Source of the DNA: an uncultured Alphaproteobacteria bacterium
Lineage (GTDB): Bacteria; Pseudomonadota; Alphaproteobacteria; RF32; CAG-239
Direction: 5' to 3'
Length of the DNA stretch: 51,002 nt
NCBI GenBank assembly: GCA_944391395.1
Contig: CALXTI010000008.1
Location: forward strand, 1 to 51,002
Below, piece by piece: positions 1 through 51,002 of the stretch. The stretch's first letter is position 1; every line of letters starts with the position of its first letter. Made by a program: the position numbers and the translations under genes. The notes under the pieces were generated by a model. The model ran no database searches. It was not told the DNA's origin and saw only the letters and a program-made list of their open reading frames with translations.

Positions 1-240
1 CTTGCTGCGGCCGTCGTTACAGCTGATGCTCCGACACGAGAAACAGTGCTGACAAGCGATGGCGGGGAACTTGCTGCTGCCGTCGTTACAGCTGACGCTC
101 CGACACGAGAAACAGTGCTGACAAGCGATGGCGGAGAACTTGCTGCGGCCGTCGTCACAGCTGACGCACCGACACAAGAAACTGTGCTGGCAAGTAACAA
201 CGAAGAAATTGCTCCGGCGGTTGTTACGGCAGAGAAGCCC
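1..240 (+). repeat. 69-bp in-frame tandem repeat
   Basis: Units begin at 1, 70 and 139, with a partial degenerate unit from 208 to about 240. The first two are nearly identical and the third has more substitutions. The period is exactly 23 codons, so unit gain or loss would keep the frame. The array starts at the first base of the window, so its full copy number is unknown. An assembler may have stopped here because of it. Confidence 0.9.
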
Positions 241-393
241 CATCTTAAATCAGCAGAAGATATGATTAAAGAGCTGCGGGGAATTAAATCTCACGACAGA
301 GGAATTGCCCAAACAGGCACCCGGCAGCCGATGCCCGAACATAACAACAGCACACCTCTCCCTAATACAAGAGGCGATCTGGAAAATGCATAA
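1..393 (+). CDS. Repeat-containing protein, 5' end outside the window
   Basis: The reading frame is open from base 1, so only the C-terminal 130 residues are present and the true start lies upstream. A GTG at 46 is only an internal valine codon of the repeat. The visible part begins with three 23-residue repeats rich in Ala, Val and Thr (core AAAVVTADAP.ETVL) and a degenerate fourth. A hydrophilic, Pro/Asn/Gly-rich tail without repeats follows, including a KSAEDMIKELRGIKS segment. No membrane segment, cysteine or catalytic motif is visible in this part. Function is unknown; repeats of this kind are common in linkers, surface stalks and low-complexity spacers. A strong terminator follows the stop. 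That the frame is coding is well supported by codon-periodic repeat divergence, but the protein's identity cannot be judged from this fragment. Confidence 0.7.
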   Translation, partial: LAAAVVTADAPTRETVLTSDGGELAAAVVTADAPTRETVLTSDGGELAAAVVTADAPTQETVLASNNEEIAPAVVTAEKPHLKSAEDMIKELRGIKSHDRGIAQTGTRQPMPEHNNSTPLPNTRGDLENA

Positions 394-406
394 TCTTCAT
401 TAAAAA

Positions 407-440
407 ACCACCCGCATCTTAAAAACTGCGGGTGGTTTTA
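407..440 (+). terminator. Rho-independent terminator after the repeat protein
   Basis: A perfect 10-bp stem (ACCACCCGCA 407-416, TGCGGGTGGT 427-436) with a 10-nt loop is flanked by an A run on the left and TTT on the right. It lies 14 bp after the stop at 393. It may work in both directions, because the minus-strand gene at 462 also ends toward it. Confidence 0.85.
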
Positions 441-461
441 TATACTTTGATAAAACCAAAC

Positions 462-935
462 TTATTCCGGCTTTGTTACTTTGATATGTTTTTCCATCGC
501 CTTGATAATCGCCTTGGCGTCTTCTCCGGTCATGGCATAAAGCGGTACGGAAAATTCTCCGTACGGCGAGCGGCCGCTCAAATGCTGCATCAACGTGCGA
601 CGATAGGCAACACCTTCTTTGGGGATGATGGTGATAATTTCACGCTTTAAGAAACCTGAAACGCGTTTTTGTTCGGCTTTGGCGATGTCTGTCCACTTTA
701 ATGTGGCGTTATGATCAATTTTGATACCTTCATCATTTACAAGCGCCAGACGTTGCGGAAAAATCACCACATAGAGCGATGCCGAAAACGAAACCAAACA
801 CAAAACCGAAACAATACTTATCCACCATAAACAATTCGGACAAGCATTGCCGGCCAAAATCACCAGACACAGCATAACGGCATTTAAGAACACCAGCTTT
901 TGCAACTGGCGGTTATCGTAATAAAAAGTTTCCAT
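462..935 (-). CDS. Small membrane protein with two TM segments and a PH-like cytosolic part
   Basis: This encodes 157 residues. The start METFYYDN at 935 was chosen over a longer frame because TAAGGAGA sits just upstream of it. Residues about 15-35 and 40-65 are hydrophobic and form a likely TM hairpin; CPNC lies between them. A soluble C-terminal half follows with alternating beta-type segments (VNDEGIKID, LKWTDIAKAE, REIITIIP) and a terminal helix. This layout resembles small bacterial membrane proteins with a PH-like domain (the STM3941-like group), but that is a pattern-based guess without a diagnostic motif. It is divergently placed from the flavodiiron gene and shares the terminator at 407-440 with its convergent neighbour. 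Function unknown. Confidence 0.65.
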   Translation of the reverse strand: METFYYDNRQLQKLVFLNAVMLCLVILAGNACPNCLWWISIVSVLCLVSFSASLYVVIFPQRLALVNDEGIKIDHNATLKWTDIAKAEQKRVSGFLKREIITIIPKEGVAYRRTLMQHLSGRSPYGEFSVPLYAMTGEDAKAIIKAMEKHIKVTKPE

Positions 936-1007
936 GGCTATCTCCTTAAAAAAGTTTAAGTTATTGGTAATAATAAACAACAATTCCTAAAATTTCATTA
1001 TTTTATA

Positions 1008-1036
1008 TTGAAAATTTTATACAACCCGATTATAAA
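1008..1036 (+). promoter_or_regulatory. Sigma70-type promoter of the flavodiiron gene
   Basis: TTGAAA at 1008-1013, a 17-nt spacer, and TATAAA at 1031-1036. The predicted transcript start near 1043 gives a leader of about 30 nt ahead of the ATG at 1073, which has a good ribosome site (AAGGAG about 9 nt before it). No dyad that would suggest a specific regulator was seen. Confidence 0.6.
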
Positions 1037-1072
1037 AAATCTAAACATAACGTCATTAAAGGAGATTTTACC

Positions 1073-2266
1073 ATGCATTGCACCCGCAAAGTTTGCGATG
1101 ATTTGATTTATGTCGGCGCCGGCGACCGCCGTCTGGCTTTGTTTGAAAATATTTATCCGATTCCGAACGGGGTTTCTTACAACTCTTATTTATTAACCGA
1201 TGAAAAGACCGTTCTGCTTGATACGGTTGATCATTCGGTTTGCCTGCAGTTTATGGAAAATCTTGCTTATGCATTGAACGGACGCAAACTTGATTATCTT
1301 GTCATCAACCACATGGAGCCGGATCATGCCGCCACTATCGGCGAAATCGCCCGGCGTTATCCTGAGGTCAAAATGGTGGTCAACGCCAAAACACTTGCCA
1401 TGATTAAACAATTTTTTGATTTTGAAGTTGATACACGCGCCGTCGTCGTCAAAGAAGGCGACACGCTTTCCGTCGGTCGCCACACATTGACGTTCGTCAT
1501 GGCGCCGATGGTACATTGGCCGGAAGTGATGGTAACTTATGATTTGACCGACAAAATTTTGTTTTCCGCCGACGCTTTCGGCAGTTTCGGCGCTTTGAAC
1601 GGACACCTGTTCGCCGACGAAATTGATTTTGAACATCAATATCTCGACGAGGCGCGCCGTTATTATACCAACATTGTCGGCAAATACGGCCCTTCGGTAC
1701 AGGCCTTGCTCAAAAAAGCCGCCGGTTTGGAAATCAATCTGGTATGCCCGCTGCATGGTCTTATCTGGCGCAAGGATATCGGCCGTTTTATTGAAAAATA
1801 CAACTTGTGGAGCACTTATGCGCCGGAAACAAACGGGATAATGATTGCTTATGCTTCCATATACGGTCATACGGAAAACGCGGTGGATATTCTTGCCAAC
1901 ATGCTCTCGGAAAAAGGAGTTAAAAACATTGCCGTTTACGATGTTTCATCAACGCACGCATCCGTCATCGTCAGCGAGGCGTTTAAGTACGATAAATTGG
2001 TGTTTGCCGCACCGACTTATAATGCCGGAATTTTTCCGCTGATGGAATACGTGTTAAACGAACTCAAGGCTCACAACTTGCAAAATCGCACCGTTGCCCT
2101 GTTGCAGAACGGTTCATGGGCACCGGCGGCCGGTAATCTGATGAAGAGCCTGATTGAAAGCTTGAAAAACGTTACATTGCTTGAAACCATGCCAACCATT
2201 AAATCAGCATTGAAAGAAAATCAACTTGATGAACTGGCACAACTGGCCGAGTTGCTCAGCCGTTGA
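1073..2266 (+). CDS. FprA-type flavodiiron protein (A-type flavoprotein)
   Basis: A 397-residue cytosolic flavodiiron protein; the family reduces O2 to water and/or NO to N2O at a diiron site using FMN electrons. The N-terminal metallo-beta-lactamase-like domain keeps all expected iron ligands: H80, E82, D84 and H85 in HMEPDH, H148 in MVHWPE, D167 in FSADAFG and H228 in PLHGL. The C-terminal flavodoxin domain starts near residue 257 with the FMN loop YASIYGHTENA and includes APTYNAGIFP. There is no rubredoxin or reductase extension, so electrons must come from a separate donor. Length is typical. It is a single-gene unit with its own promoter and terminator, which fits a detoxification role in an anaerobe or microaerobe. 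O2 versus NO preference cannot be read from sequence. Confidence 0.93.
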   Translation: MHCTRKVCDDLIYVGAGDRRLALFENIYPIPNGVSYNSYLLTDEKTVLLDTVDHSVCLQFMENLAYALNGRKLDYLVINHMEPDHAATIGEIARRYPEVKMVVNAKTLAMIKQFFDFEVDTRAVVVKEGDTLSVGRHTLTFVMAPMVHWPEVMVTYDLTDKILFSADAFGSFGALNGHLFADEIDFEHQYLDEARRYYTNIVGKYGPSVQALLKKAAGLEINLVCPLHGLIWRKDIGRFIEKYNLWSTYAPETNGIMIAYASIYGHTENAVDILANMLSEKGVKNIAVYDVSSTHASVIVSEAFKYDKLVFAAPTYNAGIFPLMEYVLNELKAHNLQNRTVALLQNGSWAPAAGNLMKSLIESLKNVTLLETMPTIKSALKENQLDELAQLAELLSR

Positions 2267-2285
2267 TTCTGAGCACCGACACATT

Positions 2286-2315
2286 AAAAAAGGCGTCCGT
2301 AAGACGCCTTTTTTA
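2286..2315. terminator. Bidirectional terminator between the flavodiiron gene and smpB
   Basis: Stem AGGCGTC (2291-2297) and GACGCCT (2303-2309) with a 5-nt loop. A run of A on the left and TTTTTT on the right let it serve both converging genes. Confidence 0.85.
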
Positions 2316-2326
2316 GTCCGTAAATC

Positions 2327-2818
2327 TTATATCTTATTATTTAAAAGTCTTGATTTTTCGCGTTTCCAGTCACGCTCTTTAACGGTTTCGCGTTTGTCAT
2401 AAACTTTTTTGCCGCGACCGAGACCAATCTCCAATTTGGCGCGACCGCGGTCGTTGAAAAACAACTTCATCGCAATCAACGTATAGCCTTTGCGTGCCAA
2501 GGCATTGATTATTTTAATGATTTCTTTTTTCTTAAGCAGCAATTTGCGCGGGCGTTTTTCCGCATGGCTTTCATAACCTTTGTTGGCGTATTCGGCAATA
2601 AACATGTTGGACATGTAAATTTCTCCGTTTTGTTCCACCCCGTACGCATCATTGATGTTGGCGTGTCCCAACCGCAGTGATTTAACCTCCGTTCCCGTCA
2701 GTTCAAGTCCGGCGATAAACACATCTTCAATCAGATAATCAAAATGCGCGCGCCGGTTTTGCGCCACCAATCCGGTGCCGATAAAATCCGCTTTTTTGAT
2801 CTTTTTTGCCGTGGTCAT
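2327..2818 (-). CDS. smpB: SsrA-binding protein SmpB
   Basis: A 163-residue protein that binds tmRNA and brings it to stalled ribosomes for trans-translation. Family features are clear: the oligonucleotide-binding core with GLELTGTEVKSLR near residues 37-49, NDAYG, then YESHAEKRPRKLLL, LIAMKLFFNDRGRAKLEIGLGRGKK and the basic C-terminal tail with KRETVKERDWKREK that becomes ordered in the ribosome. It starts 3 bp after the bactofilin stop and has no strong ribosome site, which suggests translational coupling. The tmRNA gene itself is not in this window. Placement behind shape genes is probably incidental. Confidence 0.95.
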   Translation of the reverse strand: MTTAKKIKKADFIGTGLVAQNRRAHFDYLIEDVFIAGLELTGTEVKSLRLGHANINDAYGVEQNGEIYMSNMFIAEYANKGYESHAEKRPRKLLLKKKEIIKIINALARKGYTLIAMKLFFNDRGRAKLEIGLGRGKKVYDKRETVKERDWKREKSRLLNNKI

Positions 2819-2821
2819 TGC

Positions 2822-3316
2822 TTATTTATTAGCCGCCTTAAATAAAGTCGGATTGTTGGCAGGCGTATGGTCTTTTTCGGCCACCGGGGTTTTCTTTACA
2901 ATCACCTCTTTATCATTTTTTTCTGCCGGAGCGGTTTTCTTTTGTAAACGGATGCAGCGTCCTTCAATATATGCACCGGGTTCAATCGCAATCGAATTAT
3001 GCAGCGCATCACCAATCAAACGTGCCGAGCCGGCAATAAACAAATTTTCAGCCTCGGCCGTTCCCTGCAACGTGCCGTAAAGGCTCAATGTTTTGGCTTT
3101 TACCTGACCTGCGACCTGTCCTTTTACGCCTATGACCAGCTCCTCACAGCAAATATTACCTTCCAGGCGGCCGTCAATGTGAACGACATCGCCTCCCAAT
3201 ATGTCTCCTTTGATTTTGGTTCCGTAGCTGATAATGCTCGGAACCGGAACCGGGGAATTGTTTCCTCTGTTGAATTTTGCAATTTTCAGATATAACATTT
3301 TACGAAAATTTTTCAT
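2822..3316 (-). CDS. Bactofilin (polymer-forming cytoskeletal protein)
   Basis: A 164-residue bactofilin. The start MKNFRKML at 3316 is chosen because TAAGGAAA lies upstream and it begins 11 bp after the M23 peptidase stop; a longer frame would overlap that gene. The core (about residues 30-110) has the short beta-helix repeats of the family: GTKIKGDILGGDVVHIDGRLEGNI, then GVKGQVAGQVKA, LYGTLQGTAEA and so on. A short proline-containing N-terminus precedes it. A charged Lys/Glu/Pro tail follows. Bactofilins form nucleotide-independent filaments at the inner membrane and often position cell-wall enzymes; neighbouring M23 peptidase genes are a known association (for example CcmA and Csd1 in Helicobacter). 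Here the M23 gene is immediately upstream, so a shared role in shape is likely. Confidence 0.9.
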   Translation of the reverse strand: MKNFRKMLYLKIAKFNRGNNSPVPVPSIISYGTKIKGDILGGDVVHIDGRLEGNICCEELVIGVKGQVAGQVKAKTLSLYGTLQGTAEAENLFIAGSARLIGDALHNSIAIEPGAYIEGRCIRLQKKTAPAEKNDKEVIVKKTPVAEKDHTPANNPTLFKAANK

Positions 3317-3326
3317 CTTTTTTTCC

Positions 3327-4556
3327 TTACAGTTGTACTTTAATAAATGCCATCGGGTCAACCGGCGTGCCGTTATACAACACTTCATAATGGAGATGCG
3401 GCCCGGTTGAACGCCCGGTTGAACCCACCTCACCTATCGTATCGCCGGGATTGACGTATTCACCCTTTTTAACGTAAGATTTGTTCAAATGGGCATATTT
3501 TGTTTTAAAACCGTTGCCATGATCAATTTCCACCATGTTGCCGTAGCCGCCGTTCCAGCTGGAACGTGTTACCTTGCCTTTGGCCATCGTTTTAACTTTA
3601 TTGCCTTTGTTGCTTGCCAAATCTACGCCTTTGTGCGTTGCCGACTTTTTGTTAAACGGGTCGGAACGATGACCAAACGACGAACTCAGCCAATAACTCC
3701 AAACCGGTTTCCCTATCGGTACCGATTTCATGACTTCCCTATAATAACTGACATCGTCAATCTGGGCAAAGACTTCCTGTAATTTTTGATTCAGCTCGGC
3801 ATTGTTTAAAACCGGAGTATCGGGCTCATAAGCCCCGCCGGCGCTGTCTTTTTTGCTGTTTGCCAACGGATTGAAGTATTTATTTTGTTTTTTTATCGAC
3901 TTGTTGATGCTTGAAACGGCTTCTTTGATTTTAGCCATTTCTTTTTCGGACAATTTGCCGACACGATTCAATATCTCCAGCTCGGCATCTTCCAAACTTT
4001 TTATATTTGCTTCCAGCACTTTGATTTTAGCCAACAATTCATTGCGTTCCGACACCGCACGGTCGCGCTGCAAAAGCGCGTCGCGCAGGGTGGTTTTTTC
4101 TTCAAGCTCTTCAGGTTTGAGCCAAGCTTTTTCATCGGCAATCTGACGGATTTTTTCTTCCACCACCTGCGCTTGTTGTTTGTAACGGCTTATATTGAGT
4201 TCATCTTGCATTTGTCCTTCATCAATCAAGGTGAACATAGAGCTTATGTTACGATGAATCGCCACAAAATCAGTCATTAAATCCACGTAAGCGTCACGCG
4301 TTTCATCCAGCTCGCGGTCTTTAAACGAAATTATCTGGTCGGATTTGTTATACATATAATACGAATACGCACTCCAACTGCCGACGATTATCAGCAAGGC
4401 CGCCATAAACATCTGCAGCCGGGAGGAAATGTTAAAAACCTTTGCCCGGCCGCCGCTGCGGAAGATAATTTCCTTGTTGGAAAACAGGGGTTTTCTTGCG
4501 CCGTATTGCACCATTGAAGGTTTTTTCACTTTGATTTTGCGTATGCTTTTCTTCAT
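3327..4556 (-). CDS. Membrane-anchored M23 peptidase with coiled coil
   Basis: A 409-residue murein endopeptidase or regulator. A basic N-terminus precedes one TM segment (about residues 48-68). A long coiled coil (about 80-215, rich in Glu/Lys/Leu) follows, and then a C-terminal LytM/M23 domain. Zinc-site motifs are intact: HKGVDLA (H and D ligands) and HLHYEV near the C-terminus, with the usual GYGNMVEIDHGNGFKTKYAHL between them, so it is probably catalytically active. The layout matches the periplasmic peptidases encoded next to bactofilins in Alphaproteobacteria and in Helicobacter. It directly precedes the bactofilin gene, 11 bp apart. The inferred role is local peptidoglycan remodelling guided by the bactofilin scaffold; whether this drives curvature, stalk growth or division is not visible here. 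Confidence 0.9.
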   Translation of the reverse strand: MKKSIRKIKVKKPSMVQYGARKPLFSNKEIIFRSGGRAKVFNISSRLQMFMAALLIIVGSWSAYSYYMYNKSDQIISFKDRELDETRDAYVDLMTDFVAIHRNISSMFTLIDEGQMQDELNISRYKQQAQVVEEKIRQIADEKAWLKPEELEEKTTLRDALLQRDRAVSERNELLAKIKVLEANIKSLEDAELEILNRVGKLSEKEMAKIKEAVSSINKSIKKQNKYFNPLANSKKDSAGGAYEPDTPVLNNAELNQKLQEVFAQIDDVSYYREVMKSVPIGKPVWSYWLSSSFGHRSDPFNKKSATHKGVDLASNKGNKVKTMAKGKVTRSSWNGGYGNMVEIDHGNGFKTKYAHLNKSYVKKGEYVNPGDTIGEVGSTGRSTGPHLHYEVLYNGTPVDPMAFIKVQL

Positions 4557-4640
4557 AAAATCATCTTATTTCAACAAGTTAATATACGTTTGGCAAAATT
4601 CGTGTTAATATAGCAAATATTTTTCCAAAAATAAAGTCTT

Positions 4641-4970
4641 TTATTTTTTTGTTTCTTCCTCATCTAAAATCACGAACTCATCCATACCGACCATATTCAA
4701 GACAATCCGCGCCCGTTCTTCAAGCATGTCCAGATCCAGGCTGTCCGAGGATAAGAGCCGGACTTTTTCTTCCCAATCCCGGCGTTCTTCGGCATATTTT
4801 TGCGCCACGCTGCGCGCGTTTCCGACTTCTTCGGTTAAGTAGACATAGCGCAACAGCCCGCGTTCGCCTTTAACCGCATAAAAACTGAAATAAATAAAAG
4901 TCAGGATAATTACAAATAAAAAACCCGACGAACCTTTCACTTTTGACCAAAAATCAGATAACCAGCTCAT
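4641..4970 (-). CDS. ftsB: FtsB/DivIC-like septum formation protein
   Basis: A 109-residue bitopic protein: short cytosolic N-terminus, TM segment at about 16-33 (GFLFVIILTFIYFSFYAV), GERGLLRY, then a periplasmic coiled coil and the conserved ERARIVLNMVGMDEFVIL end. This is the layout of FtsB, which bridges FtsL and FtsQ and activates septal wall synthesis. It is not next to eno or the pyruvate dehydrogenase genes, where it is often found in Alphaproteobacteria; here it lies between the MsbA-like gene and the M23/bactofilin pair, all on the same strand. Spacing of 84 and 86 bp on either side leaves room for separate promoters. Confidence 0.85.
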   Translation of the reverse strand: MSWLSDFWSKVKGSSGFLFVIILTFIYFSFYAVKGERGLLRYVYLTEEVGNARSVAQKYAEERRDWEEKVRLLSSDSLDLDMLEERARIVLNMVGMDEFVILDEEETKK

Positions 4971-5056
4971 TTCGGCATTGTTCCCATGTTGTTATCAGAA
5001 TCTGTTTTCTAGTATGCATTTAAGAATATTATAGTTAACATTTGGTTTATATGTTT

Positions 5057-6820
5057 TTATTTGAGCTGAGCATGATAAAGCGAGGCGTATACGCCGTTTT
5101 CTTTGGCTAAAAGTTCTTCGTGAGTTCCTTCTTCGACAATCTGACCGTAATTGACCACCACGATTTTGTCGGCATGGCGGACGGTGGAAAGCCGGTGCGC
5201 AATCACGAACACCGTGCGATCCGTCATCAGATTGTCTATCGCCTGTTGCACTATTGCCTCCGATTTGTTGTCCAGTGCCGATGTCGCCTCATCCAAAATC
5301 ACGATAGGCGCGTTTTTCAAAAAAGCGCGAGCAATAGCAATCCGTTGTTTTTGACCGCCGGAAAGCAAAATGCCGCGTTCGCCGATTTCGGTATCCAGCC
5401 CCTTATCAAGCGTTGCGACAAATTCATCCAAACAGGCGCATTTTACGGCGTTTTCAATTTCTTCGGCCGAGGCGCCTTCGTTCCCCAATAAAATATTTTC
5501 CCGAATGGTGCCGGCAAACAAAAAGTTATCTTGAAAAACCACGGAAATTTTATCACGCAAAGAGTGCACCGTAAAATCGCGGACATCCGTTCCGTCTATC
5601 AAAATTTGGCCGGAAGTAACGTCATAAAACCGCGGCAGCAGATTAACAAGCGTTGTCTTGCCGCCGCCGGAATTGCCGACCAAAGCGATTTTTTCTCCGG
5701 TTTTGGCCGTTAAATTAATGTTTTTGAGTACCGGTTTGTCCTTTATATATTCAAAACACACGTTTTTATATTCGATTTTTTGGCGGATTTCTTTCAACTC
5801 GCGCGCATTTTCCCGGTCTTGAACCGCAGGGTGTCCTCCCATTAACGAAAACACTCTTTCCATAGCCATCAAAGACATCTGCACATTGTTAAAATTGTTG
5901 CCGATGCTTTTAATCGGATTGTAAAGCATAATCAGCGCGGCGATAAACGAAACAAAATTTCCCGATGTTATCTGTTGAGTAACGATTAAGTGGCTTCCCG
6001 TCCATATCACCGCCGCAATGCCCAACGAAACAATAAAATGCATCAACGGCGACATCATGCCGGTACGCTGAATCATCTTCATTCCCAACTTAAACACCGA
6101 ATTTAACGTATCTTTAAAGCGGGCGTTTTGATAATCATACAAGTTATATGAAGAAATAATCCGGTTGCCGCTGAATGTTTCGTTATAATAAGTTACAACC
6201 GCGGAACCCGAAAACACGCTTTTATCCATAATGGATTTAATCCGCCGGCGCACGGTCGTTAACGGATACAAGGCTCCCAGCAACACAATCACGGCAATGA
6301 TGGCAAGCTGCCATGAATTATAAAACAAAACGCCGATTAATGAAAGCGAAGAAAAAAGTCTGGTCGTAAATAACTTCATATTGCTTAACAAGCCGTTGCA
6401 GGCGGCGTCGACATCGTTGTTGAAGCGGAAAACAATATTTCCCGAAGTCGTTTTATCAAAAAACGCCGCATCGTAATGCATCAGCTTGTCAAACAAATCT
6501 ATTTTGACATCATTGGCTATCTTGCGGCCGACCCAAGTGTTTAAATAAGTCGCCATATAGCTTAATGAGCTTTGCAGGCAGCTGAAAACAATAATCAAAA
6601 ACGGAATAAACCACGTGGACGAAGCGTTTTTTTCAACCATCACAACATCCATGTACGGTTTTAACGACCAGGCAATAACGGCATCCATACCGCCAATCGG
6701 AATCGTTATCAACACGGCAAACAACGCCCGTATCCAATAAGGCCGGACATAGGGCAGCATTTTACCATAATTTTCAACAAACGAGGTTGATTTTATCCGC
6801 GCTTTCAGTTTTTCAAACAT
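5057..6820 (-). CDS. msbA: MsbA-like ABC exporter (permease-ATPase fusion)
   Basis: A 587-residue half-transporter of the lipid A/lipid exporter family. About six TM segments fill residues 20-315. The ATPase domain follows: Walker A GNSGGGKTT, a VFQDNFLFAGTIRENI Q-loop region, signature LSGGQKQR, Walker B VILDEATSALD and H-loop IAHRLSTV. Length and domain order match MsbA, which flips core-lipid A across the inner membrane as a homodimer. Related exporters handle peptides or drugs, so the substrate is inferred from the presence of lipid A genes elsewhere in the window and from overall resemblance. GAGG is properly spaced before the ATG. Confidence 0.8.
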   Translation of the reverse strand: MFEKLKARIKSTSFVENYGKMLPYVRPYWIRALFAVLITIPIGGMDAVIAWSLKPYMDVVMVEKNASSTWFIPFLIIVFSCLQSSLSYMATYLNTWVGRKIANDVKIDLFDKLMHYDAAFFDKTTSGNIVFRFNNDVDAACNGLLSNMKLFTTRLFSSLSLIGVLFYNSWQLAIIAVIVLLGALYPLTTVRRRIKSIMDKSVFSGSAVVTYYNETFSGNRIISSYNLYDYQNARFKDTLNSVFKLGMKMIQRTGMMSPLMHFIVSLGIAAVIWTGSHLIVTQQITSGNFVSFIAALIMLYNPIKSIGNNFNNVQMSLMAMERVFSLMGGHPAVQDRENARELKEIRQKIEYKNVCFEYIKDKPVLKNINLTAKTGEKIALVGNSGGGKTTLVNLLPRFYDVTSGQILIDGTDVRDFTVHSLRDKISVVFQDNFLFAGTIRENILLGNEGASAEEIENAVKCACLDEFVATLDKGLDTEIGERGILLSGGQKQRIAIARAFLKNAPIVILDEATSALDNKSEAIVQQAIDNLMTDRTVFVIAHRLSTVRHADKIVVVNYGQIVEEGTHEELLAKENGVYASLYHAQLK

Positions 6821-6890
6821 TACGCCTCATATATCAGATTGCAACATTTGCTCTTTAACAGAAAATATTTTGTTTGTAAATAAAAACTAA

Positions 6891-6930
6891 AAAACAATGC
6901 CCCGATTTGATATCAGGGCATTGTTTTTTT
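6891..6930 (-). terminator. Terminator after the outer-membrane barrel gene
   Basis: Stem AACAATGCCC (6893-6902) with GGGCATTGTT (6916-6925) and a 13-nt loop. On the minus strand it is followed by six T. It lies 14 bp past the stop of the barrel gene. Confidence 0.85.
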
Positions 6931-6943
6931 AAGCAACCCGATT

Positions 6944-7507
6944 TTAGAAAGTATATCTCAAACCGGCGGTAACTTCTTTTAAATTATCCAAGCGTTCCAT
7001 ACCAAGGTAGGTATAACGTCCCACGACGCGCGCCGCCAGATGCTCGGTAAAATTCCACTGAACACCGACGCCGGCGCGATAGCCGATGCGGTTTTGATGT
7101 TTGGATTTAGACTCCGGATAGCTGAACTTAACGCGGTAATTCGCCAAGCCCAAGGAACCCAATAAGTTGAAATCACTGCACATAATCGGCATATAACCGT
7201 ACATATCAAGACCATAGGCTAAAAACTCGGATTTATATTTACCGTTGTCTTTGTGAGACGTACGTTCCCCCGACTGCTGGTAAAAAGCTTCCAAGCCCAG
7301 GTAATCATACATTCTGACACCAAGATTGACGGCTCCGGAATTATAGCTGTCTTTCATATGACGCGCCTCACCGCCGAATTTGGCATATGAATAAACATAA
7401 TCCGCACCGATATAGGGCTCATACTCATCCATCCAGTTATAATTTGCCGCATTGGCGTTAAATGCAAGAACACTGGCAACTCCTGCCAACAATAATGTTT
7501 TTTTCAT
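6944..7507 (-). CDS. Outer-membrane beta-barrel protein
   Basis: A 187-residue exported protein. Signal peptide MKKTLLLAGVASVLAFNANA is probably cut after ANA at residue 20. The mature part alternates polar and aromatic residues as in an eight-stranded barrel and ends in LRYTF, the terminal aromatic signature used by the BAM complex. GYRAGVGVQWNFTEHLAARVVGRYTYLG resembles the last strands of OmpA-like or Opacity-type small porins. There is no peptidoglycan-binding domain, so it is not full-length OmpA. AGGAG is placed upstream of the ATG. It is monocistronic with its own terminator. Adhesion or structural roles are possible; specific function unknown. Confidence 0.8.
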   Translation of the reverse strand: MKKTLLLAGVASVLAFNANAANYNWMDEYEPYIGADYVYSYAKFGGEARHMKDSYNSGAVNLGVRMYDYLGLEAFYQQSGERTSHKDNGKYKSEFLAYGLDMYGYMPIMCSDFNLLGSLGLANYRVKFSYPESKSKHQNRIGYRAGVGVQWNFTEHLAARVVGRYTYLGMERLDNLKEVTAGLRYTF

Positions 7508-7690
7508 ATCTTAACTCCTATTTATAAATAGTTTTTTGTTGATATTCATTAACATGTAGTCCCCAAAGCGTCATACAACTTTGGTATAACACTTCTTGAG
7601 TGTATATATTCTGCAAAAAATCATTTTAAATGGTGCATGAACATTTTTTTTATGCTAAAGGTGTAAAAGTTTATAAATATGAGGTGTCAA

Positions 7691-8332
7691 ATGTCGTTTT
7701 GCCTGCCCGAAAAAGATTGTTTGCTTTGCCAGCGTTTGGTGCAATTCAGAAAAGAAAACCAGAACAAATATCCTTTATATCACAACGCTCCGGTGGAACC
7801 GTTCGGTTCTTTAAATGCCGAGATTCTGATTGTCGGCATGGCGCCGGGATTAAACGGCGCCAACCAAACAAACCGCCCCTTTACCAATGATTACGCCGGC
7901 GATGTCTTATATCCGGCGCTTAAAAAACACGGTTTTGCCAAAGGCTGTTACAATCGCCGGAAAGACGACGGTTTTGAGCTGATTGGCGTCCGAGTAACCA
8001 ATGCCGTCCGTTGCGTGCCGCCACAAAACAAAGTTACCGGCGACGAAGTCAAAACCTGCGGAAAGTTTTTGGCCGACGAAATCTCCGCCATGCCTAATCT
8101 TAAAATCATTTTGTCACTGGGAACGGTTTCACACAACGCGGTTTTGCGAATCCTGGGTTATAAACAGGCCGAATACAAGTTCAGCCACGGCGCCGTCCAC
8201 CGTTTGCCTTTACATAACCTGACATTGCTTGACTCGTACCACACCTCGCGTTACAACATTAACACTGGCGTCCTGACATATGACATGTTTGACGCCATTG
8301 TACAAAAATTGAATAATTTATTAAACGGTTAA
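7691..8332 (+). CDS. Family 5 uracil-DNA glycosylase (UDGb type)
   Basis: 213 residues. The start at 7691 is preferred over the ATG at 7679 because GAGGTG sits just before it. The protein begins with a CLLCQRL cysteine pair typical of Fe-S uracil-DNA glycosylases. It then carries the family 5 active-site signature GMAPGLNGANQTNRPFTND.AGD, a second part CVPPQNK with its cysteine, LSLGTVSHNAVL, and the C-terminal SYHTSRYNINTGVLT box. These enzymes excise uracil and other deaminated bases from DNA to begin base excision repair; UDGb members accept a wide range of damaged bases. It opens a four-gene run, with the next ATG one base after its stop, so it is probably cotranscribed with envelope genes, which is unusual company. 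Confidence 0.9.
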   Translation: MSFCLPEKDCLLCQRLVQFRKENQNKYPLYHNAPVEPFGSLNAEILIVGMAPGLNGANQTNRPFTNDYAGDVLYPALKKHGFAKGCYNRRKDDGFELIGVRVTNAVRCVPPQNKVTGDEVKTCGKFLADEISAMPNLKIILSLGTVSHNAVLRILGYKQAEYKFSHGAVHRLPLHNLTLLDSYHTSRYNINTGVLTYDMFDAIVQKLNNLLNG

Positions 8333-8333
8333 A

Positions 8334-10136
8334 ATGAAAATGAAAAAAATATTATCTGACGTGTTTTCCCTGACTGTTTTATTCTTATCTCTTGCTGTTT
8401 TATTTGCTCTGATAAGAACAAATCTGCTGTGGGGAGATGTTTGTTTTGAGCAAATTCTTGTTCATGTCGGACAGGGCGTATCACAGGCCGGGAAAGAAGT
8501 CATCAAAGGATATTTGCTTTGGGCGCTGCTGCCGGCTTTTGTTTTGTGCATTGTTCTTGCTCTTCTGATTAACAAAAACCGTTTACTTCTCGCCATTGCT
8601 TTTTTGTGCCTGATTTATCCGGTTTATAAAACCCAGCTCATTTCTTTCCTGATTTATCAAAACACGCCGACCGCGCTGTATGATGACGAGTATGTCGATC
8701 CGGCAAAAATCGATTTTCATTTTCCGGACAAAAAAAGAAATCTGATTGTTTTATATATGGAATCAATGGAAAAAGACTATACTAATCCTGAGCTGGTCGG
8801 GCAAAATCTGTTGCCGAATTTAAGCAAACTCGCGGAAGAAAATATCTCTTTTGACGGTTTTCATCAACTTGAAAATCAGGATTACAGCATCGCCGCCATG
8901 GTTTCCTCTTTTTGCAGCGTTCCTTTTCGTTACGCGCCGAATAAAAACTACACCGTTTACAACAACTTTTTGCCGCAACTTGTTTGTTATCCGACAATTT
9001 TGGAACAACATGGATACAAAACATATTTTCTTAAAGGCACAGGGCTTGAATTTGCCAGAACGGGCATATTCTTAACGGCACATGGCTTTAAGGATATCGT
9101 CGGCAGAGAAGAAATGAAAGAATCCTATGGCGTGGACTGGAAAAAATTTCAAGGCACATCATGGGGACTTCGTGACAGAAACTTGTTTAATCTTGCCAAG
9201 CAGAGATTGAGCGAATTGGCGGCCTCCAATCAGCCTTTTTTGTTTTCGTTGCTTACTTTGGACACGCACGGTCCGGATATCTATCTTGATAAGCAATGTC
9301 CGCAATCTTTTAATGATGACCGCGATGTCATTTTTTGCGCCGATACCCTGATGGCAGAATTTATTGACTGGATTAAACAACAGGATTTTTATAAAAACAC
9401 GACCGTCGTCATCTTGGGCGACCACATCTACACCGGCAACAATCCTTTGTATCCGAAACATGAAAACCGAGAAATCGTCAATATTATTCTCAACCCTTCA
9501 GATACCGCATTGACAACACAAGAAAGAAAGTGGACGACATTTGACCTCGCCCCGACAATTCTGCAAGCCATCGGCGTTGATGTTCCGGACGGAAAATTCG
9601 GCCTCGGCAGATCTTTGTTTTCACCAAACCCGACCCTGAGGGAAAAAATGGGGCAAAAATTAGATGTTGAAATCATGAAAAGTTCTAAAATATATGATGC
9701 CTTCAACACCATCAAAACCACCTTCAAACCGCTATACAATCCATATCCGACATGGGACACCGAAATCAGCGACAATGAGGCCATACGTTCTTACGCATCT
9801 TTTGCCGAAGTGGCTTTTAATGCCGTGTGGGCAGATACTCTTTCGTTCACTCTGCCGCCGGTTAAAAAAGACAATATCACGCTTGACATCCGGTTCAGGA
9901 TTTTATTTTTAGACGACAATCAGCGCACCGTTAAAATATTTGCCAACAAACATCCGGTCGCCGATTGGGTTTTGGAGGATAAAATCGAGCAGCCGATATA
10001 TAAAAAAATAACCATTCCCGGCAACATTATCGATAAAGACGACAAACTGCTGCTTGAAATCAAGACCGACGGGTTCGGTTACACGCCGGTCGGCATCGGT
10101 TTGGGTATCGAAAGATTTAATTTAAGGTCGGATTGA
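8334..10136 (+). CDS. OpgB-like phosphoglycerol transferase (alkaline phosphatase superfamily)
   Basis: A 600-residue membrane enzyme. About three hydrophobic TM segments occupy residues 5-110. A periplasmic sulfatase/LTA-synthase-type catalytic domain follows. Its hallmarks are LYMESMEKDYTNP near residue 140, DYSIAAMVSSFCSVPF (the nucleophile region, strongly like E. coli MdoB/OpgB, with Ser in place of the Thr of Gram-positive LtaS), LLTLDTHGPD and VILGDHIYTGN metal-binding segments. The last 110 residues form a beta-rich domain as in phosphoglycerol transferase I. The family moves phosphoglycerol from phosphatidylglycerol to periplasmic glucans or other glycans. The acceptor here is unknown. 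It is linked to a CDP-alcohol phosphatidyltransferase gene just downstream, suggesting a joint lipid/glycan modification task. Confidence 0.8.
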   Translation: MKMKKILSDVFSLTVLFLSLAVLFALIRTNLLWGDVCFEQILVHVGQGVSQAGKEVIKGYLLWALLPAFVLCIVLALLINKNRLLLAIAFLCLIYPVYKTQLISFLIYQNTPTALYDDEYVDPAKIDFHFPDKKRNLIVLYMESMEKDYTNPELVGQNLLPNLSKLAEENISFDGFHQLENQDYSIAAMVSSFCSVPFRYAPNKNYTVYNNFLPQLVCYPTILEQHGYKTYFLKGTGLEFARTGIFLTAHGFKDIVGREEMKESYGVDWKKFQGTSWGLRDRNLFNLAKQRLSELAASNQPFLFSLLTLDTHGPDIYLDKQCPQSFNDDRDVIFCADTLMAEFIDWIKQQDFYKNTTVVILGDHIYTGNNPLYPKHENREIVNIILNPSDTALTTQERKWTTFDLAPTILQAIGVDVPDGKFGLGRSLFSPNPTLREKMGQKLDVEIMKSSKIYDAFNTIKTTFKPLYNPYPTWDTEISDNEAIRSYASFAEVAFNAVWADTLSFTLPPVKKDNITLDIRFRILFLDDNQRTVKIFANKHPVADWVLEDKIEQPIYKKITIPGNIIDKDDKLLLEIKTDGFGYTPVGIGLGIERFNLRSD

Positions 10137-10189
10137 AAAAACAAAAGCATTGTTATATGTTCAAGGAAAATATTTTGGAGGAGATGAAA

Positions 10190-10852
10190 ATGAAGCGGAA
10201 AAACATCTTAAGAAAATTTAAAAGTATTTCGGTTTGCTCAGCGCTGAATTATTTCTATGATATATCCGAAAAAACGGTTGATTGGCTCGCGCAATATTCA
10301 ATCAAAGCCAATGCCATTACTCTCGGCGGATTGTTTTTTGCGGTCTTGGGCGTCAATTTTCTGGCCATGGAATATTATTTCAGCGCTCTTGTCTGCTTAT
10401 TGCTTAACCGCTGGTGCGACGTGTTGGACGGTATCAGCGCCCGTCGACAGGAAATAACCGCCTTCGGAGCGTTTTTTGATATTGCCGCCGATTATCTTTC
10501 ACTCGGTTTGTTTATTTTCGGATTTGCGTTAGCGGCACCGGCAGACAATGCCGTCGCCGGCTCTTTCATGCTGCTCGCCTTATGTTTTTCGGCGGCCGTG
10601 CTGCTCGGCCTGGCTATCGTTTCGGGACAAAACTACCGCAAATTAAATCGGTCAAAATTAAAAATATGTCTGTGGGGAAGCATACAAAATTTTGATGTTT
10701 CTCTGGCTTTGGTTCTGATGTGTCTTGTGCCTGCGTGGTTTATGCCTCTGGCTTTGTTTTTTGGTTTGATATCACTCGTAAAATCTTTGCTATTGGTCAG
10801 CAGCGCTTATTATAATTTGGTTATCGCCGCCCGGAGAACAAAACGTAAATGA
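10190..10852 (+). CDS. CDP-alcohol phosphatidyltransferase family membrane protein
   Basis: 220 residues with about five to six TM segments. The start at 10190 is set by GGAGGAG at 10177-10183, six bases upstream; the frame could extend to 10133 but would overlap the preceding stop without a ribosome site. The active-site motif is present as DVLDGISARRQEITAFGAFFD followed by IAAD. The spacing between AR and G is seven residues here, while most PgsA and PssA enzymes have eight. The family joins CDP-diacylglycerol to an alcohol, or in some members moves head groups. Basic N-terminus; substrate cannot be named. It sits between the phosphoglycerol transferase and dsbD-like genes and overlaps the latter by 4 bp (ATGA), so translation is coupled. 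Confidence 0.85.
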   Translation: MKRKNILRKFKSISVCSALNYFYDISEKTVDWLAQYSIKANAITLGGLFFAVLGVNFLAMEYYFSALVCLLLNRWCDVLDGISARRQEITAFGAFFDIAADYLSLGLFIFGFALAAPADNAVAGSFMLLALCFSAAVLLGLAIVSGQNYRKLNRSKLKICLWGSIQNFDVSLALVLMCLVPAWFMPLALFFGLISLVKSLLLVSSAYYNLVIAARRTKRK

Positions 10853-12720
10853 AACTTATTAAATTCGGAATTGCCCTGTTTTTATGCTGTCTGCTTTATC
10901 GGCCGCTTTCGGCAGCCGAAAGGGCGACAAGTTGGCAAAACGACAAGTTAAGAATTGATGCTTATGCTTTGCAAAATACCGGACAAAACATTCGTGTTCT
11001 GGTTGAATTCCGCTTGCTAAACGGCTGGCATATCTTTTGGGATAACCCCGGCGACGCCGGCAGGCCGGTTAATTTTCGTTGGCAGCTGCCGGAGGGCTGG
11101 TTGGTTGAAAAAACGCGTGAAAGCACGCCGCAAAAATTTATTTTCAACGACCTTATCCATCAATACGGTTATGGCGGGACGGCTTATTATTTGTTTGAAA
11201 TATCGCTTCCCAAACAAGAAAAAAAACTTTGGCCGGACATTGCCCTTGATTTGAGCTGGACGGCCTGCAAAGACGTTTGCGAACCGGAAAATGCGCAACT
11301 CGACGTTCCTTTGGTTTCAAAATCCGTCTGGCAGAAACAATATCAAAAGGCCGTTACAACCTTCCCCACGATAGCCGACATGCCCATACTGGCACAAAAC
11401 AATGATTTTCGCATGACCCTGACTTTCCCGGGCGGAGATTATGATTTGCAAACGGAACCTTTTTATTTTATTCCGTACGAACGAAGAATGATTAATGCCG
11501 ACGCGCCGCAAATCAAGCTTTTAAACAAAAACAAACAGCTACAAATCAAAGTTTATGCAAACCTTGAAGATTTTATCCCCTCAAAAGGTCTTTTGATATA
11601 CGGCAAAAAAGCTTTCGTTTATAATGTCATTCCGCTGCAAAGCGGAACAAAATCGGACGGCGGGTATTCGTTGGCGCTGCTTTTGCTGCTTGCTTTTGCA
11701 GGAGGAATTGTTCTAAACTGCATGCCGTGCGTGTTTCCGATTTTAAGCATCAAAGCATTTTCTTTGGCGCAAAGTTCAAAATTAAACGGTCATATTCGCC
11801 GCGGTATTTTATATCTTCTGGGCGTATTGTCCTGCTTTGTTTTAACGGCATTCTTGCTTTATGTGTTGCGCTACGGCGGCACGGAAGCCGGTTGGGGATT
11901 CCAACTGCAATCTCCTTGGTTTATCGGCAGTATGTTATGCCTTTTTATATTTTTGTTTTTAACCATAACCGATATTATAAAAATTCAAGGACGTTTTCTT
12001 AATCTTTTGAATCGGTATGCCGGGATAAGTTCTTTTACAACCGGTTTTTTGGCGGTTTTAATCGCCAGCCCCTGCACCGGGCCGTTTATGGGCGCCGCCC
12101 TGGGCTATGCGCTTTTTCAACCGCCGCATGTTTATTTTCCGATATTCATAAGTTTAGGCTTAGGCTACGCCCTTCCCTTTACTCTGGCTGAAATGTACCC
12201 CGGTGTTGTCCGAAAAATATTGCCGAAACCTGGAAAATGGATGAATGTTTTGAAGTTAATTTTATCCGTTCCGATTGTTCTGACCTGCTTTTGGCTGGGC
12301 TGGATATTATATAATCAGACCGTTTCGCCCAAAAGAATTGAAAATAAAGAAATGTGGCAACCTTATAATGAAAAAACAATCCGGCAACAAATTGCCGACG
12401 GGAAAGCCGTCTTTATTGACTTTACCGCCAAATGGTGCGTTACTTGTCTTGTCAACGAGCAGCTTGTTTTTGATACGGACGCATTCGCGGAGCTGGCAAA
12501 AGAAAACAACATTGTGTTGTTTAAGGCAGATTGGACAACCGAAAACCCCGAAATCAGCATTGCCTTAAACAAATATCAACGCAGCGGCGTGCCTTTATAT
12601 GTTTATTACCCGCCACAAAAGGCCACGGGCGAACCTTTGACTTATGTCCTTCTGCCGCAGCTTTTGACTTTGAATGTTATCCATAAATATTTAAACACTC
12701 AAAATCAAGACAATGATTGA
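10849..12720 (+). CDS. DsbD/ScsB-like transmembrane thiol reductase
   Basis: A 623-residue protein. Signal peptide (residues 1-23, ending PLSAAE), then a periplasmic DsbD-N-like domain with HIFWDNPGDAGRPVNFRWQ and a WTACKDVCEPEN cysteine pair near residues 143-147. Eight or so TM segments follow with the redox cysteines C291 and C294 (NCMPCVFP) and C409 (SPCTGPF). The C-terminal thioredoxin-like domain has C530 and C533 (AKWCVTCLVN). Such proteins carry electrons from cytosolic thioredoxin to periplasmic disulfide isomerases, peroxidases or metal-handling partners. The domain order is that of the ScsB/DsbD group. It ends the operon, and its 3' end overlaps the convergent DMT transporter gene by 30 bp. 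Confidence 0.88.
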   Translation: MKLIKFGIALFLCCLLYRPLSAAERATSWQNDKLRIDAYALQNTGQNIRVLVEFRLLNGWHIFWDNPGDAGRPVNFRWQLPEGWLVEKTRESTPQKFIFNDLIHQYGYGGTAYYLFEISLPKQEKKLWPDIALDLSWTACKDVCEPENAQLDVPLVSKSVWQKQYQKAVTTFPTIADMPILAQNNDFRMTLTFPGGDYDLQTEPFYFIPYERRMINADAPQIKLLNKNKQLQIKVYANLEDFIPSKGLLIYGKKAFVYNVIPLQSGTKSDGGYSLALLLLLAFAGGIVLNCMPCVFPILSIKAFSLAQSSKLNGHIRRGILYLLGVLSCFVLTAFLLYVLRYGGTEAGWGFQLQSPWFIGSMLCLFIFLFLTITDIIKIQGRFLNLLNRYAGISSFTTGFLAVLIASPCTGPFMGAALGYALFQPPHVYFPIFISLGLGYALPFTLAEMYPGVVRKILPKPGKWMNVLKLILSVPIVLTCFWLGWILYNQTVSPKRIENKEMWQPYNEKTIRQQIADGKAVFIDFTAKWCVTCLVNEQLVFDTDAFAELAKENNIVLFKADWTTENPEISIALNKYQRSGVPLYVYYPPQKATGEPLTYVLLPQLLTLNVIHKYLNTQNQDND

Positions 12721-13584
12721 AACCATCATCGTCAACAACACCAAGCGGTTGGGACGGGCATACAGCTTACTTGTAAAATAATGCGAATAGATGTTGTTGG
12801 CCAACAGAATCCATATCGGATACGAATAAATAACGGCCATCACGTAAGCCGGGTTTTCGCTTAAATACAGGCTGTAATTTTTAAACGCATACATCGCCAA
12901 AATGAGGACGATAATCGGGATACCCGCAAAAAGCAAATTTTTTAAACGCAAAACTTCCGCGATGCCGTTGCCTTCTCTGAAAAAGGCAATGGCATTAACG
13001 CCGCCGGCAACAACAGAGGTAATGACAGAATAGTAAAAGATTGCTCCCAACACGTTATCCTGCCCGATATCCATTAATTTTTTACCCAGAAGGTCAAGTG
13101 CCGTCACCGTTAAAAGAGCCGGAAGAAGATAGAAAAACGCTTTGCGGCTCATCGGATTTTTCTTAAGCATAAGCACTGAGGCAACAATTCCCAGTATGGA
13201 CGCCGTAATCAAAAACAACCGCCACGGATTTTGACACAAATCCCAAAACTGTTGCGGCACCAAAATAAACCAGATGACAAAACCGAACAACACGCTGACC
13301 GGCTGGATGACACCGGTAATCTCCGCCCCGAAACGGCTGGAGGCGTTAAACAAACGATTATCAAGGTAAGCAATCAACACCCCCTGAACCAAGCATAAAT
13401 AATAAAATTTCGGATCGGCGACACCTGGAATAAGCGGGATAAACGGCAGCAAAACAATCGCCGCGCCGATGCCGCGATATATCATAACCAGTGAACCTTT
13501 AAGCTTAAAAACTTGATTGGCAAAAATATACATTGCAAAAATAAAACTCGCAAAAACGGACACCAACCACCAATACTGCTGCAT
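12691..13584 (-). CDS. EamA/DMT-superfamily transporter
   Basis: A 297-residue integral membrane protein with about ten TM segments in two homologous halves, as in EamA (RhaT/YdcZ-like) drug/metabolite transporters. Near-continuous hydrophobic stretches are separated by short basic loops such as LKKNPMSRKAF. AAGGAGG is six bases before the ATG. It is single, on the strand opposite to its neighbours, and its last 30 bp overlap the end of the dsbD-like gene tail to tail. No substrate can be assigned. No hairpin terminator is visible at the overlap. Confidence 0.75.
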   Translation of the reverse strand: MQQYWWLVSVFASFIFAMYIFANQVFKLKGSLVMIYRGIGAAIVLLPFIPLIPGVADPKFYYLCLVQGVLIAYLDNRLFNASSRFGAEITGVIQPVSVLFGFVIWFILVPQQFWDLCQNPWRLFLITASILGIVASVLMLKKNPMSRKAFFYLLPALLTVTALDLLGKKLMDIGQDNVLGAIFYYSVITSVVAGGVNAIAFFREGNGIAEVLRLKNLLFAGIPIIVLILAMYAFKNYSLYLSENPAYVMAVIYSYPIWILLANNIYSHYFTSKLYARPNRLVLLTMMVSIIVLILSV

Positions 13585-13707
13585 TTTATCCTCCTTAAAA
13601 AATATTTATGTTTTTTTTATCACACCGGCAAATTTTATCAAGATTAAATTTCCATAAACAACGCGCTTGCATATATACACATTTGCCAACAACAAATTAA
13701 AAAACAT

Positions 13708-13736
13708 TTGACTTCATTAATAAAAACTTATTATCT
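13708..13736 (+). promoter_or_regulatory. Promoter of the APH-like kinase gene
   Basis: TTGACT at 13708-13713, a 17-nt spacer and TTATCT at 13731-13736. Transcription should begin near 13743, only about ten bases ahead of the ATG at 13753, so GAGGA at 13744 would be almost at the mRNA 5' end. Confidence 0.6.
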
Positions 13737-13752
13737 CTTATGTGAGGATTAA

Positions 13753-14709
13753 ATGCACAATCAAGAATTTATACATAACCTTAAAGAATATTTACAACAA
13801 CAAATCTTCAAATCAGATATTGTTAAGTTTGACGCTATCGGCAACGGCGGCTCATCAGATAATTTTTTGTGTCAAACAAAAGAATTGTCCTGTATTGTCA
13901 AGCTTCTGCCGAAATACTCCGAAGAACGCGCAAAAAGACTTTGCCGTATCTTAAACACATTAAAACAAAATCCAGATTTTCATACAGCGAAGTTAATTGG
14001 CGCAAACGAGCAAAATCGTTTTGTATTTGAAGAAAGAACAGGGCTTCTTTTGACTTATGCGGCCGGTCAAAAAATCAGAGATGCAAAGCTATCGCCTGAC
14101 ATCTTAAATTTTATCATGTCCAATTATCGGCAATTTCAGAAAATCAAATTTGACGATGATTTGATACTGCCTTTTGTATCACCGGAAGAACAACATGCAA
14201 AAATTGCAGGACATATTATAAAATTAACGGAAAATCATCAAAATTTTATCAAAAGAAAAATACTCAATCAGATGAAAATCCACAATGACCTCATCTCGGA
14301 AAATCTTAAGAATATACCTGGTGGGGGTATAGCAAGAACAATCCACGGCGACTTTAGTCTTAACAACATCCTCTTAGACAACGATAAGGCCTTTTTGCTT
14401 GATTTTGAAGCCCTGCGTTACGGATACGCCGCGGAAGACATGATGTTTTTGGTGTTATCGACCGTTTTACCGCATTCCGTGGTTTTGCTCCCCGAAAAGC
14501 AGTTAACAACTTTGTTGCTGCATTTAAAAAACAAAGAAGGGTTTACCAAACAAGAGCTTCTGTACGGTGCCGGAAGATATTTTCAGACTTTGTTATCGCG
14601 ACGGATTTTTTATTCAAAATTTTTACAATCTTTGCGCAAAGACTGCTTGTTCATTTATCATTTGCGCAAATACCCGAAATTAATCAAAATAATCAACAAC
14701 CTGTCTTAA
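13753..14709 (+). CDS. Aminoglycoside phosphotransferase/choline kinase-like protein
   Basis: A 318-residue cytosolic kinase-fold protein. The N-lobe has a glycine-containing turn (AIGNGGSSDN) and KLLPKY with the probable ATP lysine. The C-lobe has the catalytic loop HGDFSLNNILLD near residue 198 and the metal-binding DFEALRYG that replaces DFG. These are the hallmarks of the APH/choline-kinase family, which phosphorylates small alcohol or amino substrates. No resistance-specific motif is present, so antibiotic resistance should not be assumed; choline, ethanolamine, homoserine or sugar substrates are possible. It stands alone with its own promoter and converges on the MATE gene with a 7-bp gap. 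Confidence 0.8.
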   Translation: MHNQEFIHNLKEYLQQQIFKSDIVKFDAIGNGGSSDNFLCQTKELSCIVKLLPKYSEERAKRLCRILNTLKQNPDFHTAKLIGANEQNRFVFEERTGLLLTYAAGQKIRDAKLSPDILNFIMSNYRQFQKIKFDDDLILPFVSPEEQHAKIAGHIIKLTENHQNFIKRKILNQMKIHNDLISENLKNIPGGGIARTIHGDFSLNNILLDNDKAFLLDFEALRYGYAAEDMMFLVLSTVLPHSVVLLPEKQLTTLLLHLKNKEGFTKQELLYGAGRYFQTLLSRRIFYSKFLQSLRKDCLFIYHLRKYPKLIKIINNLS

Positions 14710-14716
14710 ACCGGTG

Positions 14717-16042
14717 TCAGATTTTTTTATTTTGCCATTTTGATGAACGCATATAACGATACGCCATGAAAAGAATCGCCGTATTATACACCCAGTCGGC
14801 CGTCCAACACGCCGCCAACGGCAGTTTCAAGTACAATATGACAATAAATATATGGAAAACATAAAGAAACATGGCATAAAATTCTATCTTCATGGCATAC
14901 TGCGTGTTGCCCGTTCCGGACACGGCGTTAAACAAAATCCACGCCGGTATCAGCGGAATAAACGCCGAAAGCATGACCATGTAAGCCGGCAGCGAGGCAT
15001 ATATCAACACCTGATTATCCGTATAAATCCGTAACAGCGGATAAGCCGTTATCGCCATCAAAATCAAAAGCGGAAACACAATAATACCGCACATAAGCAC
15101 CGCGCGTTTCACCGACGGCATAACTTCCCCGACCTGCCCTTTGCCCATCAGATTTCCGGTAACCGAACTGACGGCTGCCGCCAAGGCGTTAATAATAACA
15201 TACGGGAAAGACGACAAACTCCGCACGAGATTGGAAACCGCCAACTCTCTTTCTCCCAGGTGTTCTATGGCAATAAAAAACAAAAACCAGGTCGAAACAG
15301 AAACGAACTGTTGGAGCATGGTCCAAATCGAAACACCTAAAATTCGTTTCAACAATTTGAAGTTCATAAACGTCAATTTATTTAAGCCGTATTTGGCGAC
15401 ATCTACATATTTATACAAATAAGTCCCCAAAAAAGAAACCGCGATGATTTCCGACAAATTCGAAGCCAAAGCAGCGCCGGCTATGCCCATTGCCGGGAAA
15501 CCGAATTTGCCGAATATCATGATATAGTTCAAAATAATATTGGCAATTACCATAATCATGGACACGGCCGTTAAGATATAAGTTTTGGTAACGGCGACAA
15601 AAAAACCGCGCCCCATTACCAGCAGCGATGCTCCGGCCAAACCCCAGATACGCCAATTAATATACTCCAGGGTTGCGCGGCAGACCGCTTCGTTATCAAT
15701 CAATAACGTCAGCAACAACGGTGAAACACACCAAGATAAAACAACCATGGCCGCCCAAAACATGAGCAAAAAACTGCAGCCCTGATAAAATACCTCGCCG
15801 ATATTTTTATATTTTTTGGCGCCGTTGCGACGCGCCATAATGATTTGCGCGCCGATGCTAAAACCGAACGCCACCATGAAAATCGTAAAAAAATACGTCG
15901 AACCAAGCGCCGATGCCCCCAATTCGACCTCGCCCAAACGCCCGAGATAAATAACATCGGTTATTCCGACCAGCTGCTGCATCAACATGCTGATAAGAAT
16001 CGGATAGCTTATTTTCCATATATGGCGATAATCAAATAACAT
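14717..16042 (-). CDS. MATE-family efflux transporter
   Basis: A 441-residue protein with about 12 TM segments in two halves. The N-terminal signature region ISYPILISMLMQQLVGITDVIYLGRLGEVELGA is typical of bacterial MATE Na+ or H+ antiporters that export cationic drugs and metabolites (NorM/DinF types). Length matches the family. An ATAA-rich region without a strong ribosome site precedes the ATG. The gene stands between a convergent kinase gene and a codirectional histidine kinase gene 52 bp upstream. Substrate unknown. Confidence 0.88.
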   Translation of the reverse strand: MLFDYRHIWKISYPILISMLMQQLVGITDVIYLGRLGEVELGASALGSTYFFTIFMVAFGFSIGAQIIMARRNGAKKYKNIGEVFYQGCSFLLMFWAAMVVLSWCVSPLLLTLLIDNEAVCRATLEYINWRIWGLAGASLLVMGRGFFVAVTKTYILTAVSMIMVIANIILNYIMIFGKFGFPAMGIAGAALASNLSEIIAVSFLGTYLYKYVDVAKYGLNKLTFMNFKLLKRILGVSIWTMLQQFVSVSTWFLFFIAIEHLGERELAVSNLVRSLSSFPYVIINALAAAVSSVTGNLMGKGQVGEVMPSVKRAVLMCGIIVFPLLILMAITAYPLLRIYTDNQVLIYASLPAYMVMLSAFIPLIPAWILFNAVSGTGNTQYAMKIEFYAMFLYVFHIFIVILYLKLPLAACWTADWVYNTAILFMAYRYMRSSKWQNKKI

Positions 16043-16093
16043 AAATAACTTTCGACTATAAAAATACGCCTTCCGTTTTTTATTTTCAAGTTT

Positions 16094-17530
16094 TTATTTT
16101 ATCTCACAAGGCAGGTACACGGTAAAGGTCGTTCCGTCATAATTTGTGGAATTAACCGTTAAATTGCCGTGATGACGGATAATGATTTGTTTGGCTATGG
16201 ACAGCCCCAAACCCGTGCCTTTGATATTTAAATCCTTATGCTCCTGCATGCGATAAAAACGTTCGGTCAGACGCATCAAATCTTCACGACTGACTTTTGC
16301 GCCTTTGTTGTTGACCGACACTGCGACCGCTTTGCCGTCGGCAACATTAAAACTTTTGGAAGCGGGAATTTTTTCGACTTCTTTAAGCGATATGGTGATG
16401 TCGCTCGGCGACAATCCGTATTTGACAGCATTGTCCACAAGATTTTGTATCAGTTGACGCACTTGCTGATGATCGGCATTAATCTTCGGCAGTTTTTCCG
16501 GCATTTCGGTTACCAACCGCATGTTTTTATCAGACGCTTTCAGGGACATGGCCTGAATAACTTCTTCAACCACTTCCGGCAGATTTATCATTTCCGAGGG
16601 TTTTTCATCCTGGGTCAGTTCAATCCGGGAAAGCGAAAGAAGATTTTCTATCAGCTCAGACATAAATTCGGCTTGGTCGGCCATGATTTTCAAAAAATAT
16701 TCTCTGGCCTGCTCATCATCTTTGGCCGTGGTCTGCAATGTTTCAATAAATCCGGAAATGATTGATAACGGCGTACGCAGTTCATGACTGGCGTTGGCAA
16801 CAAAATCCGATTGCATTTTTTCAATTTTAACGGCTTTGGTTAAATCGTAAAGCGAAATAACCGCCACCGTACGTCCTTTGGAAAACCACGGCAGCTGTTT
16901 TATATGGGCATATACTTTTTGTTCTGCATGTTTGTCTTTTTTCCGGGAAACATAAAAAATAAGATTTTCAGACTCGCTTTCTTTTTTAAGCACGCGATTG
17001 GCGGCGTTGATAAAATTGTTTGCGCTGAAAACGTTTTCAATATTATTGTTGGTAATGTTGTTGCCCAAAAATTCTCTGGCCGACAAATTGGCGCCCAAAA
17101 TGTTGCCTGAACGATCAATCATCAAAATCGGATCCGGCAAGGTGTCAAGCACGGCCGTATCCGACATTACCTGCGATTCCAGGGCATCGGTTTTATACAA
17201 CCAAAATTTATGAGCCGAATTGACCGCCTCCGCTATTTCTCTGGCTTCCAATCCCGAAACACTTGCGTTAAAATCTTTTGAGGTTTCGCCTTTGGCCAAT
17301 TCGTTAATATAATTTTTTAATTGTTGCAGCTCGGAACTGACCGGCAATAAAAATATCATGTTAAAAATGACAATCATACCGTATGAAACGATTGCCCAAT
17401 ACGGAGTCAATAAATTTAAAACCACCAGCATAATAAACACAAAAGCCGCCGGCAAAGACAACACCAAAACCCTGGCAACAAAGTTTGGATTTTCATCTAT
17501 TTCATAGCGGCCGATTTTTTTAAATAACAT
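16094..17530 (-). CDS. PhoR-like sensor histidine kinase
   Basis: 478 residues from the ATG at 17530; a TTG 18 bp upstream is a weaker alternative. Two TM segments lie at about 20-70 with only a few residues between them, so there is little periplasmic sensor. A PAS domain follows (about 110-220, including DTLPDPILMIDRSGNILGANLSARE). The dimerization box NASHELRTPLSIISGF has the phosphorylated H249. The ATPase domain has NLVDNAVKYG (N box) and KGTGLGLSIAKQI (G2). The order TM-PAS-HisKA-ATPase matches PhoR of the phosphate regulon. No response regulator, pst or phoU gene is adjacent, so the phosphate link is inferred from architecture only. It is divergent from mutS. Confidence 0.83.
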   Translation of the reverse strand: MLFKKIGRYEIDENPNFVARVLVLSLPAAFVFIMLVVLNLLTPYWAIVSYGMIVIFNMIFLLPVSSELQQLKNYINELAKGETSKDFNASVSGLEAREIAEAVNSAHKFWLYKTDALESQVMSDTAVLDTLPDPILMIDRSGNILGANLSAREFLGNNITNNNIENVFSANNFINAANRVLKKESESENLIFYVSRKKDKHAEQKVYAHIKQLPWFSKGRTVAVISLYDLTKAVKIEKMQSDFVANASHELRTPLSIISGFIETLQTTAKDDEQAREYFLKIMADQAEFMSELIENLLSLSRIELTQDEKPSEMINLPEVVEEVIQAMSLKASDKNMRLVTEMPEKLPKINADHQQVRQLIQNLVDNAVKYGLSPSDITISLKEVEKIPASKSFNVADGKAVAVSVNNKGAKVSREDLMRLTERFYRMQEHKDLNIKGTGLGLSIAKQIIIRHHGNLTVNSTNYDGTTFTVYLPCEIK

Positions 17531-17562
17531 GCGCGACCCCGTATACAATTTTAAAAAAGTTA

Positions 17563-17590
17563 TAGACTAGATGCTAAAATATATTATTAT
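17563..17590 (+). promoter_or_regulatory. Candidate mutS promoter
   Basis: TAGACT at 17563-17568, a 16-nt spacer and TATTAT at 17585-17590, about 46 bp before the mutS ATG. The region is AT-rich, so chance matches are likely. It lies in the 106-bp divergent gap with the PhoR-like gene. Confidence 0.4.
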
Positions 17591-17636
17591 GTAATGAGTT
17601 TAAATTTATTTAAGATAGTGATTTGCAAAAGATAAG

Positions 17637-20336
17637 ATGAGTGAAGATTCCGTAAACCTGACACCGGCCATGGCCGAATATATGAAAGTTAAAAACGCCC
17701 ATAAAGATTATTTGGTCTTTTATCGTATGGGGGATTTCTACGAGTTGTTTTTTGACGACGCCCTGACGGCCTCGAAAGCGTTGGATATTGCTCTGACCAA
17801 ACGCGGCAAAGCCGAAGGAAAAAATATTCCGATGTGCGGCGTGCCTTTTCACGCTTATGAAAATTATCTGGCACGGCTTATTCATCAAGGCTATAAAGTC
17901 GCCATATGCGAACAAATGGAAACGCCGGAAGACGCCAAAAAACGCGGGCGCAGCGCACTTGTTCGCCGCGAAGTGGTGCGTCTGGTTACTCCCGGAACCT
18001 TAACGGAAGACAACCTCTTGGACGCACGGCAAAACAATTATCTTTTGTGTTGCGCCCGACATAATGACAATTTCGGTTTTGCCTGGATGGACCTTTCCAC
18101 CGGAGATTTTTTCACTCAATACGTCGTATCCTCGCTTGAAACCATGGGGCAGGATTTTCAAAACATTTTATCCAAACTGCAACCGGTGGAAATCATCGTT
18201 GCCGACAACATGTTGCAAATTCCGGATTTGTTTAATCAGCTGAATTTGTGCCGCGACAAACTCACCGTGTTGCCGCAAGCGCGTTTTAACAGCTTGACTG
18301 CGCAGCAATATCTGGAAAAATTGTTTCATGTCAGAACCCTTGACGCTTTCGGCAATTTTACCAAAGCAGAGATCGCCGCCGCCGGAGTTATCCTCGACTA
18401 CGTCGAGAACACGCAAAAAGGTAAAAGGCCGCGCATTAAACAGCCGGTTAAAATAAATGATGCAAAATTTATGGAAATCGACAACGCTTCACGCGCCAAT
18501 TTGGAAATTGCAGAATCGGCCGGCGGGGACAAAAGTTCGTCTTTGTTGGGAACAATCGATCATACCGTTACCGGCGCCGGCGCGCGTCTGTTGCGCCAAA
18601 GGCTTAACGCCCCCTCCATGGATATTGCCGAAATCAATCAACGGCTTGATGCTGTCGAATTTTTTATAAGCGTGCCGGAAATCAGAAACGAATTGCGGGA
18701 ATATTTTAAGAGTTTTTCCGATTTGGAAAGATCCGTTTCCCGTTTGAGCCTCGGCCGCGGCGGACCAAAGGATTTGGCCGCCATCGGCTTGACGCTTTCT
18801 TTTGTGCCGAAAATCAGAAATTTGTTAAATTCTTACGGAAAATACAATAAAATCTTGGAAGAGCTTCCACCGGCGATTGAAAATATTTTAAATAAACCGG
18901 CAGATTTCAGCACGATTGTCAGCAATTTGGAACGCGCGCTCATAGATGAAGAAGATTTGCCCCTGCTCGCCCGCGACGGCGGTTTTGTCCGTGAAGGTTA
19001 TTATCCGGCATTAGACGAACTGCGCAATTTGCATAACAACAGCCGTGAGCTGATTGCCAAGCTTGAGCAAAAATATATTGAAGAAACAAATATTTCGAAT
19101 CTCAGAATCCGGTATAACAACGTTTTGGGATATTTTATTGAAATTCCGGCCAAACATTCGACCGCCATTTTGCAAAATCCCGTGTTCATTCATCGGCAAT
19201 CGGTTTTAAACGCCGCGCGTTTTGTTACTTTGGAACTGACGGATTTGGAAAAAGAAATCCGCAGCGCCAAAGAAAAAATCGTGGCAATGGAAGTGGGAAT
19301 ATATGAACGTTTGGTTGAGGATATTTTGTGCCTTTCCGATGATATCTCAACAACCGCCATGGCCATGGCTGAGCTTGACGTGGCTTCGGCTTTGGCCGAT
19401 TTGGCGGTTGAAAAAAAATATTGCCGACCGGTTTTGGAAGATTCCACGGTTTTCGAAATTAAAGACGGACGACATCCGGTTGTCGAGGCCGCCATTGAAA
19501 AAATGCACGAAGGAACTTTTGTCGGAAACGATTGTTCGCTCAACGGCGAAAACAACCGCATCTGGCTGCTTACCGGGCCGAACATGGCCGGTAAATCCAC
19601 TTTTTTGCGACAAAACGCCTTAATTGCCATCATGGCGCAAACCGGCTCTTATGTGCCGTGCGCCGCAGCGCGAATCGGCATTATCGACAAGGTTTTTTCA
19701 CGCGTCGGCGCTTCGGATGATTTGTCGCGCGGGCGTTCCACATTTATGGTGGAAATGGTTGAAACGGCCGCCATTCTCAATCAGGCAACGCCGCGTTCGT
19801 TTGTCATTTTGGATGAAATCGGGCGTGGAACGGCAACTTACGACGGCTTGTCCATCGCCTGGGCCGTGGTCGAACATTTGCACGAAATCAACCGCTGCCG
19901 CTCCTTATTTGCCACGCATTATCATGAACTGACGGTTTTAGCTTCCAAACTCAACGCCCTAACCTTGCATTGCATGAAAATCAAAGAATTTAAAGATGAA
20001 GTTATTTTTATGCATGAAGTGATTAACGGCACGGCTGACCGTTCGTATGGTATTCATGTCGCCAAACTCGCCGGTTTGCCAAAGTTGGTTTTAAAACGCG
20101 CCGAACAGGTTTTGCATTCTTTGGAAAACAACCCGAATAATCAGACGATTTCTTCCATTGAAAATGATTTGCCCCTGTTTGCCGCATTTAAAAAACAAGA
20201 ATCGGAAAAAGAAAAAATTTCGCCGCTGGAACAGGTGCTGAAAGATCTTAATCCCGATGATTACACTCCGCGCGCCGCTCTGGATAAGCTTTATGAATTA
20301 AAAAATTTGGCACAGGACACACTTAAAAACAAATAG
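17637..20336 (+). CDS. mutS: DNA mismatch repair protein MutS
   Basis: An 899-residue MutS of the usual length. The N-terminal mismatch-recognition domain holds the key YRMGDFYELFFDDA motif (Phe-X-Glu wedge, here FYE near residue 38) and GKNIPMCGVPFHA. Core and clamp domains follow. The ATPase has Walker A GPNMAGKST at 647-655, FSRVGASDDLSRGRSTFMVEM, Walker B FVILDEIGRGTATYDG and the switch FATHYHEL. It binds mismatches and insertion loops and recruits MutL for repair after replication. The C-terminal LEQVLKDLNPDDYTPRAALDKLYELK is the tetramerization/clamp-interaction tail. It stops 2 bp before the convergent ABC-F gene ends. No MutL or MutH is present in this window. Confidence 0.97.
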   Translation: MSEDSVNLTPAMAEYMKVKNAHKDYLVFYRMGDFYELFFDDALTASKALDIALTKRGKAEGKNIPMCGVPFHAYENYLARLIHQGYKVAICEQMETPEDAKKRGRSALVRREVVRLVTPGTLTEDNLLDARQNNYLLCCARHNDNFGFAWMDLSTGDFFTQYVVSSLETMGQDFQNILSKLQPVEIIVADNMLQIPDLFNQLNLCRDKLTVLPQARFNSLTAQQYLEKLFHVRTLDAFGNFTKAEIAAAGVILDYVENTQKGKRPRIKQPVKINDAKFMEIDNASRANLEIAESAGGDKSSSLLGTIDHTVTGAGARLLRQRLNAPSMDIAEINQRLDAVEFFISVPEIRNELREYFKSFSDLERSVSRLSLGRGGPKDLAAIGLTLSFVPKIRNLLNSYGKYNKILEELPPAIENILNKPADFSTIVSNLERALIDEEDLPLLARDGGFVREGYYPALDELRNLHNNSRELIAKLEQKYIEETNISNLRIRYNNVLGYFIEIPAKHSTAILQNPVFIHRQSVLNAARFVTLELTDLEKEIRSAKEKIVAMEVGIYERLVEDILCLSDDISTTAMAMAELDVASALADLAVEKKYCRPVLEDSTVFEIKDGRHPVVEAAIEKMHEGTFVGNDCSLNGENNRIWLLTGPNMAGKSTFLRQNALIAIMAQTGSYVPCAAARIGIIDKVFSRVGASDDLSRGRSTFMVEMVETAAILNQATPRSFVILDEIGRGTATYDGLSIAWAVVEHLHEINRCRSLFATHYHELTVLASKLNALTLHCMKIKEFKDEVIFMHEVINGTADRSYGIHVAKLAGLPKLVLKRAEQVLHSLENNPNNQTISSIENDLPLFAAFKKQESEKEKISPLEQVLKDLNPDDYTPRAALDKLYELKNLAQDTLKNK

Positions 20337-20338
20337 CG

Positions 20339-22153
20339 CTATTGTTGCAAAGCTTCCGCTTTTAAGCTGATCTCCAGCCATGTGTTTTCTTTTTCTTCCT
20401 TTTGGAGGCGGCAGGTTTGCAATTCTTCCGTCAAGGCATCAAATTCTGCCGGAGCGGCGGCATATAAATCCGTTTCGGTATACAGGCGCTGTTCAATTTC
20501 AGCAATGCGTTTTTCCAACCCGGCAATTTCATCGGGCAAGATTTGCAGCAAGCGTTGGTCTTTGTAAGAGAGTTTGGTCGCGCTCGCGGATTTGACAACA
20601 TTTACAGATGGAACCGTTGCCGATGTTTGTCCGCCGGATTGTTTTTTGGCCGGTGTGCTTTTAAGTTTTTCCAACAATTCGGAATAACTGCCGACATGTT
20701 CGGTAATCGTGCCGTCGCCTTTCATATACAAAAGCGAAGTGGCCACCTTGTCCATAAAATCACGGTCGTGGCTGACAATCAGAATCGTACCCGGATATTC
20801 ATCCAAAACCTCTTGCAGCAAATCCAAGGTATCCATATCCAAGTCATTGGTCGGCTCGTCCAACACCAGAAAGTTGGAAGGTTTGGCCAAAGCCACCGCC
20901 AACATCAGACGGTTTTTCTCGCCACCGGAAAGTGATGAAACCGGACATTGCGCCTGATCTGGCTTAAACAGAAAATCTTTCAGATAGGCCACGACATGAC
21001 GGTAATGACCACGAACCCAGATGTGATCGCCCTCATTGCAAAGTGTTTTCCACAAGGTTTTTTTAGGGTCCAGCGTCATGCGGTTTTGGTCAAAATAAGC
21101 TTCTTCCAGATTTTTACCGATGCGAACGAATCCTAAATCCGGCTCTAACTTTTTGGTTAACAACTTTATCAAGGTGGTTTTGCCGGCGCCGTTCGGACCG
21201 ACGATGCCCAGCCGGTTGCCTTTAATGACGCGGATGGAAAAGTCTTTGACCAACTCGCGGCCGCCATAAGCTTTATAAATGTGTTTGGCTTCAATCACCA
21301 GGCGTGAACGCAACTCTCCCGAATCTATCTCCAGATTAACCGAACCGACTTGTTTGATTTGTTCACGCCGTTCCTGACGCAGCTGCTGCAAACGCCGCAA
21401 TCTTCCCTGATTGCGTTTACGGCGGGCGGTAACGCCTTTATGCAGCCATTCGGTTTCTTCCTCAATTTTTTTATTTAAGTATTTTTGGGCAATGATTTCC
21501 TGCTCCAAGATTTGCTCCTGCCATTCGTCAAAATGAGCAAATCCTTTGTTGCTATAATGCAAAATGCCGCGGTCAAGCCACAAACTCCGACGAGACACAT
21601 GATTTAAAAACATCCGGTCGTGACTGATTACCACCACCGCTCCTCTGAATTTTTCAATTATTTCTTCAAGTTTTTCAATCGTGGCAATGTCTAAATGGTT
21701 GGTCGGTTCGTCCAAAAGCAGAATATCCGGCTCGCCGATAAGCGCCCGCGCCAGAGCTGCTTTTTTCAGCTCGCCGCCGGATGCGGCCGTTGGCGCTTGT
21801 TTATCCAAAATCGCCAACCGTTCGATTAATATATCCGCTTTATATTCCTGTTCACCGTCATTTTTATCCAAACCGGCCAGAATATAACGGCGCAAGGTGT
21901 CATAACCCGTAAAGTCCGGTTCTTGCGGCATGTACGAAATTTTGGTGCCGGGCTGGATAAAAATTTCCGCCGAATCGGGTTCGAGTTGCCCGCAAATCAC
22001 TTTCAGCAAAGTGGATTTTCCCGAACCATTACGACCGACCAGACAAATTTTGTCGCCGCGGCTGATGTTCAAATCAATCCCCGTAAACAACGGTGTCAGC
22101 CCAAAACTTAAACGGGCATTTTTTATCGTGTATATCGGCGTTTCTACCGGCAT
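20339..22153 (-). CDS. ABC-F ATPase, Uup-like
   Basis: 604 residues from MPVETPIY at 22153, chosen because GGAAGGA precedes it; a longer frame begins at 22186 without a ribosome site. Two ATPase domains in tandem and no TM segments define the ABC-F class. First domain: [36 protein letters not shown]. Second: [39 protein letters not shown] basic inter-domain linker (about 235-275, [22 protein letters not shown]) contacts the ribosome or nucleic acid in relatives. A C-terminal coiled coil (about 530-600) matches the Uup DNA-binding tail. E. coli Uup limits replication-transposition accidents and acts on ribosomes. Tail-to-tail with mutS, 2 bp apart. Confidence 0.88.
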
Positions 22154-22220
22154 GTTTTTATCCTTCCTTTTTTCTTTGCTTAACATACCTTTTTTTTATT
22201 TTTTTACAACAATATTTGCC

Positions 22221-22249
22221 TTGAAAGTGCATTTTTTTTAGCTTAGTAT
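22221..22249 (+). promoter_or_regulatory. Promoter of the Sel1-repeat gene
   Basis: TTGAAA at 22221-22226, a 17-nt spacer and TAGTAT at 22244-22249. The -10 overlaps the upstream in-frame ATG at 22248, which supports the downstream start at 22281 for the Sel1 protein. Confidence 0.55.
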
Positions 22250-22280
22250 GTTTGGAAAGTCGTTTATAAGGAATTTTGTG

Positions 22281-23411
22281 ATGTATAAATTTGTCATTCC
22301 CGCATGTTTTGGCGTTTTGATTGCCCATGCTTCTTTTGCCCAAAGTTTTGATTTGGTTTCCGAAATAGGCACGAATTCGCCGGCGGAAGAAATTGAGATG
22401 CAAAAAAATGAAGAAAACGTTGCCGACGATCGGGGAATTTTCTCGTTTTTAAATTTTTCTTTTATAAAAAAAATTACCGAACCGGATGAAACGGAGAAAG
22501 CTTCCGCCGCTGCCGACAACACTGCGACCAAAGAAACGCCTTTGCAAAAACTTGTGCGTCTTGCCGGCGAAGGCAACGTCAGCGCCCAACTCTCGCTGGG
22601 CTATATGTATTTATACGGCACGGACGGCGTGCAATCCGATTATGCTCAAGCATTCAAATATTATGAAATGGCCGCCGCGCAAGATAACAAAATTGCTCTA
22701 AACAACCTGGGCAGCCTTTATTTTAACGGCGTCGGCACTGAACAGAATTATCTAAAAGCTGCACAGCTTTTCGCCCGCGCCGCCGAACTCGGAAGTGATG
22801 ATGCCGCGGTTAATTTGGCTTTTATTTATCTGAGCAGCAAGAACAATACGCAAAACCTGGATGATGCCGTCAAATTGTTTCAACAGGCCGCCGAGGCCGG
22901 CAACAATACGGCAAAATTTATGCTGGGTTACGCTTATTACAAAGGTTTCCGCGTGCCGCAAGACTATTATAAAGCCGTCAAACTAATCCGGGAAGTCGTC
23001 GCCGTTAATTTTGACGAAGCGCAATATATGTTGGCGATGATGTATGCATACGGGCAAGGAATCACGCAAAACTACGGCAACGCCGTAAAATATCTGCAAG
23101 CGGCGATAAACCAGGGCAATGTTGAGGCAATGATTACTCTTGCCAACATTTTGGTCGACGGCAGCATGTATCCCAGCGATTTGTTCCAAGCGCACGTCCT
23201 TTACAATATAGCATCGGTTTATGGTGCCAAAGGCGCGGCAGAACGCCGAGACATCGTTGCTAAAAAATTAAAAATAGACGAACTCCTGCAAGCACAAAGC
23301 CAAGCCGAAACATTTAAAGCGCAACCGTCCGAATTGACGTCTTACATCCGCCAGACTTTCGGCAACAATATACGGCGTTATATTGATGAAAACATGAAAC
23401 AAAAGAACTAA
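22281..23411 (+). CDS. Exported Sel1-repeat protein
   Basis: 376 residues. The start MYKFVIPA at 22281 is chosen because AAGGAA lies upstream and because it gives a clean signal peptide cut after ASFA at residue 19. An acidic linker (about 25-85) follows, then six Sel1-like tetratricopeptide repeats of 36 residues at about 90-330, with signatures such as AQLSLGYMYLYG, ALNNLGSLYFNGVG, AKFMLGYAYYKG and AQYMLAMMYAYGQG. Sel1 repeats are protein-docking modules found in periplasmic regulators (for example ExoR) and in host-interaction proteins. Nothing here names the partner. The YbhN-like gene begins 37 bp downstream on the same strand and may be cotranscribed. Confidence 0.85.
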   Translation: MYKFVIPACFGVLIAHASFAQSFDLVSEIGTNSPAEEIEMQKNEENVADDRGIFSFLNFSFIKKITEPDETEKASAAADNTATKETPLQKLVRLAGEGNVSAQLSLGYMYLYGTDGVQSDYAQAFKYYEMAAAQDNKIALNNLGSLYFNGVGTEQNYLKAAQLFARAAELGSDDAAVNLAFIYLSSKNNTQNLDDAVKLFQQAAEAGNNTAKFMLGYAYYKGFRVPQDYYKAVKLIREVVAVNFDEAQYMLAMMYAYGQGITQNYGNAVKYLQAAINQGNVEAMITLANILVDGSMYPSDLFQAHVLYNIASVYGAKGAAERRDIVAKKLKIDELLQAQSQAETFKAQPSELTSYIRQTFGNNIRRYIDENMKQKN

Positions 23412-23448
23412 ATTAAAGGTATATATTTCTAACCGACGGGGATAATAA

Positions 23449-24561
23449 GTGAATTTCAAAAAAAACAAGTCAGACATACAAAAAACAACCAGTGTCGCTT
23501 ATCGTACCAAGCGTCTGATTAAACGGCTTATTTCCTGGGCTGGCTTGTTTTTCTTTGCGTTGGCAACGCTGATGATTTATAAGCAACTTGCCAAATATGA
23601 CTGGGGAGATTTGCAGTCTGCCATTTTAAGTATTCCGCACAAAAATCTGGCTTATGCCTGCCTTGCTTCGTTCTTGGGTTATGTCGCCCTCTCCTCGTAT
23701 GATTTTTTGGCATTGAAATACATTAAACACAAATTGCCTTTCTGGCGTTGGATGTTTGCCGGTTTTATCGGTTTTTCAGTCAGCAACAATGCCGGACACG
23801 CCATCGTTTCGGGCGGCGCCATTCGTTATCGGTTGTATACCCGCTGGCGGTTGCACACCGACGAAATCGTGAAAATCATTACCTTCTCGGGGTTTACTTA
23901 TTTGGTCGCTTGTTTTTTTCTGATTATTGTCGGCTATGCCATCACGCCGAATCATGCTTTTGGCGAAGGCTCCCTTTCACATCTGACAACCGCAATCATT
24001 GCCCTTGTTTCATTGGCTGGTCTCAGTTTGTATCTCGGCGCCAGTTTGTTTTACAAAAAGAAAATTGACATCAAAGGCATTGCGTTCAAGATGCCGTCAT
24101 TTAAAATGGCTTGGGCGCAAATCATCATCGGCAGCATTGATATTTTGATGGCATCGCTTGTGCTTTATTGTACGCTTATCCACTTTATCGACATTCCGTT
24201 TGACGTGTTTATCGGCGCTTTTATCATCGCCCAAATTTTAGGTGTGTACAGCCAAGTTCCCGGAGGCTTGGGCGTGTTTGAGCTCGTGTTTTCAAACATT
24301 ATTCCGGGAGCCGAAAATCAGGCCATGCTTTTCGGCGCACTGATTGCCTACCGCATCATCTATTATCTTTTGCCGCTTATCGTATCCGGCATTGTATTGT
24401 TCTCTTATGAATGGTATTTGGGCTATCGGCAAAAGGAAATCAAACAACAGCGTCGTCTGGAACGCATTAAAGAATATCTGGCCGGAAAAACTAAAAATAT
24501 TTCGCAAAAAGCACATCATATGAAAGAAAAAGCGCAAGACGTCCTGCGGCACAATTCATAA
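23449..24561 (+). CDS. YbhN/UPF0104-type membrane protein (LPG-synthase TM domain family)
   Basis: A 370-residue integral membrane protein with about eight TM segments between residues 25 and 330. It holds the family motifs SNNAGHAIVSGGAIRYRLYTRW and QVPGGLGVFELVFSN, shared with the flippase half of lysylphosphatidylglycerol synthase (MprF) but without its soluble aminoacyltransferase half. Predicted start is GTG at 23449 after GGGGAT; no in-frame ATG fits. A charged cytosolic tail (330-370, rich in Lys/Gln) follows. Members of this family are suspected lipid translocases; the function of the stand-alone form is not settled. It follows the Sel1 gene closely. Confidence 0.8.
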   Translation: MNFKKNKSDIQKTTSVAYRTKRLIKRLISWAGLFFFALATLMIYKQLAKYDWGDLQSAILSIPHKNLAYACLASFLGYVALSSYDFLALKYIKHKLPFWRWMFAGFIGFSVSNNAGHAIVSGGAIRYRLYTRWRLHTDEIVKIITFSGFTYLVACFFLIIVGYAITPNHAFGEGSLSHLTTAIIALVSLAGLSLYLGASLFYKKKIDIKGIAFKMPSFKMAWAQIIIGSIDILMASLVLYCTLIHFIDIPFDVFIGAFIIAQILGVYSQVPGGLGVFELVFSNIIPGAENQAMLFGALIAYRIIYYLLPLIVSGIVLFSYEWYLGYRQKEIKQQRRLERIKEYLAGKTKNISQKAHHMKEKAQDVLRHNS

Positions 24562-24586
24562 ACTTTTTATATGGTACTTGCAAAAT

Positions 24587-24618
24587 TTAAAAGGCAGATG
24601 TCAAAATCTGCCTTTTAA
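24587..24618. terminator. Bidirectional terminator between the YbhN-like gene and mscL
   Basis: Stem AAAAGGCAGAT (24589-24599) with ATCTGCCTTTT (24606-24616) and a 6-nt loop. The A and T arms serve both converging genes. Confidence 0.85.
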
Positions 24619-24637
24619 ACATAAGTCAAAGAATATC

Positions 24638-25141
24638 TTACTTGCTCTTACGCGTTTTTTTGACTTCGGCAATCTCTGAAGTGCAATGCGGACAACGCGT
24701 GGCAGCCAACGGAATTTCCGTGCAGCAGAACGGGCAAGTTTTGGTCGCCGGTGCGGCAGCGGCCTCGGCTTTCTTTTCTTTGGCCAGCATTTTTTCCTGC
24801 AAAGTGTTTATCGCTTTTATCAAAATAAACACGGCAAAAGCGACAATCACAAAACTTATCAGCGCGTTTAAAAACATACCGACATTCATCGTTACCGCGC
24901 CGGCTTCCTGCGCCGCCTCCAACGAAACATACGGTCCGGGAACGGCACCGTCGTGCAAGACAAAATATAAATTGGCAAAATCAACTTTGCCCATCAGCAG
25001 ACCTATCGGCGGCATGATGATGTCTTTGACCAGCGAATCGACGATTTTACCGAAAGCGGCACCGATAATGATACCGACGGCCATGTCTATCACATTGCCG
25101 CGCATGGCAAATTTTTTGAATTCATTAATAAAGTTTTTCAC
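24638..25141 (-). CDS. mscL: MscL mechanosensitive channel with C-terminal zinc ribbon
   Basis: 167 residues from a GTG start; AAGGGGAATT is upstream. Residues 1-125 are a standard MscL: N-terminal helix [35 protein letters not shown] (TM1, pore lining), periplasmic loop, TM2 [23 protein letters not shown]. MscL opens under membrane tension to release solutes on osmotic downshock. The last 30 residues are an addition: CPFC and CPHC pairs separated by [10 protein letters not shown], a zinc-ribbon pattern, with a basic tail. Typical MscL proteins lack this and end in a charged helix near residue 136. It comes 12 bp after rbfA and could be read through from the nusA-infB operon. Confidence 0.93.
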
Positions 25142-25153
25142 TGCTAATTCCCC

Positions 25154-25552
25154 TTAATTATTTTCTTCAGTTTCCGATTTTTTCAAGTCTTGTGCCACTT
25201 TCGGGTCGCGCAAAAGTTTTTCTATCTTGTCAACTTCAACAAACGTATCATCCGCCCTGAAGGTTAATTCCGGCGTGTAACGCAGTTGCAATTTGGCAGC
25301 AATCTGTTTTTTGAAAATCCAGGCATCTTCATTTAGTTTTTCCAAGGTCTGACCGAGATTTTTGCCGTTTAGAGTCATGATATAAGCCGTCGCATATTTC
25401 AAATCCGGCGAAACACGCACTTCGGTTATGGTGATAAAAACGTCCAAAAGCTCGGCACTATGCACCTCTCCGCGCTCCAAAGCCGTGGTCAAAACTCGTT
25501 TAATTTCCTGTCCGACGCGTAACTGACGCTGCGATACTTCCTTTTGTGCCAT
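25154..25552 (-). CDS. rbfA: Ribosome-binding factor A
   Basis: A 132-residue 30S maturation factor with the KH-type fold. Signatures: QRQLRVGQEIKRVLTTALERGEV at the start, VFITITEVRVSPDLKYATAYIMTL in the middle and LRYTPELTFRADDTFVEVDKIEKLL near the end. RbfA binds helix 28/44 regions of 16S rRNA precursors and is needed for cold growth. AAGGAAA precedes the ATG. It follows infB by 43 bp in the conserved order. Confidence 0.93.
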   Translation of the reverse strand: MAQKEVSQRQLRVGQEIKRVLTTALERGEVHSAELLDVFITITEVRVSPDLKYATAYIMTLNGKNLGQTLEKLNEDAWIFKKQIAAKLQLRYTPELTFRADDTFVEVDKIEKLLRDPKVAQDLKKSETEENN

Positions 25553-25595
25553 TTTAAATTTCCTTTTTGTTATTCCGACAACTCCGTCAACCGTT

Positions 25596-28097
25596 TTAAG
25601 CTAACTTCGCCGCAATGGTTTCAAGCTCATAACATTCAATAAAATCACCGACCTGAATGTCATTATAATTTTCAAAGCTCATGCCGCATTCATAACCTTC
25701 GCGGACTTCTTTGACATCTTCCTTGAAACGCTTGAGCTGCGCCAAGCTGCCGTCGTGAATCACCACATTGTCGCGCAGCAAGCGCACTTTGGCGCCACGT
25801 TTGACCAAACCTTCGGTTACCATGCAGCCGCCCACCTTGCCGACGCCTGTGATGTTAAAGACATTGCGGATTTCGGCATAACCCAAAAGTTTTTCTCTGA
25901 TTTCGGGTGAAAGCAGACCTTCCAGACCTTTTTTGACATCATCGGCAACATCATAAATGATGGAATAATAACGAATGTCAACCCCGTCTCGTCGCGCCAT
26001 GTCGCGCGCCTGCGGAATCGCACGGACGTTAAAGCCGATGATGAAAGCGTTGGAAGCCTTGGCAAGCGAAATATCGGATTCCGAAATCGGACCGACCGCC
26101 GAATGTAAAACTTGCACCGAAACCTCATCGGTGGAAAGCTTTTTAATCGTTCCTTCAATCGCCTCAATCGAGCCCTGAACGTCGGCTTTGATAATCACCG
26201 CCAAATGTTTGGATTCGCCGGATTTAATCTTATCAAGCATTTGTTCCATGGCCGATTTGGCGCTTTTAACCAATTTGGCGTCGCGTTCTTTGCGAATCCG
26301 GTAGTTGGTAACTTCTTTGGCCTGAGCTTCGTCTTTAACGACAATAAAGTTGTCGCCGGCAGACGGCGTTCCCTGCAGGCCTAAAACTTCAACCGGCGTC
26401 GCCGGCGCTGCCTCATGGACTTTTTTGCCCAATTCGTTAAACATGGCGCGGACATGACCCCATTCTTTGCCGGCAATGAAAACATCGCCGATACGCAATG
26501 TGCCGTTTTGCACCAAAACAGTCGCCACACTGCCGCGGCCTTTTTCCATTTTGGCTTCAATGACCGTGCCTTCCGCCTTGCGGTTCGGATTAGCTTTCAA
26601 ATCCAGAATTTCCGCCTGAAGCAGAATCGCTTCCACGAGCTTGTCAATATTAATGCGTTTTTTGGCGGAAACTTCGGCGCATAAGCACTCGCCGCCCATT
26701 TCTTCCACGGCGATGCCGTGTTGCAGAAGTTCGGTCTTGACCCGCATCGGATCCGCACCCGGCAAATCAATTTTGTTGATTGCCACCACAATCGGCACTT
26801 CGGCGGCTTGAGCGTGGCGAATCGCCTCCACCGTTTGCGGCATGATGCCGTCATTGGCTGCCACCACCAACACGACGATATCGGTTACTTTGGCACCGCG
26901 GGCGCGCATTTCCGAAAACGCTTCGTGTCCCGGAGTATCAATAAACGTTATTTTTTGGCCACCGGCAACTTCAATCTGATAGGCACCGATGTGCTGAGTG
27001 ATGCCGCCGGCCTCTTTGGCGGCAACATTAGTTTCACGCAAAGCATCCAACAACGATGTCTTGCCATGGTCAACGTGGCCCATCACCGTCACAACCGGCG
27101 GACGCGGCAACAAATCTTCCGCAGCATCGGCCGGGCCGGTCAAACCTTCCTCAACATCGCTGTCTGCCACACGTTTGCATTTGTGTCCCATTTCTTCAAC
27201 CACAATCTGCGCCGTATCGGCATCAATCGGCTGATTGATGGTCGCCATCACGCCCAAAGACATCAGTTTTTTAATGACTTCCGCACTTTTTTCCGCCATA
27301 CGATTGGCCAGTTCCTGCACGGTGATAACCTCGGGAATCACAACTTCCTTGATGATTTTTTCGGCCGGAGCCGTCGGTTGTGCCGCCGGTTTGGGTTGTT
27401 TCTTCTTAAAGCGGCGACGCGGCGCGCCAAAACCATAATCATCATCGTCTTCATCGCCGTTCATAAAACTGTTGACGTTAATCTTGTTATTGCGACGCGG
27501 CGATTCAAAACTGCGCTTTTGGATTTTTTTGCGCTCCTGCTCAAAAGTTTCTTCTTTGCTTAAATGATGCGCACCGGCCGAAGACGATTTTTTATCACGT
27601 CTGTAATCTTCGTCATCGTCGTCATCATAATCTTTTGATTTGCGCCCCTTGGGATAATATTTTTCTTCATTCTCGGCGGATTTTTCGGGTTTGGGTTGAT
27701 TTTGCGCTCTCTTTTCTTCTTCCTGACGGGCTTTTTCTTCCGCCTCCTGCCGACGGCGCTCATCTTCTTCCGCGCGGGCTTTTTCTTCCGCCGCCAAACG
27801 CGCGGCCTGTTCATCGCGCTGTTTTTGACGCAACACTTCTTTGGCCTCTTCTTCCTGACGGCGTTTGGCTTCATGCTCTTTGGCTTCGGCAATCAGACGC
27901 AATTTTTGCGCCGTCGCCTCGTCTATCTCCACTTTTGCCGCCGGCGTCGATACCGTCGAAGGCGCCACCCGCTTTTTACGGACTTCAACCTGCACCATCT
28001 TTTTCCCTTCGGAAGATGACGGCTTGCCGACATTTTTTAATGTCAAAGTTGATTTTCCGGATAATGTCAATTTGCCTTTTGCACTCTCGTCAGCCAT
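25596..28097 (-). CDS. infB: Translation initiation factor IF-2
   Basis: 833 residues. The N-terminal third is a long, highly charged Glu/Lys/Arg-rich region with an [20 protein letters not shown] coiled coil, and IF2-N subdomains including [24 protein letters not shown] (about 245-268). The GTPase has G1 [13 protein letters not shown]2 [11 protein letters not shown]3 DTPGHEAF, G4 NKID and G5 SAKK. Domains II to IV follow, with the C-terminal fMet-tRNA-binding part [24 protein letters not shown] at the end. IF-2 places initiator tRNA on the 30S subunit and promotes subunit joining. Gene order rimP-nusA-ylxR-infB-rbfA is the universal operon. Confidence 0.97.
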
Positions 28098-28118
28098 ATA
28101 TTTTCTTCTCCATTATGT

Positions 28119-28688
28119 CTATGCTTCCAAAAAATCCTGATATCTTTTAAGATGCGTATAAACCATACCGGATATATTGCTTTTTAAGACAGCAATATAA
28201 ACCGTATTCACTTTATCCAAGGCATTGTCCAATTCTTCCGTCGTGTAAATTTTTATAATTTCCAAATTCTTTGACAATGCGCGCATTTTGTCGCTTCCGT
28301 CTTGGCCGGCATCCGCCGCTTCAATCACAAAAGCAACTTTGTCTTTTAATATGTTATCTTTAACTTTCTCAAAACCGGCAACCGCGGCTCCCGCCTTTCG
28401 TGCCAGATTTATTACTTCCAACCCTTTCTTATATAGCAGATTTTCCACCATTTCAAAAAAGTTTTCTTCTATTTTCAAATGGCAATGAATCGATTTAATA
28501 AACAAATTTTTATCCAGCGCCGTTCTCAGCATTTTGCCGGAATTCGTAACATACAGCCCCCGGCCCGGAAGTTTTTTGTTAAAATCCGGCACCAGGCGGC
28601 TGTCTTCGGTTTTGACAAAGCGAAGAAGCCCATCGGCGGGCTTGACCTCGCCGCTTACGATGCATCTTCTCTCTGTTTCTTTTTCCAT
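28119..28688 (-). CDS. YlxR-family RNA-binding protein fused to an L7Ae-like domain
   Basis: 189 residues. The N-terminal YlxR (DUF448) domain at about 5-80 keeps RRCIVSGEVKPADGLLRFV and PGRGLYVTNS. The second half (about 85-180) has an L7Ae/YbxF-like pattern, GLEVINLARKAGAAVAGFEKVKDNI then VAFVIEAADAGQDG. This two-domain form is the usual alphaproteobacterial version; many other bacteria encode the two parts separately in the same place. It lies between nusA and infB, 25 and 21 bp away. A transcription- or ribosome-linked RNA-binding role is inferred from the location. Confidence 0.88.
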   Translation of the reverse strand: MEKETERRCIVSGEVKPADGLLRFVKTEDSRLVPDFNKKLPGRGLYVTNSGKMLRTALDKNLFIKSIHCHLKIEENFFEMVENLLYKKGLEVINLARKAGAAVAGFEKVKDNILKDKVAFVIEAADAGQDGSDKMRALSKNLEIIKIYTTEELDNALDKVNTVYIAVLKSNISGMVYTHLKRYQDFLEA

Positions 28689-28713
28689 TGTCTTTCCTTT
28701 ATGTCAGAAAACC

Positions 28714-30234
28714 TTATTTTTCATCGGCAAACCAGTGCTCGCGAGCTGCCATGATGATACGGTTGGCTTCGACCTCTGTCAAGGTGTCTTCTCCCAAAAC
28801 CTCAATCAATTCATCAGCGGCAAGATCGGCCAAATCATCCAAGGTCTTAACATTGTTTTCAGCCAGTTTGATAATCATATCCTGATCCAAACCTTCAATG
28901 GTCTTGAGCTGTTCGTCAATGCCTAAATCTTTACTCTTTTTGGCAAAATCTTTGTTGCGCTTTTCCACAAATTCTTTGGCGCGACGCTGCAGCTCGGTCG
29001 CCACATCCTCATCAAAGCCTTCAATTTCGGAAAGCTCTTTCAAATCGACAAAGGCAATTTCATCAATCGTGGAAAAACCTTCGGCAATCAAAAGATGAGC
29101 AATCATCTCATCAACATCCAAAGCTTCCATAAAGCGCTGCGAACGAACCTTGTTTTCATTGGCGCGGCGTTCCTGCTCCTGCTCTTCGGTCAAAACGTCA
29201 ATATCGGCGCCCAAAAGCTGGGAAGCCAGTTTGACATTCTGGCCGCGGCGGCCGATGGCAATGGAAAATTGTTCTTGCGGGACAACCGCTTCCATGCGGC
29301 CGTTTTCCTCATCAATCACCACCTTGGTCACTTCAGCCGGCGCCAAAGCCGCCACCAAATATTGCGCCTTGTCTTCCGAATACGGTACAATATCAATTTT
29401 TTCGCCCTGAAGCTCGGTTACCACCGCTTGCACGCGAATACCGCGCAAACCGACGCAGGCTCCGACCGGATCTATCGTCATATCGTTGGCCTTGACCGCA
29501 ATTTTGGCTTTGGAACCCGGATCACGCGCCACACCCATGATTTGGACAATACCGTCATAAATTTCCGGAACTTCGGAAGTAAACAATTTGGCCATAAATT
29601 CCGGACAGGTACGCGATAAGAAAATCTGCGGACCGCGGTTTTCACGGCGGACATCAAGCACATAAGCGCGCACACGGTCGCCGTTTTTGAATTTTTCCCT
29701 CGGAATAATCTCGTCACGGCGCAAAATGGCTTCGGTTTTGCCGATATCCAAAACAACGTTGCCGAATTCAATCCGTTTGACCGTGCCGTTGACAATCGTG
29801 CCGATTTTTTCTTTGTATTCTTCATATTGGCGGTTGCGCTCGGCATCGCGAACTTTTTGCACAATAACCTGTTTGGCGGTTTGTGCGGCAATACGCCCAA
29901 AATCAATCGGCGGCAGCGGGTCAATAATGAACTCGCCGACCTTGATGGCCTTGTTGTAGGCCTTGGCATCACTTAAACGAATCTGCGCCGCCTCGTTTTC
30001 CACTTCGGCATCGTCGGCCACCACTTCGCGGTAGCGCGCCAGAGAAATCGCACCGGTTTTGCGGTCAATTTTGGCGCGGATATCGTGCTCAAAACCGTAA
30101 CGCGAACGTCCGGCTTTTTGAATAGCGACTTCCATGGCGGTAAAAACATCTTCTTTATCAATGTTTTTTTCACGTGCAACCGTATCTGCGACTAAAACGA
30201 TTTCCGGTCTGGGCATATTTTCTGTATTTTCCAT
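28714..30234 (-). CDS. nusA: Transcription termination/antitermination factor NusA
   Basis: 506 residues. N-terminal RNA polymerase-binding domain (1-130), S1 domain (about 135-200, VNGTVKRIEFGNVVLDIGKTEAILRRDE), KH1 and KH2 (about 225-350) with DPVGACVGLRGIRVQAVVTEL and AIGRRGQNVKLASQL, then acidic helix-hairpin-helix repeats toward the C-terminus (IEGFDEDVATELQRRAKEF, IEGLDQDMIIKLAENNV). NusA slows elongation, aids hairpin formation at terminators and acts in antitermination. Known to regulate its own operon in E. coli. It begins 23 bp after rimP. Confidence 0.97.
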   Translation of the reverse strand: MENTENMPRPEIVLVADTVAREKNIDKEDVFTAMEVAIQKAGRSRYGFEHDIRAKIDRKTGAISLARYREVVADDAEVENEAAQIRLSDAKAYNKAIKVGEFIIDPLPPIDFGRIAAQTAKQVIVQKVRDAERNRQYEEYKEKIGTIVNGTVKRIEFGNVVLDIGKTEAILRRDEIIPREKFKNGDRVRAYVLDVRRENRGPQIFLSRTCPEFMAKLFTSEVPEIYDGIVQIMGVARDPGSKAKIAVKANDMTIDPVGACVGLRGIRVQAVVTELQGEKIDIVPYSEDKAQYLVAALAPAEVTKVVIDEENGRMEAVVPQEQFSIAIGRRGQNVKLASQLLGADIDVLTEEQEQERRANENKVRSQRFMEALDVDEMIAHLLIAEGFSTIDEIAFVDLKELSEIEGFDEDVATELQRRAKEFVEKRNKDFAKKSKDLGIDEQLKTIEGLDQDMIIKLAENNVKTLDDLADLAADELIEVLGEDTLTEVEANRIIMAAREHWFADEK

Positions 30235-30257
30235 TATGTTCCTCTTAAATCTTAAAG

Positions 30258-30761
30258 TTAAAGATTAATATTTTCCTGTTCCGCCTCGTATTTAGCCCAA
30301 AGCTCATCGGTGATGACGATTTTGGCTTTGGCAATATTATCAAAGGCAACAACATATTCTTGGTCGTCCATATTCATATGAACATGATTATTCTCATCAA
30401 CGCCGGTGATAACGCCTTTGATGCGTTTGCGGCCGTTGACTTCAGTTTCGGTTTCGACTTTTGCCGTATAGCCGGCAAAACGCTTAAAATGTTCCGGTTT
30501 GGTCAGCGGCCGGTCGAGCCCGGGCGAGCTGACTTCCAGCGAATATTTATCCTTAATCGGATCTTTTTCATCCAAAACCGCCGACAAAGCGCGGCTGACC
30601 TTGGCGCAATCGTCCACATTGATTTCGCGGCCGCCGTCGGTTGTGTCTATCATAACCTGCAGGGTCGGATTTGCCTGGCCGATGGTCAGAATCCGCACGG
30701 TTTCATAACCGAGGTCGGAAATAACCGGTTCGAGCATGTCTTGCAAAGGATGTTTTTTCAT
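30258..30761 (-). CDS. rimP: Ribosome maturation factor RimP
   Basis: 167 residues from MKKHPLQDMLEP at 30761. An in-frame extension to 30812 exists but it would translate through a terminator-like hairpin at 30785-30809, so the shorter start is preferred. Conserved features include LEPVISDLGYETVRILTIG, IDTTDGGREINVDDCAKVSRALSAVLDE and the SLEVSSPGLDRPLTKPEHFKRFAG box. RimP helps assemble the 30S subunit. It is the first gene of the rimP-nusA-ylxR-infB-rbfA operon. Confidence 0.94.
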   Translation of the reverse strand: MKKHPLQDMLEPVISDLGYETVRILTIGQANPTLQVMIDTTDGGREINVDDCAKVSRALSAVLDEKDPIKDKYSLEVSSPGLDRPLTKPEHFKRFAGYTAKVETETEVNGRKRIKGVITGVDENNHVHMNMDDQEYVVAFDNIAKAKIVITDELWAKYEAEQENINL

Positions 30762-30777
30762 TTTCTTCACTTTTCTT

Positions 30778-30809
30778 AAAAAAAGAAGCGGGGCTTTTGA
30801 CCCCACTTC
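30778..30809 (-). terminator. Terminator-like hairpin just upstream of rimP, possible attenuator
   Basis: Read on the minus strand, GAAGTGGGG and CCCCGCTTC form a nine-pair stem with one G-U pair and a 7-nt loop, followed at once by seven T. It ends 16 bp before the rimP start. The nearest minus-strand gene upstream is comEC, about 0.9 kb away beyond a plus-strand gene. The hairpin is therefore well placed to end readthrough or to attenuate the rimP-nusA operon itself. Confidence 0.7.
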
Positions 30810-30952
30810 CAAAAATATTCATGAAAGATGTCAATACATTTAACATAAAAAAACAATAAATCAAGTGTTTTTTTAAGGATATATACAATTCTTGCAATTT
30901 TATGCGTTGTCATCAATACCTTTTTGCCAAAAGAAACGTGTTTAAAAAAAAC

Positions 30953-31023
30953 ACAACCCGGGATAAAGAAAAGATTGGTCGGAGAATCTTTAAAGTTGCA
31001 AAAAAAAAAAAACGGTTTAGAAT
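30953..31023 (+). repeat. 71-bp dispersed promoter cassette, copy 1
   Basis: Copy 2 is at 50877-50947; the two differ at only two bases (30959 C/A and 31020 G/T) and flanks are unrelated. Inside: a 7-bp dyad AAAGATT/AATCTTT (30970-30976, 30985-30991, 8-nt gap); -35 TTGCAA at 30996-31001; a 13-base A tract at 31000-31012; -10 TAGAAT at 31018-31023, with a 16-nt spacer. The cassette sits right upstream of the pilin-like gene. The dyad placed 4 bp ahead of the -35 is a plausible operator or activator site. Confidence 0.88.
30996..31023 (+). promoter_or_regulatory. Promoter of the pilin-like gene with poly-A spacer
   Basis: TTGCAA, 16-nt spacer, TAGAAT. Eleven of the 16 spacer bases belong to a run of 13 A. 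Predicted start near 31030 gives a 35-nt leader to the ATG at 31065. A gain of one A would bring the spacer to the 17-nt optimum. Confidence 0.65.
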
Positions 31024-31064
31024 ATCGGGAAAATAGGTGTTTTTTGCAATTTTGGGAGAAAATA

Positions 31065-31703
31065 ATGCGGGAAAATGGTAGAAGTATGGTCGAAATGCTT
31101 GGTGTATTAGCAATCATAGGAGTATTAAGCATCGGGGCGATGTCGGGTTATGCCAAGGCAATGTTTAAATATAAACTCAACCGGCAGACCGAGCAAATCG
31201 GCAGTATCTTAGACTATATTACATTATATAATGACAAATTACAAAGCGTAACGCCCACTCTCGGCACAAGTATCGGGGTATTGCTTAAAAAGCTGGGCGC
31301 CATTCCGCAGGAAATGATAAAAGATCCAAATGTTTCTTACTTTTATGACGTTTTTGACAATAAAGTTACCATATATTACAACAAAGAAGACACTCCCTTA
31401 AAATCTCAATATAACGGTCTTCGAGTGGATATTGCCAAAGATGCCTGGGATGTTTGTCTCAACTTGTTTCAAATGGCAAAACTTCGCAGCAACACGCTTT
31501 GGATTACTCAATTCAGCAAAGACAGCGATGATGGAACAAAACAGGGAAACAGGGTTTACGGTGATGCTTATTGCTCGGCAAGCGCAACCTACTGTCTGAA
31601 AAATTTGACTTTGGAACAAATGCACGACCTCTGTTCATATTGCTCGGACAGTACCGGCATTTGCACTTTTGTATTTCTATGGAATTTTAAATTCGGCGAA
31701 TAA
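31065..31703 (+). CDS. Type IV pilin-like protein
   Basis: 212 residues from ATG 31065 with GGGAGAA seven bases upstream. The short leader MRENG is followed by RSMVEMLGVLAIIGVLSIGAM, a class-III-signal/type IV prepilin N-terminus: a Gly cleavage site, Glu at +5 and a 20-residue hydrophobic alpha-helix. Position +1 is Arg instead of the usual Phe or Met. The long helix continues (GYAKAMFKYKLNRQTEQIGSIL), then a soluble head of about 150 residues. The last 40 residues hold five or six cysteines (YCSASATYCLKN.., LCSYCSDSTGIC), suggesting a disulfide-bonded tip. Pilus, pseudopilus (type II secretion) or DNA-uptake roles are possible. comEC lies 10 bp away on the other strand, but no assembly ATPase or prepilin peptidase is in the window. 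Confidence 0.82.
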   Translation: MRENGRSMVEMLGVLAIIGVLSIGAMSGYAKAMFKYKLNRQTEQIGSILDYITLYNDKLQSVTPTLGTSIGVLLKKLGAIPQEMIKDPNVSYFYDVFDNKVTIYYNKEDTPLKSQYNGLRVDIAKDAWDVCLNLFQMAKLRSNTLWITQFSKDSDDGTKQGNRVYGDAYCSASATYCLKNLTLEQMHDLCSYCSDSTGICTFVFLWNFKFGE

Positions 31704-31713
31704 CCAATTCCGC

Positions 31714-33732
31714 TTAATTCCAAGGTCTGTGACCCACGTTTTCACGCACGGTTTTTATCCTTACTTTGCCGCCGCGGATAAACACCGCACCGCCGCCGTC
31801 TTTTTGAGTGTCGCGTTGACTCCCGTTGATACGGACTTCACCCGTTTTGTTCCAGCGCACAACATCTTTATAAACACATTCTTCTTGGCTGCATTGCAGC
31901 GCCAGCCAGTTTAAATCCGTCTTTTCACCGGTGTAAATTTTCTTTAAATCCTTGGCTTCGGCTTTGTCAATCGGCAAGCTGACGGTCTTTTCAAGCCAGA
32001 TATTCTTAATCCAACGGTTGCCGCGGCCGGGCATCACCACCATATCACCGGCGTTGTCCTGCACGGCAATCGCTTTGCCGGTCGCATCATACAGCATGTC
32101 CGGCTTTTGCGCCGTGAAAATACTCAAAACGCCGATGACAAGCGGGAATATTCCCCAACGTCGCCATTTTTCCTGCCAGATACATATCCACAAACCACCG
32201 ACAACCATCAGCAGCAACCCCCAAAACGGCATCGACAACACATGATATCCGGCGTTGGGCAAACCCGCCACATACGCGGTGATGTCGTTGACAAGCCCAA
32301 TACCCAGGCCGACAATTTTGAGTGGCAAGACATCCAACCCCAACGGCATCAAAAACAATGCCGCCAGCACAAACGGCATAATAACAAAGCCGATGACCGG
32401 ACCTGCCAGCAGATTGGCCAAAGTCGTATATACGGCAATCTGGTTGAAATGATAAATCGAAAACGGCAGCGTGGCCAAACTCGCCATTAAATCCGACAGC
32501 ATCAAGCCGACGAAATACGCCGTTACAATCTTAAAAAATCCCTTGCCGGCAAAAAAGCGATGAATGGAGGCGGCGTATCTTTCATAAAATGCAATCAAAA
32601 CCACCACAGCCGCAAACGACATCTGGAAACTGGCACTGATGAGCGCTTGCGGCGAAATAAGCAAAACCACCAACGCGGCAAAACTGACCATACGCATGGA
32701 AATCGCCTGTCTGCTGCACATCACACCGATTAACACCACCAATGTGGTGATAAACGCCCGCTGCGCCGGTATCTCAGCACCGGAAATCAGCAGATAAACA
32801 AAACTCATGACAATGGCAAAAGCCGCGGCTGTTTTTTTGGAATCGCAGCGCAGCGTCCAATATGGCACCAAAGCAATCAGCAACCGCACAAAGAAAAACG
32901 CCATGGCCGCCACCATGCTCATGTGCAAGCCGGAGATGGAAATAAAATGCGCCAAACCCGAATCGCGATAATTTTCGGTTATTTCTTCCGAAATTCCGTC
33001 ACGGTCGCCGGCGACAACGGCGGCGGTCATTCCGGCTTCGTCAGGCGGCAAAATACGATTGATGCGCGCCACAATTTTACCGCGTACATAATTGACAGCA
33101 TAGGCTATTTTATCTTTCAAGGACGGCTTCCGTTCACAATCAACGGTAAAAACGCCGCTGTTGGCATAACCCACGGCGCTGATATTTTCAAAAAAAGCTT
33201 TACGGTCAAATTGATAACCGTTCGGCAGCGCCGGCATGGAAGGCGGCATCAGCGTCGCGACCATTTCCACGCATTGTCCTTCTTTCACGGAACTCTTTTT
33301 AGACATTAGCGTTACCCGAAAAAGCCCTTTACGCGGATTGTCAAAATCCGCCGCATCGGTTAAAAGCAGGCGCACTTTTCCTTTGGCGTTTTTATCAACT
33401 TCCAAAACCCGACCTTTGAGATAAGTTATTTCGTTTTCTGTCGGTGCTTGGCGCTGCTTTACATGATACAATGTTTGCAGTTGAATGTCGCTGAAACCAA
33501 AAATCGCCGTCAACAACGCCGTCAACACAAGCATCCGCGCCGGAAGATAACGCCAGCGATATAACAAATAAAGCAGAATTTCCACGGCAATGACCGTCAG
33601 CCACGGCGATGGTTCGCGTTTTAAGCCAAAATACAATCCGATGCCGGCACCGAACAAAACGGACAGCCAAATAACCCAGCGTTCACGCTCGGCCAAAAAA
33701 CTTTCCTTCACATATTCAACAAAGCGTCTCAT
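31714..33732 (-). CDS. comEC: ComEC/Rec2-family DNA uptake channel
   Basis: 672 residues. Two or three N-terminal TM segments, an OB-like soluble domain (about 95-200) and a competence domain with at least seven TM segments. The family motif region GDRDGISEEITENYRDSGLAHFISISGLHMSMVAAMAFFF at about 230-270 and SGAEIPAQRAFI are clear. The C-terminal part is short, with a degenerate beta-lactamase-like tail that lacks the HxHxDH zinc motif; many alphaproteobacterial members look alike. ComEC carries single-stranded DNA through the inner membrane in natural transformation. AAGGTG precedes the ATG. Whether the strain is competent cannot be told from one gene, but a pilin-like gene is next to it. 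Confidence 0.88.
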   Translation of the reverse strand: MRRFVEYVKESFLAERERWVIWLSVLFGAGIGLYFGLKREPSPWLTVIAVEILLYLLYRWRYLPARMLVLTALLTAIFGFSDIQLQTLYHVKQRQAPTENEITYLKGRVLEVDKNAKGKVRLLLTDAADFDNPRKGLFRVTLMSKKSSVKEGQCVEMVATLMPPSMPALPNGYQFDRKAFFENISAVGYANSGVFTVDCERKPSLKDKIAYAVNYVRGKIVARINRILPPDEAGMTAAVVAGDRDGISEEITENYRDSGLAHFISISGLHMSMVAAMAFFFVRLLIALVPYWTLRCDSKKTAAAFAIVMSFVYLLISGAEIPAQRAFITTLVVLIGVMCSRQAISMRMVSFAALVVLLISPQALISASFQMSFAAVVVLIAFYERYAASIHRFFAGKGFFKIVTAYFVGLMLSDLMASLATLPFSIYHFNQIAVYTTLANLLAGPVIGFVIMPFVLAALFLMPLGLDVLPLKIVGLGIGLVNDITAYVAGLPNAGYHVLSMPFWGLLLMVVGGLWICIWQEKWRRWGIFPLVIGVLSIFTAQKPDMLYDATGKAIAVQDNAGDMVVMPGRGNRWIKNIWLEKTVSLPIDKAEAKDLKKIYTGEKTDLNWLALQCSQEECVYKDVVRWNKTGEVRINGSQRDTQKDGGGAVFIRGGKVRIKTVRENVGHRPWN

Positions 33733-33780
33733 AACACCTTATTTAACATTGTCGATTTTGAAATACAAACAAAAACGCAA

Positions 33781-34932
33781 TTATTTTTTCTCGGCGATGA
33801 GTTTTAAGATAACGTCGGCAGCGTTGGCACTCGGACTTTGCTCGCCAAGCCCCAAGATTTCCTTAACCTTGGCAAAACCCTCCATTTGCCGTTCATAAAG
33901 CATGTCTTTTTTTAGGAATTCCTCGGTATAATGCATTAACCGGTCAACATTGCAGGTTTCTTGCAAAAGTTCCGGCACGATTTCACGCCCTAATAAAATA
34001 TTGCTCAAATTAACAAATTGAATGTGCAAAAAATGTTTGGCAAACCATGCCGTCAAAGGAGCCACCTTATAAGCAATCACGTGCGGGACATCGACCATCG
34101 CCAGTTCCAAAGCTACCGTTCCGGACGCCGCCACCGCCAAATCCGCGGCAACAAACGCATCGTGCCTGTCGCTCTCACTGTTGACGACAATAATCGGCAG
34201 GCCGCTTTCTTCCACAATCTTGCGAACCTTGTCTTCCACCGTGTGTACGGTCGGAATCACAAAACAAAATTCCGGATGTTTTTGCTTAAAAAGTTTAACA
34301 AAATCAAGAAAGACCGGCAGCAACCGCGACACTTCCGTCTTGCGCGAACCGGGCAACACCGCCATGATTTTGTTGTCATCTTCAATGTTGTAGCGGCGGC
34401 GAAAATCTTCACCCTTGCCCCATATGACGCTGCTTTCAATCACCGGATGACCGACAAAAGTCGTATCCAGATGATAAGGCGTAAAATATTTCGGTTCATA
34501 CGGAAACAACGTCAACAAATGATCAATGTATTTATACATTGTTCTGGCGCGTTTTTTCTTCCAAGCCCAGACTTGCGGCGCCACATAATGCACCTGCGGA
34601 ATGCCCAGATGTTTTTTTCTTAAGGCTTTGTGTATCCTGGCCGAAAAACTCCAACTGTCAATAGTAACCACAATATCCGGTTTTTGTTTTTCAATGTCGG
34701 CAACCGTTTGTTTAATTCGTTTCAAAATCAGCGGAATGCTCGGAACGACTTCGGCCAACCCCATAACCGCCAAATCCGCTATATCAAAGAGCGATTTCAA
34801 ACCTTCGTTTTCCATGCTTTCGCCACCGATACCGCAAAACTCGACACCAGGACATTTATCAACCAACGCCCGCATCAATCTTGAACCAAGCAAATCACCG
34901 GAAGGCTCGCCGGCAATCAAATAAATTTTCAT
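33781..34932 (-). CDS. lpxB: Lipid-A-disaccharide synthase
   Basis: 383 residues of the GT19 family. Conserved segments: IAGEPSGDLLGSRLMRAL at the N-terminus, FCGIGGESMENEGL, TIDSWSFSARIHKALRK, HYVAPQVWAWKKKRARTMYKYIDHLLTLFPYEPKYF, FVGHPVIES, LPGSRKTEVSRLLPVF and AASGTVALELAMVDVPHVIAYK. It joins UDP-2,3-diacylglucosamine and lipid X to make the lipid A disaccharide at the inner membrane. It overlaps lpxI by 4 bp, so the two steps are translationally coupled. Confidence 0.96.
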   Translation of the reverse strand: MKIYLIAGEPSGDLLGSRLMRALVDKCPGVEFCGIGGESMENEGLKSLFDIADLAVMGLAEVVPSIPLILKRIKQTVADIEKQKPDIVVTIDSWSFSARIHKALRKKHLGIPQVHYVAPQVWAWKKKRARTMYKYIDHLLTLFPYEPKYFTPYHLDTTFVGHPVIESSVIWGKGEDFRRRYNIEDDNKIMAVLPGSRKTEVSRLLPVFLDFVKLFKQKHPEFCFVIPTVHTVEDKVRKIVEESGLPIIVVNSESDRHDAFVAADLAVAASGTVALELAMVDVPHVIAYKVAPLTAWFAKHFLHIQFVNLSNILLGREIVPELLQETCNVDRLMHYTEEFLKKDMLYERQMEGFAKVKEILGLGEQSPSANAADVILKLIAEKK

Positions 34933-35771
34933 TGAATAACTTCTCCCGGGTTAATCCCTGTTACAAACATTTTATATTTATCGGCCAGTTTAATCACTTC
35001 TTGTTCATCCACAATCAAAGTGTTTCCGGCGTGGACGGCGATGCCGCGCAGCCCGCTTTTGTGGGCATTTTCAATCGTTTTGATGCCGATGGTCGGGAGA
35101 TCTATGCGCATGTCCTGATTGGGCTTGCGGAGCTTGACAAGCACACCGCCGACGCCTTTGCGTTTATATCCGCCGCAACGTTTAATCAGCTCGTCAGTGC
35201 CTTCTATGCCTTCAACGCCCAGCACCAAGCCCTGTTGCACCACCACCGACTGTCCGACATCCAACTCTCCCAAACAAAGCGCCACTTCCGTTCCGCGCAC
35301 AATATCGGCCAGAGCCTGTTTGTCCGGTTTGGCTTTGGTCAAACAGCCTTCTTTGACCAGCAACTGCGGCATAACCTCATGAATGCCGATAACTTTCATG
35401 TCTTCGGCTTCGATTTCTTTAACCAAAGCGCGCAAAATGCCGTCATCGCCCAGCGCTTTCAAACCGATTTTGGCAAAAAAAGCCGTCGTGCGCAAATCCG
35501 GCACCAAATCAGACAATGTCGGGCGGTGAATCGTGCCAATCATAACCACATCCCTGACGCCCTCCTCGCAAAAACGCTTAAAACCGGTGCCAGCCTGACC
35601 AATTCTTATCCATTGATGGGGAATCGACGCGTCAAACAATGCCCTATCGGCGTTGCCGTCGATTGCCAGCACAAAATACGGACGTTTGTTTTCTTTGCAA
35701 TGATTGATTAAAAGTTGCGGGATAACGCCCCCGCCGGCAATAATACCTAATTTTCGTTGGCCGTCGCTCAT
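34929..35771 (-). CDS. lpxI: UDP-2,3-diacylglucosamine pyrophosphatase LpxI
   Basis: 280 residues of the DUF1009/LpxI family, found in Alphaproteobacteria where LpxH is missing. Signatures: LGIIAGGGVIPQLLINHC, the central IGTIHRPTLSDLVPD, and the C-terminal catalytic half with QGLVLGVEGIEGTDELIKRCGG, LVKLRKPNQDMRIDLPTIGIKTIENA and GLRGIAVHAGNTLI. It hydrolyses UDP-diacylglucosamine to lipid X, the step before LpxB. The order lpxI-lpxB with a 4-bp overlap is common in the class. lpxA, lpxD and fabZ are not adjacent here. Confidence 0.94.
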   Translation of the reverse strand: MSDGQRKLGIIAGGGVIPQLLINHCKENKRPYFVLAIDGNADRALFDASIPHQWIRIGQAGTGFKRFCEEGVRDVVMIGTIHRPTLSDLVPDLRTTAFFAKIGLKALGDDGILRALVKEIEAEDMKVIGIHEVMPQLLVKEGCLTKAKPDKQALADIVRGTEVALCLGELDVGQSVVVQQGLVLGVEGIEGTDELIKRCGGYKRKGVGGVLVKLRKPNQDMRIDLPTIGIKTIENAHKSGLRGIAVHAGNTLIVDEQEVIKLADKYKMFVTGINPGEVIQ

Positions 35772-35885
35772 AATTTTTGTTTCTCTTTGTTAATAACCTC
35801 TGCAAACTAGCATAGAAAATATTTTTTTTCAAGTCTATGTTTTATTCGGTTGTAAAACTATGTTGAACTTTTTACATAAAAACAG

Positions 35886-35914
35886 TTGACAATAATATAT
35901 TTTTTGGCTATTTT
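35886..35914 (+). promoter_or_regulatory. Promoter of the orphan gene at 35944
   Basis: Consensus TTGACA at 35886-35891, 17-nt spacer, TATTTT at 35909-35914. The start would be near 35921, giving a 23-nt AT-only leader. Confidence 0.55.
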
Positions 35915-35943
35915 TTGGATATGAATTAAATTTTGATTAAATT

Positions 35944-36285
35944 ATGATAAAAAGAACCAATCCCGACAGCGGCGAAGCAGCAGTAACCGTTGTCAGACAG
36001 AAAGAGTATTTCCAGAAGCCGATTGACCTCTGTGATTATTCACACCCTGCCATCCAGGCAATCATTCCTTGCTGGCAGGACAAAGACGGAAAACTTGTTT
36101 CCGTTGCCACCGGAGAGGTGGTAACGGTTGGTCAAAACGACCAAGTCCGCAGCTGTCTGGTCGGAACAGCTTTCCGTTATCCGGACGGAGAAGAAATTAT
36201 CCTGACCCGCAGTTGGGACAGGAAAGTATATTTTGTTCCCCGCGAAAAAGAACAAGGGTGCCTTTATAAGGCATTCGGGGAATAA
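35944..36285 (+). CDS. Hypothetical protein, 113 residues
   Basis: A small soluble protein without signal peptide or membrane segment. The first 30 residues are mixed charge (KRTNPDSGEAAVTVVRQKEYF); then IPCWQDKDGKLVSVATGEVVTVG and FRYPDGEEIILTRSWDRKVYFVP give a beta-rich, SH3-like or small barrel impression. Three cysteines, no metal motif. No Shine-Dalgarno sequence is visible before the ATG, though the promoter and terminator fit a single-gene transcript. I do not recognise the family. A coding role is supported by the clean promoter-ORF-terminator layout and a balanced residue mix in this frame. Confidence 0.65.
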   Translation: MIKRTNPDSGEAAVTVVRQKEYFQKPIDLCDYSHPAIQAIIPCWQDKDGKLVSVATGEVVTVGQNDQVRSCLVGTAFRYPDGEEIILTRSWDRKVYFVPREKEQGCLYKAFGE

Positions 36286-36300
36286 AAAAAATCCCACTTT

Positions 36301-36332
36301 AAAAAACCGCTCTTTTACCGAGCGGTTTTTTT
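36301..36332. terminator. Bidirectional terminator between the orphan gene and cca
   Basis: AAAAAACCGCTC (36301-36312) pairs with GAGCGGTTTTTTT (36320-36332) across a 7-nt loop. The right arm touches the cca stop codon, so the hairpin serves both converging genes. Confidence 0.88.
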
Positions 36333-37566
36333 ATGGTAATTTCTGTAAATTTTCTTGCAAAATTCTGATTCTGTATTCCCGCAGACGCTCTTTAAATCGC
36401 TCGTCTTTCGGCAGAGAAGCAAAATTCGGGATGTCCGACGCTTTGATTTCGGCAATCACTCGGCAGGCCAAACGGAGTTTTTCGGCCGCCAGCAACATTT
36501 TTTCACTCTCTTGCTTTTTATCAGATGATGACGTACTGGCAAAATCGGCCAAACAGACTTCAGTATATTCATCAACATAGCAAATATGGCCGATGGTCAT
36601 TTTTTCGGCCAAATCATGCAAACTTCCCGGACGCATTTCGGGAATATGATGGAAGCGCATGTGTTGTTCGGCCGCCATGACGGCAAAATCCCGAAACCGG
36701 TTGGGCGTGCGTAGCCGGTTGCATATTTTATAAATCAGGGGACGACTGTTGCTTTCATGTCCTTTGTGCGAGGGAAGCTCTTCTTTCGGAGTCAAAAGTT
36801 TGCCGACATCATGCAGCAAAAGAGCAAACATGACCAAAGCCGAATCTTTTGCCGACGCTTTGAGCGCGTTTAAGACATGTTCGCCGGTGTTGCCTTCCGG
36901 GTGATACTCCGTCCGTTCCGGCACCGACCACAAAGCATCAATTTCCGGTAAGACGACTTTTAAAACACCGATTTGCCGCGCCAAAGCAACAAATTTGTAA
37001 AATGCCCGGGTTTTCATGGCCTTTAAAAATTCGCCCCAGACGCGTTCGGCCGTCAGATGTTCCAACATGCCCCGTCCGACCATTTGCCGGCAAAGTTCTA
37101 TCGTTTCCGGCGCAGCCTCAAAGTCAAGCTGGGCGGCAAAACGGCAAAGACGCAGAACCCGAAGCGGGTCTTCCACAAAATGTTCGGCATTGACATGACG
37201 CAGAATTTTGTTCCTGATGTCTTCTCTTCCGCCGAAATAATCAATATATTCGCCGTTTTCAAAATCGTAGGCAATGGCGTTGCAGGTAAAATCGCGTCGT
37301 TCAAGGTCCTCTTTTAACGTAATGCCTTTGTCAAAAACAAAGGTAAAATCCGTGTGCTTATCTCCGGTTTTGATTTCTTTGCGCGCCAAAGCATATTCTT
37401 CCTTTGTTATCGGATGCAAAAAAACCGGAAAGCCTTTGCCGACTTCCGTAAACCCCTGTTTTAGCATTTCTTCCGGCGTCGCACCGACAACGACATAATC
37501 GCAGTCGTTGGGAGCTTTGCCCAGTAATTTGTCGCGCACGGCACCGCCAACCTGATAAATTTTCAC
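36331..37566 (-). CDS. cca: CCA-adding tRNA nucleotidyltransferase with HD domain
   Basis: 411 residues from a GTG start behind AAGGAGAAATCT. N-terminal nucleotidyltransferase domain: GGAVRDKLLGKAPNDCDYVVVGATPEEM (Gly-Gly and Asp-X-Asp-like metal site), ERRDFTCNAIAYD and EDPLRVLRLCRFAAQLDF. A HD phosphohydrolase domain follows with LLHDVGKL. The length and HD motif match the multifunctional E. coli-type enzyme (412 residues), which adds CCA to tRNA 3' ends and also has phosphatase/phosphodiesterase activity. The C-terminal 70 residues are charged and less conserved. Confidence 0.95.
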   Translation of the reverse strand: MKIYQVGGAVRDKLLGKAPNDCDYVVVGATPEEMLKQGFTEVGKGFPVFLHPITKEEYALARKEIKTGDKHTDFTFVFDKGITLKEDLERRDFTCNAIAYDFENGEYIDYFGGREDIRNKILRHVNAEHFVEDPLRVLRLCRFAAQLDFEAAPETIELCRQMVGRGMLEHLTAERVWGEFLKAMKTRAFYKFVALARQIGVLKVVLPEIDALWSVPERTEYHPEGNTGEHVLNALKASAKDSALVMFALLLHDVGKLLTPKEELPSHKGHESNSRPLIYKICNRLRTPNRFRDFAVMAAEQHMRFHHIPEMRPGSLHDLAEKMTIGHICYVDEYTEVCLADFASTSSSDKKQESEKMLLAAEKLRLACRVIAEIKASDIPNFASLPKDERFKERLREYRIRILQENLQKLP

Positions 37567-37686
37567 AGATTTCTCCTTTTATCTTTGGTTTCAAGTTTAA
37601 GGAATATTGCAAAAAAATCAAGCCCTAACTAATGTGTTGCTTTTTGCACAAAAGTTTCATAAACTGTTTGTTATAAATTTATCTTT

Positions 37687-38175
37687 ATGAAAAAAATTCT
37701 GCTTATTATCGTGTTGCTGGGTGTTGCCGTTTCGGCTTTTGCCCAGGGTATGAGTCGATATAACATCGGCGCTTACGGCGGGGTTAATCTAAGCGAAAAC
37801 ACGCCGTTGGCCGGGGTCTCCATATCGGCTGACTATTTATGGTTTCGCGCCGAGCTTGATGCCGGTTGGAACTATACTTTTATCCAAACCGGAAGGAACG
37901 ATTTTTTCTATCTTAATCCTTCCGTCGGACTTGTTTTCGGGTATCGATACAGAGTGTTCGGGCTTGTCGGCTTGACCAATTGGCCAAGTTTTGACCGACG
38001 CAAAGACGCTTTCAGCGACAGTATCATTTGTCCGAAACTCAAGTTCGGGGGCGAAATTTCGCTGTGGCGGGATTTGTATGTCAGCATCGCCTGGAATTAT
38101 GTCATGGCACCCAACCGCCATGTGTCCGTCCAGGAAAACAACATCATCACTGCCGGTTTAGGGGTTAGTTTTTAA
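37687..38175 (+). CDS. Small outer-membrane barrel-like protein
   Basis: 162 residues. Signal peptide of 20 residues (MKKILLIIVLLGVAVSAFAQ) with a cut after AFA. The mature part alternates as in a beta-barrel (YNIGAYGGVNLSENTPLAGVSISADYLW, VFGYRYRVFGLVGL) and ends in GLGVSF with a terminal Phe, as in BAM substrates. No Shine-Dalgarno sequence is evident, and TATAAA at 37672 would place the transcript start only a few bases before the ATG. A strong terminator follows. No assignment beyond a predicted outer-membrane protein is possible. Confidence 0.72.
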   Translation: MKKILLIIVLLGVAVSAFAQGMSRYNIGAYGGVNLSENTPLAGVSISADYLWFRAELDAGWNYTFIQTGRNDFFYLNPSVGLVFGYRYRVFGLVGLTNWPSFDRRKDAFSDSIICPKLKFGGEISLWRDLYVSIAWNYVMAPNRHVSVQENNIITAGLGVSF

Positions 38176-38179
38176 TAAT

Positions 38180-38213
38180 AAGGGAAGCATTTCAAAAGCT
38201 TCCCTTGTTTTTT
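38180..38213 (+). terminator. Terminator after the small barrel protein
   Basis: AAGGGAAGC (38180-38188) with GCTTCCCTT (38198-38206), 9-nt loop, followed by GTTTTTT. The 114 bp from here to the esterase stop hold nothing recognisable. Confidence 0.88.
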
Positions 38214-38327
38214 GGCGCAATCTTGAATTCATCCGTCAACCGACGGCAACACAATTTATAAACTTTCACAGCGCCATCGTTTTTGCTTTTTTAAAACAAA
38301 CAATAGTGGAAAAATAAGGATTTAAAA

Positions 38328-39023
38328 TCATCCGTTTTTAATCACATCAACGGTAAAATCAAGTTCTTCGTGAGAAATTTGATGGTCCAGACCGTCGAAA
38401 GCCTTGGCAATCACCGGTATTTTTTCCCGTTTCAACCAATCGGCCGTAAAATTCATGCATTTAAACAGAACCTTATCGTCTTCTTTGCCGTGCAACAAGT
38501 AAATCTGCGGCCGGGAAACAATACGATCGTCAAGAAAATCATTGGCCGCCGCCAAGCCGGAAAAAGAAAAACATCCGGCCAGCCTGCGCTGCCGTATCAA
38601 AGCCGTCCAAATCGCCAGCATCGCGCCTTGCGAAAAACCGGCAATATACGTTTTATCGTCGGTAAAACCGTATCGGCGCTGAATTTCATCAATATATCGG
38701 TTCATGCTTTCCGCCGTTTCAGCCAAAGCCGGAGCCGCCTGATTATAAATTCGGGCGATTTCTTCCACCGGCGTTTCTTCCAACCGGCGCTTTTTTTCAT
38801 GGTCAAAACCGGAGACTTTATACCAACTTTTGCGTCCCGGCTCTTTTAGCGACTCATTCGAGCCTTCCGGAGCGACAATCGCAAGTCCGGGCAGTTTTTG
38901 CTGCAAATATTCATACGTCGGGCGCATTTCATCGCGCGTGTTGTTATAGCCGTGTAAAAACACCAACATGGATGACGCCGGCTCGATGCTCGGGAAATAC
39001 TGATTTTTAAAAACTGACAACAC
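38328..39023 (-). CDS. Phospholipase/carboxylesterase-family alpha/beta hydrolase
   Basis: 231 residues, cytosolic, from a GTG at 39023 (a TTG next to it is equally close to AAGGA). Motifs: LVFLHGYNNTRDEM (oxyanion hole), YIAGFSQGAMLAIW (nucleophile elbow, Ser), LHGKEDDKVLF (acid, Asp) and DHQISHEEL (His). This matches the Abhydrolase_2 group with esterase/thioesterase activity on short acyl or acylated-protein substrates. Single-gene unit. Substrate unknown. Confidence 0.85.
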   Translation of the reverse strand: MLSVFKNQYFPSIEPASSMLVFLHGYNNTRDEMRPTYEYLQQKLPGLAIVAPEGSNESLKEPGRKSWYKVSGFDHEKKRRLEETPVEEIARIYNQAAPALAETAESMNRYIDEIQRRYGFTDDKTYIAGFSQGAMLAIWTALIRQRRLAGCFSFSGLAAANDFLDDRIVSRPQIYLLHGKEDDKVLFKCMNFTADWLKREKIPVIAKAFDGLDHQISHEELDFTVDVIKNG

Positions 39024-39103
39024 AAATCCTTTGATTAATTGTTTATGCTTTTTTTATATAAAGATTATTTAAATTTCTTTAACACCCGAAACGTTTTAAA
39101 ACA

Positions 39104-39124
39104 TGCGGCGCCGGCAACGCCGCA
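39104..39124. other. Isolated 7-bp GC hairpin
   Basis: TGCGGCG (39104-39110), loop CCGGCAA, CGCCGCA (39118-39124). There is no T run on the right; on the minus strand it is followed by TGTTTTAAAA, a weak terminator tail with no gene to end. It could be part of an unknown small RNA or an esterase leader structure. Confidence 0.45.
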
Positions 39125-39232
39125 CGGCAATCACACGTTGCACGAGCCTTGAGGCAAAACATTATTCTTCACGGCCATGAAACCGTTTGAATCAATGTTT
39201 TCATTTTTTATGACGTCAAGCTGCATTTTTTA

Positions 39233-39261
39233 TTGACGCGCGTTAAAAGTTGTTGTAGGTT
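39233..39261 (+). promoter_or_regulatory. Candidate ileS promoter
   Basis: TTGACG at 39233-39238, 17-nt spacer, TAGGTT at 39256-39261. Transcription from about 39268 would give a 30-nt stretch before the leader ORF and a total ileS leader of about 150 nt. Confidence 0.5.
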
Positions 39262-39293
39262 ATGCACTGTTGTTTTTAGAGTTTTCAAAGAGA

Positions 39294-39363
39294 AAAAGAT
39301 GCTTAATATTTACATACACATCATCGACATTATTATCCCCTAGGGGGATGGCATCTTTTATTT
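39294..39363 (+). promoter_or_regulatory. Putative attenuator of ileS
   Basis: Two nested pairings can form. The inner is ATCCCC (39335-39340) with GGGGAT (39344-39349) across TAG, which is also the leader stop codon. The outer pairs AAAAGATGC (39294-39302, covering the leader start codon) with GCATCTTTT (39351-39359). The run TTTTATTT (39356-39363) follows the last GC-containing pairs. A ribosome stalled on the Ile triplet at 39329-39337 would cover the left arm of the inner hairpin and melt the structure. This would allow ileS transcription when charged tRNA-Ile is scarce. The exact antiterminator is not clear; a translational version is also possible. Confidence 0.6.
39299..39343 (+). CDS. 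Isoleucine-rich leader peptide of ileS
   Basis: A 14-codon ORF, ATG to TAG, encoding MLNIYIHIIDIIIP. Seven of 14 residues are isoleucine, at positions 4, 6, 8, 9, 11, 12 and 13, using all three Ile codons (ATT three times, ATC three times, ATA once). An AAAGAGA-like weak ribosome site lies about ten bases upstream. It is 77 bp ahead of the gene for isoleucyl-tRNA synthetase. Amino-acid-biased leader ORFs are the hallmark of ribosome-mediated attenuation (as in ilv, his, trp and pheST control in enteric bacteria). The E. coli ilv leader likewise has a run of Ile codons followed by Pro. Function here is inferred from codon content and location. Confidence 0.72.
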   Translation: MLNIYIHIIDIIIP

Positions 39364-39420
39364 AAAATATCATAACTTTTCACAATTTAAAACGTTAACC
39401 AAAATAACAGGTACAAAACA

Positions 39421-42400
39421 ATGAAACATTACGCTGAAGTAAAGGCAAAGCCTGACTTTGTCGGGTTGGAAAAAGAAATTTTAAGATTCTGGGAAGAAGA
39501 TAAGACTTTCGAAAAATCCGTCCACAACCGCGACGGTGCCGCCGAATTCGTGTTTTACGACGGTCCGCCGTTTGCCAACGGTACGCCGCATTACGGACAT
39601 ATCATGGTCTCTTATGTCAAAGATGTGGTTGCCCGTTTCCAAACCATGAGCGGCAAAAAAGTTGAACGCCGTTTAGGTTGGGACTGTCACGGTCTGCCCG
39701 CCGAGATGTCCGCCGAAAAACAGTTGGGTGTTTCCGGCCGCAAACAAATCGAGCAGTACGGGGTCGGAAAATTTAACGACTTCTGCCGTTCGGACGTCTT
39801 GAAATATTCCGGCATTTGGGTGGAAATGTTCAAACGCATCGGCCGTTGGGTCGATTTTGACCATGACTACAAAACCATGGATCTGCCGTTTATGGAAAGC
39901 GTGATTAACAACTTCAAACAACTCTATGACAAAGGGCTGGTGTATGAAGATTATCGCGTTTTGCCGTATTCCTGGGCTGCCGAAACGCCCCTTTCCAACT
40001 TTGAGGTTAATCAAGGTTATCAAGACAAAACCGACAATGCCATCACTGTCATGTTCAAACTTGAAAACGGTATGAATATTTTGGTGTGGACCACCACACC
40101 GTGGACACTGCCTTCAAACCTGATGTTGGCTGTCGGCAACGATATTGATTATGCCGTGATGGAAGAAAACGGTCAAAAATACATCTTGGCGGAAGCCCTG
40201 CTTGGCCGTTATAAAAAGCAGCTTGAACATGCGGTCAAAGTCGGCAGCTTAAAGGGCTCCGAATTGGTCGGCTTAAGCTATGAGCCGATGTTTCCGTATT
40301 TCAAAAACTTAAAAGAAAAAGGCGCGTTTAAGGTCTTGAGCGGCGAATTTGTTTCCACTGAAGACGGTACCGGCATCGTGCATATCGCCCCCGGTTTCGG
40401 TCAGGACGACTTTGACGCCTGCCGCGCTTATGACGAAAACTTTCCGGTGGTCTGTCCGGTGGACGAAGCCGGCAAATTTACCGCCGAAGTACCGGATTAT
40501 GCCGGCAAGCAGGTTTTTGAAACCAACGAACCGATTATGGTTTGGCTTAAAGAACGCGGCCTGTTGGTCAAGAAGGAACAATACACCCACTCCTACCCGT
40601 TTTGCTGGCGTACCGACACGCCGTTGATTTACAAAGCCATGTCTTCTTGGTTTGTCAAGGTTACCGATTTCCGCGACAAGATGGTGCAAAACAATCAGCA
40701 AATCAACTGGGTGCCGGAACACATTAAAGACGGTCGTTTCGGCAAATGGCTGGAAGGCGCGCGCGACTGGTCAATCTCCCGCAATCGCTTCTGGGGCACA
40801 CCGATTCCGGTTTGGAAATCGGATAATCCGAAGTTTCCGCGGGTGGATGTGTTCGGCTCGTTAAAAGAAATCAAAGAAAAAACCGGCTTTGAAGTGACCA
40901 ACCTGCACAAACCTTATATTGACGAAGTGGTGTACCCCAATCCGGACGACCCGTCCGGTCAAACAATGATGCGCCGCGTCAGCGACGTGTTTGACTGCTG
41001 GTTCGAATCCGGTTCCATGCCATACGGGCAAGTACACTATCCGTTTGAAAACAAAGAATGGTTTGAAAATCATTTTCCGGCGGATTTTATTGTGGAGGCT
41101 ATGGACCAAACCCGCGGTTGGTTTTATACCTTAACGGTTTTATCAACAGCGCTGCACAACAAACCGGCGTTTAAAAACTGCATCTGCACCGGACTTTTGA
41201 TGGCCGAAGGCGGGCAAAAACTTTCCAAGCGCTTAAAAAATTATCCGGACCCGAATGAGGTCTTGGAAAATATCGGCTCGGAGGCTTTGCGTTGGTTTTT
41301 GGTGTCTTCACCGGTGTTGAAAGGCGGTAATCTGGCGGTTGACCAAGAAGGCAAAGAAATTGCCAAAGCCTTGCGGCCGGCGCTTATTCCATTGTGGAAC
41401 GCTTTTTATTTCTTCACGCTTTATGCCAACGCCGAAGAATATAAGGCCAAGGAGATTTCAACTTCTGACGATGCCATGGACAATTATATTCTTTCCAAAC
41501 TCAAACATTTACGCGACGTGGTCAAACACGGACTGGAAACTTATAATGTGTCTTTGGCAACCGATGAAACGGCGGCATTTATGGAAGTGTTGAACAACTG
41601 GTACATCCGCCGCAGCCGCGACCGTTTCTGGGAAGGCAACACACAGGCTTTTGACACGCTTTACACCGTTTTGCTCAATTTGAGCAAGATTTTGGCGCCG
41701 TTGATGCCGTTTGTCAGTGAATATGTGTTTAAAACCTTAACCGGTGAAGAATCCGTCCACTTGACCGATTATCCGGAACTTTCCGACATCAATGCCGATG
41801 ACAAGCTGATGAAAGAAATGGATTTCTTGCAGGATTTGTGTTCGGCCGGAAAATTCATTCGCGAAGAGAAAAACCTGCGTAACCGCCTGCCTTTGGCAAG
41901 CCTGACCTTGGTCGGCGCCGAACTGACAAAAGAATATCAGGATATTGTCAAAGACGAGCTCAATGTCAAAGAAATCAAATTTGACAACAACCTCGCCGCT
42001 TACGCCGATAAAAAGCTTTATCTCTACACGCCGCTTTTGGGCAAAACTTTGGGCAAAGACATGGGCGCGGTGATGGCCGCCTACAAACAAGGCAACTGGA
42101 GCTTAAACACCGACGGAACCTTGAACATCGCCGGCAAAACTTTAACGCCCGACTTGTTTGAAGTGCGTCTGGACATGAAGGAAGGCGTCGCCGGACGCGC
42201 TTTTGCCGACAACAAAGCCGTGGTTACCTTGGACACCAACGTAACCGACAGCTTGAAACGCGAAGGCATGGCGCGCGATTTTGTCCGCATGGTGCAAACC
42301 TTGCGCAAGGACAAAAACTTTAATATTTCCGACCGAATTGAGCTTTGTTGGAAAACCGACGATGCCGAATTGGCGTTGGCCTTGAACGAAAACAAAGATT

Positions 42401-42507
42401 ATATCGCCGAACAAGTGCTGGCAGTTAAAGTCGATAACACTTGCCCCGGCGGCACGGCCGATAATATCGAGGGCAAAAACATAACCTTTGATGCCAAAGT
42501 GGCTTAA
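39421..42507 (+). CDS. ileS: Isoleucyl-tRNA synthetase, type 2 (eukaryote/archaea-like)
   Basis: 1028 residues, class I synthetase charging tRNA-Ile. HIGH motif is HYGH at 57-60; the WDCHGLPAE and PYSWAAETPLSNFE segments and the CP1 editing domain (TTTPWTLPSNL, DGTGIVHIAPGFGQDDF) follow. The second signature is KLSKR at 600-604, within GGQKLSKRLKNYPDPNE. KLSKR/KMSKR with LKNYPDP, the greater length and lack of a C-terminal zinc finger mark the type-2 clade, known for natural mupirocin tolerance; standard bacterial type-1 enzymes have KMSKS. It is the only ileS in the window; whether a type-1 copy exists elsewhere is unknown. It lies behind a leader-peptide attenuator and ends in a good terminator. 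Confidence 0.96.
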   Translation: MKHYAEVKAKPDFVGLEKEILRFWEEDKTFEKSVHNRDGAAEFVFYDGPPFANGTPHYGHIMVSYVKDVVARFQTMSGKKVERRLGWDCHGLPAEMSAEKQLGVSGRKQIEQYGVGKFNDFCRSDVLKYSGIWVEMFKRIGRWVDFDHDYKTMDLPFMESVINNFKQLYDKGLVYEDYRVLPYSWAAETPLSNFEVNQGYQDKTDNAITVMFKLENGMNILVWTTTPWTLPSNLMLAVGNDIDYAVMEENGQKYILAEALLGRYKKQLEHAVKVGSLKGSELVGLSYEPMFPYFKNLKEKGAFKVLSGEFVSTEDGTGIVHIAPGFGQDDFDACRAYDENFPVVCPVDEAGKFTAEVPDYAGKQVFETNEPIMVWLKERGLLVKKEQYTHSYPFCWRTDTPLIYKAMSSWFVKVTDFRDKMVQNNQQINWVPEHIKDGRFGKWLEGARDWSISRNRFWGTPIPVWKSDNPKFPRVDVFGSLKEIKEKTGFEVTNLHKPYIDEVVYPNPDDPSGQTMMRRVSDVFDCWFESGSMPYGQVHYPFENKEWFENHFPADFIVEAMDQTRGWFYTLTVLSTALHNKPAFKNCICTGLLMAEGGQKLSKRLKNYPDPNEVLENIGSEALRWFLVSSPVLKGGNLAVDQEGKEIAKALRPALIPLWNAFYFFTLYANAEEYKAKEISTSDDAMDNYILSKLKHLRDVVKHGLETYNVSLATDETAAFMEVLNNWYIRRSRDRFWEGNTQAFDTLYTVLLNLSKILAPLMPFVSEYVFKTLTGEESVHLTDYPELSDINADDKLMKEMDFLQDLCSAGKFIREEKNLRNRLPLASLTLVGAELTKEYQDIVKDELNVKEIKFDNNLAAYADKKLYLYTPLLGKTLGKDMGAVMAAYKQGNWSLNTDGTLNIAGKTLTPDLFEVRLDMKEGVAGRAFADNKAVVTLDTNVTDSLKREGMARDFVRMVQTLRKDKNFNISDRIELCWKTDDAELALALNENKDYIAEQVLAVKVDNTCPGGTADNIEGKNITFDAKVA

Positions 42508-42535
42508 ACCTTCGTGTTTTTAATTTTTACAAGAC

Positions 42536-42569
42536 AAACACCCGATTTTGACTTTTCGGGTGTTTTTTT
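42536..42569 (+). terminator. Terminator after ileS
   Basis: AAACACCCG (42536-42544) with CGGGTGTTT (42557-42565), 12-nt loop, then TTTT. It lies 28 bp past the ileS stop and right before the promoter of the next unit. Confidence 0.88.
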
Positions 42570-42579
42570 AACAAAACAG

Positions 42580-42608
42580 TAGACAAAAATGAAAAACGGT
42601 GATATGAT
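42580..42608 (+). promoter_or_regulatory. Promoter of the two-gene unknown unit
   Basis: TAGACA at 42580-42585, 17-nt spacer, TATGAT at 42603-42608. It comes directly after the ileS terminator, 23 bp ahead of the ATG at 42631. Confidence 0.5.
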
Positions 42609-42630
42609 AGGTACATAATCGGAGAAAATT

Positions 42631-43878
42631 ATGGAAAGCCAAATCGAAAAATTTAACCGACGCAAACAAAAGACCGAGGCGTTGAAAAAAAACAAAGGAG
42701 TTGCAGAAATGTCTAAAGAAAACAAAACATTGGAAGAACAATTTGCAGAGGCTAAAAAGGCTTGGGAAACCGCCGGTTTAGACCCGGATGATTTTCCGAA
42801 AGAAGTTACGGCGGAAAATCTGAACATTATCCGTCAAAAAATTATTGACGCACAGGATGCGAAAAAACAAACTTCCGAGAACGAAAAACAAAACGAGCAA
42901 GATAAAAATAAGGAAGATAAAGAGAACAAAGGCACTCCGACCGAGGATAAAGAAACTCCGGTAACAGAGGCAACCGGTGAAGAAAAAGACGACAAGACAG
43001 AAGATAACAAGCGGCAAACACTTGACGTCGGCACAACCGAAGAAACTCCTTCACCGGAACTAAACTGGATTGAAGAAAAACGCAAATTCTGGAAAGAATA
43101 CGCCGAATCTATTGAAAACACCTTTGAAAACGACCCGGCCAAAGATGTTGAGACCAAGACTTTCAGCTGCGTATTAAGCAAAGATGAGAAAAAAGGCGAA
43201 ATTAAATATACAGCGCCGGACAAAGTTCAGGTCGGTAAAGAATCTCATCTGGAAATATACAGCGGTGTGGTAAAAGACGCTGTGAAAAATAATTTAAGCA
43301 TCACTTTCGGAGCAACTTTGGATGATAAACAAAAAGCTTTGCTGCTGGCCGCATGCTTAATGAGCAAAGAAAGATATACCGACGGCGCCGAAGTGGCAAT
43401 GGTCAATCCGCCGAAAATCGATTTGAATGCGGAATATTTCAAACAACTTCCGGAAAACGTTCAAAGCACGTTAAAAGAATATACCTTAAAAGAACAGGAA
43501 AAAGCCCGGCAGGAAGAAATCAACACCAAACTCAACGATGTCCGCGGCCGCTTAAACGCCAACGCCCAAGAGCCAAAAAGCGCCGAAAACATCGATAAAC
43601 GCTACGAAATCAGAAAAGAACAGGTTGGTTTGATGCGGGAAAAAATGTCGCCGGAACAAGCCGATGCACGCAGACAAAAAGAAGAAGAGCGTGAGAAAAT
43701 CATGGCGGCCAGGCTGGGCATCACCGGCGAATATAAAACCAAAAACGCCAAAGGTGAAGAACGAATTGTCAAGAAAATCAACGGGTTGGATACCGAAAAA
43801 GACGATAAAGGAAATTTGCGTATTTCACAAGAAATACAAGATATGTTAAGAAAAAAATACGGTAAAGAAGGTAAATAA
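42631..43878 (+). CDS. Unknown charged protein, first gene of a two-gene unit
   Basis: 415 residues; GGAG is seven bases before the ATG. No signal peptide and no TM segment, so cytosolic or a substrate of a signal-less export route. Residues 1-75 are helical (ESQIEKFNRRKQKTEALKK, TLEEQFAEAKKAWETAGLDPDDF). Residues about 75-145 are a low-complexity Glu/Lys/Asp/Thr linker. A more globular middle part at about 150-275 contains LNWIEEKRKFWKEYAESI and VVKDAVKNNLSITFGATLDDKQKALLLAACLM. A basic-acidic helical tail follows (KARQEEINTKLNDVRGRL, SPEQADARRQKEEEREKIMAARLG). I do not recognise the family. It is 2 bp from the next gene and surely cotranscribed. Confidence 0.75.
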   Translation: MESQIEKFNRRKQKTEALKKNKGVAEMSKENKTLEEQFAEAKKAWETAGLDPDDFPKEVTAENLNIIRQKIIDAQDAKKQTSENEKQNEQDKNKEDKENKGTPTEDKETPVTEATGEEKDDKTEDNKRQTLDVGTTEETPSPELNWIEEKRKFWKEYAESIENTFENDPAKDVETKTFSCVLSKDEKKGEIKYTAPDKVQVGKESHLEIYSGVVKDAVKNNLSITFGATLDDKQKALLLAACLMSKERYTDGAEVAMVNPPKIDLNAEYFKQLPENVQSTLKEYTLKEQEKARQEEINTKLNDVRGRLNANAQEPKSAENIDKRYEIRKEQVGLMREKMSPEQADARRQKEEEREKIMAARLGITGEYKTKNAKGEERIVKKINGLDTEKDDKGNLRISQEIQDMLRKKYGKEGK

Positions 43879-43880
43879 TC

Positions 43881-44768
43881 ATGGCTGACACGGGAACCGA
43901 ATTTTTAAGTTTTTTGAAAGCGAATTATCCTGAAGATTATTCCAAATTGTCTTCGGATGCGGTTTCCGATGCCTTGGTTAATGCCGTTTTTACAAAACAT
44001 CAGGAACAATTCGATATCTGGAAAAAGATTCCCGAATATATACGCGACAAATATAACGGACGAATTCCAAGTGAAATTATGGAACTCGCACGCACCGACC
44101 CGAATCTGACCAGCCTGGAAATCCAAAATATTGAGAAGAATCGTCCGGATGCCAGTTATTCCGTCAATTTGGATGTGCTTAATTTTGCCAAAGAGGATTA
44201 TATGGCCGTCGGTGTTGCGACTACGGCCATTCTGCTGAAAGGATATTCGCAAAAAGCAGCTCAATGCCTGGCTTACGCAAAACAAATCCGCCATAAGTTG
44301 GCAAACGACGAATCTTTGGGTATTTCCGCCGAACAAAAAAAGCAATTATGGCAGGAAACCCGGATAGACGACCAGAAAACAATTAAAAAAGACTGGTGTG
44401 AAAATCAGCCGGAAAAAATGGCCGTGCACGTCTTAAAACAATTGGATCGCGGTAAAATCGACAAAGATGCAGCTTTGCCGAAATTGGATACCTTATTTAA
44501 GAAAGTGAAAGAGCAAAAACGTGAAAAAGCTCTTGCCGAATATTTAATCTCGCCGCAAGGCCGTTATCAGCATTATAAAGCAGAAACAAAAAATATTCTG
44601 ACCGGATTGGCGGAAAATCACGGCATTGAACTTAATTTAGACAATTTGATACAACTTCAACAAGTCAGACAGCGCATAAATGACAAAAACAAGCCGGCGC
44701 AAAAGCCTGTCAATCAGCCGCAAAACATATCCAGATCCAACATTGTTCAATCGCAACTCGGCGGTTAA
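43881..44768 (+). CDS. Unknown soluble protein, second gene of a two-gene unit
   Basis: 295 residues, mainly helical, with no signal peptide or TM segment. Segments with repeated helix pattern: TEFLSFLKANYPEDYSKLSS, ALVNAVFTKHQEQFDIWKKIPEYIRDKYNG, and a middle part VGVATTAILLKGYSQKAAQCLAYAKQIRHKLA. The C-terminal 30 residues are Gln/Asn/Pro-rich and probably unstructured. No catalytic motif was found. The start follows the previous stop by 2 bp with weak AAGGT upstream, so it depends on coupled translation. Both proteins share a helical, charged style and may bind one another. Function unknown. Confidence 0.75.
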   Translation: MADTGTEFLSFLKANYPEDYSKLSSDAVSDALVNAVFTKHQEQFDIWKKIPEYIRDKYNGRIPSEIMELARTDPNLTSLEIQNIEKNRPDASYSVNLDVLNFAKEDYMAVGVATTAILLKGYSQKAAQCLAYAKQIRHKLANDESLGISAEQKKQLWQETRIDDQKTIKKDWCENQPEKMAVHVLKQLDRGKIDKDAALPKLDTLFKKVKEQKREKALAEYLISPQGRYQHYKAETKNILTGLAENHGIELNLDNLIQLQQVRQRINDKNKPAQKPVNQPQNISRSNIVQSQLGG

Positions 44769-44773
44769 TCTTT

Positions 44774-45178
44774 TTAGCGCGACGCACAATCGTTTCCCCG
44801 CCATTTCCAGGCGGTTATAATGCCATTGACGACCCAAAACGAGGTCTGACAATATTCTTCTACTTCAGTCTCCGTCATTTGATTGTACATATCCAGGCCA
44901 TATTCATCGGCAAAAGGTTCGTAAATCACATTTTCAGTTACCCAACCGCCGTTATAGGCGTAATATTCCATCGGGTAATACCAATCGTTGATTTGAGTGT
45001 ATGTAATAACTTTTGTATGGTCGTTCAGATATTTTTCCGCGCTCGGGCGACCCCAAACGGCTAAAAGTTCATTTTCCTGTTTACCAACCCATTGTTGCAA
45101 CCGTTTATCATATTTTTGCGGTGTGGCACAGGCCAAAAGCAGCATTGTTACGATTAAGCCGAAAGCAATTTTTTTCAT
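44774..45178 (-). CDS. Lipoprotein, SmpA/OmlA-like small
   Basis: 134 residues from ATG 45178, chosen because GGGAGGA precedes it. Signal peptide MKKIAFGLIVTMLLLAC with lipobox LLAC places the lipidated Cys at 17. The following residues are not Asp at +2, so sorting to the outer membrane is expected by the enteric rule. GKQENELLAVWGRPSAEKYLNDHTKVITYTQ resembles the SmpA/BamE-type turn in small lipoproteins that contact the outer-membrane assembly machinery, but length and later parts differ. The later part is Tyr/Trp-rich (DWYYPMEYYAYNGGW). It converges with the unknown gene at 43881 and lies downstream of rodA on the same strand. Confidence 0.75.
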   Translation of the reverse strand: MKKIAFGLIVTMLLLACATPQKYDKRLQQWVGKQENELLAVWGRPSAEKYLNDHTKVITYTQINDWYYPMEYYAYNGGWVTENVIYEPFADEYGLDMYNQMTETEVEEYCQTSFWVVNGIITAWKWRGNDCASR

Positions 45179-45263
45179 GGCGTATCCTCCCTGCTTTTCA
45201 CATAAGTGCAGGTTTGTTTTTTTCAATTCGGTAAATCTGTTATGATAAATTGGTTATATCGTC

Positions 45264-46418
45264 TTAATTATCGTCAAACGAGCTGCGTCCCAAATTGAGA
45301 TGGCGGTTAACATCCATGCATAAAATTATGCCAAAGCTTGCCATCACCGAGAGCATCACCGTGCCGCCGTAAGATATCAACGGCAGAGGAATACCCACCA
45401 CCGGCAATAGCCCTAAGACCATGGCTATGTTAATGAATATATACATAAAATAATTGGTGTTTAACCCGATAATCACCAGCTTTCCGAAATAGCTCGTGGT
45501 TCTGAAAGCAAACATATATCCGTACACGATGATGACCAGGTTAATCAAAATCAACAAAGTCCCGCCAATCATGCCGAATTCTTCCGAAAACATCGTAAAA
45601 ATAAAGTCCGTGTGTTTTTCGGGCAAAAAATTCAAATGGCTTTGCGTGCCGTTTAGAAAACCTTTGCCGAACACGCCGCCGGAACCAAGCGCAATTTTGG
45701 ATTGGATAATATGATAACCGCTGCCCAAGGGATCTCTTTCCGGATCAAGAAAAGTCAACACCCTGTTTTTTTGATAATCGTGTAAAAAATGCCACGCTAT
45801 CGGAGCAAAAACAATTCCCGCCCCGCCCAGCAGAGCAAATTTCCACCATTGCACGCCGACTGCAAAAAAGATAACCATGGTGGTAAACAACAGCATCAAC
45901 GCCGTTCCCAAATCCGGTTGTATCACAATCAAAGCAGCCGGAAACAGCACCATCAAAATCGGCGCCACAATGCCGCGCACGCTTTCTATTTTGCTAAGCG
46001 TGCAACCGTGAAAATACTTGGCAAGCGCCATCACCATGGCTATTTTCATCAGTTCCGACGGCTGCAACTTAAATACTTTCAAATCAATCCAGCGTTGCGC
46101 GCCCATGCCGACATGGCCGCCGACTTCAACGGCAATCAACAAAAGCAAAACCAGAAAATATGCTATATATGAATATTTAAGATAAATTTTGACATCAATT
46201 AAAGCCATAAAAAACATCAGCCCCAACGCCACGCAAAAACGCACCAGTTGCTTATAGGCCCAAGGCGACCAGTTTCCGTTTGCCGCCGAATATAAAGAAA
46301 CGGTGCCGATAATAGCCAATAAAATAATGCAAAAAACATAACCGAAATTGATATTGAAAAATTTTTCTTTCAATGACAGATTTCGACTTTTAAATCCGGC
46401 TTCGTAATATTTATACAT
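45264..46418 (-). CDS. rodA: Peptidoglycan polymerase RodA
   Basis: 384 residues, SEDS family, with ten TM segments. Signatures: SLYSAANGNWSPWAYKQLVRF, GAQRWIDLKVFKLQPSELMKIAMVMALAKYF with the catalytic-loop context, IQPDLGTALMLL (the conserved Asp region) and HTDFIFTMFSEEFGMIGG, with LPLISYGGTVMLS near the C-terminus. RodA polymerizes glycan strands in the lateral wall with PBP2. It lies 12 bp after mrdA and ends the mre operon. Confidence 0.96.
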   Translation of the reverse strand: MYKYYEAGFKSRNLSLKEKFFNINFGYVFCIILLAIIGTVSLYSAANGNWSPWAYKQLVRFCVALGLMFFMALIDVKIYLKYSYIAYFLVLLLLIAVEVGGHVGMGAQRWIDLKVFKLQPSELMKIAMVMALAKYFHGCTLSKIESVRGIVAPILMVLFPAALIVIQPDLGTALMLLFTTMVIFFAVGVQWWKFALLGGAGIVFAPIAWHFLHDYQKNRVLTFLDPERDPLGSGYHIIQSKIALGSGGVFGKGFLNGTQSHLNFLPEKHTDFIFTMFSEEFGMIGGTLLILINLVIIVYGYMFAFRTTSYFGKLVIIGLNTNYFMYIFINIAMVLGLLPVVGIPLPLISYGGTVMLSVMASFGIILCMDVNRHLNLGRSSFDDN

Positions 46419-46430
46419 CTTGTCTTCCCG

Positions 46431-48239
46431 TTATTTTATATCCAAGCGCAAAGCTTCTTGTAAAATTTTTGATGCAATCGGCGCGGCAACACCTGAACCG
46501 GAAGAACCGTGCTCAACCACCACCGCCACCGCATAATGCGGATTGTCTTGCGGCGCATAACCGATAAACAAGGCATGATTGCGCAGCCGCCAAGGCAAAT
46601 CCTCGTCTTTGATGATGCCTGATTTTCTTTCTTCCATGGATATTCTGCGCACCTGCGTCGTTCCCGTCTTGCCGCCCATTTTTATGCCGTTCAGGTTAAA
46701 TCTTGCAGCCGAAGCCGTTCCGCGTTCGCCATTAACAACTTCAAACATGCCTTTTTTGACAATATCAATATTTTTTCGGGAAATCGGCAGTTTTTTGATA
46801 TATCCTTTATCTTTCAAACTTAATTTCATGAAAGTCGGTTTAATATCGTATCCGCCGTTAACGACTCGCGAAACCATGACCGCCAGCTGCAGCGGCGTTG
46901 CCAAAACATAGCCTTGACCGATGCCGGCAATCACACTTTCGCCCTGCTGCCATTTTTCGCCGTATTTTTTCATTTTCCATTCAGAATCGGGGATAAGGCC
47001 GGAACGTTCGTTATCAAGCGATATGCCGGTTTTATGCCCCATGCCGAGCTGTCTTGCCATCGCGGCGATTTTTTCTATTCCGAGTTCCAACGCCACTTCA
47101 TAAAAAAAGATATCGCAAGAATTTTTGAGCGCCTCCACGACGTTTTGTTTTCCGTGCCCCCAATGACGCCAGCAATGGAACACATGATTGCCCAATGGCA
47201 TGGAACCGCTGCAGGTAAAAGTCGTATTCAAATCAATGACGCCTGCCTCAAGCGCTGCCAACGCCACCACGATTTTGAAAGTCGACCCCGGAGAATATTG
47301 ACCGGAAACGGCTTTGTTGGTGAGCGGATGCCGTTCGTTTTCCAACAAGGCGTTCCAATCTTTATGCGATATTCCGGTGGTGAACAAATTGGGATCAAAA
47401 GAAGGAACCGACACAAACGCCAAAATCTCACCGCTGTGAACGTCCAGAACCACGGCAGCGCCGCTATTGTCCCCGAAAGCATCTTGGGCAAATTTTTGCA
47501 ACCGGCTATCAATCGTTAAATGCAAATCTTTCCCGGGCGTCCCCTTATCGCGCTCTATTTCTTTCATAATCCGCCCATAGGCGTTGACTTCAAGCTTAAC
47601 ATCACCGGCTTTGCCGCGCAGTTCCTTTTCAAAAATTTTTTCTAAACCGGATTTGCCGATTTTAAACCCGGGAACCATCAATAACGGGTCATCTTTGGCA
47701 TCCGCTTCGGAAACCGCACCGACATAACCTAAAAAATGCGTTGTATATTCGCCCAAAGGATATGTTCTGTTCAGCCCTTCGCTGATAAACACACCCGGCA
47801 AATACGGCGCGTCAAGCAACAGCGCCGACACTTTTTCCCAGCTCAAATTATCTTTGATTTTTACAGGTACGAACTTTTTATTATGGTGTATGTCTTTTTT
47901 TATTTTTTCTTTTTCATCCGCGCTTAACGGAATGATTTGATTGAAACGCTTTAACGTTTTCTCCAAATCCGGGGTTTGTTCGGCAACAATCAAAGCTTGA
48001 AAATTTTGTTCGTTGGCTGCCAAAACTTCGCCGTTGCGGTCATAAATCGTCCCCCGGGGCGGAACCAAAACGCGCGAGGAAATCCGGTTTTCATCAGCCA
48101 TCATTTTATATTTATCGCCTTGATATACCTGTAAATAATAAAGCCGGAAAATCAAACCAAACAAAAGAAAAACGGCAGCAACCGTTACCATTGCCGTCCG
48201 CCGCAACAATACCTTTCCTTTGTCGTTATCCCTGTTCAT
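46431..48239 (-). CDS. mrdA: Penicillin-binding protein 2
   Basis: 602 residues, class B PBP. One TM segment near residues 12-35, the pedestal domain with RLYYLQVYQGDKYKMMADENR and RGTIYDRNGEVLAANE, then the transpeptidase with SPGSTFKIV (Ser319 nucleophile, STFK), the SCD-like KNSCDIFFYEVA and KTGTT toward the C-terminus (GGKTGTTQV). It cross-links lateral-wall peptidoglycan with RodA. The start overlaps the mreD end by 14 bp, so translation is coupled. Confidence 0.97.
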   Translation of the reverse strand: MNRDNDKGKVLLRRTAMVTVAAVFLLFGLIFRLYYLQVYQGDKYKMMADENRISSRVLVPPRGTIYDRNGEVLAANEQNFQALIVAEQTPDLEKTLKRFNQIIPLSADEKEKIKKDIHHNKKFVPVKIKDNLSWEKVSALLLDAPYLPGVFISEGLNRTYPLGEYTTHFLGYVGAVSEADAKDDPLLMVPGFKIGKSGLEKIFEKELRGKAGDVKLEVNAYGRIMKEIERDKGTPGKDLHLTIDSRLQKFAQDAFGDNSGAAVVLDVHSGEILAFVSVPSFDPNLFTTGISHKDWNALLENERHPLTNKAVSGQYSPGSTFKIVVALAALEAGVIDLNTTFTCSGSMPLGNHVFHCWRHWGHGKQNVVEALKNSCDIFFYEVALELGIEKIAAMARQLGMGHKTGISLDNERSGLIPDSEWKMKKYGEKWQQGESVIAGIGQGYVLATPLQLAVMVSRVVNGGYDIKPTFMKLSLKDKGYIKKLPISRKNIDIVKKGMFEVVNGERGTASAARFNLNGIKMGGKTGTTQVRRISMEERKSGIIKDEDLPWRLRNHALFIGYAPQDNPHYAVAVVVEHGSSGSGVAAPIASKILQEALRLDIK

Positions 48240-48762
48240 AGATTATTTCCTCGTTGGCAAGGCATTTGTTTTGAATAAGAATATTCAAACTGGCAATTAA
48301 CGGATAAAGACACACGGTGGCCAGGTAAGCAATCAATATGCTGCCAAACACCAAAAATTGGCTGTAAAAAAACGATGCCAGAAGCCATTTGACCGCAAAA
48401 GCCAAAAATGATATCAGGGCAAAACCCAACCAACTGACCGCAAACGGTTTCATGTTGACATAACTGCTAAAGGTGCTGCCGAAAACATAAACAAACATAA
48501 ACGCAAAAATATTTAAACCAAGCGGAACCGCGCTCAGGCTGTCCGCAATCAGCCCCAATATAAAGACGGAAACCGAACCGAATAAATCCTGTCGATACAG
48601 CGCCCAAAAATAAACACAAATCATGCCGACATCGGGACGCAAAAAACGCGACAAAGGCAAATGCACCGGAATATAAATCACCAAAAGCAGCAGAATTGAG
48701 CTCAACAGCGGCAAACACCGTTTTAAGCCGTTTTCAAGGATTTCCGAAAACGTTTCTTCCAT
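48226..48762 (-). CDS. mreD: Rod-shape protein MreD
   Basis: 178 residues with about five TM segments. It has the usual hydrophobic pattern (LLSSILLLLVIYIPVHLPL, PDVGMICVYFWALYRQDLFGSVSVFILGLIADSLSAVPLGLNIFAFMFVYVF). MreD links MreC to the membrane elongasome. It lies 1 bp after mreC and overlaps mrdA by 14 bp; family sequence identity is low everywhere, so the call rests on position and topology. Confidence 0.92.
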   Translation of the reverse strand: MEETFSEILENGLKRCLPLLSSILLLLVIYIPVHLPLSRFLRPDVGMICVYFWALYRQDLFGSVSVFILGLIADSLSAVPLGLNIFAFMFVYVFGSTFSSYVNMKPFAVSWLGFALISFLAFAVKWLLASFFYSQFLVFGSILIAYLATVCLYPLIASLNILIQNKCLANEEIIYEQG

Positions 48763-48763
48763 C

Positions 48764-49630
48764 TTAATCCTCTTCTTCCTGCATTAATTTGACAACATCG
48801 TCGTAAATACCGTAATCAACAATCCTGATGTATTCAAGCCGCGGAATATCGGTGATTGTTTCCACCTCAATCTCGTCTTCGCCGATACGGCTGACAATGC
48901 CGACCGGCAATCCGGCCGGAAAAATGCCGGCCACCCCTGATGTTACCAGCATGTCGCCGGGAACAATATCCGCATCCAAAGCCGTATATTGCAATTTCGG
49001 AACTGTCGTGTTGTCGCCGGACAAGATGCCTCTTTCACGGTTTCTTTCCACCAAAACCGGTATTTTTGAGTTGATGTCCGTAAACAACAAAATCCGCGCG
49101 TATTTGCCGGCAACGGTTTCGACCCGACCGACCACGCTTTCGGCGCCTAAAACCACCTGTCCTTCTTTGACCTGGTCGGCATCGCCGATATAGGCTATCA
49201 AAGAATGTGAAAAACCATCGCCCTCTTCGGCAACGATTTTTGCCGTCACAAAAGTCGCTTCCGGCGGCGGCGTGTAATTTAACATTCTGGCCAAAAGGCG
49301 ATTTTCCATTTTTAGCGTGCGCAGCTGATTTTTTATCAGCATCAGTTCAATATTTTCTTTTTTTAATTTTTTGTTTTCGGAGTAAACCAAACCGATGTCT
49401 TTAATTTTTTCATACACGCCGTATACAAATTGCGCCGGCATCTGGATAATACGGATGACCGGGTTAAAAACCATCGTTACCGCCGTAGTTGTTTTTTCCA
49501 AAACAAGCGAATCCGCTTTGCTTAACATCATTAAAGCCAAAGCGGACACAAACAATATCGCGATTAAAAATTTTCGGATAAAAAGCCTGAACTGACTCAA
49601 ACGTATAAACAACACCCGGCGACGTTTCAT
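48764..49630 (-). CDS. mreC: Rod-shape protein MreC
   Basis: 288 residues. One TM segment near 18-36 after a basic N-terminus, a coiled coil (about 75-115, SENKKLKKENIELMLIKNQLRTLKMENRLL), then the beta-barrel pair with GVVSIGEDE-like parts: AYIGDADQVKEGQVVLGAESVVGRVETV, LLFTDINSKIPVLVERNRERGILSG and VTSGVAGIFPAGLPVGIVSRIGEDEIEVET. It binds PBP2 in the periplasm and activates it. AAGGAGA precedes the ATG. It begins 36 bp after mreB. Confidence 0.96.
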   Translation of the reverse strand: MKRRRVLFIRLSQFRLFIRKFLIAILFVSALALMMLSKADSLVLEKTTTAVTMVFNPVIRIIQMPAQFVYGVYEKIKDIGLVYSENKKLKKENIELMLIKNQLRTLKMENRLLARMLNYTPPPEATFVTAKIVAEEGDGFSHSLIAYIGDADQVKEGQVVLGAESVVGRVETVAGKYARILLFTDINSKIPVLVERNRERGILSGDNTTVPKLQYTALDADIVPGDMLVTSGVAGIFPAGLPVGIVSRIGEDEIEVETITDIPRLEYIRIVDYGIYDDVVKLMQEEED

Positions 49631-49666
49631 TTTGAAAATATCTCCTTAAAACAAACGCCCCGTCGG

Positions 49667-50761
<1,095 letters not shown>

Positions 50762-50876
50762 TTATCAAAAAATGTGCAATCATTTTTTCTTAAAAACCAC
50801 AGATAATCAACAATATTTTTCAACAAACGTTTTTTAAGCCCAAACATCACGTATTTAAAAATCCGACAGATTTTTT

Positions 50877-50947
50877 ACAACCAGGGATAAAGAAAAGATT
50901 GGTCGGAGAATCTTTAAAGTTGCAAAAAAAAAAAAACGGTTTATAAT
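50877..50947 (+). repeat. 71-bp dispersed promoter cassette, copy 2
   Basis: It matches 30953-31023 at 69 of 71 bases. The dyad is at 50894-50915. The -35 TTGCAA is at 50920-50925, the A tract (13 A) at 50924-50936 and the -10 TATAAT at 50942-50947, the consensus, where copy 1 has TAGAAT. Spacer 16 nt. It points to the right and out of the window, away from mreB. The gene it drives is not present, but a candidate ATG at 50956 follows the promoter. Confidence 0.88.
50920..50947 (+). promoter_or_regulatory. Promoter in cassette copy 2
   Basis: TTGCAA, 16-nt poly-A-rich spacer, consensus TATAAT. It should be the stronger of the two copies in -10 sequence. Downstream gene unknown because the contig ends. 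Confidence 0.6.
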
Positions 50948-51002
50948 GAGTCATATGAGCAACTTTTTTGGGGGCGTGGGGGTGGGGGCCCCCCTTTTTT
51001 TT

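Follow-up and report, generated by a model that had tools for sequence, protein, structure and literature searches.

Candidate isoleucine-responsive leader-peptide attenuation of ileS in Alphaproteobacteria

Does the short isoleucine-rich open reading frame (ORF) that precedes ileS, the gene for isoleucyl-tRNA synthetase (IleRS), in an uncultured alphaproteobacterium tie expression of the synthetase to the supply of Ile-tRNA? We examined this question in a stretch of 51,002 nucleotides (hereafter the window), a contig of a 1.48-Mb draft genome, and in the regions upstream of ileS in related genomes. We place the window in the Alphaproteobacteria because one genome of its class encodes an IleRS whose N-terminus shares 96% identity with the Shimia (Rhodobacteraceae) enzyme. 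Comparison supports an Ile-enriched ORF with a fixed link to ileS, a helix at the leader start (P1), and a second hairpin (P2) followed by a U-run in a constant layout. Judged from these sequence features, the locus is likely to be an isoleucine-responsive leader-peptide attenuator of ileS.

Leader ORF, hairpins and ileS in the window

The initial annotation described a 14-codon ORF with seven Ile codons whose TAG lies within an ATCCCC/GGGGAT hairpin, and a second pairing between the leader start region and a downstream arm. Direct reading of the sequence confirmed the former and folding recovered the latter (Table 1). The Ile codons are, in order, ATT, ATA, ATC, ATC, ATT, ATT and ATC, and the ORF contains no Cys codons. 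The second pairing, P1, comprises ten pairs, one of them U-G (AAAAGATGCT:GGCATCTTTT). In the fold, P1 stacks directly on P2 and runs into the U-run, giving a terminator-like stem interrupted by the leader ORF. The segment 39290–39370 folds better than its shuffles (z = −2.5, with 3 of 200 shuffles equally good), and one terminator-like site was found at 39333–39351, against 0.4 expected. The Rfam search gave no T-box match; its best match, RT-17 on the other strand, scored below the gathering score and was absent from 11 relatives, and we treated it as chance.

The succession of promoter, leader ORF, hairpins, T run and ileS put forward in the initial annotation holds from the leader ORF onwards. 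A promoter-like sequence is present as well, but its 8/12 match falls below the scanner threshold and the matches in relatives are better. From this sequence, the transcript is expected to start at ~39268.

Table 1. Features of the ileS leader region, in coordinates of the window
Feature	Coordinates	Strand	Description
Promoter-like TTGACG-17-TAGGTT	39233–39261	+	Direct reading; 8/12 match
P1 5′ arm	39294–39303	+	Overlaps the start codon of the leader and the purine-rich stretch before it
Putative leader ORF	39299–39343	+	ATG at 39299, TAG at 39341–39343; encodes MLNIYIHIIDIIIP, then stop; 7 Ile in 14 codons; conserved in 68 distinct leaders
Codon 6, AUA (Ile)	39314–39316	+	Most conserved internal Ile codon; ATA in 35/46 leaders of 42 nt
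Last three Ile codons, ATT ATT ATC	39329–39337	+	Directly 5′ of P2 and overlapping P2
Hairpin P2	39335–39349	+	ATCCCC 39335–39340; loop = TAG stop codon; GGGGAT 39344–39349
P1 3′ arm	39350–39359	+	From the fold; compensatory changes in relatives
U-rich run TTTTATTT	39356–39363	+	At the end of the P1/P2 stem
ileS, isoleucyl-tRNA synthetase	39421–42507	+	1028 aa; ORF reading and protein comparison

The encoded IleRS is 73–99% identical to its counterparts within the order and about 30% identical to most others in the class; following the initial annotation and this low identity, we call the gene type 2. Two consecutive ORFs of 415 and 295 aa, rich in charged residues, lie directly 3′ of ileS (42631–44768).

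A search for ilvD (dihydroxy-acid dehydratase) found no match in the window's genome, which is 100% complete by estimate; the same search was positive in 14 of 14 control genomes. The lack of a match points to isoleucine/valine auxotrophy; the organism is probably an isoleucine auxotroph, in which charging would depend on uptake and on IleRS.

Conservation of the leader and its stems within the order

We compared the 30 genomes with the best ileS matches, which comprise 29 relatives and the genome of the window itself. In 27 of them, a leader ORF 70–120 nt before ileS ends in Pro-stop within the P2 hairpin; the exceptions are two genomes of one genus and one from a distant family. Of 101 family genomes, 32 carry the exact P2 pattern ATCCCYTRRGGGGAT and 50 carry the pattern ATCCCTTAGGGGAT (82/101 in total), in one copy per genome save for a single genome with two, and reversed control patterns had no match in the same 101 genomes. 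The other 19 comprise two with P2 variants (L017 and L022), the 12 sampled members of genus g4, and five with no assigned form. ileS lies directly downstream, with the leader in frame, at 59 of 60 loci fetched via the P2 patterns; the remaining locus has a short contig flank. The motif is missing from all 12 sampled g4 genomes, and in two of them (G005 and G019; L027 and L028) ileS is present and the leader absent. As a second family of the order has the motif, its absence from g4 suggests loss in that genus. Within the window's genome, no cognate-rich leader was found at nine other synthetase genes.

After duplicate removal, the order yielded 68 distinct leaders, one of which (L029) comes from the second family; these sequences are related, and the numbers that follow are not fully independent. 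The short ORF before ileS ends in I-I-P-stop in 67 of 68 leaders and in T-I-P in one. An ATG lies 36–60 nt upstream in the frame of the stop codon in all 68, compared with one and two leaders for the other frames, and ORF lengths are 39, 42, 45, 48, 51 and 54 nt. The stop codon varies in identity (TAG 48, TAA 16, TGA 4) and is constant in position. Leaving aside the start and the last three codons, Ile accounts for 204 of 708 variable residues (28.8%), as against 85 ± 8 in composition shuffles (12%; z = 14.7) and 10.5% and 5.9% in the other two frames, so that the leader frame is three to five times richer. Apart from this enrichment, the remaining residues vary freely. Position −2 is ATC in 68/68, position −3 is ATT in 67/68 and position −4 is Ile in 51/68 (75%); codon 6 is Ile in 37 of the 46 leaders of 42 nt, 35 of these using ATA. 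AUA accounts for 44% of the Ile codons of the variable part; its share is 7.6% in ileS genes and 16.5% in the long ORFs of the window. Together, these comparisons support an Ile-enriched ORF under coding constraint and linked to ileS.

Across the 68 leaders, P1 joins the start region (−14 to +12) to sequence 0–14 nt past P2. The P1 arm shifts register between leaders in a MAFFT alignment of one subgroup, and we therefore used an arm-swap test in place of a covariance model. Own arms paired better than swapped arms in all 68 leaders taken together (z = −9.6) and in 30 representatives less than 65% identical in the 5′ arm (z = −5.3), whereas control segments gave no such signal (upstream, z = −0.4; downstream, +0.5; ORF middle, +1.3). 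The sequences re-pair in different ways: GATGC:GCATC in the window, ATGCCC:GGGCAT in L006, GATGAA:TTCATC in L008, ATATGTGCA:TGCACATAT in L010, GAAAAGC:GCTTTTC in L015 and TACGCAAA:TTTGCGTA in L016. Maintenance of P1 through compensatory changes is thus supported. Its position differs: P1 follows P2 directly in about half of leaders and lies further on in the other half. In about half of relatives, including the ATGTGC:GCACAT type, it lies beyond the U-rich run and therefore cannot be the terminator stem in those leaders.

P2 occurs as a six-pair triloop or a five-pair tetraloop, also with U-G wobbles, and varies little because its 5′ arm is coding. In 66 leaders, the positions 5–12 nt after P2 are 56–86% T, against about 40% further on, and this U-run holds the same position relative to P2 in both P1 groups. 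P2 alone stands 4 nt away from the U-run, a spacing ill suited to an intrinsic terminator. Terminator features stand beside the regulatory codons clearly in the window and less so where P1 lies beyond the U-run. Promoter-like sequences recur upstream of the ORF in relatives, with matches of at least 9/12 in 85% of the 68 leaders against 24% of shuffles; they resemble TTGACT-17-TATTAA and stand at about the same distance from the ATG as in the window.

Isoleucine leaders elsewhere in the class

An Ile-rich small ORF was also present in 70 of 80 Rhodobacteraceae loci with type-1 ileS (L112–L191). The typical leader ends A-I-I-I-R-I-I-S-P-A-L-stop, mostly 75–118 nt upstream of ileS, and its stop codon lies in the loop of a hairpin of the CCCGGCGCTC...GAGCGCCGGG type. 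A stricter definition, I-I-x-P with stop, keeps 54 leaders, which we used for codon counts: 53 have an in-frame ATG (other frames, 2 and 8), and the codons ATT, ATA and CGA keep set positions. Past P2, a second hairpin shows a weak own-versus-swap signal (z = −2.4), and a 2:3 alternative pairing found no support (z = +0.5). No P1-like pairing was found in Rhodobacteraceae (z = +0.9), which suggests that P1 is particular to the order of the window.

A strict screen of 79 class members for leaders with four Ile in six codons gave one match, in a Rhodobacteraceae relative, and was not above the antisense control. An I-I-x-P small ORF occurs in 14 of 98 class-wide ileS upstream regions, against 2 of 98 in the antisense control. 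Scattered Alphaproteobacteria outside the Rhodobacteraceae likewise carry Ile leaders ahead of type-1 ileS. The nucleotide core GAATTATCNNCCCGG has 35 matches in 192 genomes, against one for the reversed pattern, and about half of 30 inspected loci sit 45–230 nt before ileS. The same core, with the R-I-I-x-P frame and hairpin, also lies away from ileS at L282, L287, L293 and L294 (locus position ~1500); at L282, L293 and L294, leader and hairpin precede genes other than ileS.

An ancient, class-wide Ile leader of ileS is a possibility that we put forward tentatively and hold to be rather unlikely. It would take the form of R-I-I-x-P(A/V) leaders in several GC-rich families, in which a GC-rich hairpin encloses or adjoins the stop codon (core CGAATTATCnnCCCGG), and of I-I-P-stop in the window's order, where CGA ATT ATC CCC TAR GGGGAT is still present in some leaders. 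The ribosome might stall at the shared ending, through the nascent peptide or the codon context, and this leader would also have been placed before a few other genes.

Proposed mechanism and relation to known systems

The ribosome-mediated attenuation sensing Ile-tRNA that the initial annotation proposed draws support from the ORF, its Ile enrichment, the U-run and the compensatory changes in P1; both the short Ile-rich ORF, with its other codons varying, and the start-region pairing that it had singled out for checking in relatives proved to be conserved there. The promoter-like sequences upstream of the ORF in relatives speak in the same direction. From this layout we infer stalling, termination, the direction of the response and a role of P1 at the leader start site. 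Transcription would start ~30 nt upstream of the leader ORF, which a ribosome would then translate behind RNA polymerase. With ample Ile-tRNA, the ribosome would pass quickly and release at the stop codon within P2; first P2 and then P1 would close, and polymerase would stop at the U-run or be otherwise blocked, limiting ileS. With Ile-tRNA short, the ribosome would stall at AUA codon 6, covering the P1 5′ arm, or alternatively at the final Ile codons, covering the P2 5′ arm, a coverage reckoned from standard ribosome footprint sizes. The stem could then not close, and readthrough would transcribe ileS. Such occlusion of P1 or P2 is proposed in place of an antiterminator, for which single-sequence folds showed no pairing. 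Where P1 lies beyond the U-run, its closing may instead block the start site of the leader once it has been used, as is known for the trp leader.

The leader might sense Ile-tRNA and yet control ileS through Rho or translation instead of intrinsic termination at P2/P1, a tenable alternative that we consider somewhat unlikely. The position of P1 past the U-run in about half of leaders fits it, as does the G-poor RNA between leader and ileS (6.5% G, 16.6% C). Against this, the U-run keeps its place relative to P2 in both groups, no pairing hiding the ileS ribosome site was seen in folds, and 70–120 nt from stop codon to ileS is long for re-initiation.

Nascent-peptide arrest at Pro-stop, as in TnaC, would make the leader a sensor of free isoleucine or another signal and not of simple Ile-tRNA shortage. 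All leaders end in Pro-stop, with I-I before Pro in 67/68, and ileS leaders of other families end in a related R-I-I-x-P motif. Yet the rest of the peptide is free to vary save for its Ile content, the CCC/CCT of P2 in itself requires Pro, and the AUA enrichment points to codons and not to residues alone; we regard such arrest as improbable.

A DNA operator or internal promoter, with the Ile codons as a by-product, could be read from TTTACA-16-TATTAT within the ORF and the palindrome ATCCCCTAGGGGGAT, and internal matches of at least 9/12 do occur in 59% of leaders against 10% of shuffles. The TTTACA–TATTAT spacing, however, is 16, 19 and 22 nt for ORFs of 42, 45 and 48 nt, and therefore the TTTACA-like hexamer follows the reading frame and not promoter spacing. 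U-G wobbles in L017 and L022 keep the RNA stem and break the DNA palindrome, and both P1 pairing and frame conservation are left unexplained. On the codon-stepped spacing we rejected this reading, which we rate as very improbable. A reading as a small hydrophobic toxin or as a membrane peptide with no part in ileS control, which a short, Ile-rich peptide might bring to mind, is scarcely credible given its place on the same strand directly before ileS in nearly all examined loci, its single copy per genome with one exception, the polar and charged residues scattered through it and the stop codon fixed within a hairpin.

The leader-peptide attenuator thus preferred extends this mode of control to ileS with strong comparative support. 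Such ileS leaders span AT-rich and GC-rich Alphaproteobacteria and both enzyme types, and their occurrence in cultivable Rhodobacteraceae makes the Ile-leader idea directly testable. The layout is compact: the stop codon sits in a hairpin loop, a movable helix would close the leader start site, and no separate antiterminator was seen. The preference for AUA as sensing codon bears on which Ile tRNA such switches monitor.

Like the enteric pheST, trp, his and ilv attenuators, the ileS leader places a cognate-codon-rich peptide upstream of the gene; those systems use four-segment alternative hairpins, whereas no such antiterminator was seen here. In the trp leader, the ribosome site of the leader is masked by a distal RNA segment. 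T-box riboswitches of ileS in Firmicutes and Actinobacteria serve the same gene and signal; unlike them, the leader in the window is proposed to sense through a translated ORF.

Among synthetase genes, pheST, trpS, leuS and cysS are established or predicted targets of leader-peptide attenuation (PMC1262725, PMC8632094). The uORFC-8-2 motif before cysS in Rhodobacterales, a predicted ribosome-mediated attenuator, likewise joins an alphaproteobacterial synthetase gene to a short ORF, cognate codons in the first stem and a U-run (PMC8632094). It differs in sensing Cys through tandem Cys codons and in structure, and no helix closing the leader start site, as proposed for the ileS leader, is described for it (PMC8632094). 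In actinobacterial ilvB leaders, too, short ORFs contain runs of Ile/Val/Leu codons that overlap terminator hairpins, and poly-U follows, but these leaders belong to a biosynthetic operon in another phylum (PMC1262725). They are among the accepted leader attenuators without an antiterminator; the paper cites reporter work in which substitution of the regulatory codons had no effect (PMC1262725).

The initial annotation knew of no described ileS leader peptide in Alphaproteobacteria, a remark that goes too far. In 2014, an 'ileS leader CDS (CCNA_03934)' was named for Caulobacter crescentus, where it served solely as the negative control of an unrelated motility assay (PMC4117421); it too is a short coding sequence carried by the ileS mRNA in an alphaproteobacterium. 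We found no paper analysing an ileS leader peptide in the open-access literature, and an earlier prediction in subscription papers is possible. The class of mechanism is known, and the ileS target and layout are new in detail: what is added is the comparative evidence for ileS, the stop-in-hairpin layout, the helix proposed to close the start site and the preference for AUA.
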